DNA of 44,466 nt from a virus, in IMG/VR virus record IMGVR_UViG_3300009551_000026, positions 1 through 44,466 of that record; one strand, written 5' to 3'. Within the stretch, counting starts at the first letter, position 1. The number at the start of each line of letters is the position of its first letter. Of the stretch, positions 1-44,466 are shown piece after piece. Under the pieces are notes generated by a model. That model did no database searches, was not told where the DNA came from, and saw only the letters and a program-made list of their open reading frames with translations. The position numbers were made by a program, and so were the translations under genes.

Positions 1-123
1 CCTGAACCGACTCTCTTCGCGCGTTCTGCGTGTTGCCGGTTGACCGCTACCCCGCAGAAATCTAGGGAAATCGCGGTGTCGCCGGATTAGCACAGCGGTA
101 GTGCAGCGGTTTTGTAAACCGAA
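1..123. repeat. Left copy of 123-bp terminal direct repeat (att region)
   Basis: Bases 1-123 are identical to 44344-44466. The copy contains about 80 bp of leader and then the 5' half of a tRNA-Thr gene ending at base 123, after which sequence unlike a tRNA begins. The integrase gene ends only 39 bp further in. The core CGGTTT-TGT-AAACCG (108-122) is a perfect 6-bp inverted repeat around a short spacer, the shape expected of a tyrosine-recombinase crossover site in an anticodon stem-loop. The repeat could instead be the overlap of a circularised contig; in both readings it marks the attachment site. Confidence 0.85.
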
Positions 124-163
124 ACGTGTTGCTGCACGCACAGGCCTGAAACCCGCAGAAATC
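51..163. repeat. Paired 12-bp direct repeats flanking the att core (candidate integrase arm sites)
   Basis: The 12-mer CCCGCAGAAATC occurs at 51-62 and again at 152-163, one on each side of the anticodon-loop core. A shorter repeat, CGTGTTGC, also flanks the core at 29-36 and 125-132. Tyrosine integrases bind short direct-repeat arm sites on both sides of the core, so these are good candidates; that function is inferred. The right 12-mer runs into the stop codon of int (162-164). Confidence 0.5.
81..123 (+). pseudogene. tRNA-Thr(UGU) 5' half, broken after the anticodon stem
   Basis: From base 81 the sequence reads as an acceptor 5' strand (GCCGGAT), a D arm (GCAC / GTGC) and an anticodon arm with anticodon TGT. 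After ACCGAA it continues as AACGTGTTGC, with no T arm (no GGTTCGAATC-like loop) and no acceptor 3' strand. It therefore cannot be a complete tRNA here. It is the shared core that would recombine with a host tRNA-Thr gene. Confidence 0.75.
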
Positions 164-1250
164 ATAGCTTTTCTTCGCCTGCCGCGCTGGCAAACCGCTG
201 CTCTTGTGCCCCGCCTTGTACACCCCCGAACTTTGCCACCTTTGCTTCCTCAGGTGTGAGGAATGCGAGGTAGCGTTCGGTGACTGAGATCGAGCTGTGC
301 CCCATCTCGCCCTGTAGGTCATAGATGCTTCCCCGCCGATTCCGGAGGTATTCGACCGCGAAGAGGTGGCGGAAATCGTGGTGGCTGAAGGGGTGGAACT
401 CGCGCTTCTCCTGTGCCGCTTTTCGTGCCGTCCGCCGCATGATGCCCCCGATCCGGCTGGAGACGTTCGCCATCTGCGCGCCCTTACCCTGCCAGAAGGC
501 CCATGGCTTGCCGATATAGGCCGGCTGGCGGTCGACGATCATCTCACCGAGAGCGGTCAGCGGCACGGCGCGCGTCTTGTCGCCTTTGCCCGCATTGACG
601 GTGATCACGCGCTCCTTGCGGTCGATGTCGACGCGGCGCAGGTTGGTCACCTCATCCAGCCGCAACCCCGTCTCGCGGGTGAACTCGCACATGTCGCGCA
701 TCCGGGCCGCCATGGTCGGGAAGATCAGATCCATGGTTGCCTGCTGGGGCAGGACGATACGCACCTGGCGCTCTGGCACGATGCGCTTGCGGTTGATCTC
801 GGTGGCCGGATTGTCGGTGATCAACCCCTCGTCAATCGCGTGATTGAGAACGCTGGACAGGGCCGTCAGGTCGCGGCGGATTGTCGCGTTCTTCACGCCA
901 GCACGGCGCCGGCTCTTGATCATGTCCTTCAGCGTATCCGCAGTGATCTGCTGGACGTTCAGGCCATCGAGATAGGAACGCATCTGGCGCAGGCTGGTCG
1001 CGTAGCGCTTGAAGGTTCGCTCCCCGATGCTGCCGGCCGCGGCCTCGCTCCACGACACGACGGTTTCCGGCCATGTCTTTGGCCCGGCAATTCCATAGAC
1101 AGCCTGATCCTCGACGCTCTCGCGCAGGGCCTTCAGGCGCTTTTCCGCGATCCGCTCAGAACGAGTTCGTAGGCTCTGTCGATACTCGACCCCCGCGACC
1201 TTGAAACGCGCCCAATAGATGCCTTCACGGACGTAGAGGTTTTTCGACAT
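162..1250 (-). CDS. int: Tyrosine recombinase / phage integrase
   Basis: This 362-residue protein is of usual length for a phage integrase. The N-terminal part (about 1-60) resembles an arm-binding domain, 60-150 is the core-binding SAM-like domain, and the rest is catalytic. The catalytic set is visible: Arg197 in TGLRLDE, a Lys near 222-225 in AGKGDK, His291-x-x-Arg294 in HDFRHLF, His318 in GHSS, and the nucleophile Tyr327 in ERYLAF. The ATG at 1250 is chosen because AGGAA lies just upstream and homology-like sequence starts at MSKNLY. It is the last gene of the leftward operon, beside the attachment site, and would catalyse integration and excision at tRNA-Thr. Its start lies inside the preceding gene. 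Confidence 0.96.
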   Translation of the reverse strand: MSKNLYVREGIYWARFKVAGVEYRQSLRTRSERIAEKRLKALRESVEDQAVYGIAGPKTWPETVVSWSEAAAGSIGERTFKRYATSLRQMRSYLDGLNVQQITADTLKDMIKSRRRAGVKNATIRRDLTALSSVLNHAIDEGLITDNPATEINRKRIVPERQVRIVLPQQATMDLIFPTMAARMRDMCEFTRETGLRLDEVTNLRRVDIDRKERVITVNAGKGDKTRAVPLTALGEMIVDRQPAYIGKPWAFWQGKGAQMANVSSRIGGIMRRTARKAAQEKREFHPFSHHDFRHLFAVEYLRNRRGSIYDLQGEMGHSSISVTERYLAFLTPEEAKVAKFGGVQGGAQEQRFASAAGEEKL

Positions 1251-1426
1251 GGCACATTCCTGTTGATCCGCGTCACCCAGGACCGAAGATCCGGCACGAC
1301 GAAAAGCCATCTGCCGGCGGGCTTCGAAGCGCCGGGGATCGACGGCGCGAGTTCCTGAAGCGTGCGCTTCGAGAGCCCGGTGATCAAGGCGGCTTGCGCG
1401 ATGCCGCATCGCTCTGCTTCAGCCAT
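1133..1426 (-). CDS. xis: Putative excisionase / AlpA-like HTH protein
   Basis: A 97-residue protein whose first 50 residues look like a winged helix-turn-helix of the excisionase/AlpA type (IAQAALITGLSKRTLQEL, then a wing ending GRWLFVVPDLRSWV). The C-terminal half is basic and low in complexity and overlaps the 5' end of int by 118 bp in another frame. ATG 1426 overlaps the previous stop codon by one base (TGATG). Position directly upstream of int supports a role in directing excision. The functional call is by domain shape and context. Confidence 0.7.
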   Translation of the reverse strand: MAEAERCGIAQAALITGLSKRTLQELAPSIPGASKPAGRWLFVVPDLRSWVTRINRNVPCRKTSTSVKASIGRVSRSRGSSIDRAYELVLSGSRKSA

Positions 1427-1938
1427 CAATCACCTCGCTGGGAGGAAGGAGCCGAGCGGATGGCGGCGCCCCGGAGAGCATCGCCAGCTTCGGCCGCCTC
1501 CTCATAGGTGGTCGGCCTGCGCAACAGCCTAGCATCGAAAATCTGCTGAAGCCGCGCATCCATCTCGGCGGCGACCTCTCGGCGAGCCTTCGATTTGCTG
1601 GCGGCCCACTCCTTGCGGATCGTATCGATGGCGCTGATCGTGTCGCCCACGCCGCGACGCCAGATGATCGCAGCGCGCTCTCCCTCCTCCGCCCGCACCT
1701 GCTCCTCGCGAGAGAAGGCATCATCGTTGGTGCGCCCAATCCCGTCCGCCTCGCCCGCAGAATACCCTTCATGCCAAGCCATGTGCTCGACAAGGGCGAT
1801 CGTCTCGCAATCCTCTGGTGTAAGGCGGCCGGCCAGATCGGTTATCGAAACGCGCCTCTCGGAAGCCAGGGCTTCCACGATTGCGCGCTTCATCGCCGGG
1901 TCCACCAGCATCGCCCGCGCCTGCTCCTCGGGGGTCAT
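1426..1938 (-). CDS. Hypothetical protein, charged helical
   Basis: A 170-residue protein starting at ATG 1938 (MTPEEQAR), chosen because GGAG precedes it and it overlaps the upstream stop as ATGA. It is rich in Glu, Arg and Ala and predicted largely helical, with no recognised catalytic motif. The N-terminal part (MTPEEQARAMLVDPAM) looks like a small helical domain and the C-terminal half could be a coiled coil. It sits in the leftward operon between small unknown genes and xis. Function unknown. Confidence 0.75.
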   Translation of the reverse strand: MTPEEQARAMLVDPAMKRAIVEALASERRVSITDLAGRLTPEDCETIALVEHMAWHEGYSAGEADGIGRTNDDAFSREEQVRAEEGERAAIIWRRGVGDTISAIDTIRKEWAASKSKARREVAAEMDARLQQIFDARLLRRPTTYEEAAEAGDALRGAAIRSAPSSQRGD

Positions 1939-2147
1939 GGGCGGGGCTCCTTCTCCAAGAGCGCCCGGACGGCGAGGCCGAGGGGAGACCATGCCCACCC
2001 CTTGGGATCAGTTGGGTGGTCCATGATCAAATCATGATGCAGGAACTGAAGCGCGGCACCGGCTGGGCAGTTACCGTCTTCCTCCTTCATGATGCGTTCG
2101 CGTGCCATCGGCGAAAGCTGCGAGGCAATATGTCGCGGATCAGACAT
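1935..2147 (-). CDS. Hypothetical small protein
   Basis: A 70-residue protein starting MSDPRHIASQL. It is joined to the next gene by an ATGA overlap and its start lies 8 bp inside the preceding gene. Its sequence contains a short helical start followed by Trp- and Pro-containing stretches (HPTDPKGWAW). No known domain is recognised. Tight overlap and normal composition support it as a real operon member. Confidence 0.65.
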   Translation of the reverse strand: MSDPRHIASQLSPMARERIMKEEDGNCPAGAALQFLHHDLIMDHPTDPKGWAWSPLGLAVRALLEKEPRP

Positions 2148-2370
2148 GCTTGCGGACCTCCCTGCCAAGCTCGGTAAGAACCTCAAAACCACCGCCGATC
2201 GGATGGGCGAGGCGAAACGGAAGCTGTGCCCAATGGCGCACCTTCGCGTGCCGATAGATCGCTCGCCATTTCTTCGGACGGTCGATTGCCATCGCGAGCA
2301 GCAAGCGCTTCTGCGCCTTCGTCAGCCCCCGCGCCACGGTTTGCGGATCGCGATCGGTCTCAGTTGCCAC
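2140..2370 (-). CDS. Hypothetical basic protein, GTG start
   Basis: A 76-residue basic protein. The GTG at 2370 is chosen because AAGGAG lies seven bases upstream and there is no ATG in a good position. It contains KAQKRLLLAM and PKKWRAIYRHAK, and ends with a GGGFEVLTELGREVRK segment that resembles the wing of a small winged-helix domain. A DNA-binding role is possible but unproven. It overlaps both neighbours (11 and 8 bp), so translation is probably coupled. Confidence 0.65.
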   Translation of the reverse strand: MATETDRDPQTVARGLTKAQKRLLLAMAIDRPKKWRAIYRHAKVRHWAQLPFRLAHPIGGGFEVLTELGREVRKHV

Positions 2371-2626
2371 AGCCGAACTCCTTGCAGCGGGCGATGACTT
2401 CGGCCTGCTCGGGCGTGTCGCCATAGTCGCAGTCGCCGCAGACCTCGCATTCGTGGACCGATGTCGAGCATGAGCAATCCTTGCCCATCTCCTCGCAGCC
2501 GACGTTGCGACCGCCCAGGAACTTCCATCGATGTCCAACCTCGCTGCATGGCGCGGCGGCGAGGGACCGCTTGATCAGCGCAACCCGGGCTTCCGCTTCC
2601 AGAAGTTGCTCATGCAGATCACGCAT
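2360..2626 (-). CDS. Cysteine-rich small protein (putative zinc-binding)
   Basis: An 88-residue protein starting MRDLHEQL, with an N-terminal amphipathic helix and then a cysteine-rich second half (GCEE, DCSCS, CEVCGDCDYGD, RCKEFGCGN). The spacing of cysteines suggests one or two metal sites. Similar short Cys-rich proteins are common in early regions of alphaproteobacterial phages, but no named family is recognised. The start overlaps the upstream gene by 8 bp. Function unknown. Confidence 0.7.
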   Translation of the reverse strand: MRDLHEQLLEAEARVALIKRSLAAAPCSEVGHRWKFLGGRNVGCEEMGKDCSCSTSVHECEVCGDCDYGDTPEQAEVIARCKEFGCGN

Positions 2627-2894
2627 CGCCCAAGCCCTCCGCGCGAGGGGTGGCACGAAGAGCGGCGCCCCGGCCCAGCACTTCCTGATTGCGCGTCCTG
2701 ACGAACGGCACGAAATCGGCGCCCTCGTACTTCATAGCGGATGACGATTGCGCTTCGACGATCTGGATCACATCCTCGTCGCCCGCATTGCGCAGGGCCT
2801 CCGTGATCGCCCGCTCTCGCGTCGAACATCCGCCAGCTAGTTCGTAGCAGTCGTCGCCGACGATCCCGGCCCACCATTCCCATGCGCTCGGCAT
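2619..2894 (-). CDS. Conserved-type phage hypothetical protein
   Basis: A 91-residue protein beginning MPSAWEWWAGI, with an aromatic N-terminus and a motif CSTRERAITEALRNAG followed by IQIVEAQ. This 'tagged strand, then S-RE-AI helix, then IVEA strand' pattern recurs in small phage proteins I have seen, but I cannot name the family. ATG 2894 overlaps the upstream stop by one base (TGATG), with GGCGGAGAG as ribosome site. Function unknown. Confidence 0.7.
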   Translation of the reverse strand: MPSAWEWWAGIVGDDCYELAGGCSTRERAITEALRNAGDEDVIQIVEAQSSSAMKYEGADFVPFVRTRNQEVLGRGAALRATPRAEGLGDA

Positions 2895-3823
2895 CACTCT
2901 CCGCCCTCCCCGCTCTGGGGCTGATCGGTTTCGGTTATGGGCTGTGACAGCCAGCTATCCGGGTTTGCCTGCGTCGCGAAAGACCGCGCAACCTTCATCC
3001 CATCCGGCTGATCGAGGGCGGCGCGGGCCTCTCGACGCGCTTCATCAAGGGCCTCAAGCGCCTCCATGGCGTTATCCACGTCGATCATCCGGAGATAGGT
3101 TTCCTGGCTCCGGGTAGCGCACAGATTATCGCAGGCCGTCTCTAGCTTCTGAAGCGCCGACCGCAGCCCATCGGACGCAGGGGCGGAGAGATTGTCACGA
3201 GCTAGTCGGACGACTTCGAGCGCCACGTCACGCAATTTGGCCCGGTTCAATGTCACCAAATCATTGGGATTGAGTGCAGCCTCCTCGCATTTCCAAGCTA
3301 GCATGACCGCGATCTCTTCGACCTGGTTACCGTAGCTCTCCCCACTCCCCGCCACGGATGCGGGGCCTGAGGGGCGCAGGGCGTCGGGGGAAGTGGAGAG
3401 CGCAGGATGCGAGAATTTCCCTCCTCCGGCCGGGCCGTCGCAGTCCGTATGATCAGGGTCACCGCTCGGCAGCGTCGGCAAGTCGGCGTTCACCATCGCG
3501 CACCAAATTAGCGCGGCGGTGCGGTGATAGGCGCCGTCGTCAAACAATCCCGCCAGATATAGTCCTGCACTGGCGATCATCTCCTCAGTCGGCTCGACCG
3601 GCACCCAGCGGCACTCCCCACCCTGCGCGGGCGGGGTGAGCGAGAGCAGCGTCTGGACGTTCTCTACCCGGCGCAGAAACTGGCGGGCTAACATACTCAG
3701 GTCGCTGTCAGGGTCTTGGTTGGGGTCGTCCAGAACGTGGCCGGCTAGCCTGAGCGCGTGCTCATACTCCCCGGTAGGATTGGCATAGAACGCTTCCATC
3801 TGCTCGCGGGCCGGCTGGGTCAT
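2894..3823 (-). CDS. Hypothetical protein with WVPVEPTEEMI motif
   Basis: A 309-residue protein, the longest in this operon apart from int. Residues about 70-120 contain WVPVEPTEEMIASAG, a sequence found in many variable phage early proteins, followed by an AALIWCAMV helix. The middle (about 125-170) is Gly/Ser/Pro-rich and probably a linker, and the C-terminal half is helical (LRSALQKLETACDNL, ALEALDEARREARAAL). The mosaic structure suggests fusion of two small domains. No catalytic residues are recognised. Confidence 0.75.
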   Translation of the reverse strand: MTQPAREQMEAFYANPTGEYEHALRLAGHVLDDPNQDPDSDLSMLARQFLRRVENVQTLLSLTPPAQGGECRWVPVEPTEEMIASAGLYLAGLFDDGAYHRTAALIWCAMVNADLPTLPSGDPDHTDCDGPAGGGKFSHPALSTSPDALRPSGPASVAGSGESYGNQVEEIAVMLAWKCEEAALNPNDLVTLNRAKLRDVALEVVRLARDNLSAPASDGLRSALQKLETACDNLCATRSQETYLRMIDVDNAMEALEALDEARREARAALDQPDGMKVARSFATQANPDSWLSQPITETDQPQSGEGGE

Positions 3824-4005
3824 TTCCTATTCCTCTTCGCAGCTTTGCGAGCGGCCTTCACCTTGGCGCGCTTGTTGGCCGGAACGCCCTGAGCCTTCCG
3901 CTGAACGGCTTTGCGGAAATGCCGGGCATAGACATCGGGCTGTACGTAATCACCGTGCATGCCGAGCAAAGCCGCTGCGGCTATGCCAAGACCGAGCCCC
4001 TTCAC
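3820..4005 (-). CDS. Small protein with hydrophobic N-terminus and basic tail
   Basis: A 61-residue protein. The start (MKGLGLGIAAAALLG) is short and hydrophobic and may be a signal or a marginal membrane segment. The last 25 residues are very basic (NKRAKVKAARKAAKRNRK) and could bind nucleic acid or phospholipid. It shares ATGA overlaps with both neighbours, which supports expression. Function unknown. Confidence 0.6.
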   Translation of the reverse strand: MKGLGLGIAAAALLGMHGDYVQPDVYARHFRKAVQRKAQGVPANKRAKVKAARKAAKRNRK

Positions 4006-4376
4006 GCCCCACCTCCCTCGATCATCGCGATAATGGCGTCGGCCTTGGCGAGGGCGATTGCGGTTTGCTCGTCAGCTTTTGCCTTCGCGTCGCGGTACTC
4101 GTGGAAGCCTTCTGAGCCCGGTCGCGCTAATTCGTCAGCCAGTTGGAACGCCGTGGGGCTGATCACCCTCGCCATCGCCTCTCGGTCAGGCGTGTGGCGG
4201 AGACGGTGGCGGGCGAGAAGCTGGACAATTGGGTCATCGTCACGAGCGCCACGCTCTATCTCGCGGCGAATCATCGCTTGGATGGCGACCGTGGCCCCAT
4301 ACCGGAAGCGGCCATAGATGTCAGCAGCCGCGCTCCTATCGCAAGGAAGCACCTCCACAGGCGCTGCTTGGGTCAT
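4002..4376 (-). CDS. Hypothetical helical protein
   Basis: A 124-residue protein. ATG 4376 (MTQAAPVEV) is preferred over an in-frame ATG at 4385 because GAAGG then sits nine bases upstream; at 4385 it would touch the start codon. It is mostly helical and charged, with RFRYGATVAIQAMIRREIERGA and a C-terminal Ala/Lys/Asp helix. No known domain recognised. Same leftward operon, one base from the upstream stop. Confidence 0.65.
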   Translation of the reverse strand: MTQAAPVEVLPCDRSAAADIYGRFRYGATVAIQAMIRREIERGARDDDPIVQLLARHRLRHTPDREAMARVISPTAFQLADELARPGSEGFHEYRDAKAKADEQTAIALAKADAIIAMIEGGGA

Positions 4377-4377
4377 C

Positions 4378-4602
4378 TCAGCCATCCTTCAGGCAATCGG
4401 GGAGGTTGCTGTACGGCGTGCGCTCGGGGTTCAGCGTGCCGAGGCAGTAGGGCTTCCACGCAAAGCCGTTGATGCAGCGGCCTTGGCGGAATCCGGAGCA
4501 GCGGTGTGCGGTGGCTTGTTCGGAGGCCCAGAGGATCACGTGCGGTTCCTCCACAGGCCCCTCCCCCTGCGTGACAACCTCGGGCGGGTTGGGATGGGTC
4601 AT
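4378..4602 (-). CDS. Hypothetical small protein
   Basis: A 74-residue protein (MTHPNPPEVV start) with four cysteines spaced along the second half (HRCSGF, GRCING, YCLGT, PDCLKD). It may be stabilised by metal or disulfide, but no classic zinc motif is evident. It overlaps the upstream stop as ATGA. Function unknown. Confidence 0.55.
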   Translation of the reverse strand: MTHPNPPEVVTQGEGPVEEPHVILWASEQATAHRCSGFRQGRCINGFAWKPYCLGTLNPERTPYSNLPDCLKDG

Positions 4603-4820
4603 GAGCCCTGCTCCGGAAACATCTTGTTCAGGTGATCACGAAGCGCCAGTAATTCACTGTGCGGCACCTGCACCGACACGATGTCTTGGCCTTCCTCGTT
4701 TTCACGCAGTGTGTCGCGCTCGTAGAACCAGAAGTACCCAGATCCGTCTTGATCGCCGTATCCGCTAACACGAATGTTCAGATTACCGGGTTCAAACCCG
4801 AATGCACTGGAGCGTTTCAT
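4599..4820 (-). CDS. Hypothetical small protein
   Basis: A 73-residue protein, probably a beta-rich fold: strands such as NLNIRVSGYG, GYFWFYERDT and IVSVQVPHSE are followed by a C-terminal helix (LLALRDHLNKMF). The composition is that of a folded soluble protein. ATGA overlaps at both ends place it in the operon. No named family recognised. Confidence 0.65.
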   Translation of the reverse strand: MKRSSAFGFEPGNLNIRVSGYGDQDGSGYFWFYERDTLRENEEGQDIVSVQVPHSELLALRDHLNKMFPEQGS

Positions 4821-4999
4821 GCCAACTTCTCCAGTTCTACATCAGCGCTCTCAACCATTTCACGGGCGCGCTTCAGCAAGTGATGGGATTCATGCTCGGC
4901 ATGCTGCTCACGAAGGACGGCATCGATCAGGTCGTAAGCCTGACCGAGACGGCCATCCTTCCATCCGCCCGTGCCTTCGTAGACGGCGCGATCCCTCAC
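4817..4999 (-). CDS. Hypothetical helical small protein, GTG start
   Basis: A 60-residue protein starting MRDRAVYEG. The start chosen is GTG 4999 because it overlaps the stop of the upstream micro-ORF as GTGA, matching the pattern of this operon; a longer reading upstream would cross two other small genes. It contains GRLGQAYDLIDAVLREQHAEHE and a C-terminal helix. Function unknown. Confidence 0.6.
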   Translation of the reverse strand: MRDRAVYEGTGGWKDGRLGQAYDLIDAVLREQHAEHESHHLLKRAREMVESADVELEKLA

Positions 5000-5079
5000 C
5001 ACGGCCACACCTGTGCGACAACAGCGACGCCGAGGGCCATGAACAGGCCGCACGTGCCGTATACCCACAGCGTGCTCAC
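4996..5079 (-). CDS. 27-residue single-pass membrane micropeptide
   Basis: A short frame from GTG 5079 to TGA 4996 encodes a peptide beginning MSTLWVYGTCG with one hydrophobic segment (LFMALGVAVVAQV). It joins both neighbours by four-base GTGA overlaps, so ribosomes finishing the upstream gene could restart here. It is too short for homology to help. Its reality rests on the overlap pattern and on leaving no gap in the operon. Confidence 0.45.
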   Translation of the reverse strand: MSTLWVYGTCGLFMALGVAVVAQVWPW

Positions 5080-5207
5080 AGCTCGTCAACCGAAACGGTG
5101 GCGTTGAAAGCGTCGCGGCGAGCGATGAACTCTTCGCGGGTGAAGCGGGCCTGCGCGTCGAGAACAAGGTTCTCAAGATCGTCGCTGGTTTCAAATTGCT
5201 GCGTCAT
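5076..5207 (-). CDS. 43-residue protein, first gene of int operon
   Basis: A 43-residue acidic helical protein (MTQQFETSDDLENLV start) preceded by a strong ribosome site GGAGG six bases from ATG 5207. It is the promoter-proximal gene of the leftward operon that ends with xis and int. Sequence around FTREEFIARRDAFNA is amphipathic. It resembles no family I can name. The strong ribosome site and position make it likely to be real. Confidence 0.7.
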   Translation of the reverse strand: MTQQFETSDDLENLVLDAQARFTREEFIARRDAFNATVSVDEL

Positions 5208-5222
5208 AGCTTGCCTCCGTAA

Positions 5223-5275
5223 CCTATATCGCTTATCTAAACCGATATTGGTTATGCGTCAATAAGCGATATAGG
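5223..5275. promoter_or_regulatory. Divergent promoters with 14-bp inverted-repeat operator
   Basis: CCTATATCGCTTAT at 5223-5236 is repeated in perfect inverted form at 5262-5275, with a near-palindrome AACCGATATTGGTT (5240-5253) midway. A leftward promoter fits exactly: TTGACG (5262-5257), 17-bp spacer, TAGATA (5239-5234). A rightward one is TTGGTT (5248-5253), 16 bp, TATAGG (5270-5275). Each outer arm covers one -10 region and the middle palindrome covers the spacers. The likely ligand is the ribbon-helix-helix protein encoded immediately to the right. Confidence 0.75.
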
Positions 5276-5282
5276 AAATAAG

Positions 5283-5486
5283 ATGCAGCTTGCAGAAAAA
5301 GTGATATCGGATAGTGGCGCCAAGATGGGACGCCCTCCGCTGAACCGCGACGACGAAACCAAGACGACGCTTGTCCGGCTGGAGGCGTCTGTCATGGCGC
5401 GCCTCGACAAGCTGGCAGGTCCGAACCGTCGCGGCGCCGCAATCCGCGAAGCCGTCGAGGAATGGCTATCCAAGCGCGAGACCTGA
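5283..5486 (+). CDS. Ribbon-helix-helix (CopG-like) transcriptional regulator
   Basis: A 67-residue protein. After a basic N-terminal arm (MGRPPLNRDD) comes the strand TTLVRLEASV, helix ARLDKLAG and helix GAAIREAVEEWLSKRE, the layout of a CopG/MetJ-type RHH dimer. Start ATG 5283 lies about seven bases after the -10 of its own promoter, so the message may be nearly leaderless. It probably represses both itself and the leftward int-xis operon through the inverted repeats between them. It ends four bases from a convergent gene. Confidence 0.85.
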   Translation: MQLAEKVISDSGAKMGRPPLNRDDETKTTLVRLEASVMARLDKLAGPNRRGAAIREAVEEWLSKRET

Positions 5487-5490
5487 CCCA

Positions 5491-5739
5491 TCACCCCTCC
5501 CCACGGGCGAGACGGGCGCGGGCGAACAGGGTGAGAATCGCGTCTGCCTGATGCTCGCGCTGCCGCTGCCGCACATGGGCATTCGCGTCGCTGTTGCTCT
5601 CGAACTCCAACGCTAGGCCGTCGTCATAAGTGAGCGTGTGGGTTGCCTCGCCATCGACAAGCCGTGTCAGGCGGATCGTATAGCTCCACGGATATTCGGT
5701 CTGGCAGATCGTGTCCGCGATTTGGTCGCGCGTCGGCAT
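5491..5739 (-). CDS. Hypothetical small protein
   Basis: An 82-residue protein from ATG 5739 (MPTRDQIADTI). It begins with a helix and continues with strands (YTIRLTRLVDGEATHTLTY, LALEFESNSDA), ending in a charged helix. It follows the upstream gene after one base and so forms a two-gene leftward unit with it. No domain recognised. It is convergent with the RHH gene, with no terminator visible in the four-base gap. Confidence 0.7.
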   Translation of the reverse strand: MPTRDQIADTICQTEYPWSYTIRLTRLVDGEATHTLTYDDGLALEFESNSDANAHVRQRQREHQADAILTLFARARLARGEG

Positions 5740-5740
5740 C

Positions 5741-6061
5741 TCAGTCACGGCTATCCTCCTTGGTGAGAGCTTCATGCGTCCGATCGCGAGCCGCCTTTGC
5801 CTCGATCCACATCGAATGCATGTCGCCGTGGAGAGTGATCAGGTGGAAGTCGCTCCGTGCCTGGGTCAACGCCTCCCGCATCTCCCCCACCCGCGCGGAG
5901 GCGGCGTCCCGCTCCCCCTCCAACTCCGCAATCTTCGCGTGGAGGGCGTCGATGGCGTCGGCGGCTTCGTCCCCGTCCTGATTGCGACGGCGGCCCATAT
6001 CGATCGGCTTCCGCAGCCGCTCCACAAGCGCTCGCAACCCGCTGATTTCCACCGGCGTCAC
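5741..6061 (-). CDS. Coiled-coil protein, GTG start
   Basis: A 106-residue protein. GTG 6061 is chosen because GGAGG lies six bases upstream. Residues about 40-70 (IAELEGERDAASARVGEMREALTQAR) are a clear coiled coil preceded by a GRRRNQDGDEAADAIDAL segment. The layout resembles the small coiled-coil proteins frequent in phage early operons. Its promoter must lie in the 104-bp region shared with the rightward operon starting at 6166. Function unknown. Confidence 0.7.
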   Translation of the reverse strand: MTPVEISGLRALVERLRKPIDMGRRRNQDGDEAADAIDALHAKIAELEGERDAASARVGEMREALTQARSDFHLITLHGDMHSMWIEAKAARDRTHEALTKEDSRD

Positions 6062-6088
6062 AACGCACCTCCGCGATGAAAATAGCCC

Positions 6089-6116
6089 TTGCTTTCGTAC
6101 ACGAAAGGCGTACAAA
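6089..6116 (+). promoter_or_regulatory. Putative promoter with palindromic operator for the 6166-6944 operon
   Basis: CTTTCGT-AC-ACGAAAG at 6092-6107 is an inverted repeat with perfect 7-bp arms in the 104-bp region between divergent genes. A possible rightward promoter is TTGCTT (6089-6094), 16 bp, TACAAA (6111-6116), which would place the palindrome between -35 and -10. It is the natural binding site for the HTH protein at the end of the operon. The -35/-10 assignment is weak; the palindrome itself is clear. Confidence 0.5.
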
Positions 6117-6165
6117 CAATCTCAGCGGATGGAACAGCCAACCGCGATAGGTACGGAGACCTTAG

Positions 6166-6429
6166 ATGACCCATCCGCTGCTCGACCCGCACAGCTTCTC
6201 GCACTTCGGCGGGGATGTCAGCAAGGCGACCCAGGCGAAGTATGACGCTCGCAAGATCGAGAACGCCAAGAACCTCGCCGCATTTGAGGTTGGTATGCTG
6301 GTGAAGCCCTTCAAGGGCTACGATCGCAACATCGGCCCGAACGGACAGATGATCACCGCCATCAATGGTGATCATATCACGCTCTCGAACGGTCGCACCT
6401 ACGCCGCTGGCTTCCTCACGATCGCCTGA
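6166..6429 (+). CDS. Unknown 87-residue protein, first gene of HTH-ended operon (anti-CRISPR candidate)
   Basis: A small protein with an N-terminal helical half (KATQAKYDARKIENAKNLA) and a beta-rich C-terminal half resembling an SH3/KOW-like barrel (VGMLVKPFKGYDRN, ITAINGDHITLSNGRTY). GGAG precedes ATG 6166. It is transcribed against the flanking operons with two other short genes, the last coding for an HTH regulator. That layout is typical of acr-aca loci, but I see no similarity to a named anti-CRISPR. Function is inferred from context only. Confidence 0.75.
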   Translation: MTHPLLDPHSFSHFGGDVSKATQAKYDARKIENAKNLAAFEVGMLVKPFKGYDRNIGPNGQMITAINGDHITLSNGRTYAAGFLTIA

Positions 6430-6441
6430 AAGGATTCCGTG

Positions 6442-6621
6442 ATGACCTATTTTGAGCAACTCGCCTCGATCACCGCTGAAATCGTCCCGGTCCTGAAGCC
6501 CGAGTTCGACGCCGAGCGCTACGCCGCCGGGATGCTCGACGAGGCCGACGAGGACGAGACCAACTTCGAAGTTCGCGGCCTCCACACCAAGACCGGCGCT
6601 CCGCACGCCTTCTCGATCTGA
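6442..6621 (+). CDS. Unknown 59-residue acidic protein (anti-CRISPR candidate)
   Basis: An acidic protein with an N-terminal helix (MTYFEQLASITAEIV) and the motif MLDEADEDETNFEVRG, then a short strand region. ATG 6442 is chosen over GTG 6439 because AAAGGA is better placed. Strong negative charge and small size are common to DNA-mimic and anti-CRISPR proteins. It lies between the first gene and the HTH gene and overlaps the HTH start by one base (TGATG), so the two are co-translated. Function unproven. Confidence 0.7.
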   Translation: MTYFEQLASITAEIVPVLKPEFDAERYAAGMLDEADEDETNFEVRGLHTKTGAPHAFSI

Positions 6622-6944
6622 TGAAGACGCTCTACGCAGCTTGCATCGCACGCCTCGGGCTATCCCAGTCTGAGGCCGCTGATCTGCATGGCGTTCGCCA
6701 CGACACGGTGAAGTCGTGGTGCGCAGGCCGCCGCACGGTTCCAGACAACGCGTGGTCGGACCTGCGTGTATACGAGGCGCAGATCGTTGACCGCTCGGAA
6801 GCAATCCGCGAGGCATGGGAAGATGCTGGCGAGATCCGCGATATTGAAGCGACGGTTGCTGATCATGCTGGGCTGATGGCGCTCGCGGATTTCTTGCTGA
6901 GCACGGATGATGTGCCACCTGTGTCGGTGGAGCTGACGACCTGA
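6621..6944 (+). CDS. HTH regulator resembling YdiL/Aca2-type proteins
   Basis: A 107-residue protein. Residues about 13-42 (LGLSQSEAADLHGV, then DTVKSWCAGRRTVPDNAW) form a helix-turn-helix with the 'W-x-x-G-x-R-x-V-P' ending seen in YdiL/DUF1870 proteins and in the anti-CRISPR-associated repressor Aca2. The rest is helical and acidic and could dimerise. As the last gene of a short operon behind a palindrome it probably autoregulates the operon. Assignment to Aca2 itself is inference from fold and context. It converges with the methyltransferase gene, 12 bp away. Confidence 0.75.
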   Translation: MKTLYAACIARLGLSQSEAADLHGVRHDTVKSWCAGRRTVPDNAWSDLRVYEAQIVDRSEAIREAWEDAGEIRDIEATVADHAGLMALADFLLSTDDVPPVSVELTT

Positions 6945-6956
6945 TTTCGACCGCGT

Positions 6957-7688
6957 TCATGCCACGGCTCCAAAAAGCTGGCGTTGGCGCTGAGCGGCTT
7001 CGATGCGGCGGCAGGCGGCGTCGAAATAGATCGGCTCGCATTCGATGCCGATGAACGGATGTCCTGCCAGCACTGCCGCGATGCCGGTCGAGCCCGCACC
7101 CATGTAGGGATCAAGTATCAGCCCACCTTGAGGCACACGGGCCTGTGTGATGGTCCATGACATGAGATCGACGGGCTTCTGGGTCGGATGATGGCGAGGT
7201 ACTGCCGCCTGACCGACGCGCTCATTTCTCGTCTCGTATCCTCCAGCGATGCAAAGCCCATTCCACAGGTGGCGAAAAATACGGAGCGGGCGTTCGCGCT
7301 GATTGAGCCACGCAGCCTCACCATCGCCCTGAAGACGAACCATGCCGTTCGGTACTTTATCCCAGCACAGCCATGAACCTTCGGGGAGCCGATCTGCGAA
7401 CTTGTGGGCGCCCCAAAGCGCCACGATATCTGCCATCGACAAGAGCGGCGATGGATCGAACGGCTTGTCATCGCCTTGGATCGCCGGATACGCCCGATCA
7501 GTAGGATGATATTTGCCGCCTCCTGGAAGTTTGGAAATTCGGCGCTTGCCCATTTTGACCTTCAAGGCCTGACCATAAGGCGGGTCGCTGATAATCGCAG
7601 CCGGACGCGGCAGATCGTCCACCTCCTCCCATTCGGCGAGATAGAGCGTCGCATTGCCGATCTGCACAAACCTCTCCCCCGGCGTCAT
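6957..7688 (-). CDS. DNA adenine-N6 / cytosine-N4 methyltransferase
   Basis: A 243-residue protein of the N6_N4 methyltransferase class. The catalytic motif DPPY is at 35-38 and the AdoMet motif [10 protein letters not shown] at about 193-202, with [10 protein letters not shown] following. The order (catalytic motif first) is that of the beta group, which includes many solitary phage enzymes. No restriction endonuclease gene is beside it, so it is an orphan enzyme, probably protecting phage DNA. It is joined to the NADAR gene by an ATGA overlap and is the last gene of the early leftward operon. The target sequence cannot be read from here. Confidence 0.93.
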
Positions 7689-8218
7689 TGGGCTGACCTC
7701 GCGCGGAGGGTGGAGCGAACCTCCATCCAGAGCTTGCCGAGCATGTTCTGCCCGTCGCGGTTCGGACCCCAGCCCCAGAAGTCATCGCGCCAGCTATTTT
7801 CGACCAGTTCACGCTCGCCGGTCGCGAGGAGTTTGCGACGGACATATTCATGCTGATCGGCCTTCAGGCGCAGGATCTCCCGCATCTCGCCGACCTTGAT
7901 GTCGTCCCAATAATCGATCTGATGAACCTTGTTGCCCTGCGCAATCCGAAAGGCGTCATGCGCAGATGCCGCGTTCATGATCTTCTGAGCCAACGCATCG
8001 GCGGAGTAGCCTCCGGCGAGGAAGAAGCGGCGCCAGTGATACATGTGCTCGCTGGTCATGAAGGTGTATGGGCCCCAGCGCACGTTGAACGCCGAGAAAT
8101 TCGAGAGGACGTAGAAGTCCTGCTCATAGAAGCACACGCGCTCCGGTGTATCGAGGCCATGGCATTCGATGTCGGACATAGGGGTTTCCAATCCCACGAG
8201 GTTCTCGGACGGGGTCAT
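7685..8218 (-). CDS. NADAR domain protein (YbiA/DUF1768 family)
   Basis: A 177-residue protein matching the NADAR pattern: [15 protein letters not shown] near the start, [12 protein letters not shown] in the first third, and [18 protein letters not shown] with [10 protein letters not shown] at the end. The family includes the riboflavin-pathway N-glycosidase YbiA and enzymes that remove ADP-ribose from guanine in DNA, reversing DarT-type toxins. In a phage operon with a methyltransferase and nuclease genes, a counter-defence or NAD-related role is plausible. Start 8218 overlaps the upstream stop; ATG 8179 is an alternative that would lose 13 residues. Confidence 0.88.
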
Positions 8219-8550
8219 GCGGGCTGATCCTCTTCGCGATGACTGAAAAATACCGTCCGGTCGGGCGCCTGGATGGTGTAGCTGTCCTGATCCGCCTCGA
8301 TACGCAGCCGCTCCGCCAAGGTCTCAGCATGCTGCCAAAGCTCATCGGGCGTGAGGGGAAAGCGCGGGTAGTTAATCAACCCGACGATGTAGCCTTCCTC
8401 CTCGCCGTTCCGATAAATGAAGTTCGTCGGCGTGCAGGTGACGCAGAAGCCGATCTCATCGCAGTATGTGCGGCATTGATCCTCGATGTCAGCCGCGCGC
8501 CCGGCGATGAAGATGCTGATTGGGTAGCTGATAGCTTCGCGCCGGATCAT
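8215..8550 (-). CDS. Conserved-type hypothetical protein
   Basis: A 111-residue protein (MIRREAISYPISIFIAG start). It appears to be an alpha/beta fold: strand ISIFIAG, helix ADIEDQCRTYCDEI, strand FCVTCTP, then GYIVGLINYPRFP, helix and final strand. It has conserved-looking motifs (VGLINYPRFP, SYTIQAPDRTVFF) that I have seen in small phage proteins but cannot name. It lies between NADAR and PAPS-reductase-like genes with ATGA overlaps, so it may act with them. Confidence 0.75.
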   Translation of the reverse strand: MIRREAISYPISIFIAGRAADIEDQCRTYCDEIGFCVTCTPTNFIYRNGEEEGYIVGLINYPRFPLTPDELWQHAETLAERLRIEADQDSYTIQAPDRTVFFSHREEDQPA

Positions 8551-9464
8551 GCTGCTTCTCCGCACCAGGTGCCGCACTCAGCGTCCATCTCAGGATCGTT
8601 GTCGAACAGGCCGCCGGCGAACAGATCGGGCTGCGTGCGGACATCACGGATCAGTTCGGCATAGCTGTATTCGGTGACGAACTGCCCCTTACCGATGACC
8701 TCCATGTCCGCCCACCACTGCAGCGTGCCCGGCTTGGTGCGCTCAATCTCCCACAGCTTGGCCCGCGCCTTAAGCATGCAGCCATCGCAGTTGCCCTCGA
8801 AGCCGAAGAGGCCCAGATCGAAGCCTTGGGGGAGCAGCATAGCCAGGGCGTTGCCGCCGAGCGTCCGACAGGCCTCGACCACCTCGCTGATCGAAAGCTT
8901 ACCGAACCAGAAGCGGAACACGTCGCGCTGGCTGGCCTTTGCGTCATCCAGCGGCAGAACGTTGGTCCACGCCTCCTTGTTCGGCTTGCGTGATTTCGCG
9001 ACCCGGTGCTGCTCATCATGGCGCAGGCCGACGATGTTAACCCAGTTCTTATAGCCGCGCGCCTGCATGAACCACTTCATGACGCGCACCTTCAACTCGG
9101 CGGTGCACCAGCGCATGACTGCGTTCGGGGTATATTGCTTATCCCGGATCAGTGCCTCGAAAGGCTCACCAGCGCGGGATGCCGTCTCGAACGTCACTTC
9201 CTCGAAGCGCTCTTCGATCGGCCGCGAAACCTTGCGCGAACGGAATTCGACCCAGTGGATAGGCACGCCCCAGCGCGCCTGACACTCATGAACGAAGCGA
9301 AGGGTTTCCTCGCGCTCCTTGCCGGTGTTGGCAAAGACGACGTGAACGTCAGGCGGGAATGCGCCGCCATGCGCGTCCAGCATCATCTTGAGCATGTAGG
9401 CCGACGTGCGTCCGCCCGAGAAGCTGATCAGCGCCGGGCCCTGAATGAAATACGGGTTTGTCAC
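8547..9464 (-). CDS. PAPS reductase-like ATP pyrophosphatase (DndC/IbrA-like)
   Basis: A 305-residue protein from GTG 9464, chosen for GGGGAG seven bases upstream. It has the PP-loop SFSGGRTS at about 14-21, VVFANTGKEREET, RWCTAEL with LKVRVMKWF, VGLRHDEQHR, and a late cysteine pair CDGCMLKARAKL. This is the adenine-alpha-hydrolase fold of PAPS reductases, DndC (DNA phosphorothioation) and IbrA-type phage proteins. True sulfate reduction is unlikely without partner genes; sulfur insertion or another adenylation reaction is possible. The cysteine pair may bind a metal or Fe-S centre. It is in the same operon as the methyltransferase. Confidence 0.88.
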   Translation of the reverse strand: MTNPYFIQGPALISFSGGRTSAYMLKMMLDAHGGAFPPDVHVVFANTGKEREETLRFVHECQARWGVPIHWVEFRSRKVSRPIEERFEEVTFETASRAGEPFEALIRDKQYTPNAVMRWCTAELKVRVMKWFMQARGYKNWVNIVGLRHDEQHRVAKSRKPNKEAWTNVLPLDDAKASQRDVFRFWFGKLSISEVVEACRTLGGNALAMLLPQGFDLGLFGFEGNCDGCMLKARAKLWEIERTKPGTLQWWADMEVIGKGQFVTEYSYAELIRDVRTQPDLFAGGLFDNDPEMDAECGTWCGEAA

Positions 9465-9520
9465 CGCCCCGCTCCCCAAACCACGCCCGCCGCAACCGCC
9501 GGCACCAGGATCACGCTCAT
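9461..9520 (-). CDS. 19-residue hydrophobic micropeptide
   Basis: A short frame from ATG 9520 to TGA 9461 encodes MSVILVPAVAAGVVWGAGR. It starts in an ATGA overlap with the HNH gene and ends in a GTGA overlap with the PAPS-reductase-like gene, so it bridges two genes exactly. It may be a coupling peptide that carries ribosomes to the next start, or a tiny membrane peptide. There is no homology support at this length. Confidence 0.4.
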   Translation of the reverse strand: MSVILVPAVAAGVVWGAGR

Positions 9521-10050
9521 GGCTGCACCTGTTCGACCATCGCGACATAAGGCCCCGCACTCTTCTGATCGGCAAGAGACACAAGGGTTTCCTGCTTTTT
9601 CTTAATTCTATGGAGGCGAAAGTATTCTTTTCGCGATTTGTTATTGATTTTTTCGCGCTCTTTATGGCGCTTACGCGAACAGATTAGACATCTGCGCCGT
9701 TTCCCATTTTCCACTAACGTTAGTGGGTGGCCGCATGCCGCATGCGTCTTATTATGCAATGGATGCCTGCGCCGAGCGACCATGTCTGCTGAATTGTCCG
9801 CAGCAGAGCCGATGCGTAAATGCGCCGGATTGACGCATGCAGGATTATCGCAGGAATGTAGGGCGAGTTCATAGCCTTCCATGCGGCCATGATGGGCAAT
9901 GCAACTTACCCGATGCGCATATCGAGAGAGCCCATCGATCCAGTAAGTTCCATATCCTTTATGGTTGCGATACCCTTTCCACTCCCAGCAATCATCGGGG
10001 CCGCGCTTATCGACTTTGGCCCAAAAGCGCCCATCAAGAACATAGGTCAT
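9517..10050 (-). CDS. HNH endonuclease (HNH_3 type)
   Basis: A 177-residue protein from ATG 10050 (MTYVLDGRFW), in an ATGA overlap with the upstream gene. It has DDCWEWKGYRNHKGYG near the start and the nuclease core AHRVSCIAHHG, then LHSCDNPACVNPAHLRIG, the His-Asn-His metal site typical of phage HNH_3 enzymes. The C-terminus is very basic with a second Cys set (ACGHP, RCLIC) that may bind zinc. The 3' part is clearly lower in GC than its neighbours, which suggests recent acquisition as a mobile (homing-type) endonuclease. Confidence 0.9.
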   Translation of the reverse strand: MTYVLDGRFWAKVDKRGPDDCWEWKGYRNHKGYGTYWIDGLSRYAHRVSCIAHHGRMEGYELALHSCDNPACVNPAHLRIGSAADNSADMVARRRHPLHNKTHAACGHPLTLVENGKRRRCLICSRKRHKEREKINNKSRKEYFRLHRIKKKQETLVSLADQKSAGPYVAMVEQVQP

Positions 10051-10229
10051 TGCGACACCAATCCCCAAACGAGGAGAAGTCCGAGACCCAGGCCGCAGAT
10101 TAGGTACTGCCAGAGCGGCGTCGTGCGCGGGCCGTATAGAGGCTCGATGGGCATCTTCTGATGCTCGCGCTCGGTCTGCGTGCGGCGGACGTGATCGGCC
10201 CAGCCGAAATGGTGGGGATGGTGGAACAT
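10047..10229 (-). CDS. Small protein with C-terminal membrane anchor
   Basis: A 60-residue protein with a His-rich N-terminus (MFHHPHHFGWADHVRRT) and one predicted membrane segment near the C-terminus (LWQYLICGLGLGLLLVW). Expected topology is tail-anchored. It abuts the exonuclease gene (shared base 10229) and overlaps the HNH start by ATGA. Function unknown. Confidence 0.7.
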   Translation of the reverse strand: MFHHPHHFGWADHVRRTQTEREHQKMPIEPLYGPRTTPLWQYLICGLGLGLLLVWGLVSQ

Positions 10230-10774
10230 CAGGCGAAGTCCTCCTCACGGAAGCCGGTTCTGATTTCCCATTCCGGGCGATCGTCAGAATCCTCGCTGAT
10301 GGGGCAATCCGTGCCTTGGCAGGTCTCCATCAAGAGGTGGCGAAGAGCCTGGGCGTCCCACCATGCGTTGTGCTGGACGGCGCCTTCCAAGGTCGTCGGA
10401 TAGCAATCGACGTTGTGCACTTCGAAGCCTATCGCCGGGTAATCCGTGGAGACCCACTCGCCGTCTGGACTTGTCGAGAGGACGGTGCAGAATCGCCCGA
10501 TATCGACAGGGCTATCGGCGATGATGATGGGATGCTGGTCGCTTCCAACGAAATCGCGCAGCAGGCTTCCCCAATCGTTGACGTAAGCAACTGTGTGACC
10601 GACTGGCAATTGGATGTGCACCAGCGGCCAGACGTTCATCAGAACCCACGACGACAGATCCTCAGGCTTGTCCGCGATGCACAGGTAGATGGATCTGCCA
10701 TCCTCGCGGATCAGCGCCATGCTCAAAAGCTGGCCGCCGTGTCCATTGAACTCGCAGTCGATGAAGTAGCGCAT
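10229..10774 (-). CDS. DEDDh 3'-5' exonuclease-like protein
   Basis: A 181-residue protein starting MRYFIDCEFNG at ATG 10774. It shows the exonuclease motifs: Asp-x-Glu in FIDCEF, an Asp in IADSPVDIGRF, and HNAWWDAQALRHL, where His and Asp fit the ExoIII H-x(4)-D pattern. The short form resembles the Rv2179c-type 3'-5' exoribonuclease group. It could trim RNA or DNA ends during early infection. Its start shares one base with the upstream stop (TGATG). Confidence 0.82.
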   Translation of the reverse strand: MRYFIDCEFNGHGGQLLSMALIREDGRSIYLCIADKPEDLSSWVLMNVWPLVHIQLPVGHTVAYVNDWGSLLRDFVGSDQHPIIIADSPVDIGRFCTVLSTSPDGEWVSTDYPAIGFEVHNVDCYPTTLEGAVQHNAWWDAQALRHLLMETCQGTDCPISEDSDDRPEWEIRTGFREEDFA

Positions 10775-11109
10775 CACCCTTCCTCCCCGGACTTGGAGCG
10801 CTCGGCGAGGAGGGTCCCTTCCCTCAGGCGCCAAGCCTCTGCGGCGTCGCGGACGTTCCAAGGAAGCTCTGCGACCGTGCAGCCCCATTCAGCCGCCTTG
10901 TCCTGATCGCGCTTGGCCTCCGTCGTGGCGGCGAAGAACGCATCCTTGGCTGCGTACTGCTCGGCGGTGTCGTTCCACTCGCGCTCGAACCGGTCGAAAC
11001 TGAACCGGACGTACCAAGGCGCGTCGGGATCGGCTTCGATCGCCTGAGGCTCAACCGCATGCAGCGGGAACGTCGGGGCGTCGGTGGTGAAGTGATGACG
11101 GGCGTCCAT
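10774..11109 (-). CDS. Hypothetical acidic helical protein
   Basis: A 111-residue protein from ATG 11109 (MDARHHFTTD). The N-terminus is disordered-looking, followed by PWYVRFSFDRFEREWNDTAEQY and several Ala-rich charged helices. The order 'strand then long helices' suggests a small alpha-helical protein. The start is in a TAATG overlap. No family recognised. Confidence 0.7.
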   Translation of the reverse strand: MDARHHFTTDAPTFPLHAVEPQAIEADPDAPWYVRFSFDRFEREWNDTAEQYAAKDAFFAATTEAKRDQDKAAEWGCTVAELPWNVRDAAEAWRLREGTLLAERSKSGEEG

Positions 11110-11873
11110 TATGCATCCTCCTTCACGAAGGCCTTGCGCTGCATCTCGGGCAACTTGGCGTAGGCGAGACCGACATCGGAGGTGGGGTCTGCACCGACAG
11201 CGGCATTGATGAGCGCTGTCAGAGCAGGCACGTCGCGATGATCTTTTTCCCACCGCATCGCGTCTTCCAGCGCCTCCACCAATTCATCCTTGGTGGACGG
11301 ATCGGCCTCGTCGCCGATCAGTTCTTCGATATCGCTCTTCAGGCGCCGATAGGCATACCATGCATCCCAAAGCCCGCTCTTGAACTCGTCAATCGCAGCC
11401 TCTTCGATTGTCAGATCGCTGAGATGCTTCGCCTGACAGGCCACGGCGGTTGAAAGAATTGCGGCATTCCTTTCGGCCACATCAGCCTCTGCGACTGCCA
11501 GCGCCTCCTCTTTGGTCGCATAGGCGTTCGGCTCGGACACCATGTGCCCACCGCCTTTACTGGTGTAGCATTTGTATTGGACACTCGCGTCCCACGCGAA
11601 TTCGGGCAGGTTGATTTCCAGCCCGGTGATCTTGCGAGCGTAGGCGACGCCCTTGTACGCCTGATATTTCAGGCTGGGCAAATCATGGCTCGACACGTAT
11701 CCCGGCGTACAACGCTTGCAGCCTGTCGTGATAACCGAACCGGCAGGCGTCGTGATCGTCCACTTGCGGGTGTTCAGACAATCCGGGCAATCGAACTGGC
11801 GCGTTTCGCCCTCTATGCCGGGGGTCCAGATGGTATCGCCGATCGCGAAACGCGGTGTCGGTGCGTCGCTCAT
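11109..11873 (-). CDS. Hypothetical protein with N-terminal zinc ribbon
   Basis: A 254-residue protein. Residues about 25-60 contain CPDC and CKRC 23 residues apart, a four-cysteine zinc ribbon, with conserved-looking strands between. The middle has strands and an EALAVAEADVAERNAA helix, and the C-terminal half is acidic and helical. GGAG eight bases before ATG 11873 supports the start. It may bind nucleic acid but no named family is recognised. Confidence 0.75.
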   Translation of the reverse strand: MSDAPTPRFAIGDTIWTPGIEGETRQFDCPDCLNTRKWTITTPAGSVITTGCKRCTPGYVSSHDLPSLKYQAYKGVAYARKITGLEINLPEFAWDASVQYKCYTSKGGGHMVSEPNAYATKEEALAVAEADVAERNAAILSTAVACQAKHLSDLTIEEAAIDEFKSGLWDAWYAYRRLKSDIEELIGDEADPSTKDELVEALEDAMRWEKDHRDVPALTALINAAVGADPTSDVGLAYAKLPEMQRKAFVKEDA

Positions 11874-11878
11874 AGATT

Positions 11879-12181
11879 TTACTCCGCAGCGATAAGGTGA
11901 AAGGTTGAGCCCCGAGCAGAAAACAGGGAGGGCGCTCGGGGCTCTCCGACGCTGGGGGAAGCGTCGGAACGGTGAAACTCAGCCCACGCAAGGCACGCAG
12001 CCTCGTCGTCAGGGCGTTCGTGAAGATCGGACTTCACCCACGATCCAAAGCCATCGCAGTCTGGGCACGAGCCGTAATCGCCCTGCCCGGTGCCGCAGCA
12101 TTCGCCGCAGACCTCGCGATCGGGATCGACCATGGCGCGCTCGCGGGCGATGCGCTGAATGGATTGGCGGGCGGGGGTCAC
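11879..12181 (-). CDS. DnaJ-like zinc-finger small protein, GTG start
   Basis: A 100-residue protein with CGECCGTGQG and CPDCDGFG, the CxxCxGxG repeats of the DnaJ central zinc finger, at about residues 25-46. There is no J domain, so it is a zinc-finger adaptor and not a chaperone in itself. The rest is helical then Ser/Pro-rich. GTG 12181 overlaps the upstream stop; ATG 12133 is an alternative. It is the second gene after the early leftward promoter. Confidence 0.7.
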   Translation of the reverse strand: MTPARQSIQRIARERAMVDPDREVCGECCGTGQGDYGSCPDCDGFGSWVKSDLHERPDDEAACLAWAEFHRSDASPSVGEPRAPSLFSARGSTFHLIAAE

Positions 12182-12372
12182 GCCGGCACCAGATCACGAA
12201 GCCAAAACCAATCGCTGTCGCCGTTTTCGAAGCGCACCATCGCCTCGCGGGGATGATACGATGAAAACCGAGCAAACCCGGTGACCATGGCGCTCATGCC
12301 TTCACCAATCTTGCGATCAATGCTGGCTGCGTTGCAGCACACCTCATCGCCTTCGATCAGATTCTGAGCCAT
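12178..12372 (-). CDS. Hypothetical small protein, first gene of early leftward operon
   Basis: A 64-residue protein from ATG 12372 with GGGAG eight bases upstream. It looks beta-rich with two likely strands (AMVTGFARFSSY, EAMVRFENGDSDWFWL) after a short N-terminal region containing VCCNAA. It is the promoter-proximal gene of the unit repressed through the TTCAC-N5-GTGAA operators. Function unknown. Confidence 0.7.
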   Translation of the reverse strand: MAQNLIEGDEVCCNAASIDRKIGEGMSAMVTGFARFSSYHPREAMVRFENGDSDWFWLRDLVPA

Positions 12373-12412
12373 CGTTGAAACTCCCAATCCTGTGTCTCGG
12401 GGTGTGGGGGCA

Positions 12413-12463
12413 CAATAATCACGCTGTGTGAATAATGGCAAGCCTTATTTCACGTGCTGTGAA
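12413..12463 (-). promoter_or_regulatory. Early leftward promoter (PL-like) with two repressor operators
   Basis: On the minus strand TTGCCA (12441-12436) is followed by 17 bp and TTATTG (12418-12413). A 17-bp operator (12417-12433) matching 15 of 17 bases of the site at the cro promoter lies between the two hexamers. A second site, TTCAC-GTGCT-GTGAA (12449-12463), lies just upstream of -35. Repressor bound to the inner site would block RNA polymerase. It drives the genes from 12372 leftward. Confidence 0.72.
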
Positions 12464-12518
12464 TTTATTTTCGATGCGGCGATTCGCCACCCTGACCCCG
12501 CCAGCCGCGCAGACACGG

Positions 12519-12546
12519 AAAACCCCGCCTCGATGGGAGACGGGGG
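12519..12546 (-). terminator. Intrinsic terminator of the repressor operon
   Basis: Read on the minus strand, CCCCGTCTC, a short loop and GAGGCGGGG make a 9-bp GC-rich stem with one mismatch, followed directly by TTTTCC. It lies 35 bp after the last gene of the repressor operon and before the early leftward promoter, so it would stop lysogenic transcription from entering the early operon. Confidence 0.75.
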
Positions 12547-12580
12547 TCAGCGAACTACCGGAGATTATGCGGTGGTTGGG

Positions 12581-12808
12581 TTAGGCCGTTTTCGCCAGAC
12601 TGTAGAGCGCGATGCCCACGCACCCCGCGATACCGAGCATCATAAGGCTGATATAGATTTCGCCGAAGGGATCTGGCAGCGGAGGCCGCCACCGCAAGCT
12701 GCACGTGAAGATCAACATGGCTGAGATGATGCCAGCTGGCCTTTTAGGAACGCGGTTAAAAAGAGTGTCAAGACTCTTTCCGACACCTTCAAGCGGACCG
12801 GCTGGCAT
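12581..12808 (-). CDS. Small membrane protein of the repressor operon
   Basis: A 75-residue protein with a likely membrane segment near the C-terminus (EIYISLMMLGIAGCVGIAL) and a weaker one in the middle (AGIISAMLIFTCSL). Its ATG overlaps the previous stop. It is the last gene before the operon terminator. Being downstream of the repressor, it should be made in lysogens. Superinfection exclusion or host-surface alteration is possible but not shown. Confidence 0.7.
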   Translation of the reverse strand: MPAGPLEGVGKSLDTLFNRVPKRPAGIISAMLIFTCSLRWRPPLPDPFGEIYISLMMLGIAGCVGIALYSLAKTA

Positions 12809-13185
12809 CAGTGTCGGCGGCTCTGTGCCATGTGCGCAGCGATCGTGCCAGCCGTCGCGGAAATCGTCATAAGGACAAGTCCTGTGTCCTTACCCGCTTG
12901 CTGCCAGGCAGGAACAAAGCTTCCGCCTATCGCCAGTATCGCTCCAACCAAAGCGGCCACGCTAACCGCTGCTATAACGGTGAACCACCCCGAAATCGGT
13001 CTCGCCTTGGCTTTTCTCATGGTCACATCAGAAAACCTGATCTCGCTAGAAGCTGCTTCTGCATATAGGCTAAAGGTTTCCGCCTTCCTAGCGTTGCCAA
13101 AATCTGAAAAACGAAGCGCTGGCCCAGCGGATTGCGACCCGCCGGGCATATGGGAACGCCGATCAATGACGGCCTCAGTCAGCAT
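12808..13185 (-). CDS. Two-helix membrane protein of the repressor operon
   Basis: A 125-residue protein with about 65 soluble residues and then two predicted membrane segments (FTVIAAVSVAALVGAILAIGG and GLVLMTISATAGTIAAHM) forming a hairpin with a short loop. GGAG six bases before ATG 13185 supports the start, which lies 11 bp inside the upstream gene. No family recognised. Expression with the repressor suggests a lysogen function. Confidence 0.72.
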   Translation of the reverse strand: MLTEAVIDRRSHMPGGSQSAGPALRFSDFGNARKAETFSLYAEAASSEIRFSDVTMRKAKARPISGWFTVIAAVSVAALVGAILAIGGSFVPAWQQAGKDTGLVLMTISATAGTIAAHMAQSRRH

Positions 13186-13453
13186 CGTTATCTCCAGTCG
13201 GCTGAGCCGTTTTCTGCATCTCTTGCAACGCCAAAACCAAGTGCTCCAGAGCCATATCGCTCAGCACCAGATTTATCACTGGACGCATGGCGGGCAACCC
13301 AGCGGATGGGTCGGGATTGAACACGACTTCTCCGAAGGCGATGCGGTGAATGCCCCCGGCCCGAGCGTTGCCGAGTACGCCATCTACGAAATACGAAGGG
13401 ACGTTATGCCATATAACCGGCAGGTCGGCGCGCTTCTCTGTTTCGTCGGTCAT
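13175..13453 (-). CDS. Conserved-type hypothetical protein
   Basis: A 92-residue protein that looks like a beta-sandwich small domain: YFVDGVLGNARAGG, IHRIAFGEVVF, then RPVINLVLS and a C-terminal helix. I have seen the pattern 'YFVDG..., IARI.FGE..., MRPV' in phage and bacterial proteins without known function. It is in the repressor operon, 32 bp after the preceding gene. Function unknown. Confidence 0.7.
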   Translation of the reverse strand: MTDETEKRADLPVIWHNVPSYFVDGVLGNARAGGIHRIAFGEVVFNPDPSAGLPAMRPVINLVLSDMALEHLVLALQEMQKTAQPTGDNDAD

Positions 13454-13485
13454 TCGTTACTCCATCCCGTCCTTCGTCCAGCGCG

Positions 13486-13863
13486 TCACGGACAGGCCTT
13501 AGCGGTGTCCGCGATGATATCAGGGTGGTTGTAGAACTGCGCTAGCCGCTTAGCTCCAGCGCAATCGCCAGATGCGATCAGATCACCCACTTTGGCGTAG
13601 GCGGCAGCGCGACGGTTCGCGGCCCCTTGGGCATTCTCCGCTTCAATCTGCTCTTGCTGCAATTTCAAGGCGCGAGCCCGTTCAAACGCATCCGAAAAAG
13701 TTTGCCCAGGGTTGGGCTGGTTCAGGAGCGCCCCATAGTCAGGCCCGGCCGGCGCTGGGGCGGCAGCTGGAGGGGGTGTGCTGCCATAGGTGTCGCAATG
13801 CACTTGATTGAACACAGGATAGCAGTTGGTCGTGGCCAGCTGCATTAGAATGAGCCCCAGCAT
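13486..13863 (-). CDS. Possible exported small protein downstream of the repressor
   Basis: A 125-residue protein with a short hydrophobic start (MLGLILMQLATTNC), a Pro/Ala-rich segment (STPPPAAAPAPAGPDYG) and a helical C-terminal half containing two cysteines. The start resembles a signal peptide or lipoprotein leader without a clean lipobox. It is the first gene after the repressor (11 bp gap), so it should be transcribed in the lysogen. Function unknown. Confidence 0.7.
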   Translation of the reverse strand: MLGLILMQLATTNCYPVFNQVHCDTYGSTPPPAAAPAPAGPDYGALLNQPNPGQTFSDAFERARALKLQQEQIEAENAQGAANRRAAAYAKVGDLIASGDCAGAKRLAQFYNHPDIIADTAKACP

Positions 13864-13874
13864 ATAAGCACCCC

Positions 13875-14246
13875 CTATTGCGAGACAGATTTTTTCGGCC
13901 GCCCCCGTTGTCTCTTCTGCGGTTTGGGCTCGATCTCAGCCATGCCCCGACGCTCGATCTGAGCCATGGCAGCGCGCACCTTGGCCGCTTTTTCAACGGG
14001 AACACCGCGAATGTCGCCCACGTAGATAAAATCCAGCGTCACACCATACGTGAGCGCGATCCCCATCGCCCCATCCAGATCCGGCCGGTTCCTGCTGAGG
14101 TAATTCGAGAAGCGATTGGCAGCCAGGCCGGCATTCCCCGCAAACTCCGCCTTGGTCGGTATCCCCGACGCAAGCCATATGGCTTCCAATCGCTTGGCGA
14201 TTTGGTCTGGGTGGGCCTCTGGCGGCATCGAAAAAGCTTCTGGCAT
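13875..14246 (-). CDS. HTH (XRE-type) repressor, CI-like
   Basis: A 123-residue protein with an N-terminal helix-turn-helix: IAKRLEAIWLASGI, then TKAEFAGNAGL (turn) and ANRFSNYLSRNRPDLDGAMGIAL. It lacks a LexA-type peptidase domain, so RecA-triggered self-cleavage is not expected. The tail KRQRGRPKK is AT-hook-like. ATG 14246 is the best start after the operator; ATG 14255 is nearby, and earlier starts would place the operator inside the gene. No strong ribosome site is visible. It is divergent from the cro-like gene, the genetic-switch arrangement. Confidence 0.82.
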   Translation of the reverse strand: MPEAFSMPPEAHPDQIAKRLEAIWLASGIPTKAEFAGNAGLAANRFSNYLSRNRPDLDGAMGIALTYGVTLDFIYVGDIRGVPVEKAAKVRAAMAQIERRGMAEIEPKPQKRQRGRPKKSVSQ

Positions 14247-14296
14247 CGCCCACATTGCATCACGCGGCGTGAAGCGGCGCAATTCACACAGAGCAC

Positions 14297-14325
14297 TTGA
14301 CTGGGTATTCACACTGTGTGAATAT
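14297..14325 (+). promoter_or_regulatory. PR-like promoter and repressor operator
   Basis: TTGACT (14297-14302), a 17-bp spacer and GAATAT (14320-14325) form a good sigma-70 promoter. The spacer and -10 region contain a perfect 17-bp palindrome, ATTCACAC-T-GTGTGAAT (14307-14323). A further half site, ATTCACACA, lies at 14282-14290. The same operator occurs twice near 12.42 kb. The expected start point is at about 14331-14332, at the ATG of the cro-like gene. Confidence 0.78.
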
Positions 14326-14331
14326 CGGCAG

Positions 14332-14529
14332 ATGGACAAGCCGAACCTGATCGATAGCCTTGGCGGCTCCGGCGTAGTTGCTGGAGAGCTTTCGCTAAAA
14401 ACGAACCGCGTCTCGATGTGGCGCGATCGTGGAGTTCCGTGGCGCTGGCGTCCCCGGATTGCAGAACTGGCGCGAGAAAAGGGCGTGCAGATTCCTGCGG
14501 ATTTTCTCGCGCCAGAAATGGCTGCGTGA
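14332..14529 (+). CDS. Cro-like HTH regulator
   Basis: A 65-residue protein (MDKPNLIDSLGGSG start) with a helix-turn-helix of the Cro/YdaS type: GVVAGELSLKTNRVSMWRDRGVPWRWRPRIAELA, ending in a short helix. It is divergent from the repressor and first to be transcribed from the PR-like promoter. No ribosome site precedes ATG 14332 and the predicted transcript starts at or next to it, so it may be translated without a leader. Confidence 0.8.
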   Translation: MDKPNLIDSLGGSGVVAGELSLKTNRVSMWRDRGVPWRWRPRIAELAREKGVQIPADFLAPEMAA

Positions 14530-14531
14530 TG

Positions 14532-14756
14532 TCAGGCGCCGCGCTTCGCAGTGATGGGAACCACGACAGGAGAGAATTCCGCCAGGAGAATTTGCTCTGC
14601 CTGCCATTCTCGCATCGCGTTGCGCCCAGCAAAGATAATGGCGCTAAAAAGGGCTGGCGACATGACATATTCGACGCTGGCTTTTTCGTCCTGCAGTCTG
14701 ACGTAGCCAGCCGCGAATTTGATAGTTGGAATAGCTTCGACGAGCAACGTACGCAT
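14532..14756 (-). CDS. Hypothetical 74-residue protein on the opposite strand
   Basis: A protein starting MRTLLVEAIPTIKF with GGGAG eight bases before the ATG. It has a mixed alpha/beta composition (IKFAAGYVRLQDEKAS, ALFSAIIFAGRNAMREW, ILLAEFSPVVVPIT). It converges on the cro-like gene, two bases from its stop. The rightward frames in this stretch look less protein-like, which supports this strand. No family recognised. Confidence 0.55.
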   Translation of the reverse strand: MRTLLVEAIPTIKFAAGYVRLQDEKASVEYVMSPALFSAIIFAGRNAMREWQAEQILLAEFSPVVVPITAKRGA

Positions 14757-14802
14757 GGCCCAACTCCCGACTCGGAAAGCGGGACGCTCGCATGGTTCAC
14801 CC

Positions 14803-14816
14803 CGATAGCGCTATCG
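14803..14816. promoter_or_regulatory. 14-bp perfect palindrome in divergent intergenic region
   Basis: CGATAGCGCTATCG lies in the 122-bp region between a leftward gene (start 14756) and the rightward early genes (start 14879). A protein-binding site controlling one or both promoters is the simplest reading. I see no convincing -35/-10 pair next to it. The remaining intergenic bases hold nothing else I recognise. Confidence 0.4.
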
Positions 14817-14878
14817 TTCCGTAGTCTAATCGGGCGATATTTTTCGTCCATTGTGGCGCTTAACTGCGGGGCCTCGGT

Positions 14879-15076
14879 ATGAGCTGGAGGGCTGAATGGT
14901 GGCTTCATGTGGCCCTCGCGATCCTGATCGGATTCGGCTTGGTATGGATTTCCCTGTCTTTTGTAGACTGGAATTTCACAGCGCTTTTTAAAGACCGGTT
15001 AGGCCGCTTTATTTTCCTTGATTTCGGCTGCTTGGCGTCGGGTGCCTCATGGTATTTCCTACGGAGGTCAGCATGA
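14879..15076 (+). CDS. Small membrane protein
   Basis: A 65-residue protein with two predicted membrane segments: WWLHVALAILIGFGLVWISL and FIFLDFGCLASGASWYFL, joined by a short basic loop (FKDRLGR). Topology could be N-in, C-in. Its stop overlaps the start of another small membrane protein, so the two may act together. Function unknown. Confidence 0.7.
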   Translation: MSWRAEWWLHVALAILIGFGLVWISLSFVDWNFTALFKDRLGRFIFLDFGCLASGASWYFLRRSA

Positions 15077-15255
15077 TCCCTGTCCTGATCTACTTCGGGA
15101 TTTGCATCGCCTTTTACGGTGCGCTGTTCCTCGACAGCTACATTTGGAAGTTGCGCGAGCGCCGCAATCACGCGCCTCGCCACTGCGCTGAACTGCTGCG
15201 GGCCAGGAAAAAGCGTCTCATCCATTCCCGACCATCTACTTCGCAGGTGCGGTAA
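15073..15255 (+). CDS. Small membrane protein with basic tail
   Basis: A 60-residue protein from ATG 15073, preceded by GGAGG five bases away. One membrane segment (PVLIYFGICIAFYGALFL) is followed by a strongly basic tail (WKLRERRNHAPRH, RARKKRL), so the C-terminus should stay in the cytoplasm. It overlaps the previous gene by ATGA. Function unknown. Confidence 0.7.
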   Translation: MIPVLIYFGICIAFYGALFLDSYIWKLRERRNHAPRHCAELLRARKKRLIHSRPSTSQVR

Positions 15256-15260
15256 AGATC

Positions 15261-15689
15261 ATGACTGATGCGAACAGAACAAAGCAGGATGTTGTTTCTC
15301 AGCAGGAGCGGATGCTGCGGCTCGCCGAGCGGGATTATGGCCTGACACTGGCCGCCCTGAAGGCTGAGACCGGCATTCCCAAGGAAACGCTCGCATCGTG
15401 GAAGCGCGATGTTGCAATGCCGGCATGGGCTCTCGTTGCCCTGTCGCGTGCGATCCCTGACGAACTGGTCTCGCTGATGTTCGAACCGGCCGGAAAGGTC
15501 GTGTCGTCGATCGAGGCTGGTGACGAAGTTCTGGACGATCTCGCCGAGGAAGCGGCTGAGTACGTCGCCGAATATACCCGCGCCCGCAGCCCCAACAGCC
15601 CCGGTGGTGCGCAGATCATCCCCATGGAGCGCGCCAAGCTGAGCGAGACCGCTCGCCGGGTCGGCGCCAAGGCGAGGTTGGTACGATGA
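15261..15689 (+). CDS. HTH-like early regulator (CII-position)
   Basis: A 142-residue protein. Residues about 28-60 (LTLAALKAETGIPKETLASWKRDVAMPAWALVALS) form a helix-turn-helix like those of phage CII-type or XRE regulators. The remainder is acidic and helical (AGDEVLDDLAEEAAEYVAEYTRA) and may oligomerise. It stands downstream of the cro-like gene, the place of cII in lambda, but no link to lysogeny choice can be shown from the sequence. Confidence 0.7.
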   Translation: MTDANRTKQDVVSQQERMLRLAERDYGLTLAALKAETGIPKETLASWKRDVAMPAWALVALSRAIPDELVSLMFEPAGKVVSSIEAGDEVLDDLAEEAAEYVAEYTRARSPNSPGGAQIIPMERAKLSETARRVGAKARLVR

Positions 15690-15988
15690 GCCAGCATTGC
15701 CCTACCTGCGGGAATAAGCTTCCCAAGAATTTCCCGACGTGGCGCCGCTGGACAGCGGAAGAAGACGCGATCGTCCGTGAGTTCTCCGCGCGGGGGCCTG
15801 AGTGGATTCATCGGCACCGTCTGCAGAACCGATCGATGGATGCCATCAATGCACGTCGTCAGACACTGGAGCGAGTGGAGGGCGTCCGCCTTCCCCGCCT
15901 CTATCGTGTCCAGCCGCTCAAGGTCGTGTCGCCGATTGATTTCAGCCGAGACGGCAATCCCATCCGCTTCGAAGGAGCATCGAAATGA
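15686..15988 (+). CDS. Zinc-finger plus Myb/SANT-like small protein
   Basis: A 100-residue protein. It starts with a CPTCG motif (only one Cys pair, so a partial ribbon). Next comes RRWTAEEDAIVREFSARGPEWIHRHRLQNRSMDAINAR, a Myb/SANT-type three-helix DNA-binding pattern with the initial W and the later R-S-x-x-A-I-x-x-R. A DNA-binding role is likely; the target is unknown. ATGA overlaps on both sides. Confidence 0.72.
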   Translation: MSQHCPTCGNKLPKNFPTWRRWTAEEDAIVREFSARGPEWIHRHRLQNRSMDAINARRQTLERVEGVRLPRLYRVQPLKVVSPIDFSRDGNPIRFEGASK

Positions 15989-16200
15989 CCGGAGCCGTTA
16001 TCGCCGGACTGTCGGCGTATGCCTTGCTTTGCACGTTCGTGATGGCCGGTGCGATCTACAAGGCCTTCGCCAATCACAAGATGCTGTCCCAGGCGCTCTG
16101 GCGCGAGGCCACGCTTGCCCATCTGCTGACCCGTCGCCGGCACCGCGAAGAGGGCTTGCCCCAGCCGCGCGCCGCGAACGGCCAATTCACCGCAGCCTGA
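15985..16200 (+). CDS. Small single-pass membrane protein
   Basis: A 71-residue protein with one N-terminal membrane segment (VIAGLSAYALLCTFVMAGAIY) and a basic cytoplasmic tail (LLTRRRHREEG). The ending (PRAANGQFTAA) is a common C-terminal pattern of short phage proteins. Function unknown. Confidence 0.7.
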   Translation: MTGAVIAGLSAYALLCTFVMAGAIYKAFANHKMLSQALWREATLAHLLTRRRHREEGLPQPRAANGQFTAA

Positions 16201-16209
16201 AAACCAAAA

Positions 16210-16243
16210 GAGGGCGGCCAACCCCGCGAAAGGCGCCGCCCTC
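16210..16243. terminator. Strong 9-bp hairpin between early genes
   Basis: GAGGGCGGC (16210-16218) pairs perfectly with GCCGCCCTC (16235-16243). On the plus strand only AAATTCCC follows, so there is no U-tract. On the minus strand TTTT follows, which would be a terminator for leftward transcription, although no leftward gene lies nearby. It may slow or partly stop rightward early transcription, or protect mRNA ends. Confidence 0.45.
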
Positions 16244-16268
16244 AAATTCCCGAAGGAGCAAGAGGACT

Positions 16269-16505
16269 ATGACATCTCGAACGGAAATCAGCAAGATCGA
16301 AGGCTTTCTGCGCCGCAACCCCGGCTGCACCTTCGTTTTCCATCGCGAAACTGGCTTTTGCAAATCTGAGTTTCAGGTCGGTGTCCCCTCCGCCGACATC
16401 CGTCATGGCGGCCTGATCTGGGGCAATGCTGCAACGCTCGATGGTGCGTTCGCCATCGCCTGCGAGAAGCGTGATGACCGGCTCGGCCGGCAGGCGGCTG
16501 CGTAA
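16269..16505 (+). CDS. Hypothetical small protein
   Basis: A 78-residue protein (MTSRTEISKIEGFL start) with a helical N-terminus, two strands (CTFVFHRETGFC, SEFQVGVPSADI) and a C-terminal helix (LDGAFAIACEKR). It is the first gene of the recombination block, just upstream of the Gp157-like gene, with which it shares TAATG. No family recognised. Confidence 0.7.
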   Translation: MTSRTEISKIEGFLRRNPGCTFVFHRETGFCKSEFQVGVPSADIRHGGLIWGNAATLDGAFAIACEKRDDRLGRQAAA

Positions 16506-17008
16506 TGCGCGCCGATCTTACCGCCATACAGGTAAAGGCTCTTGTCGATCACCTCCGTGACGTTCTCGGCGAGGATCTGGACGACCAGACATTGCTGGAC
16601 GGCCTTGAAGGCGAAACCGACCTGTTCGAGTTCGCATCCCGCCTGCTCGACAAGATCGAGACGGACGAGGGCGTCAAGGCTGCGCTGGTCCAGCAGATCA
16701 AGGATCGCAACGACCGGAAGGCGCGTGCTGAGCAGCGGATCGAGCATTTCCGCGAGACCCTGCGCGGCCTGATGGAAACGGCCGGCGTGGAGAAACTCCC
16801 GCTGCCGGAAGCCACGGTGACGCTCCGCTCGCTCGACGACAAGCTGGTTGTGACGGACAAGGAAGCCGTCGCCGACGAGTACAAGAAGCCCAAGTACGAA
16901 CCGGACATGGAGGCGATCAATGGCGCCTTCGCCGATCCCAAAAAGGCTCTCCCCAACTGGCTGCGCCGGGAAACCGATCGCGTCAGCCTGACGATCCGGA
17001 GGCGCTGA
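16505..17008 (+). CDS. Siphovirus Gp157-like protein
   Basis: A 167-residue protein fitting the Gp157 family: LDGLEGETDLFEFASRLLDKI near the start, a long charged helix (IKDRNDRKARAEQRIEHFRETLRGLMETAG), then KLPLPEATVTLRSLDDKLVVTD, and a C-terminal beta part ending in RETDRVSLTIRRR. The family has been linked to phage resistance when carried on plasmids and is usually found next to single-strand annealing proteins, as here. The biochemical role is not established. Confidence 0.85.
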   Translation: MRADLTAIQVKALVDHLRDVLGEDLDDQTLLDGLEGETDLFEFASRLLDKIETDEGVKAALVQQIKDRNDRKARAEQRIEHFRETLRGLMETAGVEKLPLPEATVTLRSLDDKLVVTDKEAVADEYKKPKYEPDMEAINGAFADPKKALPNWLRRETDRVSLTIRRR

Positions 17009-17009
17009 G

Positions 17010-17675
17010 ATGGACACCATCTTCAAGCAACTTGCCGCGCCATTTCCCGGCAACGCGGTTCACTGGCGTGCCCAGACACTCAACCGTGAGGGCACGTCCG
17101 CGATGGCGCTCGCCTACATCGATGCCCGCGACGTTCAGGACCGGCTCGATGCCGTGATGAGCCCTGCCAATTGGCGAGATAGCTACGTCGAGACGGCCAA
17201 GGGGCGCCTGATCTGCACGCTCGAACTGCGGATTGACGGCGAGTGGATTGGCAAGGCCGATGGCGCTGGTGATACCGACGTGGAAGGTGAGAAGGGCGCG
17301 ATCAGCGATGCCCTGAAGCGCGCTGCCGTGAAGTGGGGCATCGGCCGATACCTCTACGACATGCCCGTCATCTGGGCCGAGTGCGAGAGCTACGAGCGCA
17401 ACGGGAAGAAGGCGTGGAAGAAATGGACCGACGCCGGTCTACGCAAGCTGACCGGAGCCCGTGGCCCTGCTCCCGTGCAGTCGAAGCCCGAACAGGTCGA
17501 TGACTGCGATTGGGCCGCGCTCGCTCAGATGATTCAGGCAACGGGCACGAACGTCCAGTCCTTCTGCGAACACTACAAGGTCTCGGCCACGAACGAATTG
17601 AGCAAGAGCCAATTCGCCGACGCCATGGATCTCCTCACCAAGCGGGCTGCGGCCCAGAACAAGAAAGCAGCATAA
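17010..17675 (+). CDS. Rad52/22-family single-strand annealing protein
   Basis: A 221-residue protein. The N-terminal 130 residues have the Rad52-type fold signature: [39 protein letters not shown], then strands, and [25 protein letters not shown], the conserved helix of this phage recombinase group. It anneals complementary single strands in phage recombination. The C-terminal part after about 150 is a separate helical tail. Neighbours (SSB, NinB, RusA, HNH) complete a recombination set. Confidence 0.92.
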
Positions 17676-18121
17676 TGGCTGGCAGCGTCAACAAAGTCAT
17701 TCTCATCGGTGCGCTGGGTCGCGACCCCGAGAGTCGTTCGTTCCAGAACGGCGGGAAGGTCGTCAACCTGCGTCTTGCCACCTCCGAGACATGGAAGGAC
17801 AAGAGCACTGGCGAGAAGAAGGAGCGCACCGAATGGCATTCGGTCGCTATCTTCAATGAGGGCCTGTGTGGCGTTGCCGAGCGATTCCTCCACAAGGGCA
17901 GCAAGGTCTACATTGAAGGCCAACTCCAAACCCGGAAGTGGCAGGATCAGTCCGGCGCCGATCGCTACACGACCGAAATCGTGGTGCAGGGATTCAACGG
18001 CACCATGGTCCTTTTGGGCGATAAGCCAGGCGGGTCTTCGGACGGCGGTGATCAGCGGGAAAGCGCCGGTAATCAGCAATATTCCGGCGGGTCTGACCTC
18101 GACGACGAGGTGCCGTTCTGA
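17675..18121 (+). CDS. ssb: Single-stranded DNA-binding protein
   Basis: A 148-residue protein with the OB-fold of bacterial [53 protein letters not shown], and a Gly/Ser/Gln-rich linker. It ends in DLDDEVPF, the acidic C-terminal tip that recruits partner proteins. The start (TAATG with the upstream stop) couples it to the annealing protein. It protects single strands in replication and recombination. Confidence 0.97.
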
Positions 18122-18462
18122 TGCTCCCACAGCGCCTTCCCAAGAAGCCGAAGCGCGCATCACGCTGGCGCTCGCAGGCTCACTGCAATTTCGTCCGGTC
18201 CCATGCCTGCTGCCGCTGCGGCTCAGACGTGGCGATCGAGGTTGCCCATGTCCGTATCGGTTCCGGTGCAGGCATGGGCCAGAAGCCTGACGACTGGCGC
18301 ACTGTGAGCCTATGCCGTTCCTGCCACCAGGGCGACCAGCACAATATCGGAGAGCGCACCTTCTGGCGGGACCAGGACGTGGAAGCGCTGATCCGCGAGT
18401 TTATTCAGGCATCGCCCCGCCGTCGTGAGATCGAGGCCGAGATGCGGGAGCGTGCAGCATGA
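18121..18462 (+). CDS. HNH/DUF968-like nuclease
   Basis: A 113-residue basic protein with a zinc-coordinating CCRCG early on, then EVAHVRIGSGAGMGQKPDDW, and SLCRSCHQGDQHNIGE. The pattern Cys-x-x-Cys ... AH ... CRSCH ... H is that of small phage HNH proteins (DUF968 group). In this position beside ninB and rusA it probably acts in recombination or DNA processing. One base overlap with ssb stop (TGATG). Confidence 0.8.
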   Translation: MLPQRLPKKPKRASRWRSQAHCNFVRSHACCRCGSDVAIEVAHVRIGSGAGMGQKPDDWRTVSLCRSCHQGDQHNIGERTFWRDQDVEALIREFIQASPRRREIEAEMRERAA

Positions 18463-18854
18463 GCGCCGGCCAAACAATCCGGCTCGTCGGCGATAGCCAG
18501 CGGGCCTATGCTCATCGGCTGATCGAGAAAGCCCCGGCCGGAGCTGTGCTGAACGTCCGCGAGGCCACCCGCACAGGCGAGCAGAACGCGAAGATGTGGG
18601 CGATGCTGTCCGACATCTCTCGCGCCAAGCCTGGTGGCCGCACCCTGACTCCAGATGTCTGGAAAGCGCTGTTCATGCACGCGCTGGATCATTCCCTCCG
18701 CTTTGAGCCGGCCCTGGATGGCAAGGGCATGGTCCCTGTGGGCTTCCGTAGTTCGCACATGACCAAGCCCCAGATGAGCGACCTGATCGAGTTCATGTAC
18801 GCTTGGGGCGGTGAGCATGGCGTGCACTGGTCCGAGGAGGCCCAAGCGGCATGA
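18459..18854 (+). CDS. ninB: NinB-family recombination protein
   Basis: A 131-residue protein with the NinB signature: an N-terminal strand (IRLVGDSQRAYAHRLI), RTGEQNAKMWAMLSDIS, LTPDVWKALFMHAL, GFRSSHMTKPQMSDLIEFMYAWGGEHGV. NinB binds single-stranded DNA and is part of the lambda NinR recombination group. It is preceded by an HNH gene and followed by RusA, the usual set. ATGA overlaps on both sides. Confidence 0.92.
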   Translation: MSAGQTIRLVGDSQRAYAHRLIEKAPAGAVLNVREATRTGEQNAKMWAMLSDISRAKPGGRTLTPDVWKALFMHALDHSLRFEPALDGKGMVPVGFRSSHMTKPQMSDLIEFMYAWGGEHGVHWSEEAQAA

Positions 18855-19186
18855 TCGAGCTTCCCTTCCCGCCTTCGATCCTCTCCGGCCATGCCAAGGG
18901 CAATGCGCACTGGACCAAGATCCGAGTGACCAAGCAGCATCGGGAGTGGGCTCGTCTAGCGACGCGCGCGGCTGGCATCGCTGCGCCAAGCGCTGGCGAC
19001 ATCCGCGTGATCGTCTGCTTCTACCCGCCCGATCGCCGCGGCGACCGTGTGAATTTCCCCAACCGCATGAAGCCGTATTTCGACGGCATCGCCGATGCGT
19101 TGAAGGTGAACGATTCCCGGTTCCTGCCATCCTATCATTTCGCTGAGCCCGTCAAGAACGCTCGCGTCACGGTTGAAATCGCATGA
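18851..19186 (+). CDS. rusA: RusA-type Holliday junction resolvase
   Basis: A 111-residue protein. It starts ELPFPPSILSGHAKGNAHW and has IRVIVCFYPPDRRGDRVNFPNRMKPYFDGIADALKVNDSRF, which carries the metal-binding aspartates (DRVNFPNRMKPYFDGI ... ND) of RusA. Length is near the family norm of about 120. It cleaves four-way junctions formed in phage recombination and before packaging. Confidence 0.94.
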   Translation: MIELPFPPSILSGHAKGNAHWTKIRVTKQHREWARLATRAAGIAAPSAGDIRVIVCFYPPDRRGDRVNFPNRMKPYFDGIADALKVNDSRFLPSYHFAEPVKNARVTVEIA

Positions 19187-19422
19187 CCGCTGCCCGCAAG
19201 CTCGACATCCGCGAATGCGAGGTGAAGCAGCCCCACCAGTGGCTCAAGCACCTTGGGGGCCAATGCCCTCTCAACCCCGAGACGATCGTATCCGTTCGCT
19301 TCCGCAACGGCGAGGTGAGCAAGCATACCTATGCCGCAAGGCAGTTTCGCTGGCACCGCTTCCCGCGAGGCGAGACGCCCTTCGATATCGTGGCTTTCAA
19401 GATAGCGGAGGGCGCAGAGTGA
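19183..19422 (+). CDS. Hypothetical small basic protein
   Basis: A 79-residue protein (MTAARKLDIRECEV start) that looks beta-rich, with CPLNPETIVSVRFRNGEVS, then HTYAARQFRWHRFPRGETPFDIVAFKI. The GETPFDIVAFKI ending is common in phage proteins of unknown role found near replication genes. ATGA overlap with rusA and GTGA with the next gene. Function unknown. Confidence 0.72.
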   Translation: MTAARKLDIRECEVKQPHQWLKHLGGQCPLNPETIVSVRFRNGEVSKHTYAARQFRWHRFPRGETPFDIVAFKIAEGAE

Positions 19423-20141
19423 GCCTGACTGCTGCTGCTATCAGGATGCTTGCCGACAAAGGCCTTTCTGCGTCCGAAATTGCTGATCTGGCGGAGGCGA
19501 ATTCGCCTGCCAGATCGTCGGCAGCAGTTCGTCAAAAGCGCTATCGGGATAACAAACGTGACGTAACGCGTGACGTAACGCCCCCCCCTATAGAAAGAAA
19601 TCATACCCCCCCCGTTATTTCCGAACCTGACGGTTCGGACGCGGCTGCGCCGGTCAACGAGATCGAGCAGGTCAGTCCGGACAAGGTGATGTTCGATGCC
19701 GGGCGGCGGCTGCTCACCCAATCCGGCATCCCCGATGCGAAAGCCCGCCAGATGTTGGGGAAGTGGCGGAAGCAACACGGGGTCGAATCCGTCATTGCCG
19801 CGCTCGGCCAAGCCCAGCGTGAGGGAGCAATCGAACCAATTTCGTTCATTGAGGGATGTTTTCGCCATGCAAGACAGTTCGGGACACCCACTTCGCGTCC
19901 AACTTCCGACCCGGCCGGGCCAAGCGTTACGAGTTCCGCCTTCGCGCAAGCTTATGAAGACCTGGGAGTGGGGCAATCTCGCCCTGATCCGCAGACGCTT
20001 TGGGACGGACTTGGAGACGGCGGTGCCAGCGGCGATAGCGTTGGCAGAATTGCAGCTTTCCCCGGCGACCCCGGCCGAATTCGAGGCTCGTCTTACTCCG
20101 GTTTTGAGCCTGTGCGCGCCATCGGGCATGGGCGCTGCTGA
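19419..20141 (+). CDS. Replication-initiation-like protein (O-position), GTG start
   Basis: A 240-residue protein starting SLTAAAIRMLADKGLS, an N-terminal HTH-like region (ASEIADLAEAN). A basic linker (RQKRYRDNKRDVTRDVTPPP) follows, then an acidic spacer, a second helical domain with GIPDAKARQMLGKWRKQHGVESVIAALGQAQREG and SFIEGCFRHARQ. Position and shape resemble phage replication initiators, and its DNA holds tandem iterons. The last 90 codons overlap another gene out of phase and have low-complexity Gly/Ser/Pro sequence, so the true C-terminus is uncertain. Confidence 0.7.
   Translation: MSLTAAAIRMLADKGLSASEIADLAEANSPARSSAAVRQKRYRDNKRDVTRDVTPPPIERNHTPPVISEPDGSDAAAPVNEIEQVSPDKVMFDAGRRLLTQSGIPDAKARQMLGKWRKQHGVESVIAALGQAQREGAIEPISFIEGCFRHARQFGTPTSRPTSDPAGPSVTSSAFAQAYEDLGVGQSRPDPQTLWDGLGDGGASGDSVGRIAAFPGDPGRIRGSSYSGFEPVRAIGHGRC
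19557..19613 (+). repeat. Tandem 12-bp iterons and paired C8 tracts (candidate replication origin)
   Basis: CGTGACGTAACG is repeated twice without a gap at 19557-19568 and 19569-19580, followed by an 8-C run (19581-19588), an A/T-rich stretch and another 8-C run (19606-19613). Lambdoid phages carry their origin as iterons inside the initiator gene, and this lies inside the initiator-like gene. Only two full copies are seen and they also encode the repeat RDVTRDVT, so coding constraint may explain part of the repeat. Confidence 0.45.
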
Positions 20142-20364
20142 GCGGACGCAATGGATCAAGGCTGCGATCATCATGCTTGGCCGAATTCCAAGCGATTTGC
20201 TGGCGATCGGGTGCCTCTGCGCCATGGAAACGAGCGATCATCCCAGCAAGATCGTCCCAGCTATCCTGAAAGCCATTCAGGAGCGCTGGAATGCTCGCAA
20301 AGCCGATCTTGCGGATCTGAAGCGCTTGGCCTCCGCGTGCGAACAGGAGGCTCCGGAATTCTGA
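19867..20364 (+). CDS. Hypothetical protein beside the initiator-like gene
   Basis: A 165-residue protein if started at ATG 19867; an internal ATG at 19954 (MKTWEWGNLALIRRRFG) is an alternative and gives 136 residues. From there on the sequence is a normal helical protein (AVPAAIALAELQ, AERTQWIKAAIIMLGRIP, AILKAIQERWNARKADLADLKRL). It may be a helicase-loader-like partner, but has no P-loop. With the earlier start it overlaps the upstream gene by 275 bp in a different frame; with the later one by 188 bp. Confidence 0.72.
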   Translation: MQDSSGHPLRVQLPTRPGQALRVPPSRKLMKTWEWGNLALIRRRFGTDLETAVPAAIALAELQLSPATPAEFEARLTPVLSLCAPSGMGAAERTQWIKAAIIMLGRIPSDLLAIGCLCAMETSDHPSKIVPAILKAIQERWNARKADLADLKRLASACEQEAPEF

Positions 20365-20393
20365 TGAACACCCACACCACAAGGGAGGGGAGG

Positions 20394-20582
20394 ATGCGCC
20401 GGCCCTATCAGACGACGACGCGAGAGCGTGGGGCCCTGTATGTCCGCGAGTGCCTGGAGCGGGGCCGGGATCCCCGCCCCAGCGAGATGGTCCGTCGCGG
20501 CATCGGTGCTAACTGGAAATCCGCACAGCGCATTCTCGCATGGGCCGTGGACGCGAATTTGACATATCGCGAAATGGCTTGA
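20394..20582 (+). CDS. Small basic HTH-like protein upstream of terminase
   Basis: A 62-residue protein. ATG 20394 is preferred because GGGAGGGG lies just upstream; ATG 20364, overlapping the previous stop, would add ten residues. It contains RERGALYVRECLERGRDPRPSEMV and NWKSAQRILAWAVDANL, two helices that could form a DNA-binding domain. It sits where late regulators often lie, just before terminase, but no Q-like family is recognised. Confidence 0.65.
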   Translation: MRRPYQTTTRERGALYVRECLERGRDPRPSEMVRRGIGANWKSAQRILAWAVDANLTYREMA

Positions 20583-20605
20583 TCGGTTGTATTTGGTTCG
20601 GCGCT

Positions 20606-20968
20606 ATGGCGCGCCCGACCAAGTATGATCCAGCCTATTGCGAGCAGCTTGTTGCCCACATGGCAGAGGGGGCGAGCGTCACCTCGTTTGCTGCCGAAAT
20701 CGATGTAGCGCGCTCAACGATCAACGAATGGGCAGATAATCACCCCGAGTTTTCGGAAGCGCTATCGCGGGGCAAGGCGAAATGCTTGTCTTGGTGGGAG
20801 AAAGCGGCGCGCTCGACGGCCCTTGATGGCAAGGGTAATGCCACCGTCATCACGTTCGGCCTGAAGAACATGGGCAAGGATGAGTGGCAGGAAAAGCAAC
20901 TTATCGGTTCCGATCCTGACGCACCGCTCCCCGGTCTCGTTGTCCATTTCGCAAAGACCGGCGAATGA
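20606..20968 (+). CDS. terS: Terminase small subunit
   Basis: A 120-residue protein starting MARPTKYDPAYCEQLVAHM. It has an HTH motif (VTSFAAEIDVARSTINEW) followed by HPEFSEALSRGKAKCLSWWEKAARS and a region that often precedes terminase (GLKNMGKDEWQEK). It binds the packaging site on phage DNA and presents it to the large subunit. It overlaps the large subunit gene by four bases (ATGA). Confidence 0.88.
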   Translation: MARPTKYDPAYCEQLVAHMAEGASVTSFAAEIDVARSTINEWADNHPEFSEALSRGKAKCLSWWEKAARSTALDGKGNATVITFGLKNMGKDEWQEKQLIGSDPDAPLPGLVVHFAKTGE

Positions 20969-22197
20969 ACGAGGTCAGCATCCCTGATTGGGCAGAGGTC
21001 CTGTGGAAGAAGGACGCTCGCCACATCGCGCTCTGGGGCGGGCGCGGCGGTGCGAAGTCCCGGTCCATCGCCACGTCCATGATCATCCAGAGCGCGCAGG
21101 AGCATCACCGGGTTCTATGCGCCCGCGAGGTGCAGAAGAGCATCAAGGATTCGGTCAAGCGCCTGCTGGATGACGAGATCGAGCGTCTAGGACTGTCAGC
21201 GGCCTTCACCAGCACCGAGAGCGAGATACGCGGCCCCAATGGGTCGCTGTTCATCTTCACGGGCCTGAAGGGCAACGCGGCGAACGTGAAGTCTATAGAG
21301 GGCGTGACGGATTGCTGGATCGAGGAGGCGCAGAGCGTCAGCCAGGACAGCATCAACACGCTGGTGCCCACGATCCGCGCGGAGGGTTCGCGGCTGATTT
21401 GGTCTTGGAACCCTGATCTGGAGACGGATCCGGTTGACGTGATGTTCCGCGGCGAGAACGGCGCGCCGCCGCGCTCGTTCGTGCTGAACGTCAATTACGA
21501 TCGCAATCCGTGGTTCCCGGCTGAGCTTGCCGAGCAGATGGAGTTCGATCGCAGTCGCGACATCGACAAGTATAATCATATCTGGCTGGGGCAGTACCGC
21601 CGGAACAGTGAAGCGCGCGTGTTCAAGAACTGGCGCGTCGAGCCGTTCGAGGCCGAGATCGGTGCGGAGCATCGCTTGGGCGCAGACTTTGGCTTCAGCA
21701 TCGATCCGAGCTGCGCCATCCGCTGCCACATCCAGGGCCGCACCATCTTCGTGGACTACGAGGCGTATGGGCTGGGCGTGGAGATCGTGAATCTCCCGAA
21801 CTTGTTCATGTCCATCCCCGAGTCTGAGAAATATTGGATGACGGCCGATAGCGCACGGCCGGAGACGATCAGCCATCTGCGCAAGCATGGCTTCCCGAAC
21901 ATCCAGCCGGCGCTCAAGGGCGCCCGTTCGCTGGAAGAGGGCGTGGAATTCCTCAAGAGCTACGACATCGTGGTTCACCCGCGCTGCCAGCATCTGATCG
22001 ACGAACTGACGCTCTACAGCTTCAAGGTGGACAGCCTCACCGGCCAGGTCACCTCCGTGCTGGAGGACAAGAATAACCACCTGATCGATGCGCTGCGGTA
22101 CGCGGTCGAGGGCGCGCGACGGGCACTGTCGCGGAAGCCTACCACTGTTTCGATCGCCATTCCCGGCATGGCATCAGCATTCGCGAGGCGCGCATGA
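20965..22197 (+). CDS. terL: Terminase large subunit (PBSX-type)
   Basis: A 410-residue packaging ATPase/nuclease. Walker A is GGRGGAKS at 25-32, Walker B is CWIEEA at about 118-123, and the coupling motif lies near SWNP. The nuclease domain has D242 in GADFGFSIDP, D296 in TADSARP, and NNHLIDALRYAVE near the end. Length and motifs fit the Terminase_3/PBSX family. It cuts concatemers and drives DNA into the prohead, docking on the portal encoded downstream. Confidence 0.96.
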   Translation: MNEVSIPDWAEVLWKKDARHIALWGGRGGAKSRSIATSMIIQSAQEHHRVLCAREVQKSIKDSVKRLLDDEIERLGLSAAFTSTESEIRGPNGSLFIFTGLKGNAANVKSIEGVTDCWIEEAQSVSQDSINTLVPTIRAEGSRLIWSWNPDLETDPVDVMFRGENGAPPRSFVLNVNYDRNPWFPAELAEQMEFDRSRDIDKYNHIWLGQYRRNSEARVFKNWRVEPFEAEIGAEHRLGADFGFSIDPSCAIRCHIQGRTIFVDYEAYGLGVEIVNLPNLFMSIPESEKYWMTADSARPETISHLRKHGFPNIQPALKGARSLEEGVEFLKSYDIVVHPRCQHLIDELTLYSFKVDSLTGQVTSVLEDKNNHLIDALRYAVEGARRALSRKPTTVSIAIPGMASAFARRA

Positions 22198-22304
22198 TCT
22201 ATCTCGGCCCTGTGCGTCTGCACATCCTGACGACGGCGCCCTTCAGCATCACCGGCCTGCATCCGCAGCGCTATCGCTTTACGCTGGAGGCGCGTCGTGG
22301 CTGA
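22194..22304 (+). CDS. 36-residue peptide between terminase and portal
   Basis: A short frame from ATG 22194, overlapping the terminase stop (ATGA), to TGA 22304, overlapping the portal GTG start. It encodes a basic peptide (start MIYLGPVRLHIL, end RYRFTLEARRG). Its last codons contain the GGAGG ribosome site of the portal gene. It may only serve to couple translation. No homology support at this length. Confidence 0.4.
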   Translation: MIYLGPVRLHILTTAPFSITGLHPQRYRFTLEARRG

Positions 22305-24561
22305 CGAGTTCGAGCCCATCGCCGAGAGCGACATTGAGGATACGAAGGACGCGGGCACCAGCCAGAAGATGCTGGATCTGCACGACAAGGCCATGCGTAG
22401 GTTCGATAGCGTGGCGATGCCCCAGCAGGAATTGCGGGCTCAGTCGCTGGAGGCGCGCCGCTTCGTCACGATCCCCGGCGCGCAGTGGGAAGGCGCATGG
22501 GGCGAGCAGTTCGAGAACGCGCCTCGTCCCGAGGTGGACAAGATCACCAAGTCCCTTGAGAAGATCGAGACGGATTTCCGGGAAAACCGCCTAACCGTCG
22601 ATTTCGTGCCGGGCCAGGGCGCGGACATCGATACAGCAGACCTGCTCGATGGCATGCACAGGGCTGATAGCCACTATTTCAAGGCGCAACAGGCCCGCGA
22701 CAATGCCTTTCAAGAGGCGATCCGTGGAGGATTTGGCGCCTATCGCCTGACGACGGACTATGCCGACCCGTATGATCCTGATGACGATAGCCAGCGCGTC
22801 AATCCCGGTCTGACGATCGTTGATGCGGATCAGTCCGTCTATTTCGATGGCGGATCGATCCTCTACGATGCGTCCGATGCACAGTGGGCGATCATCATCA
22901 CCGCTGCGCCGCGCGCTGAGGCGGAAGAGAAATGGGGCGCTGACAACATCGATCCATGGCCGCTCGCCAACTGGAAATATGCGTGGGATTGGTACACGCC
23001 TGATATCGTCCGCACGGCGGAATATTACGATGTCGAGGAGACAGCGGACAAGCTGCTGATCTTCATGCAGAAGGACAGCCAGGAAGAGCAGCGCTATTTC
23101 GCTACCGAGCTGGACGATGATGCCCTGAAGGATCTCAGGGATCAGGGATGGGAGAAATCGGAGCGCTCGATCAAGCGGCGCCGCGTCCACAAATACATCC
23201 TGAACGGCAGCAAGGTGCTGAAGAACTGCGGGTATATCGCAGGCGATCAGATTCCGATCGTGCCGGTGTACGGCAAGCGGGATTATGTGGACAACATGCC
23301 CCGCTGGCGTGGGCATGTCGGCAAGATGATGGACCGTCAGCGGATCTACAACACCCGCATCGCCAAGCTGGTCGAGACGGACAGCCTCGCGCCCCGTGAG
23401 GTGCCGATCATCGCCGTAGAGCAGATCGCCGGCAGTATCAGCGATGGCGCGGGTGGTGTGCGCTCGCTCGCCGATGTGTGGGCACGTCAGAACATCGATC
23501 GCCTGCCCTTCCTGCCGATCCTGCCGCTCAAGGATGATAATGGGCAGATCGTCAGCGCCGGCCCTCTCGGTAAGGTCGATCCGCCTCAGGTCCAACCTGT
23601 CACAGCGGCATTGCTCCAGATCGCGTCAAGCGACCTCACGGATGAGGACGACAACGCCGATCAGGTGAAGGCGAACACGTCGGCCGAAGCGATGGACATC
23701 GCTGCGGCGCGCGTCGATGCCAAGTCGGGCATTTATCTCGACAACATGCGCCAGAGCATTGCGCGTGAGGGCGAGATCTATCTTGGCATGGCACGCGCGG
23801 TATATTTCGAGCCGGGCCGCAAGGTTGAGACGCTGACGATCGATGGCCAGGATGGCGAGGCCACGCTCAACGAGACGGTTCTAGACAAGGGCATGTACAA
23901 GGTCCGCAATGACCTGAGCCAAGGCAAGTTCAAGGTCATCGCTGACGTTCAGGAATCGACGGCGACCAAGCGCCAGAAGACCGTCAAGCAGAACATGGAG
24001 ATCGCTGCGGTCGCGGTGCAGGCGCAGGATATGCAGCTTGCTCAAGCCGCCACCCTGAACGCCGTGCTCAATCAGGATGGCGAGGGCCAGCAGGACATGC
24101 AGGCCTATGCCCGTTCCCGTCTGATTGCTCTGGGTGTGGTCAAACCGACGCCAGAAGAGGCGCAGGAGCTTCAGCAGGCCGCGCAACAGCAGCAGCCTGA
24201 CCCACAGGCCATTGCACTGCAGGCCGCTGCTCAGGAGAGCCAGAGCAAGTCCGCACTCAACATGGCGAGCGCGCAGCAGAAACAGGCCGATGCTCAGCTC
24301 AAGACCGCGCAGGCCGAGGAGCTATCTAAGGCGCCGGCCGTGCCGACTGGCCTCACCACACCAGCCAATGATGCTGTGGATGCCGTGGACAAGCTCGCGG
24401 GCGCCAAGCTGAAAGCGGCTCAGGCTGAGCATCTTCAGCAGGACATGCACCACCAGCGCATCCGCACAGGGCATGATCTGGAGATGGAGCGCCGACAGCA
24501 GGATCTAGCCGAACGGCAACAGGATCATGCCGAAAGCCAGCCTCAGGGGGATGCGGCGTGA
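22297..24561 (+). CDS. Portal protein (P22 gp1-like)
   Basis: A 754-residue protein from GTG 22297 with GGAGG six bases upstream. The length and features (N-terminal QWEGAW after a long helix, RVNPGLTIVDADQSVYFDG, WYTPDIVRTAEYYDVEE, GKMMDRQRIYNTRIAKLVE) match P22-type portals. The C-terminus is a long Gln/Ala-rich coiled coil (from about 620 on), corresponding to the P22 barrel. It forms the dodecameric DNA channel and binds terminase and gp4. Confidence 0.95.
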   Translation: MADEFEPIAESDIEDTKDAGTSQKMLDLHDKAMRRFDSVAMPQQELRAQSLEARRFVTIPGAQWEGAWGEQFENAPRPEVDKITKSLEKIETDFRENRLTVDFVPGQGADIDTADLLDGMHRADSHYFKAQQARDNAFQEAIRGGFGAYRLTTDYADPYDPDDDSQRVNPGLTIVDADQSVYFDGGSILYDASDAQWAIIITAAPRAEAEEKWGADNIDPWPLANWKYAWDWYTPDIVRTAEYYDVEETADKLLIFMQKDSQEEQRYFATELDDDALKDLRDQGWEKSERSIKRRRVHKYILNGSKVLKNCGYIAGDQIPIVPVYGKRDYVDNMPRWRGHVGKMMDRQRIYNTRIAKLVETDSLAPREVPIIAVEQIAGSISDGAGGVRSLADVWARQNIDRLPFLPILPLKDDNGQIVSAGPLGKVDPPQVQPVTAALLQIASSDLTDEDDNADQVKANTSAEAMDIAAARVDAKSGIYLDNMRQSIAREGEIYLGMARAVYFEPGRKVETLTIDGQDGEATLNETVLDKGMYKVRNDLSQGKFKVIADVQESTATKRQKTVKQNMEIAAVAVQAQDMQLAQAATLNAVLNQDGEGQQDMQAYARSRLIALGVVKPTPEEAQELQQAAQQQQPDPQAIALQAAAQESQSKSALNMASAQQKQADAQLKTAQAEELSKAPAVPTGLTTPANDAVDAVDKLAGAKLKAAQAEHLQQDMHHQRIRTGHDLEMERRQQDLAERQQDHAESQPQGDAA

Positions 24562-24866
24562 GCGTCATCAGCTTCGCGCAGGCGAAGGAGGATCGCATCC
24601 CTCATTGGTCCGGGGAGTGCAAATGCGCTGGATGCGGACATGAGTGGATCGGGGTTGGCCCCATGGGCACCGTGGATCGCCTGCAATGCCCTTCGTGCGA
24701 GCTGCCTCGCGGGCTCATCAAGAACAATTTTGGTGCGCCAGAGGGAGCGCTTGGCTTCGCATGCAATTGCGGTTGCGAATATCTGATTGCCTACATCTGG
24801 AAGGGGAAGAAGCTCATCCGATGCGTTGGCTGTGGTGAGGATCAGACGAACGCGGTGTGGTCATGA
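24558..24866 (+). CDS. Zinc-ribbon protein between portal and scaffold genes, GTG start
   Basis: A 102-residue protein with several CxxC-type pairs: CKCAGCGHEW, CPSCELPRG, CNCGC, and CVGCG near the end, implying two zinc sites. Sequence around HEWIGVGPMG resembles a rubredoxin-like ribbon. It is not part of the P22 head set and appears as an inserted small gene. A role in gene control or packaging is possible; none is shown. Confidence 0.78.
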   Translation: MSVISFAQAKEDRIPHWSGECKCAGCGHEWIGVGPMGTVDRLQCPSCELPRGLIKNNFGAPEGALGFACNCGCEYLIAYIWKGKKLIRCVGCGEDQTNAVWS

Positions 24867-25096
24867 CCCTCACGCTGATCACCAGCCAGCCGCCAGCCGC
24901 AGACATAGCGGACACGATGGATCGGCTTCTGGAGATCGTGTCCGAAGGCGGGATGTCTTCGATCGCTATCGCGATGGTGGACCGCGATGGATGCAGCCGC
25001 ACGATCTGGTCTGAGGCCCCCTGTGTCCAATCACTGATCGGTGCGGTCGCGATCCTGCAGCAGCGCCTTGTTCGTGAAGCAATCGATGACGAATAG
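24863..25096 (+). CDS. Hypothetical small protein
   Basis: A 77-residue protein (MTLTLITSQPPAAD start) with two helices (TMDRLLEIVS, IGAVAILQQRLVRE) and a strand (SSIAIAMVDRDGC). ATG 24863 overlaps the zinc-ribbon stop. It belongs to the same inserted pair between portal and scaffold. Similar short early-type proteins exist in phages, but no family can be named. Confidence 0.68.
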   Translation: MTLTLITSQPPAADIADTMDRLLEIVSEGGMSSIAIAMVDRDGCSRTIWSEAPCVQSLIGAVAILQQRLVREAIDDE

Positions 25097-25131
25097 CCGT
25101 CCGCCGGGCTTTCAGGCGCGTGGAGAGAACA

Positions 25132-25953
25132 ATGATCGACGGGGAAAATGAAGACCAGGAACTCCTGCTGGACACGACCGCGTCCGAAGGCGAGGAAGGT
25201 GAAGCGTCGCAGGATCAGGAAGGGCAGCAGGACGCACAAGCTGCTGATGATGTCCTGACCATCGAGATCGAGGGGGATGATCTCGGCGAAGACACGCCCC
25301 TGGTCCGCCGCCTGCGCCAGGAAGCAGCCGATGCCAAGCGGGAGGCCGCTGCGCTTCGCAAGACCACGCGCCCCAAGATCGAGGTCGGCGAGGAGCCGAC
25401 GCTGGAGGGCTGCGACTACAATGAGGATCATTTCAAGGCGCAGTGGCGCAAATGGAATGAGGATCGTCAGCGGGCCGCAGCAGTCGAGCATGAGCAGGCG
25501 GAGATCGCTTCTGCTCAGCAGCGCAAGTTTGAGCGCGTGCGGTCCCAAGTGATCCAGAAGGTCGCGTCCTATGGCGTCGATGATGTCGATGCGGCCGAGA
25601 AACGGATCGTGGAAGCGCTGGGGCCGGAAATCTCCAGTCTCGCCATGATGGCCATCCCCGGCGCGGACAAGCTCTTCGCCGCGCTGGCAAAGAGTCCTCG
25701 CCACCTGAGCGAGATCGCCAGCCACACCGATCAGACCGATCGACTGCGCATGCTCATCGAACTGAAGGACAAGATCGTGATCAAGAACGGCAAGAAGCCT
25801 CCGGCGCCCGAGGCGGATACCATCCTGCGCAGCACCACCTCGGTCGCTGCCAAGGTCGATGCGACCGAGCAGCGGCTGGAAAAGGAAGCCGAGCGGACGA
25901 ACGATTATACCAAGCTGTTCGAGTACCGCCGGGGCAAGCGCAAGGCGGCTTGA
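25132..25953 (+). CDS. Head scaffolding protein (P22 gp8-like)
   Basis: A 273-residue, highly acidic and helical protein from ATG 25132, with GGAGA upstream. The N-terminal 90 residues are mostly Glu, Asp and Gln, then long helices (DDVDAAEKRIVEALG, DQTDRLRMLIELKDK), and it ends in a basic segment EYRRGKRKAA like the coat-binding end of P22 gp8. Location directly before the coat gene supports the call. It guides capsid assembly and leaves the head before maturation. Confidence 0.85.
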   Translation: MIDGENEDQELLLDTTASEGEEGEASQDQEGQQDAQAADDVLTIEIEGDDLGEDTPLVRRLRQEAADAKREAAALRKTTRPKIEVGEEPTLEGCDYNEDHFKAQWRKWNEDRQRAAAVEHEQAEIASAQQRKFERVRSQVIQKVASYGVDDVDAAEKRIVEALGPEISSLAMMAIPGADKLFAALAKSPRHLSEIASHTDQTDRLRMLIELKDKIVIKNGKKPPAPEADTILRSTTSVAAKVDATEQRLEKEAERTNDYTKLFEYRRGKRKAA

Positions 25954-25978
25954 CGGTTGCCTAAAGTTTAGGCATTAT
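25950..25978 (+). promoter_or_regulatory. Late promoter before the coat gene
   Basis: TTGACG (25950-25955), a 17-bp spacer beginning GTTGCC and ending TAGG, and CATTAT (25973-25978) form a strong promoter. The spacer and -10 contain GCCTAAAGTTTAGGC (25959-25973), a perfect 7-bp inverted repeat. The -35 hexamer overlaps the stop codon of the scaffold gene. A close copy with the same spacing occurs at 31677-31705. Confidence 0.7.
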
Positions 25979-26017
25979 CCGCGACGCACCAAACCAGGGA
26001 CCTCCGCCTGAAACGGG

Positions 26018-26064
26018 AGCGAACGGTGTGATCGGGTCGGTCAACGGCCTTTTTCACGTTCGCT
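26018..26064 (+). promoter_or_regulatory. Hairpin in the coat mRNA leader
   Basis: AGCGAACG (26018-26025) pairs with CGTTCGCT (26057-26064), an 8-bp stem closing a 31-base loop with a T-rich stretch. The stem ends right at the GAGG ribosome site (26065-26068) of the coat gene. It might control ribosome access or stabilise the coat message. No known riboregulator class matches. Confidence 0.4.
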
Positions 26065-26073
26065 GAGGTTCCC

Positions 26074-27351
26074 ATGGCCAATTCCTTCTCCAAGCAGGAG
26101 GTGGTGGCGTTCGATCAGGTTCTCGAAGGTTTCGAGGACGCGCTCGTCATCTCCAAGGCTTTCCGCAAGTATCAGCTCGACGGCACGACCGCAGAGCGCG
26201 CCTTCAACACCATCTGGCGTCCGCAGCCCTATATCGCGCAGTCGTTCACGGGTCTGGATCAGACCTCGAACTTCGCGCGCAATTACACCCAGCTTTCGGT
26301 TCCGACCACGCTGAGCTACAGCCACGCTGTCCCACTCACCATGACGGCGCTGGAACTGCGCGACGCGCTGCAGGAGCAGCGTCTCGGTCAGGCCGCGCTC
26401 CAGCGGCTTGCGTCCGACATCAACGTGGACTGCATGAACCTCGCGTCCCTCACGGGCTCGATCGTGGTCAAGCGGACGACTGCGGCTTCCGGCTTCGATG
26501 ACCTGTCGGCGGTGGACACCGTCTTCAACAACCAGGGCATCCCGATGACGATGCGGAAGGCGTTCCTGTCGTCCGCGGACTACAACTCGATGGCGTCGAA
26601 CCTCGCCGGCCGCCAGACGCTGAATGGCCGCACCGAGGATGCCTACACCAACGCCCGCGTGGGCCAGGTGGCAGGCTTCGACACCTACAAGATGGATTAT
26701 GCCTATCGCCTCACCGCTGCAACGGCGACGGGCGTGACCATCACCAACACCAACCCGCTGTTCTATACGCCGGCTGCGACCGTGGCTTCGGCGGATGGCC
26801 TGACCCGCAACAATGTGGACAACCGCTTCCAGAACATCTCGATCGCGGTGACCTCGGGCACGGTGAAGGTCGGCGACGCCTTTGTGATCAATGGCGTCAA
26901 CGCCGTTCATCACATCACCAAGGGCGATACGGGCGCGCAGAAGACCTTCCGCATCACCGGCATCGTGTCCGGCGCGGGTGGTACGGGCGTCGTCACGATC
27001 ACCCCGCCGATCATTTCGGGCACTGGCGGCACCGATCCGGAACTGCAGTACAAGAATGTGGTGGCGGCCCCGACCAATGGCGCGGCGATCACCTTCCTGA
27101 ACACCGTGTCTGCGCCGGTCAACGTGTTCTGGCAGGATGACTGCTTCGAGATCATGCCGGGCCGTTATGTCCCGGCCACTGACTCGGGCATGGCCGTCAT
27201 GTCGGCGACCACTCAGAGCGGAATCACCGTGACGATGGCTCGCCAGGGCGCGATCGGCGATCTCAGCACCAAGTACCGCTGGGACGTGTTCTACGGCCTC
27301 GTCAATCTCCAGCCGGAGATGTCGGGCATCGAACTGTTCAACCAGACCTGA
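26074..27351 (+). CDS. Major coat protein (P22 gp5-like)
   Basis: A 425-residue protein, close to the 430 residues of P22 coat. It starts MANSFSKQEVVAFDQVLEGF and contains DALVISKAFRKYQLDGTTAER, VPTTLSYSHAVPLTMTALELRD and a later Gly-rich insertion domain (about 220-345). It belongs to the HK97-fold P22 coat family by order and features. It has its own late promoter and is followed by a terminator, consistent with being the most abundant product. Confidence 0.93.
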   Translation: MANSFSKQEVVAFDQVLEGFEDALVISKAFRKYQLDGTTAERAFNTIWRPQPYIAQSFTGLDQTSNFARNYTQLSVPTTLSYSHAVPLTMTALELRDALQEQRLGQAALQRLASDINVDCMNLASLTGSIVVKRTTAASGFDDLSAVDTVFNNQGIPMTMRKAFLSSADYNSMASNLAGRQTLNGRTEDAYTNARVGQVAGFDTYKMDYAYRLTAATATGVTITNTNPLFYTPAATVASADGLTRNNVDNRFQNISIAVTSGTVKVGDAFVINGVNAVHHITKGDTGAQKTFRITGIVSGAGGTGVVTITPPIISGTGGTDPELQYKNVVAAPTNGAAITFLNTVSAPVNVFWQDDCFEIMPGRYVPATDSGMAVMSATTQSGITVTMARQGAIGDLSTKYRWDVFYGLVNLQPEMSGIELFNQT

Positions 27352-27362
27352 TCCCTGAGCCT

Positions 27363-27388
27363 CCCCCGGTTTCGGCCGGGGGCTTTTT
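27363..27388 (+). terminator. Intrinsic terminator after the coat gene
   Basis: CCCCCGG (27363-27369), six-base loop, CCGGGGG (27376-27382), then C and TTTTT (27384-27388): a classic intrinsic terminator 12 bp after the coat stop codon. A partial copy of the right half (GCCGGGGGCTTT) recurs just downstream at about 27395-27406. Later genes would need read-through or antitermination. Confidence 0.88.
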
Positions 27389-27418
27389 GCATGAGCCGGG
27401 GGCTTTGGAGATTTCGAC

Positions 27419-27856
27419 ATGGCAGACAAGATCACGACCGACGAAACGCTTCCGGATGTGCCGGCTTCCAAGGTGAAGGCCGCGCAGCTGGAGGGCATTC
27501 AGGACGCCATCGCGGAAGGCGCGAAGGCACGCTTCCTGCAGACCGATGGCGTCGAGGTGCAGGACTATGATCCGGGCATCACGCCGACCTATGACGTGTT
27601 CCACCTTCAGGATCTGGTGGATCTGGACCCAGACGCGCTGAAGGCGACGCTGGACGGCAAGGGCGATCGCCCCGTGTCGCTGTCCGAAGGTCAGGTTGCC
27701 GGCCTTCTGGAGGTCGAGCGCTCGGGCAAGAACCGCACGGATATCGTCAAGGTGTTGTGCGACCATCTCGGCATCGATTCGCCCTACGAGGTAACTGATG
27801 CCGGCCCGAACTACACCAATGACGTGAACCGTTCGGCGGTGAAGCCGCGTGGCTGA
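27419..27856 (+). CDS. Hypothetical structural-region protein
   Basis: A 145-residue acidic protein (MADKITTDETLP start) with EGIQDAIAEGAKARFLQTDG, then YDVFHLQDLVDLDPDALKATL and a C-terminal NRTDIVKVLCDHLGI region. It lies between coat and gp4-like genes where P22 has no extra gene but related phages carry head decoration or connector genes. No named family can be given. Confidence 0.75.
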   Translation: MADKITTDETLPDVPASKVKAAQLEGIQDAIAEGAKARFLQTDGVEVQDYDPGITPTYDVFHLQDLVDLDPDALKATLDGKGDRPVSLSEGQVAGLLEVERSGKNRTDIVKVLCDHLGIDSPYEVTDAGPNYTNDVNRSAVKPRG

Positions 27857-28085
27857 TCCGTGCGCCGAATATCCGAAAGCGTCCTACAGGCTCGGCGCGC
27901 AAGCCGATGTCTGGGGTCGAATGATGGACATTCGGCACCTGATCGATCGAGAGGATGAGGAAGCCGCCCTGAGTGAGGGATGGGCGCTTCATCCTCTCGA
28001 TGTTCTCGATGATGAGCCGCTGATCGCCGAAGAGCTTGACCAGCCCCGGCGCCGCGGTCGTCCGCCCAAGGCGAGGACCGAATAA
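27849..28085 (+). CDS. Hypothetical small head-region protein, GTG start
   Basis: A 78-residue protein with an acidic helical core (LIDREDEEAALSEGWALHP) and a basic AT-hook-like end (RRRGRPPKARTE). The RGRPPK tail could contact DNA. It overlaps the previous gene by eight bases and the next by one. Such 'EDEEAALSEGW' proteins occur in phage head clusters. Function unknown. Confidence 0.72.
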   Translation: MADPCAEYPKASYRLGAQADVWGRMMDIRHLIDREDEEAALSEGWALHPLDVLDDEPLIAEELDQPRRRGRPPKARTE

Positions 28086-28912
28086 TGGCTCTGACCTATC
28101 ATATCAACTATCGGGGCATCCCAGGGACTCTGATTTACATCACAGGGTCGGATGGCGTGTCACGCGGCACTATCATCCCGGCGATGACGCTGGATGATGG
28201 CACCGGGACCGGGTCGCCTCTCGGCTCTGCCGCGAACCCGCTGAACATTACCAGTGGTTCCGGCGCTTCGTCCAATCAGGTGCAGGGCAACGCTGCCTCC
28301 GGGGCGACGGATACAGGCAACCCTGTAAAGGGCGCTGCAGTCTACAATTCGACGCTTCCGCTCGTCACGACTGGCCAGCGCGTTGATTTTCAGGCGGGGC
28401 GGAATGGCTCTCTGTTGGTTGGCACCGGCACGAACGGGACTGCGGGGCGAGATGCCATTGGCCAGCTCAATGGTTTTGTTGCAGCGACCGACACGACTAG
28501 TGCCGCTGCTCCCAATCCCATTGCCTCTGCGACTCATGTGTTCAACGGAACGACGTGGGATCGTCAGAAAAAGCCCAACGCGACCGGCCGCCTTCTGTCA
28601 TCTGCTGCAACGACGAATGCGACATCCGTAAAGGCTACGGCCGGTGATATGTTCCGCATTTCCGGCAATAACACGGTCGCGACCAAGCGCTATCTCAAGA
28701 TTTACGACAAGGCGTCGGCACCAACGGTTGGGACTGACGTGCCTCGCCGGACGATCCCACTGCTCGCTTCGGCCGCGTTCGACTTCAGCTTCCCGACGCC
28801 TATGTATTTCGCCAACGGCATCGCGTTCGCGATCACGGCAAATGCGGCCGATGCTGATACCACAGCAGTGGCTGCGGGCGATATCGAGTGCCTCATGCTG
28901 GATTATGCGTGA
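28085..28912 (+). CDS. Putative virion surface protein, Gly/Ala/Thr-rich
   Basis: A 275-residue protein of repeated short beta strands with much Gly, Ala, Thr and Asn (SGSGASSNQVQGNAASGATDTGN), no cysteines in the first half, and a C-terminal domain with RYLKIYDKASAPTVGTDVP and IPLLASAAFDFSFPTPMYF. Composition and the KIYDK motif are typical of decoration or fibre proteins of phage particles. It lies inside the head and tail module. The exact role is unknown. Confidence 0.78.
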   Translation: MALTYHINYRGIPGTLIYITGSDGVSRGTIIPAMTLDDGTGTGSPLGSAANPLNITSGSGASSNQVQGNAASGATDTGNPVKGAAVYNSTLPLVTTGQRVDFQAGRNGSLLVGTGTNGTAGRDAIGQLNGFVAATDTTSAAAPNPIASATHVFNGTTWDRQKKPNATGRLLSSAATTNATSVKATAGDMFRISGNNTVATKRYLKIYDKASAPTVGTDVPRRTIPLLASAAFDFSFPTPMYFANGIAFAITANAADADTTAVAAGDIECLMLDYA

Positions 28913-29328
28913 TGGGCTGGTTTTCTAACCTGATCCCGCCCTCACCAGCTAGTGCGATGCCGCCAGGCGTGTCCGATGCGGGGGCATTGGGCAACAACAC
29001 AAACCAGTTCGCTCTGGCGGATCACACCCACGCCAGCAAGGCGCGGAAGATGATCGCGGCGATCACGAATGCCACAACCTACACGTGGACCTATCCCACG
29101 GCTTTTGGCGCAGGCGTGGTCCCGATTTGCAACGGCATCGCACAGACGGCGGCCGGGGTGACGGACCTGATCAACGTGCAGATCCAGGGCGTTCCGACGA
29201 ACACCCAATGCACCTTCGTGATCACCCGCTATCAGCAGAGTCTGGCGTCGCTGCTTGGGCTGACGATCCTGTCCCTGAACACGGGCGGCTTCACGGGCAA
29301 CCTTCATCTGATCGCGTTCGAGCCGTGA
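28912..29328 (+). CDS. Putative virion protein with fibre-like domain
   Basis: A 138-residue protein beginning MGWFSNLIPP. It contains GVSDAGALGNNTNQFALADHTHAS, the 'A-DHTH' motif common where phage fibre domains are joined, followed by a small beta domain (TTYTWTYPTAF, INVQIQGVPTNTQCTFVITRY). It probably decorates the virion with the neighbouring Gly-rich protein. It precedes gp4-like by a four-base GTGA overlap. Confidence 0.72.
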   Translation: MGWFSNLIPPSPASAMPPGVSDAGALGNNTNQFALADHTHASKARKMIAAITNATTYTWTYPTAFGAGVVPICNGIAQTAAGVTDLINVQIQGVPTNTQCTFVITRYQQSLASLLGLTILSLNTGGFTGNLHLIAFEP

Positions 29329-29783
29329 CGGTCGTTCCGGTCTTTGGCGGCCCGAAGAAGCGGGACATCATCCAGCGAGCTTATGGGTTCTGCGGACAGG
29401 CGGCCTATGAGTTCGAGCTGACCCCGGAAGAGTATAATGCCGGTCTGCGGGCAATGAATGACCAGCTCGCAGCCTGCAACTGCACGACCTACAATTTCCC
29501 CGAATATGGCGATGGCAACGCTGAGGATGAAAGCGGGTTGGCCGCGAACGATATTCTCGGGGTATCTTACTACGTCGCGCAGCTGCTGGCTCCGCAGATC
29601 GGCAAGACGCTGACCGCCAGCAAGCCGGCTTCCCGCGCGTGCGATCTCTTCCTGATGAAATGGCAGGCCATTCCGTCTGTCGAACTTGGTCGTCAAACGC
29701 CGCGTGGTGCGGGCAACCGCTACTGGAACGGGCCTTTGCCTTTCTTCGTGGCGCCCGTGTCGGAAGACGAGCCCGCGCAGTAA
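29325..29783 (+). CDS. P22 gp4-like head-completion / tail accessory factor
   Basis: A 152-residue protein from GTG 29325. It contains KRDIIQRAYGFCGQAAYEFELTPEEYNAGLRAMNDQLA, the conserved helical signature of the P22 gp4 family, and EDESGLAANDILGVSYYVAQLLAP. gp4 binds the portal after packaging and is the attachment site for gp10. Size (P22 gp4 has 166 residues) and gene order agree. Confidence 0.9.
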   Translation: MTVVPVFGGPKKRDIIQRAYGFCGQAAYEFELTPEEYNAGLRAMNDQLAACNCTTYNFPEYGDGNAEDESGLAANDILGVSYYVAQLLAPQIGKTLTASKPASRACDLFLMKWQAIPSVELGRQTPRGAGNRYWNGPLPFFVAPVSEDEPAQ

Positions 29784-31177
29784 TGCAAATCCCCCTGCTC
29801 TCCGGCATCACTACGTCCGAGATGGCGGATTTCAACATCTCCTATCCGATCAACCTTGAGCCTGTCGCCGCCGAAAACGGCATTTCTCAAGGATATGTGC
29901 GCAGCGCCATGGGCGCCGTGCCTTTTGCCACGGGGCCTGGGGTTGATCGAGGCGGGATCAACTGGAACGGCACCCTCTATCGCGTGATGGGCACCAAGCT
30001 GGTCAGCATCGCCCAAAATGGCGCCGTGGCGACGTTGGGGGATGTGGGTGCCGGCGGCCCCGTCAGCATGGATTATGGATTCGATCGGCTGGCAATCCAG
30101 AGCGGGACAAGCCTCTATTATTGGAATGGATCGATCCTCACCCAGGTGACAGATCCCGACTTGGGGCAATGCCTTGATGTGCTCTGGATGGATGGATATT
30201 ATATCTCGACGGACGGGACGTACATCATCGTCACCGACCTGACCGATCCAACCAGCATCGATCCGCTGAAATATGGTTCGGCCGAAGCGGATCCGGATAT
30301 GGTGACGGGGCTTTTGCGGCTGCGCGACGAACTTTATGTTTTCGGCTCGAACACGATCCAGATTTTCACGGACCAGGGTGGCACAGTCTTTCCGTTCGCG
30401 GTCAACGATGGCGCCACGATCCCAATCGGCTGTGTCGGGCCGCGCGCAAAATGTCTGTTCTCGCAGACCTTCGCGTTCTGCGGCGCCGGGCGAAACCATG
30501 CTCCGGCGATCTGGCAGGCTAGCGGCGGCACGGCGCTCAAGCTCTCCACCCGCGCCATTGACGACATGCTGGCGGAGGTTGCCGACCTTTCCACAGTACA
30601 GCTTGAGGCGCGCGTTTCTCGCGATGAAGAGCGCCTTTATATCCACCTTCCAGATCGCACGCTCGTCTATCTGCAGAAAGCCTCGACGATCGCCGACAAG
30701 CCAGTCTGGTATGTGTGCAACTCGGGCCAAGGCATGGACAAAGCCTATCGCCCGCGCAACGCTGTTTACGTCTATGGCAAGTGGTTCGTAGGCGATACGG
30801 AGAGCAATGCGGTAGGGGTTCTTGATGAGGGCATTGCTACCCATTTCGGCGAGGCCGTAGGCTGGCAGATCATCACGCCCATGCTTTACAATGCCGCGAA
30901 AAGCGGGATCGTGCATTGCCTGGAGCTTGTTGGGCTACCTGGGCGGCATAAGTCCACCACCGAGCCCGCTGCGTTTTTCTCCTATTCGCTCGATGGCGAG
31001 ACATGGAGCATGGAGCGGACCAATCGTCTCGGCCGCGCCGGCAACCGTGTCAAACGCATCACTTGGAACCCCCATAAGCGGTTCCGAAACTATATGGCGT
31101 TGAAATTCAGGGGTGACAGTTCCGCACTGGCGGGCTGGGCAGCGCTGGAGGCGGATATCGAGCCGTTGGCTGCATGA
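29783..31177 (+). CDS. P22 gp10-like packaged-DNA stabilisation protein
   Basis: A 464-residue protein (P22 gp10 has 472) with a beta-propeller-like repeat structure: INWNGTLYRVMG, GPVSMDYGFDRLAIQSG, DGYYISTDGTYIIVTDLTDP, RLRDELYVFGSNTIQIFTD, ERLYIHLPDRTLVYL. It forms the hexameric hub that closes the portal and holds the tailspikes or needle. Gene order after gp4-like supports it. Confidence 0.94.
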   Translation: MQIPLLSGITTSEMADFNISYPINLEPVAAENGISQGYVRSAMGAVPFATGPGVDRGGINWNGTLYRVMGTKLVSIAQNGAVATLGDVGAGGPVSMDYGFDRLAIQSGTSLYYWNGSILTQVTDPDLGQCLDVLWMDGYYISTDGTYIIVTDLTDPTSIDPLKYGSAEADPDMVTGLLRLRDELYVFGSNTIQIFTDQGGTVFPFAVNDGATIPIGCVGPRAKCLFSQTFAFCGAGRNHAPAIWQASGGTALKLSTRAIDDMLAEVADLSTVQLEARVSRDEERLYIHLPDRTLVYLQKASTIADKPVWYVCNSGQGMDKAYRPRNAVYVYGKWFVGDTESNAVGVLDEGIATHFGEAVGWQIITPMLYNAAKSGIVHCLELVGLPGRHKSTTEPAAFFSYSLDGETWSMERTNRLGRAGNRVKRITWNPHKRFRNYMALKFRGDSSALAGWAALEADIEPLAA

Positions 31178-31680
31178 GCACGACCGTCACTCGTTCGGAC
31201 ATCCAGAAACTGGCATCGCTGGTCAATGGGAAGATCGTACCGCTCGATACCAAGCTCTTGCGCTGGTTCGAGGATCTGGCGGGTATCGGCAAATCCAATG
31301 CTGACGCGATCAATGGCCTGACGGACGCAACGACAGGCATCACCGCAGTCACCGCGCTGACGCTCTCTAACAATGCCGCCTTGGACAATGAGCGGATTTT
31401 CACGCCAGATCCGAACCTGTTCACCGCCTCGGATGGCGGACCAGGGGGGCAATATACAATCACCCTCGCCTATCCGATTATCCTCAATGGCGGGTTCGCC
31501 TGCACCTTCAACCTTGAGGCGGATACCAACCTTGACCTGCCTTCGTCGGGCCGCGTTCTGACCGATGACATCGTATTCCCCGGACCCTACGCTGATGACA
31601 CCGCAGCGGCGACTGGCGGTGTTCCTGTGAATGGGGCTTATCGGAAAACTGGCGGAACGGTCGCATGGCGCCAGACTTGA
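31174..31680 (+). CDS. Tail protein at the gp26 position
   Basis: A 168-residue protein in the place of the P22 tail needle gp26. The first 50 residues are helical (RSDIQKLASLVNGKIVPLD), then come short beta repeats, ending in NGAYRKTGGTVAWRQT, an ending seen in phage fibre tips. It lacks the long coiled coil of P22 gp26, so it may be a shorter plug. Assignment is by position; the fold is uncertain. Confidence 0.65.
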   Translation: MSTTVTRSDIQKLASLVNGKIVPLDTKLLRWFEDLAGIGKSNADAINGLTDATTGITAVTALTLSNNAALDNERIFTPDPNLFTASDGGPGGQYTITLAYPIILNGGFACTFNLEADTNLDLPSSGRVLTDDIVFPGPYADDTAAATGGVPVNGAYRKTGGTVAWRQT

Positions 31681-31705
31681 CCGTTGCCCAATAAATAGGC
31701 ATAGT
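31677..31705 (+). promoter_or_regulatory. Second late promoter, before the gp14-like gene
   Basis: TTGACC (31677-31682), 17-bp spacer GTTGCC...TAGG, and CATAGT (31700-31705). It matches the promoter at 25950-25978 in 21 of 29 positions, including the GTTGCC and TAGGCAT blocks. It also overlaps a stop codon (TGA of the gp26-position gene). It would drive the ejection-protein genes. The 80-bp gap otherwise holds no gene. Confidence 0.68.
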
Positions 31706-31760
31706 CCCCACACGCGCGAAACAGGCCTTCCGTGGGGCCACCCGAGCTTGAGAGAGCAAG

Positions 31761-32195
31761 GTGGCTGTTCGTCGCGAAACCGATCCCGAGTTCGTCAACC
31801 GCATCGCTAACAGCGATAGCGTGCGCCCGTTCATCCGCCCTGATGGCGCGTTCATGGACTGGTCTCAGGTTGTAGCGCTCCCCAGCACGCAAACCGGCGT
31901 TGTCGTTCTGTCGAATGGTGAAGATGCGGTGGCTGCGTTCGAGATGACCGCGCCAGGGATTTTCCAATCGCACACGTTGTTCTCCGAGACGTGTCGCGGC
32001 CGAAAGGCGATCGAGACTGGTCGCGAGATGGTCGCGTGGATGTTCGATCATGGCGCGGACATCGTCTGGGGCGCCACGCCGCGCGATAATGCGAAGGCCC
32101 GGTGGTTCAACCGCCAGATTGGTGCCCACCCTACCCCCAATTCCGATGACGAAGACGAGATCTTCGAAATCCGCAAATCTGATTGGACGCACTGA
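31761..32195 (+). CDS. P22 gp14-like head assembly protein, GNAT-type
   Basis: A 144-residue protein from GTG 31761. It has an acetyltransferase-like layout (VLSNGEDAVAAFEM, ... GREMVAWMFDHGADIVWGATPRDNAKARWFNRQIG), with the ATPRDNAKARWF motif typical of GNAT-like phage proteins. It lies between the gp26-position and gp7-like genes where P22 has gp14, which acts in making the ejection machinery. Enzymatic activity is not implied. Confidence 0.75.
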   Translation: MAVRRETDPEFVNRIANSDSVRPFIRPDGAFMDWSQVVALPSTQTGVVVLSNGEDAVAAFEMTAPGIFQSHTLFSETCRGRKAIETGREMVAWMFDHGADIVWGATPRDNAKARWFNRQIGAHPTPNSDDEDEIFEIRKSDWTH

Positions 32196-32821
32196 TGGCA
32201 AGCGCAGCGATTGCAGCGGGCTCCTCGATCCTGGGCGGCATCGCCGGGGGTAAGGGCGCGTCGAAAGCGGCCAAGATCCAGGCGGCGGCCTATCAGAAGG
32301 GCATCGACGAGCAGTCCCGCGAGTTCGGGATCACGCAGCAGAACGAAGCGCCCTATATTCAGGGCGGTAATACCGGCCTGCAGGCGTTCCTGAACCTGAT
32401 CGGGCTCGGAACGGGTGGCGCGCAGGGTCAACAGACCGCGATCGACGGTCTCAAGGGCGGCCCGCTCTACACCTCGCTCATGAACAACGGGCAGGACGCG
32501 ATCCTGGCCAATGCCGCAGCCACGGGCGGCCTTCGTGGCGGCAATACGCAGGATGCGCTGTCCCGGCTTGGCGTCGATACGCTGTCTCAGGTCTATCAGA
32601 ACCAGCTCGGGAATTATGGAAGCCTGATCAACACCGGACAGGCGGCTGTCGCTGGCCAGGCGGCTGCTGGGCAGAATTACGCCAACGCCGTGAGCCAGCT
32701 TTATGGCCAGCAGGGCGGCGCGCAGGCAACGGCGGCAGCTGCGCCTTATGCCGCGATCCAGGGCATTTTCAGTCAACTTGGTGGGCAGAGTAGCGGCCTC
32801 GCAAAAGCGTTCGGCTGGTAA
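32195..32821 (+). CDS. P22 gp7-like ejection (DNA transfer) protein
   Basis: A 208-residue protein with an N-terminal membrane-active segment (ASAAIAAGSSILGGIAGGKGA), then Gln/Ala/Gly-rich helices (QAAAYQKGIDEQSREFGI, SQVYQNQLGNYGSLINTG) and ending GLAKAFGW. Similar proteins are ejected with DNA and form part of the trans-envelope channel in P22-like phages. ATG 32195 shares a base with the upstream stop. Confidence 0.83.
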   Translation: MASAAIAAGSSILGGIAGGKGASKAAKIQAAAYQKGIDEQSREFGITQQNEAPYIQGGNTGLQAFLNLIGLGTGGAQGQQTAIDGLKGGPLYTSLMNNGQDAILANAAATGGLRGGNTQDALSRLGVDTLSQVYQNQLGNYGSLINTGQAAVAGQAAAGQNYANAVSQLYGQQGGAQATAAAAPYAAIQGIFSQLGGQSSGLAKAFGW

Positions 32822-34617
32822 TGGCCACCGATCCCTCTGGCATCATCGCGAACCTGCTGGCGGGTACTGGCTACGGTCGCACGGTCAGCGACTATCAGCA
32901 GCAGAACACGCAGAACCAGCTTGGTCAGCAGCAACTGGCGACTGGCGCGCTGCAGGCTGCTGCTGCTCAGCAGAAACTGACCCAGCAGGCGCGATATCAA
33001 CAGTGGGCGCAAGAATACGCGCAAAATCCGACGCCGCAGAAACTTGGCCAAGGCATCGCCATGTTTCCCGACATGGCCGATGGGCTACAGAAATCTTATC
33101 AGGTTATGACAGAGCCTGAGAGAATCTCGCGCGTCACGCAGCTTTCCCAGATCTACAATGCCGCGAAATCGGGTCGCTCCGACCTCGCATCTCAGCAGAT
33201 CGATGGCATCATCAATGCCGAGAAGCAGCAGGGCGTGGACACCAGCGAAGCCGAGCAGGTCAAGGCTGCACTCGCTTCAGGTGACAAGGACGCCCTGACA
33301 CGCCTGCAGGCGTTCGCACAGGCTCACCTTGCTGCGGCATCCCCTGATTTCGCGAAGGCGATTGGGATTACCGGAAATGACAAGGATAGCACCCACGTCA
33401 TTAATCCGGGCGGGGCTTTGGTCGATAATTCCGGGCGCGAGCTTTACCGGGCGAATGACGCGGCCCCGAAATATCAGGTCGTCAAGAATGCGAACGGTTC
33501 CGAGTCCATTGTTCAGCTGGGAGGAGGTGGTCAAGCATCTGGTGGTGGCGCCGCGCCCGCTAGCGGCGCTCCATCCACGATTTCCGATGTTGGATCGATC
33601 TGGCAGAACATAGTCAAGCGCGAGGGCGGCACGAACTCTGACGGGTCATTCCGCACGTCGCCGAAAGGCGCGATTGGCCCGGCGCAACTCATGCCGAACA
33701 CGATCGCGACCGCGGCGCAGCTTGCCGGCCTTGATCCCAAGACGGTGGCGACCGATCCCAATGCCAATCTGGCGGCGGGTCAGGCCTATTTCCAGAAGCA
33801 GCTTTCGGACTTCGGTGATCCTGCCCTTGCCGCTGCCGCCTATAATGCAGGGCCGGGCCGTGTGCGGCAGGCCCTGGCTATCGCTCAGTCCAAGGGTGGC
33901 AACTGGCTGAATTATCTGCCGGCCGAGACGCGGGCCTATGTGCCTGCAGTGACGGGCGGCGCTCCGCAGTCTGCGGGCATCAAGCCGATATACACCTCTC
34001 AGGGTGGCAAGCCGGGCTATTTGATCCTCACCCCGCAAGAGGTTTCTGCCATCCCAGGCCTTGACCCGCAGACGGTCTATCAGCGCTCGCCCACGGGTGA
34101 GATCACCGCTGTGGGCGGCCAGAACAAGTCTCAGCTGAAGCCCTTGCCGCCTAAGGCGCTGGATGTCCTCTCGACGAACAATGCATCGCTGACGAACATC
34201 AATCAGGCGATCGATCTGCTCGATCCCAAGAACAAGAGCAAGGATGCGCAGGCGGCACGCTATTCGATCGGATCAAGCAATTATCTGATTCCGAACGCGA
34301 TCTTGCAGCACACGGATGAAAACGGAAATCAGTTCCGGGCTCAGATCGGTCAGATCGGCGGCGTGATCATCAAGGATATTTCCGGCGCTGCCGTTTCCGC
34401 ATCTGAAGACGAACGGCTGGCGAAGTGGGTGCCCTCGGTTACGGACAGCCCGAGCGCGGCGCTTGCAAAGCTGAAGAACCTTCGCCGCGAGATCATGCAG
34501 CGCAACGGAGCCGTGACAGACGCTTACAGTGAGGATCAGGGGTATCGCCCCTATTCTCCGGGCCAACAGTCACAGCCCTCTTCCGGCTTCCGCGTGCTGC
34601 GCGTGAGGCCGAAATGA
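32821..34617 (+). CDS. Ejection protein with lytic transglycosylase domain (gp20 position)
   Basis: A 598-residue protein. The N-terminal 100 residues are Gln-rich helices, residues about 258-380 form an SLT lytic transglycosylase domain (IVKREGG with Glu268, AIGPAQLMPNTIATAAQLAG, AAAAYNAGPGRVRQAL), and the C-terminal part contains NQAIDLLDPKNKS and RLAKWVPSVTDSPSAALAKL. It would open the cell wall locally during DNA entry. In P22 the equivalent enzyme lies elsewhere; fusion to the gp20-position protein is a variant. Confidence 0.9.
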   Translation: MATDPSGIIANLLAGTGYGRTVSDYQQQNTQNQLGQQQLATGALQAAAAQQKLTQQARYQQWAQEYAQNPTPQKLGQGIAMFPDMADGLQKSYQVMTEPERISRVTQLSQIYNAAKSGRSDLASQQIDGIINAEKQQGVDTSEAEQVKAALASGDKDALTRLQAFAQAHLAAASPDFAKAIGITGNDKDSTHVINPGGALVDNSGRELYRANDAAPKYQVVKNANGSESIVQLGGGGQASGGGAAPASGAPSTISDVGSIWQNIVKREGGTNSDGSFRTSPKGAIGPAQLMPNTIATAAQLAGLDPKTVATDPNANLAAGQAYFQKQLSDFGDPALAAAAYNAGPGRVRQALAIAQSKGGNWLNYLPAETRAYVPAVTGGAPQSAGIKPIYTSQGGKPGYLILTPQEVSAIPGLDPQTVYQRSPTGEITAVGGQNKSQLKPLPPKALDVLSTNNASLTNINQAIDLLDPKNKSKDAQAARYSIGSSNYLIPNAILQHTDENGNQFRAQIGQIGGVIIKDISGAAVSASEDERLAKWVPSVTDSPSAALAKLKNLRREIMQRNGAVTDAYSEDQGYRPYSPGQQSQPSSGFRVLRVRPK

Positions 34618-36791
34618 CGGCTGCTCCGCAAACCATGGTCTACACGGTTGATCTGGGCAACGGTCATGTCGCCGATGTCGAGGGCCCTCCGAACGCCACG
34701 TCCGAGCAGCTTCAGGCATTTCTGGCGGGGTCTGGTGGTGCTGATGATCCGGGGCAGATCCGCTATGCCGATCCTCAGGGCGGCCAGATAGACCAGTACG
34801 GGAATGCCACAGCGGTGCAGGGCAGCGACGGGCGATGGACCCTGGACCCCGGCGAACCCACGGCAGTCCCTGAAACCTCGGTTGGCGGCTCGGCGGCGCG
34901 TGGTGCAGTTGATGGCGCGACGCTGGGGTTCGGAGACGAACTGCATGGCGCTTATGAAGGCGCAAAGTCCGCTCTGACTGGCGGAGATTTCGCAACCGGC
35001 TATAACACGACGGTTGCCGGCGATCGTGCGCAGTCGGAAGCGGATCAGGAGCAGCATCCCTATGCCCGTGTCGCTGGTGAGCTTGCTGGCGGTCTTGTCG
35101 TCCCTGGCATTGGCGAGGGTGCTGGTCTTACCCGTGGTCTTTCGGCGGTGGCCTCGGATGCGTATCGTGCCGCGCGCCTCGAAGGCTTCGCAGCAGATGA
35201 GGCGCGGGTCATCGCGCAGCGTACTGTTGCGCGCCGGATTGCGACTGAGGGCGCTGCCTATGGTGGCGCATATGGCGCGGGTTCGGCGGACGGAGGTCCC
35301 AGTGAACGACTGACAGGGGCGCTTGAGGGTGGTCTTGCCGGCGGCGTCGGCGGTCTTGCTCTTGGTGGTGCTGGCCAGCTTTTAGCGGGGCGCTCATATG
35401 CCGCCCGCGAGGCGGCGCGTGCATTGCCTCTTTCAGAAGGACAACAGACGGCTGCGGCGGCTGATCGTCTCGGCATTGATCCTTTCGCAGCAGATGTCGG
35501 CGGCCCCACGACCCGGCGATTGACTGCGGCGACTGCGCAAACCCCGCTGGGGGCCGCACCTGTCATCAATGCCGCTCAGCGCGTCGGTGAGCAATCGCAG
35601 GCGGCCCGCGACCGTATCGCATCTTCGGTCGGCAACGCCCTTGATCCGGAGGCTATGGGCAACCAGGCGCGGCAGGGCGGACTGGCCTATATCCAGAGTA
35701 GCGGTCAGGCTGCACGTGGTATCTACAATGCGGCGGAAAAGGCATCTCAGGGCGCCACGGTCGATCCTACCGATGCTTTGGCGGCGCTCGACAAGAATAT
35801 CTCCGAACTATCCGAAACGCCGGGCGGCGCGCCAGGCGTAGAGCGGCTTCAAGGTCTTCGCGATGCTCTGGCCAAGGGGCAAGTCAGCGTCGCCGGCATC
35901 CGCAACATGCGCAGTGTGCTGCGGCAGGAGTTCATCAAGGACGGCCTTGTTGGTTCCGATTTGGAGCGGCGCGTCAATCAGGTGCTGGATGGCGCGTCGA
36001 ATGATGTCGTCAATGGGCTGAAGGCGCAAGGCAAGGATGATGCAGCCCGATATTTCTCTCAGGCCGATGCGGCGTGGAAAACCCGCATGGACACCATCAA
36101 CAATGTCATCAAGCCACTGATCGGCACGCGCGAAGCCCCGAAGTCGGGCGAACAGATCGCCAAGGCGTTGACGGCCGACCTGCAGGGCAATCAGGCGCGC
36201 GCGGTGAAGTTCATTCGCTCGCTGCCCGCTTCGGAGGGCCAAGACGTTCGCGCCAGTATCATCGGCGCACTCGGAAAAGGGAATCCCGGCACACAGAACG
36301 CAGCCGGTGACAGCTTTTCGCTCAACCAGTTCCTGACGCAATGGAACAAGATAGGCCCCACGGCCAAGCGGGCCTATTTCGATGACGAGACGCGCTCGGC
36401 GCTGGAGGATCTGGCCAAGGTCGCGCAGGGTTCTCGCGAAGCCGGCGCTTATGCCAACCGATCCAATACTGGCGGCGCGCTGGGTGGACTCGCGACCGGC
36501 GCTACAAGCGTTCTTGGTATCGCCACTTTGGGCAAGACCCTGGCGCTTCAATATGGCGCCGGCAGGTTGCTCGCATCGCCACGGTTTGCTCGCTGGTTAG
36601 CGCGCGCGCCGAGAACTGCTCTCAGCCCCGTTGCCTATGCGGATCGCCTGACGCGCATAGCGCGGGCTGATCCCGGCATTGCGACGGAGGCGCTCGGCTT
36701 TCGTGATGTGCTGCTGCGCTCGATCCAGCAGCCAAATCTCGCAGCAAATCCAGATGGCAATGTGGCCGAAGGAGGCGGGAATGACCGCTAG
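34614..36791 (+). CDS. Ejection protein at the gp16 position
   Basis: A 725-residue protein. It starts with a small beta domain (TMVYTVDLGNGHVADVEGP), then has Gly/Ala-rich membrane-like stretches (LAGGVGGLALGGAGQLL, GGALGGLATGATSVLGIATL) and long helices (LDALAALDKNISELSE-type). Length (P22 gp16 has 609) and position after the gp20-position gene support an ejected inner-head protein forming part of the DNA conduit. It has no recognised enzyme motif. Confidence 0.82.
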   Translation: MTAAPQTMVYTVDLGNGHVADVEGPPNATSEQLQAFLAGSGGADDPGQIRYADPQGGQIDQYGNATAVQGSDGRWTLDPGEPTAVPETSVGGSAARGAVDGATLGFGDELHGAYEGAKSALTGGDFATGYNTTVAGDRAQSEADQEQHPYARVAGELAGGLVVPGIGEGAGLTRGLSAVASDAYRAARLEGFAADEARVIAQRTVARRIATEGAAYGGAYGAGSADGGPSERLTGALEGGLAGGVGGLALGGAGQLLAGRSYAAREAARALPLSEGQQTAAAADRLGIDPFAADVGGPTTRRLTAATAQTPLGAAPVINAAQRVGEQSQAARDRIASSVGNALDPEAMGNQARQGGLAYIQSSGQAARGIYNAAEKASQGATVDPTDALAALDKNISELSETPGGAPGVERLQGLRDALAKGQVSVAGIRNMRSVLRQEFIKDGLVGSDLERRVNQVLDGASNDVVNGLKAQGKDDAARYFSQADAAWKTRMDTINNVIKPLIGTREAPKSGEQIAKALTADLQGNQARAVKFIRSLPASEGQDVRASIIGALGKGNPGTQNAAGDSFSLNQFLTQWNKIGPTAKRAYFDDETRSALEDLAKVAQGSREAGAYANRSNTGGALGGLATGATSVLGIATLGKTLALQYGAGRLLASPRFARWLARAPRTALSPVAYADRLTRIARADPGIATEALGFRDVLLRSIQQPNLAANPDGNVAEGGGNDR

Positions 36792-36836
36792 CACCGGGAA
36801 CCATAGCCACCTTTTCACCCCCTCGGAGTACCGTTA

Positions 36837-37427
36837 ATGCAGAAGGTCGGCAATCCTATTCCGCTCTTCCTCGATGCGCGCGGCCTGCTCATGGACGCGG
36901 GGAAAATCTATCTGGGTGAGGCGAACGCCGATCCGCAGACGAACCCGATCGTCGCATATTGGGACGAGGCGCTGACGATCGTCGCGGAACAGCCGCTGCG
37001 CACGCTGGGCGGCCGGATCGTCAATGTCACCAACCCGGCAAGCGTGTTCATCGCGGAAGCCGATTATTCCATGCGCATCACGGATTTCGATGATGTGCTG
37101 GTGGATTATTCGCCATCCGTGTTCGCGGACAGCAGCAGCTTCCAGCCGCTTGACGTGGATCTGACGACGATCTCCGGACAGGCGAACACGCCCTACGGCC
37201 TCGCGCTGCTGACCCTGGCCAACCAAGCCGCGCTGGCGACGGCCACGGGCATCCCGAACCCCCTGCCCCTCACGGGTGGCACGATGACCGGTGCGATCAA
37301 CCGACAGGGCGCTGGCGCCTATGTCTATTGGGGCGCAACCGGGTTCACGGGTGGCCGTCTTTTCCTCACCGCTGCCGGTGCTGCCGACCCCACGTCGCAG
37401 CCCGGTGACGTTTGGCTGACCTATTGA
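36837..37427 (+). CDS. Tailspike head-binding adaptor
   Basis: A 196-residue protein matching the P22 tailspike head-binding domain: NPIPLFLDARG, GKIYLGEANADPQTNPI, YWDEALT, QPLRTLGGRIVN, DYSMRITDFDDVLVDYSPS in residues 1-105. In P22 this domain is fused to a long beta-helix. Here it is followed only by a linker and a short domain (LPLTGGTMTGAINRQG, ... PGDVWLTY). It probably forms the hub to which the big receptor-binding protein attaches. Confidence 0.88.
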   Translation: MQKVGNPIPLFLDARGLLMDAGKIYLGEANADPQTNPIVAYWDEALTIVAEQPLRTLGGRIVNVTNPASVFIAEADYSMRITDFDDVLVDYSPSVFADSSSFQPLDVDLTTISGQANTPYGLALLTLANQAALATATGIPNPLPLTGGTMTGAINRQGAGAYVYWGATGFTGGRLFLTAAGAADPTSQPGDVWLTY

Positions 37428-37894
37428 TGAGCGCGGTTCGCGACATCTCCGCGCTGCGGACCATCAAGGGCATCTCGATCAGGGATGCCGGGAATGTCCT
37501 GCGCTCGATCAAGACCGGCTTTGCTCGCGATGCGGGGAATGTATCGCGGCAGGTCTTCACTGCTTTCGGCGGTGGAGCGGGTCTTAAAGCCTCTCCCATA
37601 AGTGTCAGCGGCTTCGGCAATAGCCGCGGTTCGATCGCCATATCGACGGGGGCTTGTTCCGTCTCGGCGACGAGCGGCGTGCCGCCATACACCTATCTGT
37701 GGAGCAAGGTTTCCGGGGACGCATCCTGGAATGCGACCAATCCCACGGGCGTTTCCAGCGCCTTTCGGCGGGGCAATGTCGCGCCTTCAGACAGCTTCAC
37801 ATCGACATGGAAATGCACCGTGACGGATTCCTCCGGATCTACGGCGGACACGAATGTCGTGACCGCGAACGTCGAAAACCTCAACGAAAGCTAG
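37427..37894 (+). CDS. Ig-like virion protein
   Basis: A 155-residue protein. The N-terminal 45 residues contain a repeat (GISIRDAGNVLRSIKTG, then FARDAGNVSRQVFTA). The rest is an Ig/PKD-like domain (PPYTYLWSKVSGDASW, SFTSTWKCTVTDSSGSTADTNVVTANV). Such domains on phage surfaces give weak binding to cells or polysaccharide. It lies between the adaptor and the large receptor-binding gene, four bases before the latter. Confidence 0.8.
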   Translation: MSAVRDISALRTIKGISIRDAGNVLRSIKTGFARDAGNVSRQVFTAFGGGAGLKASPISVSGFGNSRGSIAISTGACSVSATSGVPPYTYLWSKVSGDASWNATNPTGVSSAFRRGNVAPSDSFTSTWKCTVTDSSGSTADTNVVTANVENLNES

Positions 37895-37898
37895 GGGC

Positions 37899-40800
37899 AT
37901 GGCACGCTACGTAGGACACGCCGTCGATCAATATGGCAGGGACATTCCCGGCGCCTATGTGACCGTGGTTGGCATGGACGGCCTGCCCGCGACCCTGACG
38001 GACGATTTCGGCAATGCCATCTCGCAGCCGCTTCGCACGGACGATTATGGCGGGTATTATTTCAACACCAGCGACGGCCTCTACACGATCACGACGACCC
38101 GTTCCGGCGAGACGATCGCCAAGGAATATAATGTCGTCATCGGCATCCTGCCCACGACCAATGGATTCGACATCGCGCTTGCGGCGGAGGCTTCGGAACG
38201 GGTTGCTGGCGATGCTCTGGTGGCGAGCAATGCCGCTACCGCGCTTGCGGGGGAAGTCACCCGCGCCACTGCGGCGGAACAGGCGGAAGTCACCCGCGCG
38301 ACTGGTGTCGAGACTGGCCTCGATACCCGATTGACGACGGCGCAAGGCGAGATCGATGACCTTCAGACCGTCAGCAATCTCGGCGGCTCGATCCCCTATA
38401 ACACCTATGCGGATGCGGTCGCGGATTTCACCCCATATGCAAGCGGCACGGCATACACGGTCGGCAAGCGTGCTCTTGATCAGGGAGCGGTGTGGATCGA
38501 TATCCTGGCGGGGACCGGTGTGGCACCGCCGACTCTGCCTACCACCAGCAATGCCAATTGGCAGCTCGTCAAGAACCCCGTCGCTGGTCAGGCGATCGTC
38601 ATCCCGATCACGGACACCGGCTCTCACACCGATCCGACGACGGGTACGACCGTCACGAATACCGGCATCCATGTGTGGGCGACGGGCACCAGCGGCACGG
38701 GGTTCCATTACCTCTACCCGACCGATGCCGCTCTCGCGAAGCCATATGCCGACGCCGCAGCCACCAGCGCAACCCTCGCCGGCCACTTCGCCAATGACAG
38801 TACGGATGTAGACGTTCCTGGGGGAAGTCCCGGCGATCGTGGCGCGAAGTTCTGGTCTCTACAGGCATCGTCCACGCTGGCCATTGCTTATGCCACATCC
38901 GATAAGGTCGGGGCGGTTGTCTATCAGCCGACTGTTATCGGGAATCCGACTTCCGCAGGCGCGTCGTCAGCCAATGCCGGAACCCTTCGGGTCAATACCG
39001 GTGCATCATTCGCGGTAGCTGGCCCGCTCAATTCGATCCGTCTCAAGGCTTCTGTAGCGGGAACGGCGACGTTGCTTGTCGGCCCTGTCTCCGGAACCAC
39101 GTTCACGCCGGCTCTGGCCTTTAATGTCACCTGCACGACAGGGGAGAACACATTCTCGCTTCCATCCGCTTCGCGCGTTCAGGCTGGCTGGTATGTCGGC
39201 TTCTGGTCCGCGACCGGGCAAGCGCAACTCGCCTTCGATGCTGGCGGAATCAGCCTGTCGCTTGTCGCGTCCAGCGTTTCGACCGGCACCCCTTACGCGA
39301 TGACGGCGGGTGGCGCCCTGCTTGCCATTCAGGCCAATTATGGCGTGATCCAGGGTGTCATTGAGCCTCGCGTCGAAATCCTGGAGACATCGGTGGCGGC
39401 TCTGAATGCTGCATTCTCGCAGACGCAGACGATCGGAGCGCCTGCATCAGCTACTCTTGTGTCCGGTGCGGGCGGCGCTTCGACCGTCACGTACGTCGAA
39501 GCCGACCAAATCGCATCCTCGGGCACGATCGCAACGCTGCGGGTCTACCAGACTTCCGCATCGGCGGGCACGCTGACCTTCGGCCTGTTTTCGAAGTCGG
39601 GGGCGAACTTCACCCTCGTCGGATCATCCACCACGATCACCGTTCCGGGCGGTGCGGGAACCAAGACGATCTCGCTGGCCATCTCGGGTGCCGCAGGCCT
39701 CTATCTTGGCTTCTCGCCTTCCAGCGGTGTCATGTCGTTCCTTGTCGGCGCGGCTTATGGGTCGGGCTATTACAGCAGCTTGACGACGGGTTTTCAGTCG
39801 AGCTTCACGGATCGCAACAGCGGCGTTCCGAACACTGGGGTGCAGCTTCAGATCGGCTTCGATGTAAGCTACATCCCGTCCGCCTCAAGCAGTTCCAGCG
39901 CATCGGTGCGCGATCTGGTCACGTCCGCCTCTCCCAGCTTCTCCGGCCTCACGATATCGGTGAGCGGCGTGCTGACCCGCGACAACTCGCCGCTCAATTT
40001 CTCCGGGTCGGCTGCACTGACTGCAATCGGTGTATCGTCCGCCTCGAATGTCGCGACGAACTTCGCAGGCGGTACGCTGGCGCTTGGTTGGGCTGGTTCT
40101 TCCTCGACGGCGTTCGCGCTGATGAATGCCGTGGGCTACCTGCCCAAGGCGCATCTGACAAACCTTGTCGTGAAGGATGCTTCGTCCGGCACCACGCTCA
40201 CCCTTGGCACGGACTACCTCGCAAATACCGAGCATGGCGCGATCGGGTTGGCTGCGAGCGGTTCGACCCGCAATGTCACGGCGTCCTACAATTACACGCA
40301 GGTCCGCTACGATCTGATCTATGTGGACAGCGAGGCCCTGACGATCGGGGTTGTCCAAGGAACGCCGCGCGATCGGGACGTGGCGGAATATCTGCCGGTG
40401 CCGAATGCCGGAACACAGAAGCCGCTTTGCTATGCCCGCGTCGTCGGAGGCGCCATCACCAGCGTGATCCCGGCTTATGATGTCGAGGGCGGAATTAGGC
40501 GCAAATATGCGGCTGATCTGGCGGAGCGTCGTCGGCTCAATCGCAAGGCGCTGCGCAAGACGTTCGGTCGTCTGCGTGCCGGCACGCCATTCAATCTGGT
40601 CGGCTATGGCGACAGCATCACCGCGATCCAGCGCAATGGCCCTTCGCCTTCGTTGCCGAATGGTATCGAGCGTGACCGCATCACGTCGGGGGCTTATCAG
40701 AGTTATGCCGGCTATTCGGACACGAACGGAACAATCCCGCTTTATACAGCGGTGCAAATGGGGCGCCCGGCCGATAGCGAAGGTCAAGTATATTCAAAAA

Positions 40801-41360
40801 TAGGCTGGAATTGGGAGCTGATCGCGGGCTTTCAGGAGCGCTATCCGAACGCCCAGATCACCTATCAGAATATGGGCATCGCCTCGACTACGTCCAGCAA
40901 CACCGATAAGAATGGTGTCGTCAACGGCACCACAGACCCACTCAACGGCAGCAACTCAAATCGCCTGCCGTACGCCGCTGCGCTGGCCGCGAATGGCTTG
41001 GCGGTTATCTGCTTTGGCCAGAATGGCATGGGCGCGGCCGGAACGATGGCCGAGATGGTCACCATCATCCAAGCGTTTCAGGCGCAGGGTGCCGACGTTA
41101 TCGTCATGGGCGTGACGCAGCCGAACCTGCTTGCCGGCAAGACGCCAGCGGTATGGGAATTCACGAACCGAGCGGTCGAGGACGCCGCTGATTTTTGTGG
41201 CGTGGCATTCGCGCCAACCTTCGCCGTAGCGAACAGCGATAACATCGGCGTGCTGGGCCTGGACTTGCTCGATTGCTCGGCAGCGAACTTCACCAATCAC
41301 CCCTTCCTGCATGAGTTCAAGGTCTACGGCGAACTGCTGCGGCTGGCGGTGATGGAGTGA
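37899..41360 (+). CDS. Receptor-binding protein with C-terminal SGNH hydrolase domain
   Basis: A 1153-residue protein. Its N-terminus (DQYGRDIPGAYVTVVGMDG ... DYGGYYFNTSDGLYTI) is a carboxypeptidase-like attachment domain. Residues about 95-150 are coiled coil, the centre carries repeated beta domains of 140-160 residues (LNSIRLKASVAGTATLLVG and TIATLRVYQTSASAGTLTFG), and about 900-1153 is an SGNH/GDSL hydrolase: Gly-Asp-Ser in GYGDSI (about 904), NMGIAS, GQNGM, and TNHP near 1131-1134. It probably deacetylates surface polysaccharide during adsorption. The usual Asp before the His appears to be Asn. Confidence 0.88.
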   Translation: MARYVGHAVDQYGRDIPGAYVTVVGMDGLPATLTDDFGNAISQPLRTDDYGGYYFNTSDGLYTITTTRSGETIAKEYNVVIGILPTTNGFDIALAAEASERVAGDALVASNAATALAGEVTRATAAEQAEVTRATGVETGLDTRLTTAQGEIDDLQTVSNLGGSIPYNTYADAVADFTPYASGTAYTVGKRALDQGAVWIDILAGTGVAPPTLPTTSNANWQLVKNPVAGQAIVIPITDTGSHTDPTTGTTVTNTGIHVWATGTSGTGFHYLYPTDAALAKPYADAAATSATLAGHFANDSTDVDVPGGSPGDRGAKFWSLQASSTLAIAYATSDKVGAVVYQPTVIGNPTSAGASSANAGTLRVNTGASFAVAGPLNSIRLKASVAGTATLLVGPVSGTTFTPALAFNVTCTTGENTFSLPSASRVQAGWYVGFWSATGQAQLAFDAGGISLSLVASSVSTGTPYAMTAGGALLAIQANYGVIQGVIEPRVEILETSVAALNAAFSQTQTIGAPASATLVSGAGGASTVTYVEADQIASSGTIATLRVYQTSASAGTLTFGLFSKSGANFTLVGSSTTITVPGGAGTKTISLAISGAAGLYLGFSPSSGVMSFLVGAAYGSGYYSSLTTGFQSSFTDRNSGVPNTGVQLQIGFDVSYIPSASSSSSASVRDLVTSASPSFSGLTISVSGVLTRDNSPLNFSGSAALTAIGVSSASNVATNFAGGTLALGWAGSSSTAFALMNAVGYLPKAHLTNLVVKDASSGTTLTLGTDYLANTEHGAIGLAASGSTRNVTASYNYTQVRYDLIYVDSEALTIGVVQGTPRDRDVAEYLPVPNAGTQKPLCYARVVGGAITSVIPAYDVEGGIRRKYAADLAERRRLNRKALRKTFGRLRAGTPFNLVGYGDSITAIQRNGPSPSLPNGIERDRITSGAYQSYAGYSDTNGTIPLYTAVQMGRPADSEGQVYSKIGWNWELIAGFQERYPNAQITYQNMGIASTTSSNTDKNGVVNGTTDPLNGSNSNRLPYAAALAANGLAVICFGQNGMGAAGTMAEMVTIIQAFQAQGADVIVMGVTQPNLLAGKTPAVWEFTNRAVEDAADFCGVAFAPTFAVANSDNIGVLGLDLLDCSAANFTNHPFLHEFKVYGELLRLAVME

Positions 41361-41398
41361 ACCGCGCCGGACGGCCTTCCGGCATAGGAGAATGACAG

Positions 41399-41485
41399 AT
41401 GGCTAGCACGCCTCCCGATCCGATCCCCGATCCAGACGGCATCGGCCTTCCGATCAAGCCCCCGCCGAAGCCCCCGCAAGGCTGA
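41399..41485 (+). CDS. 28-residue proline-rich peptide
   Basis: A short frame MASTPPDPIPDPDG ... KPPPKPPQG from ATG 41399 to TGA 41485, with AGGAG eight bases upstream. About half the residues are Pro, Asp or Lys. The good ribosome site and the clean fit between the receptor-binding gene and the next membrane gene support expression. Function unknown; a linker or periplasmic peptide is possible, but no signal sequence is present. Confidence 0.5.
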   Translation: MASTPPDPIPDPDGIGLPIKPPPKPPQG

Positions 41486-41486
41486 C

Positions 41487-41942
41487 ATGGACCCGCTGAT
41501 GACCATCTGCGGAATTGCCGCGCTCATCACGATCATCATCGCCTGGTTTGGTCCTGACGATGCGTTCGTGCTGTCGCTGCTCATGTTCGTCGGATGGGTC
41601 GTCACGGCCTGCGCGTGGCAGACGGATCAGCTTGCCACCCTTCCTGTGCTGGACCTTCTGGTAGCCATTCTGGCGTTCATCTTGAGGGCATCACAGCCGG
41701 CGCGCTGGCGGACGGTATTCCTTGCCACTGCCAGCGCGCAACTCCTTCTGGACGGCCTCTACGGGGCAGTAGGCGGCTACGTCCTTTATGCGCTGATCTA
41801 CAATGCGATCGGCTTTCTCGAACTGGCTGTTCTAGCGTCAACGGGGGTAGCGAATGCCTGGTTTCATCTGCTGCGCGCTCTTCATCGCGTTCGTGATGCT
41901 CTTCGCGCCTCGCCGAGCGAGCGACGATTAAGGCGCCCGTGA
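41487..41942 (+). CDS. Multi-pass membrane protein in the lysis region
   Basis: A 151-residue protein with four predicted membrane segments (GIAALITIIIAWFG, FVLSLLMFVGWVVTACAW, LLVAILAFILRA, GYVLYALIYNAIGFLELAVLA) and a basic C-terminus. It is the first gene of the lysis cluster. It could be a holin or a membrane protein that modifies the host surface. No family recognised. Confidence 0.72.
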   Translation: MDPLMTICGIAALITIIIAWFGPDDAFVLSLLMFVGWVVTACAWQTDQLATLPVLDLLVAILAFILRASQPARWRTVFLATASAQLLLDGLYGAVGGYVLYALIYNAIGFLELAVLASTGVANAWFHLLRALHRVRDALRASPSERRLRRP

Positions 41943-42244
41943 TGCAGGACAATCCCCTGTTCAAGGTGGTCTACCCCGCCATGGCCGCATTCGCCGGATC
42001 GGTGACGGCGCTCGCTTTCATGCGGTGGAAGGAGATGACGCGCGTCGAGATATGCCTTGCCGTCTTCGTCGGGTTTTCCTTCGCGATGTTCGTCACGCCA
42101 TGGATCGCACACCTGATTTTTGGGGTGAGCGAGGCCGATGCCCGCACCACGACGGGGCTGACCTACGTCATGGCGACAGGGTCGAACACGATCCTCCCCA
42201 CTCTCGTCCGCAGGTTGAACCGGATCCTCGGAAGCGAAGGATAG
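41942..42244 (+). CDS. Holin-like membrane protein
   Basis: A 100-residue protein from ATG 41942 (TGATG with the previous stop). It has two or three membrane segments (VVYPAMAAFAGSVTALAF, RVEICLAVFVGFSFAMFVTPWIAHLIFG) and a basic end (LVRRLNRILG). Size, charge at the C-terminus and position before the endolysin are typical of a holin; the neighbour at 42249 is an equally good candidate. Confidence 0.68.
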   Translation: MQDNPLFKVVYPAMAAFAGSVTALAFMRWKEMTRVEICLAVFVGFSFAMFVTPWIAHLIFGVSEADARTTTGLTYVMATGSNTILPTLVRRLNRILGSEG

Positions 42245-42248
42245 ACGG

Positions 42249-42575
42249 ATGACCTTTGTAATCCTCAACTCTCTCCTGCGTGTGCTGCTCACGCTGTTCA
42301 TCAGCTACAAGCTGATCAACTACGGCGACATGCTCAATTTCCCTGAGCGGCTTGGCATGGGGATGATGGGCGGGGCATCGTTCCTCACCATCGCTCTGAT
42401 CAACGACACGCAGCACGACGGAACGCCATTCGATGGCTGGGCAACGACGGTGCTGACAATGGGCGCGCTCGTCTATTTCGGCGGTCGGCTCAGTCGGCAC
42501 ATTCGGCATCGGCGAAACAATCTCCGCGCTGCGGCACAGGCAGCTGCGCACATGCGCGATCGAGGGCGGCCATGA
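42249..42575 (+). CDS. Holin candidate, three-segment membrane protein
   Basis: A 108-residue protein with segments VILNSLLRVLLTLFISYKLI, GMMGGASFLTIALI and TTVLTMGALVYFGG, then a strongly basic tail (RLSRHIRHRRNNLR). Three membrane segments with a basic C-terminus fit class I holins. It ends in an ATGA overlap with the endolysin gene, the usual holin-endolysin arrangement. Confidence 0.7.
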   Translation: MTFVILNSLLRVLLTLFISYKLINYGDMLNFPERLGMGMMGGASFLTIALINDTQHDGTPFDGWATTVLTMGALVYFGGRLSRHIRHRRNNLRAAAQAAAHMRDRGRP

Positions 42576-43162
42576 TCGACTGGCCCAAAGTCCAGACCCG
42601 CCTTGGCGTAAAGGCCGACGGCCAGTTCGGGCCGGTGTCCTACGGCGCGCTGCTGGCCTTCGTCGCGGGTCGCGCCGTCAGCAAGGATTTGGCGGCAGCG
42701 CTGGCCATCAACGCGCCCACCTATGGGATCGACGCCAGTCCCCAGCGCCTAGCCGGATTCGTCGGGCAATGCTGCCATGAGAGCGCCAGCTTTACGACCA
42801 TGCAGGAGCTTGGCGGCACCGCCTATTTCACGCGCCTGTATGAGGGGCGCGCCGATCTCGGGAACACGCAGCCGGGCGACGGGCCGCGTTTCCATGGCCG
42901 GGGCATGATCCAGATCACCGGCAGAGCGAACTATCGCAGCGTCGGTGCGGAACTCGGCCTTGATCTGGTGGGCAACCCGGATCTCGCCGCCACGCCATCG
43001 GTCGCCGTGCTGACGGCCCTCACCTTCTGGAAGGACAAGGGCCTGAACGTCTTCTGCGACCGCGCCGACTGGACCGGACTGACCCGCAAGATAAACGGCG
43101 GGACCAACGGACTCGCGCAGCGGCTTTCCTACATCAACGAATGTCTGGGGGTGCTGTCGTGA
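42572..43162 (+). CDS. Endolysin, GH19 chitinase-like
   Basis: A 196-residue protein. Residues about 6-30 (VQTRLGVKADGQFGPVSYGALLAF) resemble half of a peptidoglycan-binding domain. The rest is a glycoside hydrolase 19 domain: GFVGQCCHESASF with Glu70 as probable acid, GGTAYFTRLYEGR, and FHGRGMIQITGRANY. It cuts the cell wall at lysis. No signal peptide is visible, so a holin is needed for export. Confidence 0.94.
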   Translation: MIDWPKVQTRLGVKADGQFGPVSYGALLAFVAGRAVSKDLAAALAINAPTYGIDASPQRLAGFVGQCCHESASFTTMQELGGTAYFTRLYEGRADLGNTQPGDGPRFHGRGMIQITGRANYRSVGAELGLDLVGNPDLAATPSVAVLTALTFWKDKGLNVFCDRADWTGLTRKINGGTNGLAQRLSYINECLGVLS

Positions 43163-43410
43163 CCTTCCGCGATCCCCGCTTCGTGGTGGCCTACACCATC
43201 ATCATCCTGTTCGCGGGCGCCTATGCCTATCGACCCGACGCCACCATGAGCGGCGCCCTGATCGGCGCGTTCGCGGGTGCATGGGGCTATTATCTGGGTT
43301 CCAGCAGCGGCGCCTCCAAGAACGCCGACAACACCGGCAAGGCGCTCGATATCGCCGCGGCGGCAACCCCTGCGGCCCCACCCGTCCAACAGCCGGAGGA
43401 GCAAGGCTGA
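43159..43410 (+). CDS. Small membrane protein between endolysin and spanin genes, GTG start
   Basis: An 83-residue protein with two membrane segments (FVVAYTIIILFAGAYAY and ALIGAFAGAWGYYLGSS) and an Ala/Pro-rich acidic tail. GTG 43159 overlaps the endolysin stop. A topology with two segments fits a class II holin or antiholin; holin assignment among the four candidates here is uncertain. Confidence 0.7.
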   Translation: MTFRDPRFVVAYTIIILFAGAYAYRPDATMSGALIGAFAGAWGYYLGSSSGASKNADNTGKALDIAAAATPAAPPVQQPEEQG

Positions 43411-43919
43411 TGCCCGCATGGCTCACATGGTCCGCGATCCGCACAGTCGGACCCTACATCCTGATCGCCCTCCTCGCCGGCCTGCTCATCCTCGATGCTG
43501 AGAAGCTGAAGGCCCGCAACGCCAGCCTCGTCGCCTGCCAGGCACAGTCAGCGCAGTTTCAGGCCGACGTGAAGGCGAAGACCGCCGAAGCGCAGCAGAA
43601 GGACGCCGAGAACAAGGCCCGCGTCGAGACCGCCCAATCCACGATCACGGAGACCCATGATGCCGATCTCGAAAAGGAGCTTGCTGCTGCTCGCGCTGAT
43701 GCCGCTGCCTATGCTCAGCGCCTGCGCCAACAATCCCAAGCCGGTGCCGGTGGTGGCGGAAGCCCGTCAGTGCCCCAGCCTGCCGAACCCGCCGGCAGCG
43801 CTGATGGAGCCGGTCAAACGCCCGAGCTGGATGCAACCGCCTGCGCAGAAGCCGTGACCAAGGCTCAGGGCTGGCAGGACTGGTGGAAGGACGTGGCTGC
43901 GGTGCCTCGGGGTCAGTGA
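43410..43919 (+). CDS. Rz: Inner-membrane spanin (i-spanin)
   Basis: A 169-residue protein: an N-terminal membrane anchor (TVGPYILIALLAGLLIL), then a long periplasmic coiled coil (LVACQAQSAQFQADVKAKTAEAQ...), then a Gly/Pro-rich tail. This is the class of the lambda Rz protein that fuses inner and outer membranes in the last lysis step. The o-spanin gene lies wholly inside it in another frame. Confidence 0.9.
   Translation: MPAWLTWSAIRTVGPYILIALLAGLLILDAEKLKARNASLVACQAQSAQFQADVKAKTAEAQQKDAENKARVETAQSTITETHDADLEKELAAARADAAAYAQRLRQQSQAGAGGGGSPSVPQPAEPAGSADGAGQTPELDATACAEAVTKAQGWQDWWKDVAAVPRGQ
43660..43857 (+). CDS. Rz1: Outer-membrane spanin lipoprotein (o-spanin), nested
   Basis: A 65-residue lipoprotein from ATG 43660 (ATG 43657 is also possible; GGAG is seven bases before 43660). 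It has a signal peptide (MPISKRSLLLLALMPLP) ending in lipobox LSAC with Cys22 as lipid site, and a Pro-rich mature part (NNPKPVPVV, CPSLPNPPAALMEPVK). Being completely embedded out of frame in the i-spanin gene is the usual Rz/Rz1 layout. Confidence 0.9.
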   Translation: MPISKRSLLLLALMPLPMLSACANNPKPVPVVAEARQCPSLPNPPAALMEPVKRPSWMQPPAQKP

Positions 43920-43990
43920 AAACCCTCGCCCTCGTCCTACTCCTCCCGATCCTGCTGATCGCGGGCCTCGACCTTTGCCTGCGCCACTAG
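43916..43990 (+). CDS. 24-residue hydrophobic peptide after the spanins
   Basis: A short frame from GTG 43916, overlapping the i-spanin stop (GTGA), to TAG 43990. It encodes MKTLALVLLLPILLIAGLD with a short basic tail, probably one membrane segment. Its 3' part overlaps an opposite-strand gene (43937-44263) in antisense. It may be an accidental frame or a tiny lysis accessory peptide. Confidence 0.35.
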   Translation: MKTLALVLLLPILLIAGLDLCLRH

Positions 43991-44263
43991 GGCGGCGAGT
44001 TCGACCGGGCCCAGCCGCTCAATCCGCAGATCCGACGAGAGGCCATTGAGACAGGCGTTGGCAGTCTGGCGCGCACCGATCAACGCCGCACCTGACCCCG
44101 AGATATCCGTGCCGAGCGCTTCCCACAGCGATAGCTGGAGCCAGCGGCGGACCTTGCCGTTCAGGGACTTGAGCGCAGCGATTACCTCGGGCCCCGTCTG
44201 CGGCCCCTCTTTGATGCGCTCGGCGGCTATTTCGAGGGTCCGGAGGGCGGATAGGGGTCGCAT
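43937..44263 (-). CDS. Hypothetical leftward protein at the right end
   Basis: A 108-residue protein (MRPLSALRTLEIAAERIKEG start) that is helical and Ala/Leu-rich, with IAALKSLNGKVRRWLQLSLWEALG and a C-terminal ELAALVAQAKVEARDQQDR. It is transcribed against the late genes, between the lysis genes and the right repeat: the usual place for a moron gene. No -35/-10 is convincing. An AAGG touches the ATG, so the ribosome site is poor. No family recognised. The 80 bp between it and the repeat hold nothing else I can identify. Confidence 0.6.
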   Translation of the reverse strand: MRPLSALRTLEIAAERIKEGPQTGPEVIAALKSLNGKVRRWLQLSLWEALGTDISGSGAALIGARQTANACLNGLSSDLRIERLGPVELAALVAQAKVEARDQQDREE

Positions 44264-44343
44264 CCTTGCATAAGAACATAAGTGGTAGATGAGTCGCTAG
44301 GGTCGACCGAATCAGGAACAGATTGTGCCATTTGCCGTGTCGA

Positions 44344-44466
44344 CCTGAACCGACTCTCTTCGCGCGTTCTGCGTGTTGCCGGTTGACCGCTACCCCGCAG
44401 AAATCTAGGGAAATCGCGGTGTCGCCGGATTAGCACAGCGGTAGTGCAGCGGTTTTGTAAACCGAA
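44344..44466. repeat. Right copy of 123-bp terminal direct repeat (att region)
   Basis: Identical to 1-123. If the window is an integrated prophage this is attR: the host tRNA 3' half would continue beyond the window edge, and the 5' half and its upstream bases would be supplied by the phage. If the window is a circular contig, joining the ends gives a single attP of a roughly 44.34-kb genome. Confidence 0.85.
44424..44466 (+). tRNA. tRNA-Thr(UGU), 5' part only, cut by the window edge
   Basis: The bases from 44424 match positions 1 to about 45 of an alphaproteobacterial tRNA-Thr(UGU): acceptor GCCGGAT, D arm GCAC-AGCGGTA-GTGC, and an anticodon loop TTTGTAA with anticodon TGT. The T arm and acceptor 3' strand would lie beyond base 44466, so whether this copy is a complete gene cannot be seen here. 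Confidence 0.6.

Follow-up and report, generated by a model that had tools for sequence, protein, structure and literature searches.

The operon at positions 6,089 to 6,944 of the window, by which we mean the whole 44,466-nucleotide stretch analyzed here, appears to be an acr-aca-type locus of a temperate phage, of the Aca2 type and probably repressed at both the DNA and the RNA level; we assign this reading a probability of about three in four. The architecture of the locus is that of acr-aca loci: a conserved operator lies in the core promoter, variable small genes of no recognized family come next, and a helix-turn-helix (HTH) gene stands last. A single control region is common to the relatives found across alphaproteobacterial phages, and the module occurs with differing cargo genes in phages and prophages of Sphingomonadales, Rhodobacterales, Acetobacteraceae/Roseomonas and Bradyrhizobium. 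The first-pass annotation had called the operon acr-aca-like; the locus architecture and the Aca2 fold of its last gene uphold this call, but the operator is shifted from the palindrome that had been proposed. Counting against the reading, the operator of the window itself has a mismatch in one arm, and a known acr gene lies upstream of just 3% of the Aca2-like proteins encoded by bacteria (PMC9410906).

Organization of the operon and phage context

The three short rightward genes described earlier between leftward operons are all present (Table 1), flanked on both sides by minus-strand genes (5491-6115 and 6957-9584). The product of gene B is indeed acidic, and a GTG at 6439 offers this gene an alternative start that would yield 60 residues. 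A 327-residue antisense ORF spanning 6058-7041 is rejected as a high-GC shadow, since the plus-strand genes have conserved relatives, a leader and consistent spacing. The window is a 44-kb virus record that encodes an integrase, an Erf-like annealing protein, a terminase, a portal and a major head protein, which together identify it as a temperate phage. The closest relatives of gene C in cellular genomes belong to Sphingomonadales, and the phage probably infects a sphingomonad.

Table 1. Positions of the control elements, genes and CRISPR-matched site in the window
Feature	Position	Strand	Remarks
-35 element	6089-6094	+	TTGCTT; 16-nt spacer to -10
Palindrome proposed earlier	6092-6107		CTTTCGT-AC-ACGAAAG; overlaps operator; not conserved in relatives
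Operator	6098-6112	+	TACAC-GAAAG-GCGTA; consensus TACAC-N5-GTGTA, one arm mismatch in the window
-10 element	6111-6116	+	TACAAA; overlaps right arm of operator
Leader hairpin 1	6125-6145	+	8-bp stem, loop A(N)NRG; 5' untranslated region
Leader hairpin 2	6149-6162	+	AGGU-ACGGAG-ACCU; Shine-Dalgarno GGAG (6155-6158) in loop
Gene A	6166-6429	+	87 residues; orphan protein, candidate anti-CRISPR/anti-defense
Gene B	6442-6621	+	59 residues; acidic, candidate anti-CRISPR/anti-defense; 7-sequence family
Gene C	6621-6944	+	107 residues; Aca2/YdiL-fold HTH protein, predicted autorepressor
Protospacer	17959-17988	+	28/30 match to a type II-C spacer of Sphingomonadaceae genome G034; NGG-type flank

Directly downstream of the operon, the minus strand carries a DNA methyltransferase (N6_N4_Mtase) gene and a NADAR-domain gene (6957-8218), which may together modify DNA or nucleotides and serve against restriction. 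A phosphoadenosine phosphosulfate reductase-like (PP-loop) gene, matching phrog_424, is found on the same strand at 8547-9584. In one related locus, three tandem tRNA genes (L001:7332-7561) lie about 1 kb downstream of the operon.

Gene C is predicted to share the Aca2 fold

On its own, the gene C sequence finds no match in the PDB, gives only weak generic HTH matches in the family libraries and has no DUF1870 match in Pfam at E values up to 1. Relatives were gathered from viral and genome contigs and a profile was built from 48 members. Its best PDB match is Aca2 (7ezy, E = 5e-5), aligned over profile positions 6-116 of 133 and thus including the C-terminal domain; other Aca2 chains score at E of about 0.1. 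The predicted structure of gene C (pLDDT 90) consists of four helices, a strand, a helix and a strand. Foldseek aligns this model from end to end solely with SO3848, Aca2 and YdiL (TM-scores of 0.63-0.70), with E values from 1e-3 to 1e-2 for SO3848 and Aca2 and 0.28 for YdiL; for other HTH proteins, including HigA, HipB and MqsA, the match is confined to the HTH part. YdiL and SO3848 are the only structures reported to align with both domains of Aca2 (PMC8434428). The YdiL/Aca2-type assignment made earlier is thus borne out by profile and model alike, and the W-x-x-G-x-R-x-V-P feature on which attention had been drawn is present, with most of its positions near-invariant across the family. These comparisons support placing gene C in the Aca2/YdiL/SO3848 fold family. 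The sequences are only about 20-24% identical to Aca2, and since the kinship becomes visible only through a family profile and a structural model, we regard gene C as a relative of Aca2 rather than Aca2 itself.

Two NCBIfam models, NF040522 (VC1465 family; 19.2 of 70 bits) and NF046037 (carph-isopro; 24 of 38 bits), match the N-terminal HTH of gene C below their curated cut-offs. Such matches could mean that gene C is an ordinary early-phage regulatory gene that has conserved neighbors and takes no part in anti-defense, for instance a lysogeny regulator or a VC1465-like activator of recombination. We consider this very improbable: the family profile extends over the Aca2 C-terminal domain, the operator described below is essentially confined to this one promoter, the cargo changes between loci under a constant operator and leader, and some prophages bearing the operon are targeted by the CRISPR systems of their own hosts.

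Some family members depart from the simple form. In L018, L023, L024 and L052 the HTH is fused to long C-terminal extensions (about 260-380 residues in total), and the HTH protein at L041:1117-1614 seems to end with a second, partial HTH-like stretch (VRRWCDGTRAVPGPVV).

The operator lies between the -35 and -10 elements

The 7-bp-arm palindrome noted earlier in the promoter region does exist, but the operator conserved in about 50 relatives is offset from it by a few bases. By itself the palindrome is weak, because 7-bp-arm repeats also occur elsewhere in the same kilobase of the window and in many related loci. The operator, by contrast, is closely tied to the module: over the roughly 50 loci, perfect TACAC-N5-GTGTA sequences number 35 within 1.2 kb upstream of the HTH gene versus one in 394 kb elsewhere. 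That lone outside copy is apparently the operator of L018, where the ORF start was first called too early.

The operator sits between the two promoter elements in a nearly fixed arrangement. The -10 starts at operator position +13 in 36 of 38 loci, and the -35 is found at -9 in 25 and at -7 to -11 in all 38. Promoter scores at operator loci are far above those at random positions, and the operator lies 47-59 nt from the first gene in 31 of 33 loci, the outliers (L048 and L021) being start mis-calls. Because the operator occupies the core promoter and gene C has the predicted Aca2 fold, it is very likely that gene C represses transcription of its own operon.

In four loci, read by eye, changes in the operator accompany changes in the recognition helix. 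The helix VRIDTINSW (K31N) is paired with TACAA-N5-TTGTA in L084, VRRDTVASW (K31A) with TACCA..TTGTA in L085, VGLPTVKHW (R26G/D28P) with GTATC-N5-GATAC in L005, and VSFDTVKKW with TACCC-N5-GGGTA in L104.

A conserved leader RNA precedes the first gene

Between the promoter and the first ATG lies a conserved leader with two hairpins, both of which fold in the window sequence. Hairpin 1 shows compensatory changes in six of its eight pairs, with a covariation of 0.359 compared with 0.143 ± 0.019 in shuffled alignments and at most 0.062 after sliding. Its loop is 4 or 5 nt long, and G-U pairs and an A.A mismatch occur in its stem. In 38 of 40 leaders the stem of hairpin 2 encloses the Shine-Dalgarno sequence with at least 3 bp; three of four pairs show compensatory changes as judged from a model-fitted alignment, which leans toward structure. 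Since the swap control is weak (9.8 observed versus 9.2 ± 0.33), support for hairpin 2 comes mainly from that alignment. An Rfam search with the leader returns no match; a 15.7-bit match to the flpD family inside gene C is attributed to chance.

A covariance model of the leader, which contains neither operator nor protein, was applied to genomes of 399 Sphingomonadaceae and 397 Rhodobacteraceae. It recovers new operons, three with strong scores (L084, L085 and L086) and one with a weak score (L104, 24.8 bits), each followed by the HTH gene of the family; the homologue in L086 is itself weak (14.8 bits). As the search used the leader only and still arrived at loci with the HTH gene, it confirms independently that the two belong together. 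Chromosomal matches below about 30 bits (L087-L103 and L105) have no HTH gene and are dismissed as chance, and four loci from the first DNA-pattern scan (L057, L065, L066 and L068) were discarded because the covariance model finds no leader in them.

Besides DNA, Aca2 reportedly binds stem-loops in the mRNA that encodes it and so blocks translation. Together with the covariation of the leader and its place next to the Shine-Dalgarno sequence, this suggests that gene C binds the leader RNA as well, which we think fairly probable. Hairpin 1 might instead be a second DNA operator, corresponding to the IR2 of some acr-aca promoters, rather than an RNA element. Two inverted repeats are indeed known from some Aca promoters (PMC9410906), and compensatory changes would preserve a DNA palindrome equally well. 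However, the repeat is unlike TACAC-N5-GTGTA in sequence, and its loop is asymmetric, conserved (A...RG) and variable between 4 and 5 nt, which would break the spacing of a dyad. The G-U pairs and the A.A mismatch in the stem, the position within the transcribed leader and the adjoining covarying stem around the Shine-Dalgarno sequence also speak against a DNA site. We therefore hold the second-operator interpretation to be improbable and treat hairpin 1 as a probable RNA element.

The cargo is exchanged while the control region stays

BLASTP sorts the 66 proteins encoded between the operator and the HTH gene into 40 groups, which are exchanged among relatives under an unchanging operator and leader. 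Nearly all lack a match in NCBIfam, Pfam, PHROGs and PADLOC, the exceptions being HNH matches, which fit the L010 protein, and phrog_8020, a family of unknown function with five members in the set. None of the 66 is named as a known Acr by these four libraries, which hold only part of the Acrs, and four candidate cargo proteins compared with the PDB likewise reveal no known Acr. By these searches, no known Acr adjoins any family member.

Single-sequence searches with genes A and B against the PDB, viral contigs and phage records yielded nothing. Gene A has no family-library match and no convincing homologue in the 399 Sphingomonadaceae genomes. The gene B family comprises seven sequences from sphingomonads, Rhodobacter and relatives, found only beside this HTH gene. 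Hosts of its members have a II-C system (G713), a I-E system (G002) or no Cas1 (G183), and because they differ in CRISPR type no single target is indicated. The structural model of gene B (pLDDT 76) has no PDB match, the fold search giving only non-significant MreB-like matches. The module likely carries anti-defense cargo, and we judge the chance that gene A or gene B of the window inhibits CRISPR to be slightly better than even.

HigBA/GraTA-type systems share this gene order, in which a promoter containing an operator is followed by a toxin gene and then by an autorepressor of the HTH type (PMC9410906). The locus could accordingly be a type II toxin-antitoxin operon, with toxins encoded by the small upstream genes and the HTH protein serving as both antitoxin and autorepressor. 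We reject this highly unlikely reading on fold and cargo. Gene C matches Aca2 over its full length, and HigA, HipB and MqsA only in the HTH; the roughly 40 upstream families are unrelated to one another and none matches a toxin family in the four libraries; and in L018 nothing is encoded between the leader and the HTH gene.

Several loci have cargo that stands out. In L018, operator and leader directly precede the HTH gene. Cargo proteins at L010:4516-5001 and L002:1773-2045 contain a PD-(D/E)XK-like motif (DFxLPxxxxxIEVKRxH), fused to HNH in L010; nucleases are unusual in an anti-CRISPR-like slot. L006, L023, L024, L038, L052 and L056, which are Bradyrhizobium and related loci, carry the same family of about 98 residues (FNRDPLxQMQxxRD...; phrog_8020, with its five members in the set), and this shared cargo contrasts with the exchange seen elsewhere. 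L005 has a second tandem operon upstream of the first (L005:4720-5400), with a weak leader-model match (14.7 bits). It encodes a 62-residue acidic protein and then an HTH protein with W-I-A-G-T-R-S-I-P, and its promoter has GTTCC motifs resembling those in L086; it is possibly a second aca-like family.

Some operon-bearing prophages are matched by CRISPR spacers of their own hosts

Seven of the 20 operon hosts examined encode Cas1, compared with 41 of 299 Sphingomonadaceae at large. The spacers of these seven Cas1-positive hosts were compared with their operon-bearing regions, and four hosts have spacers against their own operon-bearing prophage, six matches in total. Three of the four have type II-C systems, a label inferred from the compact Cas9 and the form of the repeat: G034 (Cas9 ORF of 1100 residues; two self spacers, 29/30 each), G388 (Cas9 of 1044 residues; one, 31/31) and G807 (Cas9 of 1075 residues; two, 29/30 and 30/30). 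The fourth, G002, has a I-E system and one self spacer (31/33). Pfam confirms the Cas genes of these hosts, which have a full-length Cas9 or I-E genes. In the targeted regions there are phage genes for tail, tape-measure, terminase or replication functions, or ORFs that resemble tail/baseplate and integrase genes. As a control, the spacers give a single match in about 0.7 Mb of other loci, compared with six in about 0.19 Mb of the hosts' own regions. That single match falls on the window itself, and all three protospacers of G034, the window one included, have NGG directly 3'.

When a CRISPR system is functional, spacers that match a resident prophage are expected to kill the cell unless the system is inhibited, and an anti-CRISPR is thus the natural explanation for the self-targeted prophages. 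The genes adjoining the Aca2-fold regulator would be the first candidates, and the self-targeting supports the view that some of the family, at the least, carries anti-CRISPR genes. It does not identify which prophage gene blocks CRISPR, and the systems of the self-targeted hosts may be inactive.

Genes A and B of the window could also act on non-CRISPR defenses, such as restriction-modification or abortive infection, within an otherwise Aca2-like autoregulated anti-defense platform. The Bradyrhizobium (G003, G007 and G810) and Roseomonas operon hosts examined have no Cas1, a DNA methyltransferase and a NADAR gene lie immediately downstream in the window on the other strand, and the relatives of gene B reside in hosts with no CRISPR system or with differing types. 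Against this stand the six self-targeting spacers in four hosts, the match of a Cas9-system spacer with an NGG-type flank to the window, and the higher frequency of Cas1 among operon hosts. We find it rather unlikely that the window genes act in this way. For the family as a whole, CRISPR cannot explain all the cargo, given the Bradyrhizobium and Roseomonas hosts, and some of it may counter other defenses. The module is for this reason better called an anti-defense platform than a strictly anti-CRISPR one.

Relation to known systems

An acr-aca locus and an Aca2 fold are each of a known kind. The libraries searched contain neither the alphaproteobacterial branch nor its operator, leader RNA or cargo, and alphaproteobacteria are not mentioned in the survey of Aca proteins (PMC9410906). 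The nearest counterpart is Aca2 of Pectobacterium phage ZF40 (acrIF8-aca2; PDB 7B5J, 7VJO-7VJQ and 8W35), together with Aca2 7EZY. The likeness extends over the full length, with an HTH and a beta-alpha-beta C-terminal fold, and includes the placement of the HTH gene last in a short operon after small genes of no recognized family and an inverted repeat that overlaps the core promoter. The window family differs from ZF40 Aca2 in its low sequence identity, unrelated cargo and alphaproteobacterial spread, and in its conserved leader with a covarying hairpin and a Shine-Dalgarno hairpin, absent from Rfam. YdiL (1S4K) and SO3848 (2OX6) have the same fold as gene C, but their genes are described as lying outside prophages and without acr neighbors (PMC8434428), whereas the window family belongs to phage operons whose cargo is exchanged. 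The short Aca families, Aca10 (PDB 7XI5) among them, share the role of acr-operon autorepressor and similarity in the HTH only; they have no counterpart of the C-terminal domain of gene C. The resemblance of the VC1465 and carph-isopro models is to part of the gene C family and is limited to the N-terminal HTH.

Proposed mechanism and implications

In the mechanism we propose, the products of genes A and B would be made in a burst as the phage DNA enters the cell. They would be small proteins for host takeover, and their most likely role would be to inhibit CRISPR-Cas or another defense. Gene C, the predicted Aca2-fold repressor, would be translated from the same mRNA. As its product accumulates, it would bind TACAC-N5-GTGTA between the -35 and -10 elements and switch transcription off. 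It would probably also bind leader hairpin 1, beside the hairpin that holds the Shine-Dalgarno sequence, and so block translation of the mRNA already made.

More broadly, the family may represent an undescribed alphaproteobacterial branch of the Aca2 fold that acts on both DNA and RNA, a single HTH protein reading an operator and a leader hairpin unrelated to it in sequence. The branch would mark about 40 uncharacterized anti-CRISPR or anti-defense families, including inhibitors of the sphingomonad II-C Cas9 with an NGG-like PAM. We see the odds for this larger proposal as evenly balanced. The operator, the leader model (R1) and the HTH profile provide a search handle for anti-defense genes in alphaproteobacteria, and they already supply about 40 uncharacterized candidate families, several of them in prophages targeted by their hosts' own CRISPR. 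If the HTH protein does bind the leader hairpin, RNA control would not be confined to one phage but would be general to Aca2-fold proteins, and natural covariation could be used to derive its specificity.

Follow-up and report, generated by a model that had tools for sequence, protein, structure and literature searches.

Two studies, in their available text, describe phage SAM lyases, the class of Svi3-3 (PDB 6ZNB, 6ZM9) and the T3 SAMase, as counteracting BREX as well as restriction-modification, and propose an anti-CRISPR role for a phage SAM-AMP lyase (PMC7877911, PMC12255297). SAM-AMP lyases, represented by the type III CRISPR protein of C. botulinum and by phage AcrIIIB4 (9GAB, 9GAD), are tied to CorA/Cas10 signalling. 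The available text of PMC12255297 gives E69/E71 and Q104/Q108 as ligand-contact residues structurally conserved between SAM and SAM-AMP lyases, and a loop of 10-12 residues between strands 2 and 3 in both. Among enzymes handling sulfur, the closest described relatives are the phosphorothioation sulfurtransferases SspD, DndC and BrxP, and PptA of Vibrio phage vB_VhaP_VH-5, which is found alongside E. coli IscS in PDB entry 21fy.

The locus analysed here combines likenesses to both groups. It lies in an IMG/VR phage record (IMGVR_UViG_3300009551_000026) whose stretch of 44,466 nucleotides is referred to as the window. The unit given in the preliminary description was confirmed: between 6957 and 10050 the minus strand carries five genes plus an ORF of 19 residues, joined exclusively by 4-bp ATGA or GTGA overlaps (Table 1). 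The same style continues upstream, at 10047/10050, 10229, 10774 and 11109; the five genes are therefore the last ones of a longer operon read leftward, and the overlaps are nothing special to them. The operon end at 6957 faces plus-strand ORFs at 6166-6944. The role of the 19-residue ORF may be limited to translational coupling.

Table 1. Features of the downstream end of the operon
Feature	Position	Strand	Remarks
Solitary beta-group DNA methyltransferase, DPPY motif	6957..7688	-	N6_N4_Mtase 1.2e-14; independent cargo
NADAR, YbiA type	7685..8218	-	NADAR PF08719 5.7e-27; independent cargo
U111, 111-aa phrog_4848 protein, predicted SAM-lyase (PII-like) fold	8215..8550	-	Candidate active-site Glu51, Gln88
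PP-loop ATPase, PAPS reductase/SspD type, GTG start	8547..9464	-	PAPS_reduct (PF01507) 6.3e-9; 4-bp overlap with U111
19-aa putative ORF between HNH and PP-loop genes	9461..9520	-	
Phage HNH endonuclease	9517..10050	-	HNH_3 1.8e-7; independent cargo
60-aa ORF, next upstream of HNH, 4-bp overlap	10047..10229	-	Operon continues
181-aa protein, next upstream in operon	10229..10774	-	Matches phrog_2259 (RNase H)

U111 and a PP-loop gene form a recurrent pair

Viral loci encoding relatives of U111 were chosen by one conserved peptide; 154 were confirmed, and the 80 best of these were used together with 11 genome loci. Three of these 91, on which the ORF rule failed, were dropped (L104 with an in-frame stop, L170 and L173), and the remaining 88 collapsed to 74 at 90% identity. 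By eye, L170 showed a PP-loop-like start just downstream, L173 none.

A PAPS/SspD/DndC-like PP-loop gene was found within 600 bp of U111 in 46 of these 74 loci, a count that is partly circular because the HMMs behind it derive from neighbouring genes selected by eye; in 40 loci the PP-loop ORF lay within 150 bp, and in 24 the two genes shared a 4-bp overlap. The PP-loop gene was located on the same strand upstream of U111 in 39 pairs and downstream in 6, and on the opposite strand in 1; a seventh downstream gene, in L179, was overlooked by the 600-bp rule and raises the total to 47/74. Models made by others revealed the same neighbour: PF01507 (E up to 0.01) matched upstream ORFs in 25/73 and downstream ORFs in 4/66 cases, while upstream ORFs were matched by phrog_424 in 36/73 and by the PADLOC SspD model in 32/73. 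For comparison, 3 such PP-loop ORFs were found in 70 NADAR loci (733,924 bp), which is a base rate rather than a matched control, since the phages carrying NADAR are of different kinds. Anywhere in the record, PF01507 was present in 23 of 66 distinct U111 records versus 5 of 50 NADAR records; the former figure is pooled, because it combines a PP-negative set (27) with a set containing PP-positive records only (40, of which 22 were positive; L131 in both), and the latter covers 50 of the 70 NADAR loci, 10 near-duplicate or short ones having been left out by hand and 10 further ones being absent. U111 and the PP-loop ATPase are thus a real recurrent pair.

No third gene recurring beside the pair was seen among the 28 largest neighbour clusters listed; in PP-positive loci the recurrent families were the PP-loops, their antisense frames and a few integrase-like genes. 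A natural fusion of both proteins was found in 0 of 105 U111-matching ORFs. Neither gene is bound to the other: 27/74 loci (28 by the 600-bp rule) carry U111 without a PP-loop gene, and 25 of 27 records whose loci had shown none, some of them fragments, had no PF01507 match anywhere (one of the two positives being the adjacent gene of L131), so that U111 does not require an accompanying PP-loop in order to exist. Conversely, U111 was missing from 13/13 PP-loop records in a search that recovered it in 8/8 known ones.

Within the pair, the small protein is constant and the ATPase is exchanged between distant types. On the U111 tree the subfamilies of the PP-loop do not group together but lie scattered, and partners have therefore been swapped: the nearest relative of the window's U111 (L093, 75% identical) has a PP-loop of another subfamily, and subfamily 0 in upstream position required 14 changes for 15 rows, like shuffles. 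Swapping is not free, though, since presence or absence of a PP-loop was clustered (11 changes versus 22.3 when shuffled) and all labels together needed 35 changes versus 44.4, with 0 of 200 shuffles as low.

Predicted folds and possible function of the pair

The PP-loop protein displays an FSGGRTS loop and the cysteine motifs CTAELK and CDGC, with C61, C120, C226, C229 and C297 invariant in 15 sequences. Its predicted structure matched 2GOY with Z 12.8 over 181 residues (APS/PAPS reductase fold), and its best PADLOC match was SspD (1.5e-15), with which, as with DndC and BrxP, it shares the PP-loop and the CT..LK and C-x2-C motifs. The earlier link to DndC-type enzymes thus stands as far as the SspD/DndC type of sulfur modification is concerned, but not as a DndC orthologue: the protein fails the NCBIfam TIGR03183 cut-off (12.6 versus 290.4 bits). 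Instead of Dnd or Ssp genes it has U111 as a neighbour, no Dnd, Ssp or BREX partner (DndD/E, SspB/C) being matched by PADLOC in a scan of 15 proteins of the window that included 10 encoded by flanking or upstream genes. PptA belongs to the family of PP-loop subfamily 0, which is found beside U111 (E 1.2e-45 with the protein of L111), and is a distant relative of the window's protein, a member of subfamily 1 (E 0.0018); VH-5 itself gave no U111 match.

U111 matched nothing in Pfam, even with E values up to 1 allowed, and fell into phrog_4848 (8.4e-35), a family of unknown function. Its AlphaFold model (pLDDT 96.5) matched the phage SAM lyase structures 6ZNB with Z 13.2 and an rmsd of 2.4 over 106 of 111 residues and 6ZM9 with a Foldseek E of 1.2e-5, followed by the SAM-AMP lyase 9GAB with Z 10.3 over 97 residues and, among the matches listed, PII proteins with Z at most 8.3. 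The matches are those ranked by Foldseek, and absence from its lists was not used as evidence. The model accordingly predicts a PII-like ferredoxin fold that resembles SAM lyases most. At the sequence level, the U111 profile gave only chance matches to PDB sequences and none to a SAM lyase; a direct relationship to the T3 SAMase was rejected (hhalign without match), identity to Svi3-3/T3 SAMase being 14%.

The Glu and Gln common to the two lyase types seem to be retained in U111: it has a B-loop Gln, as do Svi3-3 and T3 SAMase, and a candidate for their catalytic Glu at the end of the strand 2-3 loop. Gln88, located between helix 2 and strand 4, was present in 72/72 sequences, its equivalence to Q104/Q108 being set by secondary structure and spacing, and the Glu-Gln distance is 37 in U111 compared with 35 and 37 in the two lyases, the latter value being that of the SAM-AMP lyase. 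Glu51 was found in 65/72 sequences, including the window; five of the remaining seven have Glu at position 50, while L105 and L176 lack an acidic residue both there and at 51. For T3 SAMase, the available text of PMC7877911 reports 20-30% activity after a change matching the loss of Glu51. U111 differs from both lyase types in the loop between strands 2 and 3, which is very short in the model, and in its frequent PP-loop neighbour. The run LINYPRFP, invariant save for its Asn (70/72), may be a partner-binding surface.

We tentatively favour a reading in which the pair consists of a sulfurtransferase supplied by IscS and a partner that binds an adenosyl ligand, with nucleic acid as the probable target; the PDB entry shared by PptA and IscS speaks for the sulfur part. 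The ATPase would most likely take its sulfur from IscS, the cysteine desulfurase of the host, and would spend ATP on activating a nucleic acid phosphate or base for sulfur insertion, like SspD/DndC. U111, most likely a trimeric PII-type protein of SAM-lyase fold, would bind and perhaps cleave an adenosyl ligand, which might be SAM, SAM-AMP or an adenylated intermediate. Many types of PP-loop would share it as their partner, with the PP-loop subunit setting the target and being exchanged frequently, as a conflict with the defences of the host would lead one to expect.

Somewhat unlikely, in our judgement, is that U111 acts as a plain counter-defence lyase, directed with SAM as substrate against restriction-modification or BREX and with SAM-AMP against type III CRISPR, and that the PP-loop gene is an unrelated co-travelling counter-defence gene. 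The fold, the mostly retained Glu and Gln, the many U111 genes without a PP-loop and the precedent of the known and proposed phage lyases are consistent with it, but the linkage is tight and specific on either side of U111, no further family in the neighbour clusters listed recurs across PP-positive loci as the PP-loops do, the strand 2-3 loop lacks the length found in both lyases, and destruction of SAM would leave the operon's own methyltransferase short of it. We regard as unlikely a non-catalytic, PII-like sensor of ATP, ADP, SAM or a defence signal that switches the PP-loop enzyme on or off, its likeness to lyases reflecting ancestry only; PII proteins do occur among the next structural matches, Glu51 is not universal and the near-invariant LINYPRFP would suit partner binding, but the SAM lyase match is well above that of PII proteins and Gln88 is invariant.

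Independent cargo of the same operon

The methyltransferase, NADAR and HNH genes are separate cargo in the operon of the two-gene module. In the methyltransferase, DPPY comes first, followed by a stretch of 10 residues, an order that we take to be motif IV before motif I and hence the beta group. The enzyme proved to be solitary, as initially described: the HNH protein matched phage HNH families only and no PADLOC model, so that a restriction-modification pair of the two was rejected.

The NADAR protein resembles E. coli YbiA (2B3W; E 3.5e-16) and has the last-strand Glu of YbiA members, its WMEVR aligning with LMELR of YbiA; within this family, which also includes DarT1-linked NADARs, it differs from phage gp30.3, described as the His type. 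It scored above the NCBIfam cut-off for the riboflavin-intermediate N-glycosidase family (86.4 versus 73.7) and below that of the "NADAR family anti-phage protein" (57.2 versus 240), for which reason a role opposing DarT is only possible. No ADP-ribosyltransferase for a DarT-NADAR toxin-antitoxin pair was matched by Pfam among 10 neighbouring proteins. Orphan phage NADARs are reportedly active against DarTG1, according to a 2025 report. The methyltransferase and NADAR alike can be read as ordinary orphan genes for counter-defence or metabolism.

The preliminary description had placed the ATPase, NADAR and the 111-residue protein in one possible pathway and proposed a co-occurrence analysis; the ATPase and U111 recur together, but NADAR relatives were found in 0 of the 74 U111 loci (tblastn at 1e-4) and U111 in 0 of 70 NADAR loci, by which NADAR was rejected as a pathway member. 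That all five genes cooperate as one DNA-protection or base-modification island is highly improbable despite their shared operon and overlapping ends, given that the genes are not conserved together: a methyltransferase and an HNH gene occurred in 2 U111 loci each, NADAR loci had a methyltransferase in 2, an HNH gene in 1 and a PP-loop gene in 1, and, at the blastn level, zero phage records spanned 80% of the five-gene stretch.

Meaning for phage PAPS-reductase-like genes

Phages commonly carry PAPS-reductase-like genes, often labelled NinC or auxiliary metabolic gene; the window's PP-loop protein has matches in 390 of 50,697 phage records. Relatives of U111 are present in 172 of the 50,697. 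According to the available text of a 2017 Erythrobacter phage paper, no study had tied PAPS-reductase-like genes to phage metabolism (PMC5463345), and in the literature outside preprints and most subscription papers we found neither a tested role for them nor a description of phrog_4848, of the U111/PP-loop pair or of phage PptA.

The pairing is a new point of this analysis, and a small partner that recurs, and in which the fold of an enzyme can be recognised, offers a handle on PAPS-reductase-like genes. A bolder version of the reading we favour, which we consider doubtful, is a previously undescribed IscS-fed phage machine for sulfur modification of nucleic acid, in which U111 would be the constant core doing or gating the adenosyl-ligand step and about nine PP-loop subfamilies would be exchanged as specificity subunits, changing the type of modification so as to escape host defences that read phosphorothioate or methylation. 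The fold assignment places U111 relatives in a testable biochemical class and, should sulfur indeed be transferred to nucleic acid, phages would have their own equivalent of the phosphorothioation systems of their hosts.

A leftward gene run at the end of a longer operon

All genes at 6957-10050 lie on the minus strand and every junction is a 4-bp overlap, which bears out the tight unit described earlier; their order is beta-group methyltransferase, NADAR, the 111-residue protein U111, a PP-loop ATPase of the PAPS reductase/SspD type, a 19-residue ORF and HNH. As the same overlap style runs on upstream to about 11,109, the stretch closes a longer operon and does not stand as a separate unit. 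Family matches are clear for every protein of the stretch except U111, which belongs to phrog_4848, a PHROG family without assigned function. Since integrase-like and terminase-like genes, both named by eye from the sequence, are present in the window, a virus record of 44,466 bases, it probably derives from a temperate phage. Facing the downstream end of the operon are three adjacent small plus-strand ORFs (87, 60 and 107 residues), of which the last shows a weak helix-turn-helix match.

The preliminary description had joined these genes into one DNA-modification and counter-defence island. The run itself is real, but most of its members are accessory genes independent of one another, and the five are not conserved as a group. 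At the blastn level, no phage record spans 80% of the stretch. By tblastn at 1e-4, the relatives of window genes around 70 IMG/VR NADAR loci were two methyltransferases, one HNH, one PP-loop and no U111, and those around 74 U111 loci were two methyltransferases, two HNH, seven PP-loop genes of the window's subfamily and no NADAR. Of the suggested co-occurrence, only the U111 and PP-loop part recurs.

The window's NADAR matches E. coli YbiA (E 3.5e-16) and has Glu in the last strand, a residue that, in the available sections of PMC11125620 and PMC11543638, separates YbiA members from His-type phage gp30.3 proteins; by sequence it is thus of the YbiA type. Various NADARs are described as stripping ADP-ribose off guanine in vitro, which alone gave no protection from DarT1 in cells (PMC11125620, in part).

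Coordinates of features in the window and in loci gathered for comparison
Record	Feature	Positions	Strand
Window	Integrase-like gene	162-1409	
Window	Three small ORFs	6166-6944	plus
Window	U111	8215-8550	minus
Window	PP-loop ATPase	8547-9464	minus
Window	Terminase-like gene	20,965	
L017, phage contig	Two NADAR genes within about 6 kb	281-769, 6001-6471	
L089, RHEph10	U111 after annotated dNMP phosphatase	4341-5324	
L178, archaeal MAG contig	Distant U111 relative	3226-3558	
L181, archaeal MAG contig	Distant U111 relative	2739-3071	
L182, Planctomycetota contig	DNA methyltransferase-like ORF, U111 and downstream PP-loop ORF in a row	3323-5878	
L189, Pseudoalteromonas phage PHS3	Subfamily-0-type PP-loop gene after annotated 'putative DNA base-flipping protein'	1982-3343	

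Pairing of U111 with exchangeable PP-loop genes

U111 loci were collected by profile (the best 80 of 154 viral loci and 11 genome loci), three were dropped and the remainder collapsed to 74. A PP-loop ORF lay near U111 in 46 of them, always within 600 bp and in 40 cases within 150 bp; 39 stood upstream and six downstream on the same strand, and one on the opposite strand. The proximity rule missed the PP-loop frame beginning directly behind U111 in L179, making 47/74 the better count. An overlap identical to the window's 4 bp recurred in 24 pairs, and the neighbours include PP-loop genes of several unlike kinds. Because the HMMs behind the count of 46 were built from the neighbours themselves, independent models weigh more: PF01507 (E ≤0.01) matched 25, phrog_424 36 and PADLOC SspD 32 of the 73 chosen upstream ORFs, and PF01507 matched 4/66 downstream ORFs. 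NADAR loci gave the base rate, three PP-loop ORFs in 733,924 bp. Over whole records, PF01507 occurred in 23 of 66 distinct U111 records, a figure pooling two scans of which one took PP-positive records only (22/40 positive), versus 5 of 50 NADAR records.

The pairing is one-sided. The 27 U111 records first scored as PP-loop-free include named phages of lytic type (Schitoviridae, PAK_P1, KB57, Rhizobium phages) as well as contigs of 8 to 341 kb, and two had PF01507 anywhere, as a weak match in the record of L158 and in the gene adjoining U111 in L131. The U111 search found no U111 in 13/13 PP-loop records obtained by other routes (four searched twice) and succeeded in 8/8 records known to carry it.

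In a U111 tree of 75 proteins, built on 114 columns and with 24 of its 72 inner branches open, 12 labels combining PP-loop subfamily and side required 35 changes against a shuffled mean of 44.4; as none of 200 shuffles was as low, label placement is not entirely random. This clustering stems mostly from having versus lacking a PP-loop (11 changes vs 22.3 shuffled), and the scatter among PP-loop types is near that of shuffles: the PptA-related subfamily 0 upstream needed 14 changes for 15 rows (312/500 shuffles as low) and the window's subfamily 1 upstream eight for eight (500/500), the exception being subfamily 5 downstream with two for three (13/500). The U111 nearest to the window's, in L093 (75% identity), accompanies a PP-loop gene from a different subfamily. 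In tblastn, the window's own PP-loop matched L094 and gave no match to L093, L095, L096 or L097. Scattered over the tree and differing between close U111s, the subfamilies indicate that U111 stays and that the PP-loop gene beside it is exchanged.

Other surroundings were also seen. In L005, L079, L111 and L175 the pair has integrase-like ORFs nearby (recognised by eye) and may sit close to one end of a prophage. In one group of PP-loop-free phage contigs, with L113, L121, L128 and L156 among them, U111 is often preceded by the phrog_11778 'DNA polymerase' family (6/73 upstream ORFs) and often followed by peptide deformylase (7/66 downstream ORFs). An annotated dNMP phosphatase precedes U111 in RHEph10, L130, L133, L147 and L171 are among further such loci, and phrog_8467, of the dNMP phosphatase kind too, occurred in 4/73 upstream ORFs, which hints at a nucleotide-pool context. 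The archaeal-contig relatives, at 44% and 40% across the segment that matched, are each followed by ribosomal protein S10 (by eye; Pfam S10 in 2/66 downstream ORFs) and may represent a protein of the cell instead of phage cargo.

Predicted folds of the two proteins

The U111 model (pLDDT 96.5; beta-alpha-beta-beta-alpha-beta-beta) best matches the phage SAM lyase 6ZNB (Z 13.2, rmsd 2.4, 106 residues, 14% identity), followed by the SAM-AMP lyase 9GAB (Z 10.3, 97 residues) and the SAM lyase 9LQE (Z 10.1), with PII and one designed protein below the lyases at Z 8.3. At the sequence level, neither the U111 profile against PDB sequences nor hhalign against T3 SAMase linked U111 to SAM lyases. According to the accessible parts of PMC7877911 and PMC12255297, Glu69/Glu71, at the end of the strand 2-3 loop, and Gln104/Gln108, in the B-loop, are ligand contacts structurally conserved between both lyases; changing the Glu lowered Svi3-3 activity 1,500- to 4,500-fold, and T3 SAMase E68Q retains 20-30%. 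Their candidate counterparts in U111, equated by position and spacing rather than superposition, are Gln88, invariant in 72/72, and Glu51, found in 65/72, with Glu50 in five of the other seven and neither in L105 and L176. The Glu-Gln spacing of 37 equals that of the SAM-AMP lyase, whereas Svi3-3 has 35. U111 differs from SAM and SAM-AMP lyases in its shorter strand 2-3 loop and in the run LINYPRFP, invariant in 72/72 except for the Asn (70). Judged by the model, U111 likely binds an adenosyl ligand.

The PP-loop model (pLDDT 85.9, final 23 residues <50) matches APS/PAPS reductases (2GOY, Z 12.8), with LarE and other PP-loop enzymes lower. CTAELK and CDGC are kept, and five cysteines (C61, C120, C226, C229, C297), invariant among 15 relatives, suggest an iron-sulfur site. 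The best PADLOC match is SspD (1.5e-15); the DndC equivalog cut-off lies far above the score that the protein reaches. Among the 15 window proteins scanned with PADLOC, no further Dnd or Ssp gene was found. PptA, the phage PP-loop protein in PDB 21fy, is related to subfamily 0 (E 1.2e-45 against the L111 protein; 0.0018 against the window's family), and a Vibrio phage vB_VhaP_VH-5 gene matches it exactly over 216 residues. The entry also contains E. coli IscS, as anticipated from a sulfur role, so that a phage protein of this PP-loop type has been examined alongside the cysteine desulfurase; our literature search found no publication on phage PptA or 21fy. A claim that DndC binds SAM is noted in the part of PMC10853773 available and called unprecedented for PP-loop enzymes there; in that light a partner with the SAM lyase fold is suggestive and nothing beyond that. 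Two genome papers name DndC/SspD-like or phrog_424 genes of rhizobial phages as candidate defence or anti-defence genes (PMC12429752, PMC13299392, both in part).

A recurrent two-gene module

Computation gives the pairing, the partner exchange and the two predicted folds, and the stretch holds a recurrent two-gene module. By analogy with SspD/DndC relatives and 21fy, the PP-loop protein would move sulfur from IscS to nucleic acid. U111, judged by its predicted fold, likely binds an adenosyl ligand, with cleavage as a candidate activity. Vigorous SAM cleavage would clash with the methyltransferase encoded in this operon, a point in favour of a different ligand, of a role as sensor or of activity in a complex only. 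The PP-loop protein may be the specificity subunit, of which frequent exchange under pressure from host defences would be expected. Our literature search found no prior description of this module, in which an ATPase of the sulfurtransferase type is joined to a protein with the predicted SAM lyase fold; the other genes of the stretch are mostly independent accessories.
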